This document shows, piece after piece, positions 1 to 25,312 of a stretch of DNA of 25,312 nt. Numbering within the stretch: the stretch's first letter is position 1; every line of letters begins with the position of its first letter. The notes under the pieces were generated by a model that made no database searches, was not told the origin of the DNA, and saw only the letters and a program-made list of their open reading frames with translations. Source of the DNA: a virus; the IMG/VR virus record IMGVR_UViG_3300025120_006058, positions 1 through 25,312 of that record. One strand, given 5' to 3'. A program made the translations under genes and the position numbers.

Positions 1-76
1 TATTTATTATTTCATCTTCTAAATGTTCTAAGTGGGTATTTTTAGCCTCTACGAGGTAATCTAAAAACCCTTGCAT
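1..76 (-). CDS. N-terminal fragment of an unidentified phage protein (cut by window edge)
   Basis: The reading frame opens at an ATG at 76 and runs off the left edge with no stop, giving about 25 residues that include EAKNTHLEHLEDEII. A strong Shine-Dalgarno sequence (GGAGAAGG) lies 7-9 nt upstream, which supports this start. From memory, T4-like marine phages carry a large protein whose N-terminus has a similar KNTHxEHxED segment, possibly a nucleotidyltransferase/ligase-like protein, but the fragment is too short to name. It follows the cysteine-rich mini-gene in the same direction with a 33-nt gap. Confidence 0.6.
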   Translation of the reverse strand, partial: MQGFLDYLVEAKNTHLEHLEDEIIN

Positions 77-109
77 TATTCGCCTTCTCCATTAATATAA
101 TATAGTCAA

Positions 110-196
110 TTATTCACAACATTTGCAATCACAAGAACATTCCTGACATACTTCAGGACAGTCGTGACCACAATCTTCGCAATATTTGTTTTCCAT
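110..196 (-). CDS. 28-residue cysteine-rich mini-protein (putative metal binder)
   Basis: A complete small frame from ATG (194-196) to TAA (110-112) encodes 28 residues, nine of them cysteine, with CEDCGHDC near the start and a dense CSCDCKCC cluster at the end. It is also acidic (D/E-rich) and has one His. This composition resembles metallothionein-like or zinc-ribbon-like metal-binding peptides, but no family is recognised. It sits between the 363-residue gene and the next gene, where space would otherwise be empty. There is no clear Shine-Dalgarno; a TATAAATA box is 8 nt upstream of the ATG. What is seen is the intact frame and extreme Cys content; metal binding is inferred. Confidence 0.6.
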   Translation of the reverse strand: MENKYCEDCGHDCPEVCQECSCDCKCCE

Positions 197-203
197 ATGT
201 TAA

Positions 204-211
204 TATTTATA
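204..211 (-). promoter_or_regulatory. T4-type late promoter-like TATAAATA
   Basis: The minus strand reads TATAAATA, exactly the T4 late promoter consensus (recognised by gp55-gp33-gp45-directed RNA polymerase in T4). It lies directly between the stop of the 363-residue gene (212-214) and the ATG of the cysteine-rich mini-gene at 196. Initiation at the usual distance would leave almost no leader. In AT-rich DNA the 8-mer can occur by chance, so only its position supports function. Confidence 0.4.
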
Positions 212-1303
212 CTATTTGTACCCTCTATATAATAATTTTAACCCCATATATGCACCTAATTTACCTTTTTGTTTTGCTTCTCTATACTCACTATCACTTC
301 TAATTGTCATAAGTAGAGTTAACTTCTCTTTACCTGAATGAACATCTATAAACCACTCTTGTACAGACGAAGGATTTAGATATGCCTTAACTTTATCTAT
401 CTTAGGAAATATTTTAGCAAGTTTATCACCTTGTTCACTTGCACTATTACCTACAGCCTTAACTAATATTAAAGGTACATCATTAGTACTACCTGGGGTC
501 TGTAATCTAAACTCTTCTTTTATCCATTGTTTAGTAGCCTCTAAATCTTTGTTGATCATATTACACATATGTTCTCTACATACCTGATTTTGTATATTAT
601 AAAGAGCGTCAAACTTTTTAGGATTTGATAAAAATAGTTTTAAAACATTTGCCTGTACTTCAGGTTTAGGTTTCTGTGCCTTAGAAGAAACATCAATCCA
701 ATTATCTGCATTTAAACTTCTAGGCATACCTGGTACTTTAGAATAACATTTATTCCATAATGTTCTTTTTAATTTTATTTCTGAAGTTCTATCAGATTTA
801 ACCCACATATCTTTTTTAATTGTAGTTCTAACATAACTATTCATTTTTGGTTCTGCTGACTTGGCAGAACCTGCCTTCAAACTTATACCTAAAACTTTAC
901 CCTTTTTAAAGAAAACAAATATATCTCCTGCATGATTATCAGGAACACCTTTAGGTTTTGCTCTGTAGCCCCACACTACTTTTTGAATGGGATTACCTTT
1001 ACTTAACTCGTACAAATATTTTTGTATACCAACTGCATTACTTAATTTTTCTTGCAACATAGATGGTCTAATTTTTGAAGTATCTTTAACAAAGTCATAG
1101 CCAGCATCCATATCACCTTTATTCACAAAAGACTTACCACTTTTACTTGTATTTAATTGTTTCTTTTTTGTTAAATCTAAAATGTAATCATACATTTGAT
1201 CTGCATTATTTAACTTACGGCCGTTGTTAAATGCTAATGCTGGGAATAATTCTGTTATAGTAGAATTAATAGTAGTCTGATATCCGCCTGATAAGTATTT
1301 CAT
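212..1303 (-). CDS. Unknown 363-aa phage protein with possible PD-(D/E)XK-like nuclease signature
   Basis: A full-length 363-residue frame with no family I can name confidently. A segment at residues 125-145 (GDIFVFFKKGKVLGISLKAG) has the pattern of a PD-(D/E)XK core: an acidic residue (D127) on one beta strand, then a strand ending S-x-K (K143). The usual second acidic residue before the lysine is replaced by Ser, so nuclease activity is a guess. Lys-rich stretches elsewhere would suit DNA binding. No signal peptide or membrane segment is visible. It is downstream of the gp41 helicase operon but has its own promoter (1311-1339), whose -10 box lies 7 nt before the ATG, so the mRNA is probably leaderless. 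The start is the first ATG and no Shine-Dalgarno is visible. Confidence 0.75.
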   Translation of the reverse strand: MKYLSGGYQTTINSTITELFPALAFNNGRKLNNADQMYDYILDLTKKKQLNTSKSGKSFVNKGDMDAGYDFVKDTSKIRPSMLQEKLSNAVGIQKYLYELSKGNPIQKVVWGYRAKPKGVPDNHAGDIFVFFKKGKVLGISLKAGSAKSAEPKMNSYVRTTIKKDMWVKSDRTSEIKLKRTLWNKCYSKVPGMPRSLNADNWIDVSSKAQKPKPEVQANVLKLFLSNPKKFDALYNIQNQVCREHMCNMINKDLEATKQWIKEEFRLQTPGSTNDVPLILVKAVGNSASEQGDKLAKIFPKIDKVKAYLNPSSVQEWFIDVHSGKEKLTLLMTIRSDSEYREAKQKGKLGAYMGLKLLYRGYK

Positions 1304-1308
1304 AACAC

Positions 1309-1339
1309 TATTTATATAACATTATGGCGTAATTGTCAA
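1309..1339 (-). promoter_or_regulatory. Sigma70-like promoter overlapping a TATAAATA late-type box
   Basis: On the minus strand TTGACA (1334-1339) is followed after exactly 17 nt by TATAAA (1311-1316), then 7 nt and the ATG of the 363-aa gene. The -10 also forms TATAAATA (1309-1316), the T4 late consensus, so early/middle and late use are both possible. The TGA inside the -35 box is the stop codon of the preceding 82-residue gene. Initiation about 7 nt after the -10 would put the start point at or next to the start codon. Confidence 0.65.
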
Positions 1340-1584
1340 GCGTCTATTTTACCTAGTGTGAGAAAATCAACAATGCCCCCATTAGGTTCCCATTGTTTAT
1401 GTTTGTTTTGATGATTAGTTATTTTATCTGTATCATCTTTAAAGAAATTTTCAACTATGATAGAGCCAGTAGGTCTCTCAATACATTGATATACTATCGT
1501 CTTACCTTTTTTTACCATGACAGTCTCATAAGATAATCTTATATTACTTCTAGGTGGTCTCTTTTCTCTTCGTTGTCTAGGCAT
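1336..1584 (-). CDS. Unknown 82-aa phage protein
   Basis: An 82-residue frame that begins with a strongly basic segment (MPRQRREKRPPR) followed by a mixed, probably beta-rich region. No family is recognised. Its ATG overlaps the last 8 nt of the tiny upstream gene (ATG CCT AG over GCC TAG), and there is no separate Shine-Dalgarno, so translation is probably coupled. Its TGA stop is embedded in the -35 box of the next promoter. The position at the 3' end of the uvsX-gp41 operon suggests a replication accessory role, which is inference from context only. Confidence 0.65.
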   Translation of the reverse strand: MPRQRREKRPPRSNIRLSYETVMVKKGKTIVYQCIERPTGSIIVENFFKDDTDKITNHQNKHKQWEPNGGIVDFLTLGKIDA

Positions 1585-1699
1585 TTTTATTTTTTATAGC
1601 TTTCATTAACTTGTTTCTATTCTTCTCACCGATCTCTCGTACCTTCTTATTCCACTCTTCTATTTCTTTATCTATTTTTTTCTTTTTCTTTTTAGCCAT
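1577..1699 (-). CDS. 40-aa lysine-rich mini-protein after gp41
   Basis: A complete 40-residue frame starting at an ATG that overlaps the gp41 stop codon (TAATG) and ending in an 8-nt overlap with the next gene. The product starts with an uninterrupted run of six lysines after MA and is predicted helical and basic throughout, with an E/K/R-rich middle and one Trp. Both junctions are of the translational-coupling type common here, which is the main support. No family is recognised. Binding nucleic acid or the helicase is possible from charge and context but is inference. Confidence 0.6.
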   Translation of the reverse strand: MAKKKKKKIDKEIEEWNKKVREIGEKNRNKLMKAIKNKNA

Positions 1700-3096
1700 T
1701 ATATTTTAAAGTCTGAAAACTTATTAAGTCTTGCAGCTGTTTCTGAATTGTCGAATACTGACTTGTCAGGTTCATTCTGTTGGTTAGCGTCTACCATATC
1801 GTCTTGAGCCGCCTGTTCTACATCATAGACTCTCATCTTTGATCTATCAACACCCAACATAAACTTACGATTGATTGTCGGGTCATTATATCTATTCTTT
1901 AATTGTTTGATTAGAAATTGATTCTTCTTTTCTAGTTCTTCACTAGATATAATAGCGAACATAAAGTCAGCAGTTGCAGGTAGACCGAAACTTTCTGATG
2001 TATCTTCAAGACCAATGTCAGTAGAACCAAAACCTGTTCTTGTAGTTTGTGTTGCCGAGAAGATAGGTAAGTTATGTTCTACAGCGAGACCTCTAAGTTC
2101 TTCAGCAATAGACTTAACGATTGTATATGAATTAACAGATGACCCTGCCTTGAGTCTAGATGATACACATAGATTTAAATAATCAATGTAGATAACATCT
2201 GGTTTAAAATCTTTCTTTATTGCAAGTTCATTAAGTAGAATTTTAAAATGACCAGCGTGAGCAGAAGCCGTAGGATATTCTTTGATGATAAGTTTGCCTT
2301 TAGTCTTTTCTTCTAGTTTCTTAATCTTATCCTGATACATAATCTTAGGTAGTTCAGGTAGATCACTCATAGATACATTCAAAAGATTTGCGTCTATTCT
2401 TTCAGCAATTCTCTCTTCAGCCATTTCTAAAGTGATATACAATACATTCTTAGCATTCAATAAGTTTGCAGCTGCAAGATGAGCCATAAACAAAGTCTTA
2501 CCAACACCAGTACCTGCAAGAGCAATATTCAATGTCTTTGTTGGAACACCACCACGAGTAATACGATTCATAAAGTCTAAATCAAATTCAACTCGTTCTT
2601 CTTTTGTATGGTAAAAATCATATCGAGCAGATGATTCATCTATGAAGTCATGCCCTATCTTTTGATCGAATGATACTGATAATGCATTAGATAATAATTC
2701 TGGTAAATATTCTGGTGTGTGAGTTTTATCTTTGCCATCAAGTATCTGAATACCATCCATGATAGCATTATGTATGGCACGATCTTTACAAAACTTTTCT
2801 GTTGTCTGTACTAACCATTCTAGATTTATCTCTTCAGGATTAAATGTAGCGATTGTACTTGTAATATTTTGAAACTCACTATCATTAATATCTTTTCTTG
2901 CATTTAATTCAATGGCAAGTGTTTCATTTGTAGGTGCTGAATTATACTTATCATAGAAAAGACTAATCTCTCTAAAGATTAATTTCTCTAGTCTATCATT
3001 AAAGTAGTCCTCTTTTAAGAAAGGTAAGGCCTTTCTAGCGTAGGCTTCTGTGTGTATGAGGTGCTTTAATGCTGTTCTCTCAATTCTCTCTTCCAT
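1699..3096 (-). CDS. 41: Replicative DNA helicase, T4 gp41-like (DnaB family)
   Basis: A 465-residue DnaB-type hexameric helicase that unwinds DNA ahead of the replisome and partners with primase. The N-terminal roughly 170 residues form the DnaB-type N domain. The RecA-like motor follows with Walker A AGTGVGKT (residues 194-201) and Walker B VIYIDY (Asp305). A later SATQTTR segment fits the helicase sensor region. The length matches T4 gp41 (about 475). Its start overlaps the preceding gene by 17 nt, and its stop overlaps the start of the lysine-rich mini-gene. It is expressed from the uvsX promoter or by read-through. No matching primase gene (gp61) lies in the window. Confidence 0.95.
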   Translation of the reverse strand: MEERIERTALKHLIHTEAYARKALPFLKEDYFNDRLEKLIFREISLFYDKYNSAPTNETLAIELNARKDINDSEFQNITSTIATFNPEEINLEWLVQTTEKFCKDRAIHNAIMDGIQILDGKDKTHTPEYLPELLSNALSVSFDQKIGHDFIDESSARYDFYHTKEERVEFDLDFMNRITRGGVPTKTLNIALAGTGVGKTLFMAHLAAANLLNAKNVLYITLEMAEERIAERIDANLLNVSMSDLPELPKIMYQDKIKKLEEKTKGKLIIKEYPTASAHAGHFKILLNELAIKKDFKPDVIYIDYLNLCVSSRLKAGSSVNSYTIVKSIAEELRGLAVEHNLPIFSATQTTRTGFGSTDIGLEDTSESFGLPATADFMFAIISSEELEKKNQFLIKQLKNRYNDPTINRKFMLGVDRSKMRVYDVEQAAQDDMVDANQQNEPDKSVFDNSETAARLNKFSDFKI

Positions 3097-3388
3097 TCAA
3101 CTCCTGATCCATTACTTGTACTAAAATATCTCCAATGTGATTTATAAACTCTTGACATTCGGTATCTGCATTTTGATAATTCTTATCTACTACATAATCA
3201 AATATCATAGGTAAGTTACCATCTTCATTTTCTTCTTTTGCAAATTGAACATTACCATAATGATATATTATATCAGTATAAGGTCCGCTTGTCAACTTAA
3301 TTGAGGCCATCTCCTGGTTTTGTTTCTCAACAAAAACATAATCTACTTCGTGTTTAGGTAGTTTCTGTTTCTTCTGTTTCGACACCAT
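3080..3388 (-). CDS. Unknown 102-aa protein between uvsX and gp41
   Basis: An uncharacterised small protein with a basic N-terminus ([11 protein letters not shown]) and an acidic remainder. An upstream in-frame ATG at 3415 exists, but it has no ribosome binding site and lies deep inside uvsX. The ATG at 3388 is preceded by AAGAG at usable spacing and is preferred. The gene overlaps the 3' end of uvsX by 35 nt and the start of gp41 by 17 nt. I recall T4-like cyanophages with a small unknown gene in this position, so a role linked to recombination or helicase loading is possible but unproven. It has no similarity I can see to UvsY or gp59. Confidence 0.7.
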
Positions 3389-4394
3389 ATTTGAACTCTT
3401 TGGCAGCAGCCTCATCTAATTGTTTTAAAATCTCTTCAGTAAAGTATTTCGTTGGATCGTTGTTGATGGTTTTCCCAAAAGTTTTTGAGCCATCTGGCAA
3501 TTCTATTCTTGTAGAAACTTGTTTAAATATACCATACTTTAACGCAAGGTCTAATAGACCGTAGTACTTATCTAAACCTTTGTCGTATGTAAGTCTGACA
3601 TCAACCATTTTATTCTCTTTAGTTAATCTTGACTTGTGGTTTTTACAATGAATTATATTACCTATAATTTCTGTCCCGTCTTTTTCTTTTCTCTTAGAAA
3701 GATAGACGATAGAACTAGCCGCATATTTAAGACCAGATCCGCCGCCCATCTCTTTAGTCGGGAACATAGAACCAATGACATCGTAGGTGTGATTGGTAAT
3801 AATAAGTGGCACTTGTGCCTTGCCAAGTTTCAATGTTAAGACTCTAAATGCAGCCTTAACAATTTGTGATCTTGTCATATCTCTTGTTTCTTTTCCTGCC
3901 TCGGTATCTTCCATCTCTTTTGTGGTTGATAACATACCTAGACTATCTAAGACGAGCAACATAGGTTTTCTATCTGAAACATCTTGCTCAATATATTTGT
4001 CTAACACTCTAATTGCTTGGTGTCTGAATTCTTGTACTGTGGTTACTGGCATAATAATCATACGAGAAGAATCAATACCTCTATCTTCAATCATATCTTT
4101 TGTCAATGCAGATTCACTCTCAAAGTAAATAACACCAGCACCTGGATTTTGTTTTAGAAAATTATCAACTACACCCAATACAAAGAATGTCTTACCTGTA
4201 GCACTCTCACCAGCAAGGGCAGTAATCTTGTTTGCAGGTAGACCACCGTGAATGGTACCTGATAATAGTCCATTGAATATATAACTTCCAGTATCTATGA
4301 AGTTAGAAACATCACCTGCCTCAACGCCTTCAGATACTATACTGGCATATTCATTACCAGTCTCTTTAATAATTTGTTTGAAAAAATCAGTCAT
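3354..4394 (-). CDS. uvsX: Recombinase UvsX (RecA/Rad51 family)
   Basis: A 346-residue RecA-family strand-exchange protein that forms filaments on single-stranded DNA during recombination-dependent replication and repair. Walker A GESATGKT is at residues 62-69 and Walker B LLVLDSLG has Asp150. The segments [10 protein letters not shown] and [13 protein letters not shown] match the RecA-fold strands for ATP hydrolysis and DNA-binding loops. The C-terminus is acidic (EETETT), as in RecA/UvsX proteins. The start at 4394 is supported by GGGAG 6-7 nt upstream. It is first in an operon with the 102-aa gene and gp41 and has its own promoter at 4418-4446. Confidence 0.95.
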
Positions 4395-4417
4395 AGTTCA
4401 CTCCCGAATAATAATAT

Positions 4418-4446
4418 ATTATAACATATTTATAAGAAAAGATCAA
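4418..4446 (-). promoter_or_regulatory. Sigma70-like promoter of uvsX
   Basis: The minus strand has TTGATC (4441-4446), a 17-nt spacer and TATAAT (4418-4423) with TG one base upstream (extended -10). The expected start point near 4411 leaves about a 17-nt leader with GGGAG before uvsX. The TGA stop of the upstream methyltransferase gene lies inside the -35 box. A TATAAATA late-type 8-mer occurs in the spacer (4427-4434), so a late promoter may be nested in the early one. Confidence 0.7.
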
Positions 4447-5732
4447 GCGAAAAAGCCTTCTAATGTAGATTTTCTTGAGTCTTTAAATAAATCTAAATCT
4501 TTGTCACCAAAGCACCAAACATTCTCTATGAAAATCATATTCATAAATTCTGCTTTTTCTTTTTCATCTTTGAATAGTTTATCTGATTTAGGTCGTTGCA
4601 TAATTCTCATACCAATTTGACCTAAGAATTTGTCTTTAAGATGATTTACCAATTCATCACTAGAACGATAACGAGTACCTTTAATCTTAGGGTCCATTAT
4701 GTTGCAAAACATAAATCTGGATACCTTCATACTCTTTTCTGCAACTGGTAAATAAAAATCATCACGCCACTTCTCATACTCATTAAACTTAAACCAAGAT
4801 TGATTCTCCTCTTTCTCACCACCCTTGTTATATTCTTCAGTAGAGAAATAAGGTGGACTAGTAAAGGCAACATCTATTGGTGGCAGTTCATCATATGGTA
4901 AATCTTCAGCCCCACAATTCCATATCTTAACTTTCTTAGGTTTAGGTAATAAACTATTATAGAAATCTATTTGTTTCATATACCTTGCATATGTATTAGG
5001 ATTAGGATCACAACCATAATACTCTTCAGCATTACTACCGAAGAAACCTGCAAGTCTATCACCCCAACCACAACTTGTATCTAATACTCTTTTTGCTTCA
5101 GTCATTTCATAAACACACTTAGCAACCATAGGTTTAAATTGTGTTGCAATATATGTACCCAATCTAAAAGCAGATAGGTAACTGGCCTCATCTAATTTAC
5201 CACCTCTAAATTCTTCTTTACCTTCTACAACAACTTTCTTAACACCATTGATACCTCGCCACATAGGACCAAAACACTTCCAGATATCTTTTGCAGTACC
5301 ATTTTGCCATACTTCTATTGGTGCTCTAAACCCATAACTTGAGCAAGCCAATCTTAAATCTTGATGATAATAATTACTAACTGAATTAAATTTAGATGGG
5401 CAATCTATAATGCCTAGTCCATATTTGTCAAATGAATATTCAAGATCATCATACTTTTCAAAGATTTTCTTTTCTACTTGCTCAATAGGTGTGCAATAGG
5501 AACTGTAATCAGTTTTCTTTAGAGATGACATACCTGCACGAACATCTGCTTCACTAATTCGTTTAAGTGGGAACTCTGGCCTTACTTTGGCAATGTATTC
5601 TGCAAGTGTCCAGCGAAAGACATCACGCCCAAATTCATTAGTATATCTATCGAATGATTGATTGTCTATGATAGGTAGTTTTACCTCGTTAGCGTGTCGC
5701 TCTAGGCGTTTAAATAGTGTTTCATTTAACAT
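4443..5732 (-). CDS. SAM-dependent DNA methyltransferase (SPPY-type) with clamp-binding-like C-terminus
   Basis: A protein of about 429 residues with motif I VLDTSCGWGDRLAGFFG (SAM binding, about residues 216-232) followed by motif IV FTSPPYF (about 290-296), typical of amino-methyltransferases acting on N6-adenine or N4-cytosine. It resembles the second methyltransferase at 21127-22218 in both motifs and in the region just before motif I. The last residues, STLEGFFA, closely resemble the DNA polymerase tail ASLESFFG, which in T4 gp43 is the sliding-clamp binding peptide. The start is uncertain: ATG at 5732 lies right after the nucleosidase stop; ATG at 5747 and a TTG at 5765 are upstream alternatives that overlap it. 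The gene sits between an SAH/MTA nucleosidase and uvsX. Confidence 0.85.
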   Translation of the reverse strand: MLNETLFKRLERHANEVKLPIIDNQSFDRYTNEFGRDVFRWTLAEYIAKVRPEFPLKRISEADVRAGMSSLKKTDYSSYCTPIEQVEKKIFEKYDDLEYSFDKYGLGIIDCPSKFNSVSNYYHQDLRLACSSYGFRAPIEVWQNGTAKDIWKCFGPMWRGINGVKKVVVEGKEEFRGGKLDEASYLSAFRLGTYIATQFKPMVAKCVYEMTEAKRVLDTSCGWGDRLAGFFGSNAEEYYGCDPNPNTYARYMKQIDFYNSLLPKPKKVKIWNCGAEDLPYDELPPIDVAFTSPPYFSTEEYNKGGEKEENQSWFKFNEYEKWRDDFYLPVAEKSMKVSRFMFCNIMDPKIKGTRYRSSDELVNHLKDKFLGQIGMRIMQRPKSDKLFKDEKEKAEFMNMIFIENVWCFGDKDLDLFKDSRKSTLEGFFA

Positions 5733-5733
5733 A

Positions 5734-6255
5734 TTATGGGTTAACATATTCTTTAAATAGTTCAACTCCTTTTTTACAATTCTCTATCCATTGATCTGCG
5801 TTTCCATCATCTGAAATATATTTAAAACATCTAAACTTTATTTTATATTCTTCACATACAGACGCCAAGGCATATGCCTCCATATCAGCAACATCATATT
5901 CAGCAGTAAACTGACTATCACCTTCCCAAAAGTTATCACCTGTACCACAAACAAGATTACTTGGTAGAACCAGACCTGTATCTATTGCACCTTTACCAAA
6001 AGGTGTCTGATAAGTTTCAAATCCTAATTGTGTTGCGTTCATATCTCTTTGTATAAATTTTTTAATCTCATATATTTTACCGACTTCAACTCTTCTAGAA
6101 CATTTAGCAGCCGTGCCATAGTTAACAATAAACTTAGGTTCATTCTTGATAATATAATCTACTAAAACTCTAGTAGCATTTATCTTACCAACTCCTGTAA
6201 TTAAAACATCTTGACCTAAACCTATAATTTCTTGTGGAAGTGCTGATACTATCAT
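5734..6255 (-). CDS. Short MTA/SAH nucleosidase-like protein (PNP/UDP phosphorylase superfamily)
   Basis: A 173-residue member of the nucleoside phosphorylase superfamily; bacterial MTA/SAH nucleosidases are about 230 residues. Visible hallmarks are GVGKINAT (residues 21-28), NYGTAA (45-50), the DMEAYA segment with the purine/ribose-binding Glu126, and ISDDGN with the catalytic Asp149. The deletion falls in the N-terminal part, where the usual MxxEhxxh segment is compressed. The likely reaction is hydrolysis of S-adenosylhomocysteine or methylthioadenosine to adenine. It abuts a SAM-dependent methyltransferase gene, so removing the inhibitory SAH product is a sensible role, though this is inferred. 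It overlaps thyX by 4 nt (ATGA). Confidence 0.8.
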   Translation of the reverse strand: MIVSALPQEIIGLGQDVLITGVGKINATRVLVDYIIKNEPKFIVNYGTAAKCSRRVEVGKIYEIKKFIQRDMNATQLGFETYQTPFGKGAIDTGLVLPSNLVCGTGDNFWEGDSQFTAEYDVADMEAYALASVCEEYKIKFRCFKYISDDGNADQWIENCKKGVELFKEYVNP

Positions 6256-6908
6256 ACGCCTTTAATTGATTCAATTCCTTTTTCTGGACATAGATATTTC
6301 CAACTCACAGGAAAATCTTCTCGCATAAATCTATCTATACCTTCAGCAATAAATCTTGTTTCTTTTTGTGTATCAGGTTTACATCTTAGATTACATACAC
6401 GAGCAAATGCATATAAAGTTCCTGACCATATCCATTCAGTCATCATACTTTGTGGTAATACACTTCTTGCTATTTCAGGTGCAACATCAAAGTAAATAAG
6501 TTCTCTATATATTTTCGTTGAAGTCTCCATATGTTCTTCATATCTTTTAATCACTTCAGGTGGTAGATCAATAAGACCATCAGAACCTTGTTTAGAATCT
6601 TTAGGTCGACCTCGCCACTCTTGTACCTTTTGTATTTCAGGTTCATCTGAAACATATCTTCTTGAGACTTCATTCCAAGATAACCCTACTTGATGTTTTA
6701 CTAATTGTCTTGCAACATACAAAGGTGCCTTAATTCTAAACTGTGCTGAAGCGTGTGCAAATGGTGACCAATGGTCGTGTGCTACTAGATACTTAATAAG
6801 TTTTTCATCCTTATCAGTCATCTCCTCAGCAATTTTAGAATACGAAACTCTGGCCGCATTTACTACGGATAGATCACTACCCATTTTATCTAATCGTTCT
6901 ATTATCAT
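6252..6908 (-). CDS. thyX: FAD-dependent thymidylate synthase ThyX
   Basis: A 218-residue flavin-dependent thymidylate synthase, which methylates dUMP to dTMP using methylenetetrahydrofolate and NADPH. The signature region is KHQVGLSWNEVSRRY (residues 71-85), a variant of the RHRxxSxNxxSxR motif with the first Arg replaced by Lys and the third residue by Gln, and one extra residue inside. HDHWSPFAHASAQFRI (44-59) is the typical upstream H-x-SxFEH-like helix and the length is normal. It supplies dTTP for replication of an AT-rich genome. It overlaps both neighbours by 4 nt in the gp43 operon. Confidence 0.93.
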   Translation of the reverse strand: MIIERLDKMGSDLSVVNAARVSYSKIAEEMTDKDEKLIKYLVAHDHWSPFAHASAQFRIKAPLYVARQLVKHQVGLSWNEVSRRYVSDEPEIQKVQEWRGRPKDSKQGSDGLIDLPPEVIKRYEEHMETSTKIYRELIYFDVAPEIARSVLPQSMMTEWIWSGTLYAFARVCNLRCKPDTQKETRFIAEGIDRFMREDFPVSWKYLCPEKGIESIKGV

Positions 6909-7102
6909 ACTCTTCTCTTTCTAAAAAATCTTCGCCATAGTGCTGATCTAGTCATTGACACAATCATAAATACAAAAGCAATCTGAAGGTTCTCAAAGAT
7001 TGTTGGATGTAAATCAAACAAAGGAAATATTATTAACATAATTATAATAGATAAAAAATATCCACTACCTACATCTATTACACTTTCAAATACATCACTC
7101 AT
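6905..7102 (-). CDS. Small two-helix membrane protein (DUF7220-like)
   Basis: A 65-residue protein with two hydrophobic segments (about residues 14-30 and 38-52) and a C-terminal basic motif SMTRSALWRRFFRKRR. The S-x-x-RSxxxRRxF ending recalls a small phage membrane family I know as DUF7220, but this is from memory. Topology is probably two inner-membrane helices with a cytoplasmic basic tail. It overlaps the gp43 stop and the thyX start by 4 nt each, so all three are translationally coupled. Function unknown. Confidence 0.75.
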   Translation of the reverse strand: MSDVFESVIDVGSGYFLSIIIMLIIFPLFDLHPTIFENLQIAFVFMIVSMTRSALWRRFFRKRRV

Positions 7103-9591
7103 CCGAAAAAACTTTCTAGTGAGGCTTGTCGTTCAAAGTTCCATCCGATTGCACTCACTATAAATCTTAATGGATCTAAAAATGATTTCTCGAATTGAGC
7201 GTCATAATCTACATACTGTTTTAAACCAAACTCTCTAGGTAGTTTAGTGGGGAAAGATATAACATCATCTTTAAATGGGTTAGGCATTTTCAATGTTAAG
7301 AATTTAATCTTATCGCCTTCTTTAATAGTTTCATACTTATTTAGCAATTTACTATCTTGTCTTAAATTTAGATTGTAGATCAATGCACCTTTCACATGGC
7401 GAGGGGTACTCTTTCTATAAATGTGTGTATTATCTTGATACTTTAAAAGACCATTAACACTTCTTGGGAAAGATACTTCTTCAACAGGCAGTTCAATAAA
7501 TTCTTTTTTGAATTCATCTATAAACTCTATCAAAGCATTTTCATCTTTAGTCATTATAACTTTTAGTGCCTCTTTAATTTTATCTCTACACGCTTTTGGT
7601 GTAGATGATTTGACTGCCTCAATACCCATAATCTTCAATTTAGGTTCATCATAATCAACACCTTCAGAATTATATACATTAAGAATATATCTTTTCTTAG
7701 CAGTCCAGATACCTTTGTTAGCAATCACTTCTTTATCCATGACCATCTTTTGTTTGTAAGCGTGTGTATAGTCAGCCAACTCTTGATACTTCTCATCAAT
7801 ATATGGTTTAAGTTTCTGATCACAAAATTTATCTAGAATATTTACAGTCTTTTTGATATCATCACCAAGGCCCATTTTCTTAACAACATCACCCATACGA
7901 ATATAGATTGAGTCTGTATCTGAAGCAACAACATAATCTGCCTTTTCAGTTTTCAATAACTTATTAAGATATTCATTGACTCGTCTTTGTATAAATCTAA
8001 TTGAGTATTGACCTGCAAGTGTGATACCTTCAGCCTGTCGAACATCATAGTACCGACAATACTTATTACCGATAGCACCATAGGCACTATTCAATGCAAT
8101 CTTTCTTGCCATTTGAATATTGTTATACTTAGAAATATTATTACTAATAGTTTTATTACCTTTATCTTTTTGTTGTTTCTTTTGCTCAATGATCATCAAC
8201 TTTTTATATTTACTTCTATCTGTATAATACTTCTCCATCAACTCACCTAAGAAACCAGGTTTATCAGTTCTAAATATCGCACCGTTAGGTGTCATAGTTC
8301 TTTTATCAAATGCAGAAAAGTCAACATCACCTTCAAGCATTCTATCTACACTTGCAAGTTCAGGTTGAAAACCTATAATAGTTTCTGGCGATATATTGTA
8401 TTGCATAATCAAATGTGGATACAGACTGTTCAAATCATAACTTACAACCCAATCGTGAAAACCTACAATAGGATCTTTCACATAAGCACCTTCATAACCT
8501 CTAGCGTTTTCGTGATCTTCTTTCTGTGGTACAACAATACCTTTATCTTTTAAGAAATTAAATATGATTGCATCCCACATGGTTACTTGTTGGAATACTT
8601 CTTGAAAATTTACCTTTGCCTCATAGGCCATAGTCAAATGTAATTCAATTAGTTTCATTTTATCTTCCAACTGATCAACTAGTTCTACATCTTGAATATT
8701 ATAATCTACGAATGATTGATAATCATTGGTGTACCATTCTTTGAAACTATCATAAGGATTCTCATCTTTGAAATCACCGAGTTCTACACCAGCAACAAAG
8801 TTAAGTCTATATGATTCTAGTTTTGTGTAAGTGTATTTCTTATACAAGTCTAGATAATCTAAGATTGATACACCAAGAATATCGTAATGTTCTATTTCAC
8901 CACCGAATTGTTTGTTTTGTTTTTTACCTTCAACAACGCCCCAAGGACTTAGTTTCAATGATTCACTTTCGCCGAGTAAATAATTAATACGATTAATTAG
9001 ATAAGGCATATCAAAGAACTTACAGTTCCAACCGGTGACAATATCAGGATCATAGTCTGCCCAGAATTTAATAAATGCTTCTAGTAAAGACTGTTCAGTA
9101 GGAAATTGATGATAGGTTACTTTATCATTATCATTTTTATATTCACCTATACCGAATACGATTATATCCTTTGTTGAATGAGATTTTATGGTAACGCATA
9201 ACAAAGGCTCGATTGCAGTTTTTGGATCAGGAAATCCATTTGCACATTCTGTTTCAATGTCAATAGTAATAGTATTTAATTTAGAAAGATCCCACTCTAT
9301 ATTGCCTTTGAATTCATCTGATATGAAGGCGTGTTGATGTCTAGTATTACCGAAGTATTCAAACCCGGTGACACCATCATATTGCTTCAACCACTCTCTC
9401 GCTTCATATGTAGAATCGAATTTGATTCTCTCACATGGCCGACCATCTAGAGTTTTGTATTTTGTTTCTTTTTTAACTGGTACGAAAAGAGAGGGTTTAT
9501 AACTTATTCGTTTGTGAATTCTTTTACCGTTTACTATGGCACGAACCAATAGACGACCACGGTGTGGTATGACGGATGTGTAGAACTTCAT
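7099..9591 (-). CDS. 43: DNA polymerase, family B, T4 gp43-like
   Basis: The replicative polymerase with 3'-5' proofreading, 830 residues. Exonuclease motifs: Exo I DIE (111-113), Exo II with N189 and D194, Exo III YNIQD (297-301). Polymerase motifs: A DLNSLYP (386-392), B with K497 and NSAYG (501-505), C DTDS (558-561). All catalytic residues are intact. The C-terminus ASLESFFG corresponds to the clamp-binding tail of T4 gp43. It starts at the only sensible ATG, 6 nt after a TATAAT box, with no Shine-Dalgarno, so the mRNA is predicted leaderless. In T4 gp43 represses its own translation via a leader hairpin; no room for such an operator exists downstream of this promoter. Confidence 0.98.
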   Translation of the reverse strand: MKFYTSVIPHRGRLLVRAIVNGKRIHKRISYKPSLFVPVKKETKYKTLDGRPCERIKFDSTYEAREWLKQYDGVTGFEYFGNTRHQHAFISDEFKGNIEWDLSKLNTITIDIETECANGFPDPKTAIEPLLCVTIKSHSTKDIIVFGIGEYKNDNDKVTYHQFPTEQSLLEAFIKFWADYDPDIVTGWNCKFFDMPYLINRINYLLGESESLKLSPWGVVEGKKQNKQFGGEIEHYDILGVSILDYLDLYKKYTYTKLESYRLNFVAGVELGDFKDENPYDSFKEWYTNDYQSFVDYNIQDVELVDQLEDKMKLIELHLTMAYEAKVNFQEVFQQVTMWDAIIFNFLKDKGIVVPQKEDHENARGYEGAYVKDPIVGFHDWVVSYDLNSLYPHLIMQYNISPETIIGFQPELASVDRMLEGDVDFSAFDKRTMTPNGAIFRTDKPGFLGELMEKYYTDRSKYKKLMIIEQKKQQKDKGNKTISNNISKYNNIQMARKIALNSAYGAIGNKYCRYYDVRQAEGITLAGQYSIRFIQRRVNEYLNKLLKTEKADYVVASDTDSIYIRMGDVVKKMGLGDDIKKTVNILDKFCDQKLKPYIDEKYQELADYTHAYKQKMVMDKEVIANKGIWTAKKRYILNVYNSEGVDYDEPKLKIMGIEAVKSSTPKACRDKIKEALKVIMTKDENALIEFIDEFKKEFIELPVEEVSFPRSVNGLLKYQDNTHIYRKSTPRHVKGALIYNLNLRQDSKLLNKYETIKEGDKIKFLTLKMPNPFKDDVISFPTKLPREFGLKQYVDYDAQFEKSFLDPLRFIVSAIGWNFERQASLESFFG

Positions 9592-9597
9592 ATAACT

Positions 9598-9626
9598 ATT
9601 ATAACAAAAATTGACTCAAAAGTCAA
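9598..9626 (-). promoter_or_regulatory. Strong sigma70-like promoter of gp43 with palindrome over the -35 box
   Basis: The minus strand reads TTGACT (9621-9626), a 17-nt spacer, then TATAAT (9598-9603) preceded by TGT (extended -10). Only six bases separate the -10 box from the gp43 ATG at 9591, so the expected start point coincides with the start codon. The -35 box is the left arm of a perfect palindrome, TTGACTTTTGAGTCAA (9611-9626), which could be an operator or a hairpin in read-through RNA. Confidence 0.8.
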
Positions 9627-9629
9627 GGG

Positions 9630-9941
9630 TTATTCCGTGATAAGACCCTTTGGTGTTTGGATTAATCCACTACCAAAATTTTTATTATAATGATTCAATA
9701 GATCAAGACCAGGATCTTCCATTAGAAGAACATCATCTTTCATTATATTAATCTCTCTTGAATCTGTAAATGGGAACCAGGGAGCAAACTGTAATTGTCC
9801 TTGGCCACTTTGACCTTCGCCAACAAAACCTAATGCCATAGGTTTCTCCATAGTATATTTGTCTTTCAACTCACTTACTTTAGCAATTATAAAATCGCCC
9901 ACTTTTAATCGTAGGACTTTCACTTCACTTGTATTAGCCAT
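9630..9941 (-). CDS. Small Sm-like-fold phage protein (tentative)
   Basis: A 103-residue protein rich in predicted beta strands: VKVLRLKVGDFIIAKV, PMALGFV, then a Gln/Gly-rich loop and a Pro/Phe-rich segment. The pattern 'KVGDFIIAKV...' recalls the Sm-like barrel of small phage proteins adjacent to replication genes, but this is a fold impression, not a motif match. The start is supported by AAGGA 6 nt upstream, and its ATG overlaps the stop of the RimK-like gene. It is the last gene of the clamp/clamp-loader operon before the gp43 promoter. Function unknown; RNA or nucleoprotein binding is speculative. Confidence 0.7.
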   Translation of the reverse strand: MANTSEVKVLRLKVGDFIIAKVSELKDKYTMEKPMALGFVGEGQSGQGQLQFAPWFPFTDSREINIMKDDVLLMEDPGLDLLNHYNKNFGSGLIQTPKGLITE

Positions 9942-11344
9942 TATTTTTCCTTTTGTTTTTCAGCAACAAATGGTGTAGTCAATAAGTATTTTCTAGCAGG
10001 ATTAACCATAACATTTAATCGCTTCATAAATTCCCTATCTAATAAGATAGGTGTTCGTTCTGCTCTATCGTCAATCGTAAAGAGAACATTCTCATAGATG
10101 GTGCCTGCGAATTCAACATCTAATTCTATTAGTGGTCGGTCTTCATCATAGTTTCTAAGACCACCCACTTTAATATTGTCCATTTTAATAATGTCAGTTG
10201 TATATTTTTTACCTAATAAGGACCAACTGACTTTCTTACCTTGAATATTTATCTTGTCTCCATGTATAACATTTCGACCACTATTACCTGTATCAAATTT
10301 AGCAACTAAATCTAATCCAGCAATTCTAATCATTTCTTTAAACCCACATTCAACAGGTACATGAACCCAATTATCTCTATCTTCAAAAAATTCTATAATC
10401 TCTTTTGATATATTTCTTTTCGTTGCCTGTTCAACTCCTTCAGTACCAGCAGAAGAGTTTACTTCAATAAAAAATGGTTCGTCTTTTTCTCTATTCTTAG
10501 AAGGTATAAAATCAACACCAGTCCATACACCACCAACTGCCTTTGCAGCCTCAATACATTTTTCGATTTCTAAATCTGTTAACTCTAAATCACTAGCGTC
10601 AGCACCTTGAGATATATTACTTCTAAAGTCACCTTCTAGTACATCCCGTCTCATGGCTGCAATAACTTTACCACCAAGAACATGAACTCTAGCGTCATAG
10701 TCTGTCTTAATAAATTCTTGTAGAAGTAAATCAGAATCTTCATCTTGTTTGTTTAATACTTGTACTAAACTTACTAAAGATTTTTCACTCTCTACGAATA
10801 GAACACCAACACCTTTTGATCCTCTAAGTGTTTTAAGTATGATAGGAAAGTCTGTATCTAATTGTTCAAATGCTTCTTTGACATTATCAGGATCAGTTAT
10901 TAAAACAGTCTTAGGTTGTCTTAACCCTACATCACTAAGTCTTAATGAGGTTCTATACTTATCAGCACAGGTATTAATTGTCTTTCTAGAGTTTACACAT
11001 ACGATACCTGCCTTTTCTAATACAGATACGAGGTCTAACCAAGAGTCTTTTCTAGTTATTGAACCTCTAATAACAGCGACAGTATCTTTGTGTGATACTT
11101 CAAAACCTTTTTTATCATCTTTGTTATGTATTCTACGAACACCATCTTCTAGCGTTGTATAACCACCAGATAATTTATATAGATAATTCTTATAGCCTTT
11201 CTTATCAGCCTCTTCTCTTAATCTATCAGCAGTATGAAACTCCTTTGCCTTTTCTGGCTCGTCTGTAATAATAACTAACCTGAACGCTTTAGATTTACTC
11301 TTCTTCGCTTCTGTTAGATAGTCATTAAACTTAATTGGTTTCAT
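9941..11344 (-). CDS. RimK-like ATP-grasp ligase fused to a retropepsin-like (RimK-associated protease) domain
   Basis: A 467-residue two-domain protein. Residues 20-320 form an ATP-grasp ligase: FPIILKTLRGSKGVGV (167-181) is the ATP-binding lysine/glycine loop, LLLQEFI (207-212) the hinge region, and FFIEVNSSAG (291-300) holds the metal-binding E and N. RimK adds glutamates to the C-terminus of ribosomal protein S6 in bacteria. Residues about 338-460 resemble the RimK-linked aspartyl/zinc protease domain (Pfam PF05618-like): FDTGNSG (DTG 351-353) and PILLDREFM (432-440). In cellular genomes these two domains are often separate neighbouring genes. Substrate unknown; ribosomal protein modification is the leading guess. 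It overlaps regA by 14 nt. Confidence 0.85.
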   Translation of the reverse strand: MKPIKFNDYLTEAKKSKSKAFRLVIITDEPEKAKEFHTADRLREEADKKGYKNYLYKLSGGYTTLEDGVRRIHNKDDKKGFEVSHKDTVAVIRGSITRKDSWLDLVSVLEKAGIVCVNSRKTINTCADKYRTSLRLSDVGLRQPKTVLITDPDNVKEAFEQLDTDFPIILKTLRGSKGVGVLFVESEKSLVSLVQVLNKQDEDSDLLLQEFIKTDYDARVHVLGGKVIAAMRRDVLEGDFRSNISQGADASDLELTDLEIEKCIEAAKAVGGVWTGVDFIPSKNREKDEPFFIEVNSSAGTEGVEQATKRNISKEIIEFFEDRDNWVHVPVECGFKEMIRIAGLDLVAKFDTGNSGRNVIHGDKINIQGKKVSWSLLGKKYTTDIIKMDNIKVGGLRNYDEDRPLIELDVEFAGTIYENVLFTIDDRAERTPILLDREFMKRLNVMVNPARKYLLTTPFVAEKQKEK

Positions 11345-11750
11345 CTACCTTTTTACCTATGTTATACTTAGTCTCTAATGTCCAGTTAGCTTTATCTTTA
11401 AATGCAATAACTTTTATTTGAGACAATGGTGCTTTATCGTTAGCAACATCAGGACTAATCATACTAATTAATCCCCAATCAGCAAGTAGCTGTGTAATTG
11501 TATTTCTTCTTTGTATATCGTTGTCAGATAAATTACTATGTTTACCATCTAGGGCAAATAGTTCTTTAAAATGTACTATGAAATATCGGCCTTGTTTATG
11601 TAATATATGGCACGATTGAAATAGTTTTTTGTCTTTTCTAGACGCCACACCAATTCTTGTTAGTGTTTCTCGAACCTTCAGGAAATCATCTGGTTCTTTT
11701 AAAGAGACCTCGAGCATACTCTCTGGACTCCATTGTATATCTTCACTCAT
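11331..11750 (-). CDS. regA: Translational repressor RegA
   Basis: A 139-residue homologue of T4 RegA, an RNA-binding protein that represses translation of many early phage mRNAs by binding near their start codons. From memory of T4 RegA, the segments KEPDDFLKVRETLTRIGVA, DKKLFQSCHILHKQGRYFIVHFKE and LLADWGLI match closely. The protein has about 11 extra N-terminal residues relative to T4. The ATG at 11750 is kept because GGTGGA stands 5 nt upstream, although ATG at 11717 would match the T4 length. It overlaps gp62 by 4 nt, conserving the T4 order 45-44-62-regA with insertions. Confidence 0.95.
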   Translation of the reverse strand: MSEDIQWSPESMLEVSLKEPDDFLKVRETLTRIGVASRKDKKLFQSCHILHKQGRYFIVHFKELFALDGKHSNLSDNDIQRRNTITQLLADWGLISMISPDVANDKAPLSQIKVIAFKDKANWTLETKYNIGKKVDETN

Positions 11751-12142
11751 TTTGTTCCACCTTTAAATAATTTTTCTTTAATAATATTAATTTGTTCCTT
11801 AGAGAGGATCTTTAAAGCGTCTTTTGCTTTATCATTACTGTACCCATAATACTCTTTTACCAAATCAATGTCTTTCAATTTAGACGCTCTTATGAACGGA
11901 CTAAATCGTTTCTTTTTTCTAACACTATTTATATAAAATTGAAACTGAATATCTTTGTCAAGGTGGTGACTTCGATTCATTTCATTGGATAACATAAGAG
12001 TATCTGGGAATGCAGACATAATCTTATTGGTGATATAGGCAGGATATTTCTTTGCCCACATCTGATCGTCTGATTTAACCAGGTCTTCTTTTGTGTAATT
12101 GATTGCGTTAAGGTAGTGTTTTAACTCATAGGGATTTGACAT
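11747..12142 (-). CDS. 62: Clamp loader small subunit gp62
   Basis: A 131-residue protein between gp44/accessory genes and regA, the conserved position of gp62, which with gp44 loads the gp45 clamp onto DNA. The central segment (FPDTLMLSNEMN) and IRASKLKDIDLVKEYYGYSNDKAKDALKIL fit the short gp62 type of T4-like cyanophages; T4 gp62 is about 187 residues. No catalytic motif is expected, since ATP hydrolysis is by gp44. It overlaps the peroxiredoxin gene by 17 nt. The coding sequence contains a TATAAATA box at 11926-11933 inside a 17-mer also found at the promoter at 1303-1319. Confidence 0.85.
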   Translation of the reverse strand: MSNPYELKHYLNAINYTKEDLVKSDDQMWAKKYPAYITNKIMSAFPDTLMLSNEMNRSHHLDKDIQFQFYINSVRKKKRFSPFIRASKLKDIDLVKEYYGYSNDKAKDALKILSKEQINIIKEKLFKGGTK

Positions 12143-12629
12143 AATCTAATATCTTTTCTGGTGTTGACTCTTCATATGGATCTTCATCAGCACTTGTATT
12201 ATTTATGCCAGGCTCTATAAACATTTTCTTCACGATACCATTAACTATATATGAAGAATATCTCCATGATCTTTGACCAAAATTCTGTGCTGGTTTATCA
12301 ACCAACATTCCTAATTGTCTAGTTATGGAACCACTGCCGTCAGGTAATAGTGTAATCTTTTTTAGGCCTAAATCTTTACCCCAAGCATTCATAACAAAGT
12401 GATCATTGACTGATATACAATAGACATCATCAACTTTATTTGTATCTATAAATTGCTCATACATATCTTCGTATGCAGGTAATTGCTTACTCGAGCAGGT
12501 CGGTGTAAATGCACCAGGTAATCCAAACATAACTATTCGTTTGCCAGCAAATACTGCTGACATATCTGTTTCGGTTACTAATTCGTCTTTGAATAATATT
12601 CTATTATCAAATAATTTCACATCTTGCAT
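12126..12629 (-). CDS. Peroxiredoxin (Prx5-like, AhpC/TSA family)
   Basis: A 167-residue thiol peroxidase that should reduce hydrogen peroxide or alkyl hydroperoxides. The peroxidatic cysteine is Cys45 in PGAFTPTC (residues 38-45), the hallmark of the Prx5 subfamily, followed by SSKQLPAY. The Arg needed in the active site is probably in QRSWRYSS near residue 120. The length fits Prx5 (about 160). The gene lies between SCP2-like and gp62 genes, in a replication operon, and probably protects phage replication from oxidative stress in the host; this is inference. No signal peptide, so cytoplasmic. Confidence 0.9.
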   Translation of the reverse strand: MQDVKLFDNRILFKDELVTETDMSAVFAGKRIVMFGLPGAFTPTCSSKQLPAYEDMYEQFIDTNKVDDVYCISVNDHFVMNAWGKDLGLKKITLLPDGSGSITRQLGMLVDKPAQNFGQRSWRYSSYIVNGIVKKMFIEPGINNTSADEDPYEESTPEKILDYVKSL

Positions 12630-12643
12630 TATATAATCTTTCT

Positions 12644-12955
12644 TTATTTTACTGAATCAAAAACAGTTCCTAGTCTTGCAATAGTTTCTGCCTCACCTTG
12701 AAGTTTAATTCTACCATTTAAAACCTCTGTTGTTGAATCTGTTTCTTTGTTTTTTAATTTCTCCCAAGTTTCTACTGACATTACCACGGTGCAGTTAGCG
12801 TCTTTATCCTCATCGGAAACACTTGCCGAATCAGTCGACCCGTCTATATAAACAATGCCTGGTTCAAAATCAAATTTTACAGTACCATCTAGTGATAAAC
12901 TTTTTCCGTTAAGAGCTGTAGCCAGTTCATTTCTTATACTGTTTGCGTCTGCCAT
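12644..12955 (-). CDS. SCP2-like (sterol carrier domain) small protein
   Basis: A 103-residue single-domain protein resembling the SCP2 sterol-transfer fold. The pattern includes GTVKFDFEPGIVYIDG, the middle strand DANCTVVMSVETWEKL and the C-terminal LNGRIKLQGEAETIARLGTVF, close to the family's 'G.hkheGD...a..h' ending. The fold binds hydrophobic ligands such as lipids; the ligand here is unknown. AAGGAG 5 nt before the ATG is a strong ribosome site. It follows gp44 by 9 nt in the same operon. Confidence 0.8.
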   Translation of the reverse strand: MADANSIRNELATALNGKSLSLDGTVKFDFEPGIVYIDGSTDSASVSDEDKDANCTVVMSVETWEKLKNKETDSTTEVLNGRIKLQGEAETIARLGTVFDSVK

Positions 12956-12964
12956 AGTTTCTCC

Positions 12965-13900
12965 TTATTTAAATTTGCATTGACTCATAATTTCAGTCAA
13001 GCAGGCAACAAGATTAATCTCTTGATCTGCCACAAAAGCAGACTTGTATGAATAGTCTGCCAATATTAATACAGCGTGAGGTATAGTTTCTGATTCTAAG
13101 TTCTCATACATTGTATCATATATTCGTCTGAATACTACAACTGGATCATTATCTAGATTGTTGACTACCCACTTTCTCATATTGGTAAAGTCTTTTTCTT
13201 TTAATAATAATATTAGTTTGTTTAAGTTATCATCTGAAATATTTGCTAGTATACCTGTATCTATCTTACCACTTACAGAATATCTTTGTAATTCATTTAG
13301 TATTCTTCGATAGTCAGGAAAATGTTTGTTAATAAGTTCAGCAACAACTGCCTCATCAAAAGGTATAGTTTGCTCTTTAAGAATAATGCCAACCTTTTGA
13401 AACAGCTTACTTGCAAGGACTGGTCTATCTTTATTAGCAATCTTGAAATCTATTGTTGAAAATCTACTATGTAGTGGTTCAATCAGTCTATTCTTGAAAT
13501 TACAAGTAAGAATAAATCTACAATTCTTGTGGAACTCTTCTATGAAACCACGCATAGCAGGTTGAGTCGATTGTGGGTTTAGATAATCTGCCTCATCTAG
13601 TATAACAACCTTCTTACCACCTGATAATGATACCGTGGAGGCGAAGTTTTTGATCTTGGTTCGAAGTGTGTCAATACCAGATTCTTCAGAACCGTTGATA
13701 AACATATAGTCAGCATTCATCTGCTCACACAATGCTCTTGCAACGGTAGTCTTACCACACCCAGGAGGACCTGCAAGTAGTAAGTTTGATATCTCACCTC
13801 TATCTACAAAGGACTGAAAGGTCTCTTTGAGATCCGTTGGTAAGATACATTCATCAATAGTTTGTGGTCGATACTGTTCGACCCATAAGAAATCACTCAT
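12965..13900 (-). CDS. 44: Clamp loader ATPase subunit gp44 (AAA+)
   Basis: A 311-residue AAA+ ATPase of the RFC/gp44 family that opens and loads the gp45 sliding clamp. Walker A GPPGCGKT (44-51), the DEAD form of Walker B (VVILDEADYL, DEAD at 102-105), sensor 1 LTCNF (131-135) and the RFC-type arginine finger in HSRF are all present. VEQYRPQTIDECILP at the N-terminus is typical of RFC small subunits. The length equals T4 gp44 (319). It overlaps the start-side neighbour by 4 nt. Confidence 0.95.
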   Translation of the reverse strand: MSDFLWVEQYRPQTIDECILPTDLKETFQSFVDRGEISNLLLAGPPGCGKTTVARALCEQMNADYMFINGSEESGIDTLRTKIKNFASTVSLSGGKKVVILDEADYLNPQSTQPAMRGFIEEFHKNCRFILTCNFKNRLIEPLHSRFSTIDFKIANKDRPVLASKLFQKVGIILKEQTIPFDEAVVAELINKHFPDYRRILNELQRYSVSGKIDTGILANISDDNLNKLILLLKEKDFTNMRKWVVNNLDNDPVVVFRRIYDTMYENLESETIPHAVLILADYSYKSAFVADQEINLVACLTEIMSQCKFK

Positions 13901-14184
13901 TCGTGTTCGCCACCAGTACCTCTAAGACTTGTACTAACTCGTTCAGTCTGTACTTGCTTGAAATAGTATGCTGTTAGAAATATAGCTGCAACCAATAAGG
14001 CATGAGCTAGTGCTGATATACCAAAGGCATAGATGCTCTCTACAATGTAAATCCCAAATACAGCAGACCACATCCATGCTAATATTTGCATAGACATTAG
14101 TTTCACTTGCATAGGTGCTTTACTAAGAGCATTTATCCTATCATTCATAATGATATCCCAATAGTTTTTCATATTAGTTATCAT
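13897..14184 (-). CDS. Two-helix membrane protein in the clamp operon
   Basis: A 95-residue protein with two hydrophobic segments (about residues 31-53 and 57-76) and a hydrophilic Arg/Glu-containing tail (KQVQTERVSTSLRGTGGEHE). The start is uncertain: the ATG at 14184 overlaps the previous stop, while ATG 39 nt downstream (14145, MNDRINALSK) has GGGA upstream. No family is named with confidence. Its position between gp44 and gp45 suggests nothing beyond co-expression; membrane anchoring of the replisome is conjecture. Confidence 0.7.
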   Translation of the reverse strand: MITNMKNYWDIIMNDRINALSKAPMQVKLMSMQILAWMWSAVFGIYIVESIYAFGISALAHALLVAAIFLTAYYFKQVQTERVSTSLRGTGGEHE

Positions 14185-14368
14185 ATAATGCTACTAGCGT
14201 TCTATACTTACTTTGTGCCTTTGCTAGTGCTTCTACTTTCTTTTCAACTGTTTCAATATAGTCAATGTGTTCAGCAACACCTTGTGGGTTGTCAAAGAAT
14301 GTTTTTAATTCTGCCTTACCCATTTCGATATCTGCTTCAACTTTTTTTATTAGTGCTTCTTTAATCAT
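14174..14368 (-). CDS. Unknown 64-aa helical protein downstream of gp45
   Basis: A 64-residue, almost entirely helical, charged protein: an N-terminal helix rich in K/E, then EHIDYIETVEKKVEALAKAQSKYRTLVALYDN, which looks like a short coiled coil. It overlaps gp45 by 8 nt and the membrane protein gene by 11 nt. I recall small conserved helical proteins at this place in T4-like cyanophages, but no function is assigned. Overlap architecture and coding-like composition support it as a real gene. Confidence 0.75.
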   Translation of the reverse strand: MIKEALIKKVEADIEMGKAELKTFFDNPQGVAEHIDYIETVEKKVEALAKAQSKYRTLVALYDN

Positions 14369-15041
14369 TTTTTACCTTACTATCTGGTTCTAGTGCAATC
14401 CAATATTCAATTGGTTTCACTTTGTTTTTAAAGTGTGATATTGATTTACTTGATACGGCAACATCATAATCACCTGATACGATTTTTAAATTCTCAATCT
14501 TGAAATTAAAAGTAAAATCAGCAGCCGCTTCAGTACCTACAAATTCTTCATATGAATTAGAAGAATTCTTTTTATCGTGTACTTTAAGAATTACATCTTG
14601 ACCTTTAACACCAACTAGTGATAGATCAGGCAACTTCATAATCGCAGCCATCTTCATAAGTTTAGCAAGTATGTCATTCTTTAATTCAAAAGAAACTTCA
14701 GCGTCTGGCATTATTACATCTTTTTGAGGAGATACAACTACACTTTCATCTGAAAAGAAATATTTTGCTTTAGACTTTGATCCTTCAGAACCAACTGTCA
14801 TAAATTTTTCATTAGCCATATCGATATCTGGTTTATCTATTGCAGACACAATGCCTAATAATTCTGATAGATCATATATAGCAAATTGTTTATCAAATGC
14901 TTCTGATATCGTTGCCTTTGCTAGTATGTTCTTCATTGTTGAGATAGTGGATAATTCACTACCTGGTTTCACTAGAATATTTGTATTGATCTCCGAAAAG
15001 TTTTTCAATACTTCTAATGTTTGGTCACTTATTTTCATCAT
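14361..15041 (-). CDS. 45: Sliding clamp gp45 (DNA polymerase processivity factor)
   Basis: A roughly 226-residue homologue of T4 gp45 (228), the trimeric ring that tethers polymerase to DNA and in T4 also activates late transcription. The N-terminus MKISDQTLEVLKNFSEINTNILVKPG matches T4 gp45's MKLSKDTxxLLKNFxxIN as I recall it. Two clamp-like halves rich in alternating beta strands follow. The frame extends to an ATG at 15053, but GAGG at 6-9 nt favours ATG 15041 or the adjacent 15038; the latter best fits T4. It is the first replication gene after the hairpin-rich leader and overlaps the DUF3310 gene. Confidence 0.92.
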   Translation of the reverse strand: MMKISDQTLEVLKNFSEINTNILVKPGSELSTISTMKNILAKATISEAFDKQFAIYDLSELLGIVSAIDKPDIDMANEKFMTVGSEGSKSKAKYFFSDESVVVSPQKDVIMPDAEVSFELKNDILAKLMKMAAIMKLPDLSLVGVKGQDVILKVHDKKNSSNSYEEFVGTEAAADFTFNFKIENLKIVSGDYDVAVSSKSISHFKNKVKPIEYWIALEPDSKVKND

Positions 15042-15294
15042 TTGATTCCTCACTCATTAATAATATAATATAATGCACCGCCTTTAATAGGTCGTTGCGA
15101 TTATAACCATTCTTCTTACCATACCTACACAAATATTTAATTGCATTGGCCTGACAAAAATCTTTATTGATATCCAAATGTCTCAAGATATCTTGGACTT
15201 GGAAACCTTCATCTGTCGTTGAATAGTGTTGAGTATAGGTTGACTCAACATAGGACTTTACTTCATTTATAATTTTATCTTCTTTGTATTTCAT
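15025..15294 (-). CDS. DUF3310-like small phage protein
   Basis: An 89-residue protein matching the pattern of the phage family DUF3310 (SaV-like): after a charged N-terminus it has VQDILRHLDINKDFCQANAIKYLCRYGKKNGYNRNDLLKAVHYIILL, where the family typically shows 'dfa.GNaiKYl.RagkKng..dL.KA..Yi'. The function is unknown. The frame can be extended to ATG 15309, but GAGG spaced 5-6 nt before ATG 15294 favours the shorter form. It is preceded by about 120 nt of structured, non-coding sequence and is the first gene of the gp45 operon. Confidence 0.8.
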   Translation of the reverse strand: MKYKEDKIINEVKSYVESTYTQHYSTTDEGFQVQDILRHLDINKDFCQANAIKYLCRYGKKNGYNRNDLLKAVHYIILLMSEESNDENK

Positions 15295-15317
15295 CTTCGC
15301 CTCGTTCATAATATAGT

Positions 15318-15420
15318 GGGCATTGTTTTTGTCTGTAATAAATCACGACAAGGCACAATGCCCAAAACCCTAGTGTCTATATCGACACTCTACCTCTATT
15401 AGGACTTACGGACTGCCTAA
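15318..15420 (-). ncRNA. Three-hairpin structured leader or small RNA upstream of the gp45 operon
   Basis: In transcription order (minus strand) three separate inverted repeats follow one another. The first is TTAGG/CCTAA (15416-15420 with 15399-15403, 12-nt loop). The second is AGTGTC/GACACT (15384-15389 with 15372-15377, 6-nt loop). The third is a two-tier hairpin: GGGCATTGT/ACAATGCCC (15355-15363 with 15318-15326) enclosing TTGTC/GACAA (15347-15351 with 15329-15333). No T-run follows, so it is not an ordinary intrinsic terminator. No reading frame of note fills the 128-nt gap. It matches no RNA family I recognise (not the glnA or other riboswitches I know). Confidence 0.5.
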
Positions 15421-15426
15421 CAATAC

Positions 15427-15434
15427 TATTTATA
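15427..15434 (-). promoter_or_regulatory. T4-type late promoter-like TATAAATA before the hairpin leader
   Basis: The minus strand reads TATAAATA, preceded by CG and the stop codon of the winged-helix-like gene. Initiation 6-7 nt downstream would start a transcript at about 15421, exactly at the first hairpin. A sigma70 -35 box at the right distance is not obvious. The placement argues for a promoter, though the 8-mer alone is weak evidence. Confidence 0.45.
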
Positions 15435-15437
15435 CGA

Positions 15438-15707
15438 CTAGTAAGCGTACTTAGTACCATAAAGTTTCTGAATCCCAGCAGCAACTATTGCTTTTGTTGG
15501 GGTTCCCACTCTATATGAAGTGTTATTACTATTAGTACCAGTGTTGGTATTAATATAGATCATATGACCTTCACTTCTTAGAGTATCAATCATCGCTCTA
15601 GGTGATACTAGGTCGAATCTTGATCTTAAAGTCTTCCAAAAAACTGGTTGACCTTTTGAAAGTAAGTTTAATACTTTCTCTTTTTTTGATAGTTTAGCTC
15701 TTGCCAT
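15438..15707 (-). CDS. Winged-helix-like small protein, probable DNA binder
   Basis: An 89-residue basic protein. SKKEKVLNLLSKGQPVFWKTLRSRFDLVSPRAMIDTLRSEGHMIYINTN has the order helix, helix, recognition helix, beta hairpin expected of a winged helix domain (about residues 6-54). The tail, GTPTKAIVAAGIQKLYGTKYAY, looks conserved in phage homologues I recall. The start at 15707 is chosen because GGAG lies 6 nt upstream; an ATG at 15731 has no such site. A transcriptional role is inferred from the fold impression. The gene precedes the late-like promoter and hairpin leader. Confidence 0.75.
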   Translation of the reverse strand: MARAKLSKKEKVLNLLSKGQPVFWKTLRSRFDLVSPRAMIDTLRSEGHMIYINTNTGTNSNNTSYRVGTPTKAIVAAGIQKLYGTKYAY

Positions 15708-15708
15708 T

Positions 15709-15801
15709 CTATTCTCCTTCTGTTTTGCCACCTCGCATAATAATATTCAAGTACCATGGTGGCGATGGTATATCGAATTCTGTTTTATGATCTACGATCA
15801 C
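15709..15801 (-). CDS. Possible 30-aa mini-protein (GTG start)
   Basis: A short frame in the gap between bS21 and the winged-helix gene, starting at GTG 15801 inside the bS21 3' end and ending at TAG one base before the next ATG (TAG A ATG). It encodes 30 residues including EFDIPSPPWYLNIIMRGG, a composition (Pro, Trp, Tyr, Met) that looks like real protein rather than AT-rich chance sequence. It fills an otherwise empty 75 nt in a tightly packed operon and would be coupled to the next gene. The Shine-Dalgarno is poor. Function unknown. Confidence 0.4.
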   Translation of the reverse strand: MIVDHKTEFDIPSPPWYLNIIMRGGKTEGE

Positions 15802-15994
15802 GCAATCTTTTCATCCGTCTGTCTTTAGCAACTCTTCGCAAAGACTCTTTATGTTTTCGTTGTCTCTTTAAAGTAGGTTTCTCGTAAGTCTCTCTGAGTC
15901 GTATCTCACGAAGTATACCTTCTTTCATTAATTTCTTTTTCAACTGGCGTATAGCCCGTTCTACATTATTTCCCTTTACTATTACTTGTACCAT
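15785..15994 (-). CDS. rpsU: Ribosomal protein bS21, phage-encoded
   Basis: A 69-residue protein clearly of the bS21 family, the small-subunit protein near the anti-Shine-Dalgarno region of 16S rRNA. Residues 3-50 show the family pattern: VIVKGNNVERAIRQLKKKLMKEGILREIRLRETYEKPTLKRQRK, including the near-invariant 'REhYEKPTxxRxRK'. The C-terminus is highly basic, as usual. The length is normal (about 70). It overlaps the upstream HExxH gene by 29 nt. Phage bS21 is known in SAR11 phages; a likely role is to replace host bS21 and bias translation initiation toward phage mRNAs, which is inference. Confidence 0.95.
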   Translation of the reverse strand: MVQVIVKGNNVERAIRQLKKKLMKEGILREIRLRETYEKPTLKRQRKHKESLRRVAKDRRMKRLRDRRS

Positions 15995-16328
15995 ATTCCT
16001 TATCTATCTGTGTTTTAATGTAATCAATAAACCAAGGGTTGTCTACGAACACTTGCATTATACCATTTGTCATTGTGTTAACAATCTTTTCTTCTTTATT
16101 AAACTTGTCTAGCGTTTCAATCATACCATATTGATAAGCAATACCGTGCATAACTTCATGTAATAGTGTATTGGCACCGTGAAGTGAATCAATGTAATCA
16201 CCTCTTATACCAATCTTTCTTTCATTGGCAAAAAATTCACCGACTGCTTCTTCAGTAGTGGCAAAACTTTTTGGCCAGATATCTAATTCGTATTGTTGAT
16301 ATCCTATTTTGATTTTATCTTTTAACAT
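15966..16328 (-). CDS. Small HExxH putative metallopeptidase
   Basis: A 120-residue protein with a zincin-type motif LLHEVMHGIAYQYG (His57, Glu58, His61) and acidic residues about 20 positions later (NKEEKIVNTMTNG), where a third zinc ligand would be expected. This arrangement recalls compact phage and ImmA/IrrE-like or SprT-like proteins, but the family is not clear. No signal peptide or membrane segment, so cytoplasmic. It opens the bS21 operon. Its ATG lies 5 nt after a TATAAT box with no Shine-Dalgarno and no later in-frame ATG before the motif except Met60 itself, so leaderless translation is predicted. Confidence 0.8.
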   Translation of the reverse strand: MLKDKIKIGYQQYELDIWPKSFATTEEAVGEFFANERKIGIRGDYIDSLHGANTLLHEVMHGIAYQYGMIETLDKFNKEEKIVNTMTNGIMQVFVDNPWFIDYIKTQIDKEYGTSNSKGK

Positions 16329-16333
16329 AATTC

Positions 16334-16362
16334 ATTATAACATTTTTTACTTGAAAAGTCAA
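16334..16362 (-). promoter_or_regulatory. Strong sigma70-like promoter of the HExxH-bS21 operon
   Basis: The minus strand has TTGACT (16357-16362), a 17-nt spacer and TATAAT (16334-16339) with TGT before it. Only five bases separate the -10 box from the ATG at 16328. The sequence around the -35 (CTTGACTTTTCAAG) is a palindrome with five-base arms. It closely resembles the gp43 promoter, sharing CTTGACTTTT and TGTTATAAT. Confidence 0.8.
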
Positions 16363-16372
16363 GCCCTAATTT

Positions 16373-16416
16373 AAAACTATGCCAAACCCAAGAAAGAATA
16401 ATAGGATCTGGCATAG
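16373..16416 (-). terminator. Probable terminator after the CobS-like gene
   Basis: A perfect 8-bp inverted repeat, CTATGCCA (minus 16409-16416) and TGGCATAG (16377-16384), with a 24-nt loop, is followed on the minus strand by TTTT then AAATT. It starts 17 nt beyond the cobS-like stop and lies upstream of the next promoter. The large loop and short T-run make it a moderate rather than strong intrinsic terminator. Confidence 0.5.
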
Positions 16417-16433
16417 TAAGGACTAGGTGATTT

Positions 16434-17615
16434 TTAGTAATTGGTATTATCAACTACCTCCTCATCACCATCGGATTCCTCTTCTAGTTCCTCTTGACCA
16501 TAATTGGTGACATCTTCGCCAGCGTCAACTTTGGTATAGAGGTCTAAGAAACTTGCCTTTGTATCATCATCAAATCTGTTGGTACATAATTCAATCGCCT
16601 TCATCTTGTCTTTAAAGATTGAGAAGGCCTCAACAATGTGAACTAATCGTCTAGTGGATATGATCTCATCAATACCACCATCATAGTAAGTTTTTCTAAT
16701 TACATCTGCCCAGGTCACTAGATTTTCAGCAAACTCTTCGGCAGTTTTGTTTATCATATCTTTGGTAGATAATACATTCGATAAGATTTTATTCTCGATC
16801 TTAACAGTCGGATAACTTTGTTCTACTGTAATTGGGAATCTCTCAAGAAATGCCTCGTTAAGAACATTGGTACCGATGAACTTACCACTATCAGATCCTT
16901 GACCCTTAGTGTTGGCAGTAGCAACAACTGTGAAACCATCTTTTGGTCTGACAAATTTGTTAATCTTTTTAACAAAGATACCACTACCTTCTAAGATAGG
17001 TTGTAAACACATAATTTTATTTGACGCAAGGTCAATCTCATCTAAGAGAAGCACAGCACCTCTTTCCATTGCCTCGATAACTGGCCCATTCTGCCAGACT
17101 GTATCGCCATCACGCAATCTATAACCACCGAGTAGATCATCTTCATCGGTCTCAATCGTAATATTGACACGGATCAATTCTCTATTCAATTCGGCAGCAG
17201 CCTGGGTGACATTTAATGTTTTACCATTACCAGACAAACCAGTAATGAACATTGGATAAAATGATTTAGATTTTAATATTGACTTGATATCTTTGAAATG
17301 ACCCCAAGGTACAAATTCTTGAAACTTGTTTGGCACAACTTTGCCTTCAAGACTTGAGACAATATAAGCTGCCTTAGTCTCTATTTCATTTTCGATAACA
17401 GGTTCTGGTTCTACGATTTCAGTTTTTACTGGAATTGAACCATTGATTGGTAATTTATATTGACCTCTAGAGATTTTGTATTTATCATTCTTCAGCCAAG
17501 ATTGATTTTTATAACCATTCTCTTTCTGAAAAGAATTGATATCATTTCTAGAGACGATATCAGTACCGAGAGAGGTATACATCGCCTCGGCAAATTGTTC
17601 TTGATTTTTATTCAT
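16434..17615 (-). CDS. cobS: CobS/MoxR-type AAA+ ATPase
   Basis: A 393-residue AAA+ ATPase of the MoxR/CbbQ/CobS type. Residues 1-56 form a small domain (SRNDI...G-K-x-x-x-WL...Y-x-x-x-RGxYxLP) repeated as a stand-alone protein at 17767-18015. Then come Walker A GLSGNGKT (126-133), Walker B VLLLDEID (188-195), sensor-1 VVATANT and LNEAFLERF with an Arg finger-like residue. The C-terminus is very acidic. In cells CobS works with CobT (a VWA protein) and CobN to insert cobalt into cobalamin; here a VWA protein is encoded next door but no CobN is seen, so cobalamin chelation is doubtful. A general MoxR-VWA remodelling role is equally likely. AAGGA 7 nt upstream supports the start. Confidence 0.9.
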   Translation of the reverse strand: MNKNQEQFAEAMYTSLGTDIVSRNDINSFQKENGYKNQSWLKNDKYKISRGQYKLPINGSIPVKTEIVEPEPVIENEIETKAAYIVSSLEGKVVPNKFQEFVPWGHFKDIKSILKSKSFYPMFITGLSGNGKTLNVTQAAAELNRELIRVNITIETDEDDLLGGYRLRDGDTVWQNGPVIEAMERGAVLLLDEIDLASNKIMCLQPILEGSGIFVKKINKFVRPKDGFTVVATANTKGQGSDSGKFIGTNVLNEAFLERFPITVEQSYPTVKIENKILSNVLSTKDMINKTAEEFAENLVTWADVIRKTYYDGGIDEIISTRRLVHIVEAFSIFKDKMKAIELCTNRFDDDTKASFLDLYTKVDAGEDVTNYGQEELEEESDGDEEVVDNTNY

Positions 17616-17648
17616 ATTATAGTCCTTTGTTTTCTTTAATATACTATT

Positions 17649-17688
17649 AGCTTAACATATTTTTTGAGACAAATCTAGCGAATAATGG
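17649..17688 (-). promoter_or_regulatory. Putative cobS promoter with 17-bp box shared with cobT
   Basis: The minus strand carries CCATTATTCGCTAGATT (17672-17688), identical to a box upstream of cobT (20338-20354). Its last six bases, TAGATT, stand as a weak -35, 17 nt before TAAGCT (17649-17654), a weak -10 with TG upstream. Unlike the other promoters, about 35 nt of leader with a Shine-Dalgarno precede the ATG. The weak hexamers suggest an activator may bind the box. Confidence 0.5.
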
Positions 17689-17729
17689 TCTAAATTCATC
17701 AATGAAATCATATGTTTACCACTTTTTTC

Positions 17730-17761
17730 AAGAGTGTTGCATAATAGCAACACTCTTTTTT
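17730..17761 (+). terminator. Strong 11-bp hairpin between the small paralogue and cobS
   Basis: AAGAGTGTTGC (17730-17740) and GCAACACTCTT (17747-17757) form a perfect 11-bp stem with a 6-nt loop. A T-run (17756-17761) follows on the plus strand, which is the orientation of an intrinsic terminator, yet no plus-strand gene lies nearby. On the minus strand the hairpin follows the stop of the 82-aa gene by 5 nt but has no T-run. A related, weaker hairpin is upstream of cobT (20407-20436); both contain AGTGTTGCATAA. Confidence 0.55.
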
Positions 17762-17766
17762 GAAGT

Positions 17767-18015
17767 TTATTCAACAGAATCAACAGTTTCCTCTACTGAT
17801 TCGACTGATACTTCAGCCTGAGCGAATGTTTCTTCCATTGTTGGAAGTCTATACTCACCTCTGCCCACTCTATATTGATGATCTTTCATCAACCAAGCAG
17901 GTTTCTTAACACCAGTCTTAGCACCTAGATCGATAATATCGGTTCTAGATATTGTGCCTGACAGGCCGTTTTCATTCGCAACTTTTACGAACTCTTTTTG
18001 TTTAGTATCTAACAT
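17767..18015 (-). CDS. 82-aa stand-alone copy of the CobS-like N-terminal domain
   Basis: Residues 7-59 align by eye with the first 56 residues of the AAA+ ATPase downstream: both have 'SRxDI', then 'G-x-K-x-x-x-WL', 'Y-x-x-x-RG-x-Y-x-LP'. An acidic, Val/Glu-rich tail follows. No enzymatic motif is present. AAGGGA lies 8-9 nt before the ATG. It lies 24 nt after the cobT-like stop, so it is cotranscribed with it. It could act as an adaptor or competitor that shares a binding partner with the ATPase's N-domain; this is inference from paralogy. Confidence 0.85.
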   Translation of the reverse strand: MLDTKQKEFVKVANENGLSGTISRTDIIDLGAKTGVKKPAWLMKDHQYRVGRGEYRLPTMEETFAQAEVSVESVEETVDSVE

Positions 18016-18039
18016 AATTGTTCCCTTCTATTAGATTGT

Positions 18040-20307
18040 TTAGGCGACTAGTTTAATAAAACGATTTAGTAAAACACGACTCTGTAAACTAGAATTTCTA
18101 GATTTAGAAAAGAGTCGTTTCAACTCACCCGTTTTAGCATTTTCGGATGGGGTCGCCATAGCCTCATCTGAAATTTTTAATGAACTAGAATTGATAGTGT
18201 ATTGTTCATCATAAGATGTATTGTGTTTACCTCTTTCAGCAACAACAACTCTATCTTTTTTCCATTGTTGTTTAATTAGTGTTTCTGTTTTAGGAGATAA
18301 CTGTCTGTAACCATACTGGTCTTTTGTACCGTGTGTTTCGTTATGTTGCCACATATCTATAGCCTTTCTACTTTGAATATAGAAATTAACAACCTTAGTA
18401 CCAGTTTGATCTCTAAGTGATTCTATTAGAGCATTTGTAAAGTCTCTACTATTAGCAAGATACTGGCGTCTAGTTTTTTTGTTTACAATGTATGTGTTTC
18501 TATTTCGAAAACCTGGTGTAAATTGTCTTGGAGTAGGGTCGTATCTATGACAACCTCGGTCAGATCCGCCGTCAGTCAATAGTATAGTATTCATTTTATC
18601 AATACTGTACTTGTTTTGAAACTGTGGAACTAGTGTGTGTAAATGTATCAAAGAGTCGTTAAGTGGTGTTGAACTCATAGAGTATGATTGAGGATAACTC
18701 ATATCAGCATAACAATTATATTCTTGATTTCTTCTATAACTTCTATTTGACATTGTGTTAGCAAGTGTATATAGGTTATATAAGTTAGTATCAAAGTCTC
18801 TATTATTCATAGTAGAGGATGACCATTGTATCAATTTGTATTCTTCATCAACTTGAGTATCGCCTAATTTGTAATTTACACTATCACTATTATCGTTGTC
18901 ATAACGACTGTATCTACGGCCGCCATTCATAGCATTTGTAAAGGCATAAACTTCATAAGGAACATTGATCTTACGACAGAACATAGTCAACTGTACTAAT
19001 TGTTCTGTGGTCTCTAAAACTTTATCGTGCATTGAGCCTGACCAGTCAAGCAATAACATTAAGCCATGATTTTTGCCATCAGGTAATATAGTAAGTCTTT
19101 TGAATACATCATCAGCATATTTGTATGAATGTAATTTAAGAGGATCTAGTACGCCAGTTTTATCTGAACTAGCACGAGCATATAAAGCAGCAGATTTTTT
19201 CTGTTCGAATTCTTTTACAAGATACATAACTGTTTTAAGTGATCTCTTTTTGAATTTGTTATACTCAATTTTAGAAGCAGCAATAGCCTTCTTAGTTTCA
19301 TCAACAGTAGAATAATAACTGGATGAATTACTACTTGAATAGAATTTTTTGAAATCTTTAATAACTGTTTTGTAATCAACTATAATTTTATCATCATCAA
19401 ATTTATGTAAGTAAGCATACTCATTATCTGGACACTCACTATCAGTAAGGGTTTGTTTTTGGGACTCCCAATCTCTGTCAGTTTCAGAAATTGCCTGATC
19501 TAAGTCATCTGTTTTACCAGAGACACCAGTAGAAATTGGGTCGGCCTCGTCCTGTTTAGTATCTGTTTCTTTAATACTTGAAGTTTCATCTTGAGTTTCA
19601 GACTCATCTTTCATAGTGCCGTCTGTATTTAAAGGTTCAGCACTTTCTTTTTCTTCGTCTGTAATTTCTTCAGGATCAACTTCTTCAAATTCATGGTTAT
19701 CAAAATTAATTTCTTGATCTCTACCTGTTTCTTCTTTTTCTTGATTACAATATTCTTGCAATAGTTTTGAAACTTTGATAACATCTTGAACAGTCTCTAA
19801 GTTTTCCATCATTTCAACATACTTCATTTCTTCGTCTGTAAATTTTACATTAGAAGATACATGAGAAGATTTGAAATGAATATTAAGTCTGTCAATTAAT
19901 AAGTACTCGTTAATATCTTTGCCTTGAGTACCGAAGAAATTTTTGGCAATCAATTCTCTATAACCACGAATGAATGATTGTCTTAAGCCATTGTATCGTC
20001 TCTTAATAAGTTTTTCGATACGAGCATCCTCAACAACATTTACTATTGAATGATTAATTTTAAGTTTATGTGCCTTAGTCAACAATGACATTGGCGTATA
20101 TAAAGCATGGCCGACTTCGTGTGATACGAATAAGTCGGTGACTGGTTCAGATAAATCTTTCTTCCAGATCGGAATAGTTAAGACACGATTTTTGACATCA
20201 AAGGAAGCAGTAGCAGTTTTCTTGTATTGAACTTCTAGATTTTCAGTAGCCAGAAGGTTCGCAAGATATGACTTTGATTCTTGATTTATAGTATATTTCG
20301 TTTTCAT
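18040..20307 (-). CDS. cobT: CobT-like protein: HExxH metallopeptidase-like N-domain plus C-terminal VWA domain
   Basis: A 755-residue protein. Residues 63-67 are HEVGH, followed by VVEDARIEKL (91-100) with Glu93 placed as a third zinc ligand; this is a zincin-like arrangement. Residues about 200-290 form an extremely acidic, low-complexity linker rich in D/E/S/T, as in CobT. The C-terminal third begins with LLLDWSGSMHD, a von Willebrand A MIDAS motif (Asp421, Ser423, Ser425), with ILLTDGGSD further on. VWA proteins of this kind partner MoxR/CobS ATPases. The name cobT is by analogy. The first ATG lies 8-9 nt after TATAAT; AAGAG may serve as a very close ribosome site. Confidence 0.85.
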   Translation of the reverse strand: MKTKYTINQESKSYLANLLATENLEVQYKKTATASFDVKNRVLTIPIWKKDLSEPVTDLFVSHEVGHALYTPMSLLTKAHKLKINHSIVNVVEDARIEKLIKRRYNGLRQSFIRGYRELIAKNFFGTQGKDINEYLLIDRLNIHFKSSHVSSNVKFTDEEMKYVEMMENLETVQDVIKVSKLLQEYCNQEKEETGRDQEINFDNHEFEEVDPEEITDEEKESAEPLNTDGTMKDESETQDETSSIKETDTKQDEADPISTGVSGKTDDLDQAISETDRDWESQKQTLTDSECPDNEYAYLHKFDDDKIIVDYKTVIKDFKKFYSSSNSSSYYSTVDETKKAIAASKIEYNKFKKRSLKTVMYLVKEFEQKKSAALYARASSDKTGVLDPLKLHSYKYADDVFKRLTILPDGKNHGLMLLLDWSGSMHDKVLETTEQLVQLTMFCRKINVPYEVYAFTNAMNGGRRYSRYDNDNSDSVNYKLGDTQVDEEYKLIQWSSSTMNNRDFDTNLYNLYTLANTMSNRSYRRNQEYNCYADMSYPQSYSMSSTPLNDSLIHLHTLVPQFQNKYSIDKMNTILLTDGGSDRGCHRYDPTPRQFTPGFRNRNTYIVNKKTRRQYLANSRDFTNALIESLRDQTGTKVVNFYIQSRKAIDMWQHNETHGTKDQYGYRQLSPKTETLIKQQWKKDRVVVAERGKHNTSYDEQYTINSSSLKISDEAMATPSENAKTGELKRLFSKSRNSSLQSRVLLNRFIKLVA

Positions 20308-20315
20308 ATACTCTT

Positions 20316-20354
20316 ATTATATACTAATTCCAGAGTTAATCTAGCGAATAATGG
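20316..20354 (-). promoter_or_regulatory. Putative cobT promoter with shared 17-bp box
   Basis: The minus strand carries CCATTATTCGCTAGATT (20338-20354), the same as before cobS. TAGATT acts as a possible -35, then 16 nt, then TATAAT (20316-20321). The ATG of the cobT-like gene is at 20307, so the leader would be only about 0-3 nt. The consensus -10 is stronger than in the cobS copy. Confidence 0.6.
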
Positions 20355-20406
20355 ATTATTCCAGTACTCTAAGTCATTGATTTTACTCAATAAAAAATAT
20401 TAATTT

Positions 20407-20436
20407 GAAAGTGTTGCATAAAAGACACACTTTTTT
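20407..20436 (+). terminator. Hairpin with T-run just upstream of the hsp20 promoter
   Basis: AAAGTGT (20408-20414) and ACACTTT (20427-20433) enclose a 12-nt loop; T-residues continue to 20436, directly before the -35 box of hsp20. It could stop plus-strand read-through ahead of the hsp20 promoter. It shares AGTGTTGCATAA with the hairpin at 17730-17761 and, like it, lies upstream of a copy of the 17-bp box on the minus strand, so the two regions look like copies of one module. Confidence 0.4.
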
Positions 20437-20437
20437 C

Positions 20438-20467
20438 TTGATTTTTCCGTAAAAATACTTATATATA
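20438..20467 (+). promoter_or_regulatory. Putative hsp20 promoter
   Basis: On the plus strand TTGATT (20438-20443) is followed after 16-18 nt by TATATA (20460-20465 or 20462-20467). The expected start point near 20473-20475 would begin the mRNA right at the first arm of the leader hairpin. This is the only promoter directed rightward in the window. Confidence 0.5.
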
Positions 20468-20474
20468 TTAGTAT

Positions 20475-20522
20475 GAGACGCCGATTCGGGTCTCTTAAAC
20501 GACTCGCTTTTGGAAAGGAGAC
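20475..20522 (+). promoter_or_regulatory. hsp20 leader with two mutually exclusive hairpins, one covering the Shine-Dalgarno
   Basis: GAGAC (20475-20479) pairs with GTCTC (20490-20494), with CCG/CGG stacked inside around a 3-nt loop. The same GTCTC plus TT (20490-20496) can instead pair with AAGGAGAC (20515-20522), which contains the ribosome binding site, leaving one bulged G. The two structures cannot coexist. This is the layout of a translational switch or RNA thermometer, suitable for a heat shock gene. Pairings are seen; regulation is inferred. Confidence 0.5.
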
Positions 20523-20527
20523 AAATA

Positions 20528-20968
20528 ATGAACACCAAAAGTCTATCATTTTGGTCTGATTTCAGACCTCACACAATAGGGTTCGATAATATATTCGATA
20601 ATCTCGACTATTTACGAACTGTACCCAACAATAACTATCCCCCATATAATATCAGAAAGATCAATGACACTCATTGGGCTGTTGATATCGCATTGGCAGG
20701 ATTCTCTAAAGAAGATATACAGGTTGAACATAAGCCAGATGAAAATTCTCTGGTCATTAAATCTGTAATGTCTAAGGAAGAAAAGGATGTTGAAGATAAT
20801 GACGGCATTCTACATAGAGGTATATCTAAACGCCAATTCACCAGATCGTTCAGTATCGCTGATGATGTACTAGTAAAAAGTGCAAAATTAGAGAACGGAC
20901 TGTTGTCTGTTGAATTAGAGAGAATTATACCTGAAGAGAAGAAACCTAAGATTATTGATATAAAATAG
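20528..20968 (+). CDS. hsp20: Small heat shock protein Hsp20 (alpha-crystallin domain)
   Basis: A 146-residue ATP-independent holdase chaperone that keeps unfolding proteins soluble. The alpha-crystallin domain spans about residues 38-135 with HWAVDIALAGFSKEDI (49-64) and the conserved A-x-x-x-NGLL signature in AKLENGLLSVELER (119-132). The C-terminal tail KIIDIK carries the I-x-I/V oligomerisation motif. The ATG at 20528 is used because AAGGAG stands 7 nt upstream; an in-frame TTG at 20510 is too early. Hsp20 is a hallmark gene of T4-like marine cyanophages. It is the only plus-strand gene here, with its own promoter and structured leader. Confidence 0.95.
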   Translation: MNTKSLSFWSDFRPHTIGFDNIFDNLDYLRTVPNNNYPPYNIRKINDTHWAVDIALAGFSKEDIQVEHKPDENSLVIKSVMSKEEKDVEDNDGILHRGISKRQFTRSFSIADDVLVKSAKLENGLLSVELERIIPEEKKPKIIDIK

Positions 20969-20975
20969 TCTTTTT

Positions 20976-21016
20976 GACGCCCTAGGATCGCCGAGGATGG
21001 TGGTTTCTAGGGTGTC
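20976..21016 (+). terminator. Large hairpin between the convergent hsp20 and membrane protein genes
   Basis: GACGCCCTAG (20976-20985) pairs with CTAGGGTGTC (21007-21016), ten pairs including one G-U, with CGCC/GGTG forming an inner stem. A second small repeat, GTACTCTAGTAC, follows at about 21019-21030 before a C-run. It sits between the hsp20 stop and the end of the opposite-strand gene, the place for a bidirectional terminator. Neither side has a T-run after the stem, so termination, RNA 3'-end protection or another role is open. Confidence 0.4.
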
Positions 21017-21041
21017 GAGTACTCTAGTACCCCCCTTATTT

Positions 21042-21155
21042 CTACCAAACCGCAACAATAAATACAACTATCATAAAGACAATAAATGCCCAGGTGTCTA
21101 GTTTATACTTGTCAATATACTTATCTTTATTTTTGAAAAATGAAAGTAGGCTCAT
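21042..21155 (-). CDS. 37-aa single-pass membrane mini-protein
   Basis: A small protein of a charged N-terminal half (SFFKNKDKYIDKYKLD) and a C-terminal hydrophobic helix (TWAFIVFMIVVFIVAVW), a tail-anchored layout. A longer frame from 21248 exists, but AGGAAG lies 5 nt before ATG 21155, which decides the start. It overlaps the methyltransferase gene by 29 nt. No family is recognised. Confidence 0.65.
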   Translation of the reverse strand: MSLLSFFKNKDKYIDKYKLDTWAFIVFMIVVFIVAVW

Positions 21156-22218
21156 ATTTTCTTCCTGGTATATTTGGTCTTTCGTATCGACCCATATATT
21201 TCTGTTTCTGTTTAGTCTCTTGAACACCATCGAGTGTTGATACGGCACTACCCCCTTGTTGAGTAGATAGTGATAACCACCAAGTATCAGTATGTTTAAA
21301 CCCTATCTCTGTGGCAAGGTCTACTGTATCTTCTTCGAATGTTTTATACTGTTTTGTATTTGCAACATTAAGAGCAAGAAACTTACCTGGCTTCAATGCA
21401 TGATAAGCATTGGCAATCGTTTTCTTTAAAAACTTTTCTTTCCATTCTTCAGATGTATCGAACTTAATACTAGACTGTTCTGGTTCATCACCATATGCTT
21501 CCCAACCAAAGTATGGTGGACTTGTAAATACAAAGTCTATACTGTTCTCATTAGGCATATATGTTTCACTACCTTGTCTTAATAGTGAATACTCTTTATG
21601 TTCGTGGCCGTAGTCATTTCTTATCATAGCAAGGCCTTCGTATGTAGGTATACAAGGATCGGTACCGATATAGTTTACACCAGCCGCAATCGCACCTAGT
21701 AGTCTACCCCCATAACCCATACTTGGATCCCATACTGTACCTGCTTCAGTACCTTCTAGTGGACTATCTTTATCAACAAAGATATCGTACATAGCAGCTG
21801 CAGCCGTAGGTCTAAAGTTAGATACCATTTGAGTACCTGTGTATCTTCTTAACATAGACCTCATATCTGAGTCTGTAATCTGGTGTGCTGGTTTCTTTTT
21901 AAAGAATGTACCAGTAAGTATCTTGTTGATACCTTTCTTTAGATGTTCTTCATCATCCCATATCTCTAGTGGTGTTTTCATTTTACCACACTTGATACCC
22001 CAACTATGTGGCATATAAGACCATGCAAGATTCAGACCATGTGCTGATTGACCTATGATTTTATTCTTTCTATCAATTAGTGTATCTCGTTTAAAGTTTA
22101 CTAATTGATTAAAGATATTATCTCGCCAGTTTCTTTCAGTAGGATAGACAGGAAAACCTTTTCGTTTCCAGTCATTATGTGCTTGTTGTAGTGTATCTAC
22201 TTCTTCAATTACTATCAT
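21127..22218 (-). CDS. SAM-dependent DNA methyltransferase (second SPPY-type)
   Basis: A 363-residue methyltransferase. Motif I is TVWDPSMGYGGRLLGAIAAG followed by YIGTDP; motif IV is FVFTSPPYFGWEAYG. It shares with the 4443-5732 protein the 'GxGxRL' loop, 'Y-x-G-x-DP-x-x-x-TY' and 'FTSPPYF', plus a region before motif I with F-[KR]-P-x-x-A-x-x-x-Y. Likely N6-adenine or N4-cytosine methylation of phage or host DNA. No restriction gene is adjacent. Unlike the other copy it lacks the clamp-binding-like tail. The ATG overlaps the GNAT stop by 14 nt. Confidence 0.85.
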   Translation of the reverse strand: MIVIEEVDTLQQAHNDWKRKGFPVYPTERNWRDNIFNQLVNFKRDTLIDRKNKIIGQSAHGLNLAWSYMPHSWGIKCGKMKTPLEIWDDEEHLKKGINKILTGTFFKKKPAHQITDSDMRSMLRRYTGTQMVSNFRPTAAAAMYDIFVDKDSPLEGTEAGTVWDPSMGYGGRLLGAIAAGVNYIGTDPCIPTYEGLAMIRNDYGHEHKEYSLLRQGSETYMPNENSIDFVFTSPPYFGWEAYGDEPEQSSIKFDTSEEWKEKFLKKTIANAYHALKPGKFLALNVANTKQYKTFEEDTVDLATEIGFKHTDTWWLSLSTQQGGSAVSTLDGVQETKQKQKYMGRYERPNIPGRKYEPTFIFQK

Positions 22219-22633
22219 AACAATAAATATCGCCAGGGATTGTGCCTCTTGCCCACGATATACTTCCTATCTTTAACATACCATTCTTCTCATAAAACTT
22301 TTTAGCAATCTCGTTCTCACTTCTAACACTCAAAAAAACTCTCTTGTTTAGAAATTTAAAAAAATCATTTAATACCACACTAGCAGAACCGTCTCGTTTA
22401 CTTGCCACTATTTGGTGTAGTATGACATCATTTGGTTGACATAATACATCGCCAATCCTAGTCTTTCTCTTATATACATTATAAGTTATTATTACGCCTT
22501 TGTCAAGAACTACTTGGCCTCTGGCAATCATTCTCTTTAAATAGTCTGTTCTTATATGAGGAAAATATTTTTTATTATCTTTAAATATATTCCAAACAGT
22601 ATCAAAATCATCTACTTTGGCATGGTTTAACAT
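22205..22633 (-). CDS. GNAT-family N-acetyltransferase-like protein
   Basis: A 142-residue protein with the GNAT layout: an N-terminal strand-helix (AKVDDFDTVWNIFKDNKKYFPHIRTDYLKRMIARG), central strands, VILHQIVASKRDGSASVVLNDFFKFL in the acetyl-CoA loop position (the R/Q-x-x-G-x-G/A motif is degenerate as RDGSAS), and VRSENEIAKKFYEKNGMLKIG, the typical 'N..A..hYEK.GF' end. The substrate is unknown. It overlaps the upstream hydroxylase gene by 7 nt. Confidence 0.75.
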   Translation of the reverse strand: MLNHAKVDDFDTVWNIFKDNKKYFPHIRTDYLKRMIARGQVVLDKGVIITYNVYKRKTRIGDVLCQPNDVILHQIVASKRDGSASVVLNDFFKFLNKRVFLSVRSENEIAKKFYEKNGMLKIGSISWARGTIPGDIYCYDSN

Positions 22634-23310
22634 ATCATTGTTCTTAACTCGTCATTGACATAACAGTCCATAACTAAATGTATTCTATCTGTATCTGATA
22701 AATTTTCTACAGCGTGTGGTTTTCTAACATCTGTATAGTAAAATTTACCAGTCTCTAATTTATAATCTTGTTTAAATTTATTATCATCCCATATAGAAAA
22801 TGTAACCAAATCATTTGTTCTAACTGGCATATGTATTCTAGTTATCTTACCATCTTCTATACCTAAATCTTTATCTATCTTATCTGTATGTTTATTAATT
22901 ATCTTACCTGCTTCTAGTTTCATAAATCTAACTCGTTCCATTCTACAAGGAATAGTTTTTAATAAATCTAATATGGGTTTCATTTCTGGTGCATTATATA
23001 ATTCAGTCCATTGTAATTTAGAGTCTGTCTTTTGTTTTGTTTTCAATACACCTGGTTTGGTTACATCTAGTGGATCTTTACTATAACCTTTTAGTGCAAT
23101 AGCAGTCCAGTCTGAACCTTTTGTATATTTTGTTTTTACTTTATGAAAGTCTAGTGTATCTAAATAATCTGCAACTGGTTTTAATGCTGTGGTATCTACT
23201 GGCTGAAAGTGCCAATTATTTTCTTCTTTAGTAAAATAATTCAGTTCTTTAAATCCTGTACCATTAGGTACAATACTTAATTTCATACCGTTATCTGTAA
23301 TCCAATTCAT
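22627..23310 (-). CDS. 2OG-Fe(II) oxygenase, aspartyl/asparaginyl beta-hydroxylase-like (copy 1)
   Basis: A 227-residue protein. The facial triad is seen as HTD (His141, Asp143) and His199 in RKPHAVENLSDTDRIHLVMD, with Arg209 placed to bind 2-oxoglutarate. The arrangement 'RVRFMKLEAGKIINKHTD' followed by 'K-F-YYTDVRKPHAVEN' is that of the aspartyl/asparaginyl beta-hydroxylase family. It would hydroxylate a protein or peptide; the target is unknown. It is a paralogue of the next upstream gene and overlaps it by 4 nt. Confidence 0.85.
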   Translation of the reverse strand: MNWITDNGMKLSIVPNGTGFKELNYFTKEENNWHFQPVDTTALKPVADYLDTLDFHKVKTKYTKGSDWTAIALKGYSKDPLDVTKPGVLKTKQKTDSKLQWTELYNAPEMKPILDLLKTIPCRMERVRFMKLEAGKIINKHTDKIDKDLGIEDGKITRIHMPVRTNDLVTFSIWDDNKFKQDYKLETGKFYYTDVRKPHAVENLSDTDRIHLVMDCYVNDELRTMIC

Positions 23311-24038
23311 TGTAATAATAATCTCCTAAATTCTTTGTTTGATACACAATCTATTAACAAGTGTATTCTATCTGTATCACCTTTGTTTTCTATTGAATGC
23401 CAACCTTTAACATCTGTATAATAATAATGGCCTAACTCTAAGTGCATTTTTACTTCAGGCCCGTCTTTACCTTTAGGGTAAACACTAAAGGTTGTCTTAT
23501 CATTTGTTTGTAGTGGTACAGCAATTCTTGCTATCTCACCATCTTGTAGACCAAAAGACTGATCTATTGCGTCAGTATGGGGTTCTAAAAAAGCACCCGC
23601 TTCTAGTTTAGCGAATCGTATTCGTTGAAATTCGCAAGGTAATGGTTCAAGTATATCTTCTATAATCTTGAACACATCACCATATCGGATAGAGCAGTTT
23701 TGTAATTCACCGCCTTCATTTAAATACTCTACCTCAAATTCATAACCATCATATATTTTTTCTTTCACAAACTTAGTATCTAGGGCAACATTAGGACCAG
23801 TAAATGTTATATCACCTTCTTTTATTCTAGGGCCACACTCTTCAGCAGGTTTACCTGCTTTTCTAGGATCACTAGAGTAGCCTCTCAATGATAACATACC
23901 CCATTGACCATCTTTAGTACTACGAGTATTAACTGCTGTCCAACCTAACGCCTCAATATGATTAAAGACTTTAGAATAATCAAGTTGTACTGGCTGTATT
24001 GTTAACTTTCTAAGGTTTGGATTTATTCCTAGTTGCAT
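23307..24038 (-). CDS. 2OG-Fe(II) oxygenase, aspartyl/asparaginyl beta-hydroxylase-like (copy 2)
   Basis: A 243-residue paralogue of the preceding entry. HTD (His154, Asp156), His214 in KGWHSIENKGDTDRIHLLIDC and Arg224 mark the iron and 2-oxoglutarate sites. RIRFAKLEAGAFLEPHTD matches copy 1's RVRFMKLEAGKIINKHTD. The N-terminal halves have diverged, so the two may modify different targets. It overlaps the peptide deformylase gene by 29 nt; AAAGG about 9 nt upstream fits a ribosome site. Confidence 0.85.
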   Translation of the reverse strand: MQLGINPNLRKLTIQPVQLDYSKVFNHIEALGWTAVNTRSTKDGQWGMLSLRGYSSDPRKAGKPAEECGPRIKEGDITFTGPNVALDTKFVKEKIYDGYEFEVEYLNEGGELQNCSIRYGDVFKIIEDILEPLPCEFQRIRFAKLEAGAFLEPHTDAIDQSFGLQDGEIARIAVPLQTNDKTTFSVYPKGKDGPEVKMHLELGHYYYTDVKGWHSIENKGDTDRIHLLIDCVSNKEFRRLLLQ

Positions 24039-24549
24039 TTTTAATTGCCTTTTTTCTTTTCTTTTCGTAATATTTTAATTTCTCTTTACTTACTAGACTT
24101 GTAAAGACCACACCTTCCATATGATCCCATTCGTGTTGAAATATACGAGCAGTCATATCGTGAAGGTACTCTTCGATAATCTCTTTGTCATCATTCTCAT
24201 ACTTAACTTTAACCCATTTAGGTCTAATGATAGGTAAAAATAGAAATGGAAAAGTTAAACAACCTTCTTTCATCTCTACCATTTCCTCACTTGCTTCTAT
24301 TATTTCAGGGTTCCAACATTGTCTTACTTTACCTTCTTCTATTTGTGGGTGACCGCCCATCACAAACATACGAAAAGGTAATCCGATCTGATTAGCTGAT
24401 AGGCCTATGCCACCATACTTAGTCATTTCTTTTTCTAGAGCATTTGCTATATCTTTTCTACTATCATCACCTAATAGATTGTCTGTAAATGTTGGTAGTT
24501 TACGATTAACTATTTCAGCATTTGGGTCTACTAAAAAGTGTTTTGTCAT
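24010..24549 (-). CDS. def: Peptide deformylase
   Basis: A 179-residue metalloenzyme that removes the formyl group from nascent N-terminal Met. All three motifs are present: GIGLSANQ (residues 47-54), EGCLT (95-99, metal ligand Cys97) and QHEWDH (138-143, ligands His139 and His143, catalytic Glu140). Motif II has Thr instead of the usual Ser, a tolerated change. The C-terminal basic tail (KKRKKAIKNATRNKSKP) is longer than in many phage deformylases. Known in marine cyanophages. It overlaps the SDR gene by 4 nt. Confidence 0.93.
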   Translation of the reverse strand: MTKHFLVDPNAEIVNRKLPTFTDNLLGDDSRKDIANALEKEMTKYGGIGLSANQIGLPFRMFVMGGHPQIEEGKVRQCWNPEIIEASEEMVEMKEGCLTFPFLFLPIIRPKWVKVKYENDDKEIIEEYLHDMTARIFQHEWDHMEGVVFTSLVSKEKLKYYEKKRKKAIKNATRNKSKP

Positions 24550-25232
24550 TTTTCTTCACCATCCCAAGTTTGACTAAAGTTTTGACCATATAATTGATCC
24601 CCTACTTCAGTAGCTTTTGTCTCATATTTTCTATCTCTTCTAGGTGCGATTGTACTATTGCCTGTATTAAATGATAAAACTTTTACCTGCATATGTTTAG
24701 GTCCATTCACAACCCATTGTACCATTTCAGCAACTTCACTAGGTTCCATAAAACAATATTCATCTATAAAAGGTGTAAACATTGTCGTTGCCTGTGTTCT
24801 AACAAACCCTGGAGATATATTAGTCACCCTACATTTATGATCTTTATTAAATCTTTCTGATAGGTATAGACTAGCAAAATTTAATCTTGCCTTATCACTA
24901 ACATATGGTGTCCAGTCTTTATTGAATCCCAGTTGTTGAAAGTGTGTATGGGATTCACCAGAGGTAGAACTTAAATTTATAATTAGTTTATCTTCGTATT
25001 GCCATTTCTCATATAACTGATAAAGTATATGACATTGTGAATCTGGTGCATATACATTGTTAATGAATACATCTGGATTCTCTTTTGTTAACCAGTTTAT
25101 TACACTCTTGGTTCTCATAACATTGATACCAGTACTAGTACTAGCACCAACTACTTCGTGGCCATCTTTTTCTAAAAGGTCTTTGATACATTTACCAATA
25201 CCTTTAGTGTGGCCTGTTATCGCAATTTTCAT
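24546..25232 (-). CDS. Short-chain dehydrogenase/reductase (SDR)
   Basis: A 228-residue Rossmann-fold oxidoreductase. TGHTKGIG (6-13) is the cofactor-binding TGxxxGxG, INLSSTSG holds the catalytic Ser region, and Tyr110/Lys114 form YxxxK. NISPGFVRTQ matches the 'N.hsPG.v.T' segment. The NNVYA motif (58-62) replaces the usual NNAG. The start has AGGAG 6 nt upstream. The substrate cannot be told from sequence. It is followed without gap by the deformylase gene. Confidence 0.88.
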   Translation of the reverse strand: MKIAITGHTKGIGKCIKDLLEKDGHEVVGASTSTGINVMRTKSVINWLTKENPDVFINNVYAPDSQCHILYQLYEKWQYEDKLIINLSSTSGESHTHFQQLGFNKDWTPYVSDKARLNFASLYLSERFNKDHKCRVTNISPGFVRTQATTMFTPFIDEYCFMEPSEVAEMVQWVVNGPKHMQVKVLSFNTGNSTIAPRRDRKYETKATEVGDQLYGQNFSQTWDGEEK

Positions 25233-25241
25233 AATTTTCTC

Positions 25242-25312
25242 CTATGCTACCCTAGTAAAGTTTTTATATTTTTCATATTTAATTACTTGGGTAAACTTAT
25301 CTATTAGTATAT
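25242..25312 (-). CDS. C-terminal end of an upstream gene (cut by window edge)
   Basis: An open frame enters from the right edge and ends at TAG (25242-25244), giving the last 22 residues, ending KYKNFTRVA. The stop overlaps the Shine-Dalgarno of the SDR gene (TAGGAG), a common phage junction. The stretch is too short to identify, and chance openness is possible. Confidence 0.45.
   Translation of the reverse strand, partial: ILIDKFTQVIKYEKYKNFTRVA

Follow-up and report, generated by a model that had tools for sequence, protein, structure and literature searches.

A methyltransferase encoded in the window (the whole 25,312-nucleotide stretch of viral DNA analysed here), MTase 1, ends in a tail resembling that of the DNA polymerase, gp43, of this marine phage. 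We put the probability at about 0.78 that this tail is a gp45-docking peptide, tethering the modification enzyme to clamp-loaded, newly copied DNA. In the mechanism we propose, a flexible C-terminal linker of MTase 1 would carry a gp43-type peptide, xL[DE]xFF, that enters the ligand-binding pocket of gp45, the sliding clamp of the same phage; the clamp would keep the enzyme on fresh, still unmodified phage DNA, and modification would thereby trail synthesis closely, ahead of host restriction. Mom, a TET/JBP 5mC-dioxygenase and a TET-associated glycosyltransferase (TAGT) would bear the same docking peptide in related T4-like phages. The clamp-tail reading, put forward in a preliminary description of this DNA, passed every sequence test that was run; that MTase 1 binds gp45, and that its methylation is coupled to replication behind the fork, is what we infer from these sequences. 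The features concerned are:

4443..5732, minus strand: MTase 1 coding sequence, a 429-aa predicted SAM-dependent amino-methyltransferase with a C-terminal clamp-like tail (ORF, PF01555, homologue alignments, AF2 model)
4446..4508, minus strand: MTase 1 residues 409-429, a C-terminal extension that follows the final strand of the fold (alignment; DSSP of the model)
4446..4469, minus strand: last eight residues of MTase 1, STLEGFFA, a clamp-binding-like tail (sequence; homologue conservation; AF2 model)
7099..9591, minus strand: gp43, a family-B DNA polymerase of 830 aa ending ASLESFFG (PF00136 6.6e-31, PF03104 1.1e-25; tail kept in relatives)
7102..7125, minus strand: gp43 tail ASLESFFG, counterpart of T4 gp43 ASLDFLFG (sequence comparison)

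MTase 1 terminates in ...DSRKSTLEGFFA, of which STLEGFFA is the final part, and gp43 in ...ERQASLESFFG; both C-termini given in the preliminary description proved exact on re-translation. That description omits the strand; MTase 1, gp43, gp45 and MTase 2 all lie on the minus strand. T4 gp43 ends ASLDFLFG and T4 gp55 carries PSLDFLY, in the same register as the two tails described here. Because T4 gp43 ASLDFLFG and T4 gp55 SLDFLY match it, the MTase 1 tail aligns with a known gp45-binding motif. The C-terminal tails of T4 gp43 and gp55 bind gp45 and are interchangeable (PMC2988020), and LDFL is a gp45-binding motif in T4 (PMC9690074). The MTase 1 tail fits this class of T4-type gp45 ligands, a hydrophobic/acidic motif (SLDxLF or LDFL) at the extreme C-terminus. 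It shares that position, that character and a flexible linker with the motif of T4 gp43, gp55 and gp33, reading T/SLExFF where T4 has SLDxLF; however, the T4 carriers are a polymerase and RNA-polymerase factors, whereas here they include a methyltransferase and other DNA-modification enzymes. A canonical PIP box (QxxhxxFF) was not found, its Gln position, three residues ahead of the hydrophobic one, being mostly K in MTase linkers, but also V, M or Q.

The motif lies outside the folded domain in both the AF2 model and the alignment. In the model, the last strand (DSSP) spans residues 400-408 and a short helix 424-428, and the final 9 residues have a pLDDT of about 60, with a disordered tail. 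In the alignment, neither MTase 2 nor the homologues of Bacteroides and Vibrio phages have the extension. We considered whether the tail is part of the methyltransferase fold and rejected this, since it is an extension of about 20 residues past the fold and the tail-less homologues end at the last strand.

The preliminary description suggested aligning homologues over the last eight residues and named a lack of conservation there as refuting its reading; the tail is conserved, xL[DE]xFF being kept in 64 of 70 distinct C-termini of the MTase 1 family among IMG/VR relatives that share as little as about 67% identity. The preceding linker varies in both sequence and length while the core motif is kept, as in other gp45 ligands. 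Codons for L, F and F vary almost only synonymously (pS 0.79, pN 0.003, computed on sequences picked for possessing the motif), and the -2, -1 and x positions vary. Conservation is thus restricted to the core, as the six-codon tail window that includes the variable positions ranks 60/136 by pN and is not unusually conserved. Near-identical copies alone were rejected as the source of this conservation, because L, F and F hold at about 67% identity although codons differ. MTase, gp43 and gp45 co-occur on contigs L003, L016, L018, L021, L025 and L028. All six exceptions belong to one MTase subclade, ending RRATLF, in which gp43 and Mom retain their tails; the MTase tail is therefore dispensable there. 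That six distinct MTases do without it counts against the docking reading.

The tail also occurs on three unrelated DNA-modification families of T4-like phages. Mom proteins (PF25680 3e-50) end NNLDEFFA, ATLESFFE, SNLNKFFK and similar; TET/JBP dioxygenases (PF12851) end SGNLNDFLGE, SGNLENFFE and similar at loci with a readable C-terminus; and a TAGT (PF20691 1.6e-11) ends NSLESFMS. The cultured phage Melnitz has gp43 ending TTLEDFFG, Mom ending ATLEGFF and TET ending NLNDFLGE. Since Mom, TET and TAGT carry the same tail, the clamp-tail reading gains independent support. A 331-aa NPPF-motif protein at locus L149, ending TGATLDNFFGAI, was not counted as a further tailed family, there being no other IMG/VR relative. 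In the literature we found no phage MTase, Mom, TET or TAGT reported to have a tail of this kind.

Among IMG/VR loci fetched around the MTase and polymerase genes, the strict motif xL[DE]xFFx?$ occurs in 48 of 52 distinct MTase C-termini (40 aa each); for the polymerase the count is 76 of 82. These are not independent events, because family members share descent and the motif is short. Other ORFs, with 1,094 distinct C-termini, yielded one strict match, against 0.045 expected from shuffled C-termini. The tail is nearly confined to polymerase and modification genes. With only about four fixed positions, it could be imagined that a short hydrophobic C-terminus resembles the polymerase tail by chance, but we find this scarcely credible: most family members keep the motif, differences in the L, F and F codons being mainly synonymous, and it stands on four unrelated modification families and almost nowhere else. 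Conservation and recurrence in unrelated families already contradict coincidence.

The window also encodes the proposed docking partner and its loader (gp62 and a gp44-like protein), as expected if the tail belongs to the gp45-ligand class:

14361..15041, minus strand: gp45 sliding clamp, 226 aa, proposed docking partner (phrog_223 2.2e-73; PF09116; PDB matches)
12965..13900, minus strand: gp44-like clamp-loader ATPase (position, sequence; syntenic HTVC008M gene annotated clamp loader)
11747..12142, minus strand: gp62 clamp-loader small subunit (PF16790 6e-10)

PDB matches of this gp45 are T4 gp45 (1czd, E 4.4e-19) and RB69 gp45 (1b77/1b8h, E 4.8e-19). C-terminal hydrophobic peptides can, however, act as degradation or localisation signals or bind other partners, and the ends of modification enzymes in Nonlabens phage P12024L, QLEIF and QQTLF, resemble the bacterial clamp motif. 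We nevertheless regard it as improbable that the MTase 1 tail is such a signal or fits a similar groove on a different partner, for example the host DnaN clamp. It aligns position for position with the gp43 tail of the same phage, and the Gln of bacterial QL[SD]LF motifs is missing; MTase 2 and Mu-type Mom, which have no tail, show that it is no general feature of such enzymes.

MTase 2 and other tail-less enzymes serve as controls:

21127..22218, minus strand: MTase 2, 363 aa, a homologue of MTase 1 ending TFIFQK, without the tail (ORF; alignment; relatives)

The preliminary description had noted that a second methyltransferase lacks the tail, and this is borne out. The internal contrast is better than was then known, because MTase 2 is a true homologue of MTase 1 (27% identity over 250 aa, E 9e-16). 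No tail was found in any of 51 relatives of MTase 2 or 30 Mu-type Mom proteins, nor in TET of the two small phages HTVC112P and P12024L, Mom from four further phages, or Bacteroides and Vibrio phage MTases. The tail is missing from homologues in the sampled phages outside the T4 group. Tailed and untailed MTases within one phage, together with the natural subclade in which the MTase tail was lost, offer a testable contrast.

Known systems provide partial parallels. T4 alpha-glucosyltransferase (alpha-GT), the one T4 modification enzyme known to bind gp45, was reportedly found by Sommer in 2004 to associate with the clamp. A 2026 study confirmed the association and attributed alpha-GT dominance mostly to expression rather than clamp binding (PMC13216743). 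Like the proposed MTase 1, alpha-GT is a phage DNA-modification enzyme that works with gp45, but it belongs to another enzyme family. It ends FKEQFDIITK, without a gp43-like tail, so its mode of gp45 binding differs. The lack of a tail in a known clamp-binding modifier, and the finding that its share of activity does not come mainly from gp45 binding, are points against the docking reading. Mammalian DNMT1 is recruited to PCNA by a short PIP motif (PMC9690074, PMC4575159) and thus resembles the proposed MTase 1, a short peptide in each case bringing a DNA methyltransferase to a sliding clamp. However, DNMT1 is a C5-cytosine enzyme with an N-terminal PIP, whereas MTase 1 is an amino-MTase with a C-terminal gp43-type motif lacking the PIP Gln.

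Docking on gp45 might also occur without coupling to the fork, the enzyme exploiting clamps that stay behind on DNA, as T4 late transcription does, either to slide along in search of targets or as a depot, or else competing with gp43, gp55 or ligase for the clamp. T4 gp45 works in late transcription as well as replication (PMC2988020), and clamp binding failed to explain the modification share of alpha-GT (PMC13216743). We consider this unlikely, although less so than the other alternatives, because tails cluster on enzymes that modify DNA after its replication, and most MTase and TET genes lie close to gp43, which fits modification of new DNA.

Since unrelated modifiers in related phages share the tail, the marking of DNA and its copying may be physically linked. 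We lean towards the broader view that T4-like phages, chiefly marine, repeatedly and independently attached a gp43-type clamp peptide to unrelated post-replicative modifiers (amino-MTase, Mom, TET/JBP dioxygenase, TAGT and possibly other glycosyltransferases). The clamp would then organise a modification assembly line behind the fork, and the tail would predict which uncharacterised genes of these phages act on nascent DNA. Phages that modify their DNA after replication must outrun host nucleases on each new stretch; a shared clamp tag, if true, would explain how modification keeps ahead, would connect hypermodification in phages with the replisome, and would offer a simple sequence signature by which uncharacterised modification genes could be found in viral dark matter.

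MTase 1 is probably a DNA-marking enzyme. It has the SAM motif I (DTSCGWGD) and the (D/N/S)PP(Y/F) motif IV (TSPPYF) of DNA amino-methyltransferases (N6A/N4C), both invariant in an alignment of 24 relatives, and these motifs suggest DNA, rather than RNA or protein, as its substrate. Its start at 5732 is backed by relatives with the N-terminus M-x-(N/D)-(E/K)-T-L. The PF01555 match (E 3.4e-4, 21.1 bits) falls under the curated cut-off of 26.7, and Foldseek against PDB returned generic SAM-MTases for the model, many of them RNA enzymes, which does not distinguish DNA from RNA substrates; both points weigh against the docking reading. The catalytic half with TSPPYF is common to MTase 1 and phage amino-methyltransferases of the phrog_12517/PF01555 type, but members checked outside the MTase 1 group end at the last beta strand, without a tail. 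MTase 2 matches phrog_12517, as does one MTase 1 relative, weakly. A GTDB scan found one MTase 1 relative, on a contig labelled as a Neomarinimicrobiota MAG; the contig is probably phage, because it also carries a phage gp43.

The window, a 25.3-kb virus contig, bears a T4-type replication block on its minus strand.

Genes of the T4-type replication block
1699-3096, minus strand, gp41-like helicase
3354-4394, minus strand, UvsX-like protein
7099-9591, minus strand, gp43 (DNA polymerase), ending ASLESFFG
11331-11750, minus strand, RegA
11747-12142, minus strand, gp62
12965-13900, minus strand, gp44-like protein
14361-15041, minus strand, gp45 (sliding clamp)

The closest cultured relatives of the polymerase belong to Synechococcus phages (~52%), followed by pelagiphage HTVC008M (~50%). 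The 429-aa methyltransferase at 4443-5732 (MTase 1) is placed between gp43 and uvsX, whereas in HTVC008M an unrelated gene occupies this position. Immediately upstream lies a nucleoside-phosphorylase-like protein of 173 aa (5734-6255; PF01048), whose gene adjoins that of a ThyX-like thymidylate synthase (6252-6908).

As the preliminary description had claimed, MTase 1 ends STLEGFFA and gp43 ends ASLESFFG, whereas the second methyltransferase, MTase 2 (21127-22218), lacks the tail. MTase 2 is homologous to MTase 1 (27% identity, E 9e-16) and stops at its last strand. T4 gp43 ends KASLDFLFG, and A-S-L-D-F-L-F-G, A-S-L-E-S-F-F-G and S-T-L-E-G-F-F-A align residue for residue; PSLDFLY is found close to the end of T4 gp55. 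The T4 tails are gp45-binding epitopes, those of gp43, gp55 and gp33 being exchangeable (PMC2988020), and the gp45-binding motif has also been given as LDFL (PMC9690074). Judged by sequence, a docking peptide for gp45 is the most probable reading of the MTase 1 tail.

Conservation among homologues, on which this proposal depended, was borne out. Approximately 100 MTase 1 relatives were gathered from IMG/VR (identity down to ~67%), and 64 of 70 C-termini distinct in DNA retained xL[DE]xFF, followed by at most one further residue. Positions around the motif vary (G/A/S, T/N, D/E, E/G/N/D/K), the preceding linker differs in both sequence and length, and the tail codons switch synonymously (L TTA/CTT/CTA; F TTT/TTC). 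At the three core positions pS was 0.79 and pN 0.003 among sequences with the motif, a partly circular figure given that selection, which excluded just one subclade. That subclade comprises all six exceptions and ends RRATLF; since a close relative (contig L111) bears the full tail, this ending looks like a loss, and gp43 in the same contigs retains its tail (ASLESFFE, ATLEAFFG). An AF2 model of MTase 1 (mean pLDDT 82; 24-sequence alignment) places the last strand at residues 400-408, and the final 9 residues of the protein (pLDDT ~60) include a short helix over LEGFF. MTase 2 and Bacteroides and Vibrio phage homologues end at the matching strand, which places the tail, by model and alignment, beyond the predicted end of the MTase fold. 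Compared with the window enzyme, the MTases of contigs L029 and L030 have a diverged N-terminal half and a near-identical C-terminal half, a pattern that suggests intragenic recombination.

A search for tails across the fetched contigs revealed a second tailed gene immediately after MTase 1 in some phages, identified as Mom (PF25680, E 3e-50; phrog_1384, E 2.6e-41). The strict motif ended 21 of 45 distinct Mom C-termini and a looser form 37 of 45; in the RRATLF-subclade contigs the adjacent Mom is also tailed, at times slightly degenerately. Mu-type Mom proteins, from phages without this clamp, carried the tail in 0 of 30 cases, and Mu Mom itself stops ~50 residues sooner. In Melnitz (MZ577097), a cultured Methylophilales phage, Mom ends ATLEGFF. 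Adjoining a tailed Mom gene in contig L149 is a putative NPPF-motif methyltransferase (4869-5861; 331 aa, without a convincing Pfam match) that ends TGATLDNFFGAI and had no further relative in IMG/VR.

Melnitz also encodes an untailed HhaI-like C5-cytosine MTase (PF00145) followed by a Tet_JBP protein (PF12851) ending SGNLNDFLGE. Among TET relatives from IMG/VR with a readable C-terminus, 35 of 38 distinct C-termini had the loose motif; no such tail was present on the TETs of two small phages, HTVC112P and P12024L. TET-associated glycosyltransferases (TAGTs; PF20691), further downstream in TET clusters, end NSLESFMS, SSLDGFMD and similarly. Three more tailed families of these clusters, without a Pfam match, are candidates for new 5hmC-modifying transferases: GLDGFMD (L224 5241-6122), SLDGFMD (L227 8700-9977) and TLDAFMT (L237 5966-7222).

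When every ORF of 100 aa or more in the fetched contigs was counted, the strict motif ended 76/82 polymerase, 48/52 MTase 1, 21/45 Mom and 10/38 TET C-termini, and only 1 of 1,094 others, itself a TET-cluster gene; the loose motif ended 9 of the 1,094, mostly TET-cluster genes. None of 51 relatives of MTase 2, drawn from the same group of phages, had the tail. In HTVC008M, used as a reference, gp43 (SNLEDFF) and gp55 (SKLEYFMQ) are the annotated genes that end this way.

Alongside the observed motif, its conservation, position and distribution, and these controls, we infer gp45 binding, DNA as the substrate and coupling to replication. Travelling along with the clamp, an enzyme would be kept on freshly made double-stranded DNA, at a higher local concentration on unmodified phage DNA. 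T4 offers a precedent in alpha-glucosyltransferase, which associates with gp45 (Sommer 2004, with pull-down confirmation in PMC13216743), yet lacks this tail. Its share of modification is set mostly by expression rather than clamp binding (PMC13216743), which cautions against assuming a large effect of docking. DNMT1 with PCNA is a eukaryotic parallel (PMC9690074); in one system, maintenance methylation reportedly did not require PCNA binding (PMC4575159). In a literature search, no publication turned up that describes phage MTase, Mom, TET or TAGT proteins with a gp45-type tail, which is weak evidence of absence because subscription journals were mostly outside its coverage. The tailed enzymes would represent a new class of clients bearing an already known docking peptide.

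Other endings were also seen. Among terrestrial T4-like phages, the TET-like protein of DLP6 (L271 1931-3277) ends AATLGDFFV and that of Cr30 (L272 1826-3154) QTGATLF; ATLF, common to the latter and the RRATLF subclade, might act as an alternative, short form of clamp motif. In the small (35.7 kb) Nonlabens phage P12024L (L274), a TAGT-like enzyme (1864-2622) ends NSNQLEIF and the next gene, an MTase (2624-3259), HQSQQTLF. Both resemble the bacterial beta-clamp motif QL[SD]LF, and phages that lack a clamp of their own might use that of the host as a docking site for modification enzymes. Finally, the gp41-like helicase of the window ends RLNKFSDFKI; HTVC008M (KKFQDFQY) and contig L070 (GQFSDFKI) have comparable F-x-D-F endings, suggesting that a second C-terminal peptide is conserved.
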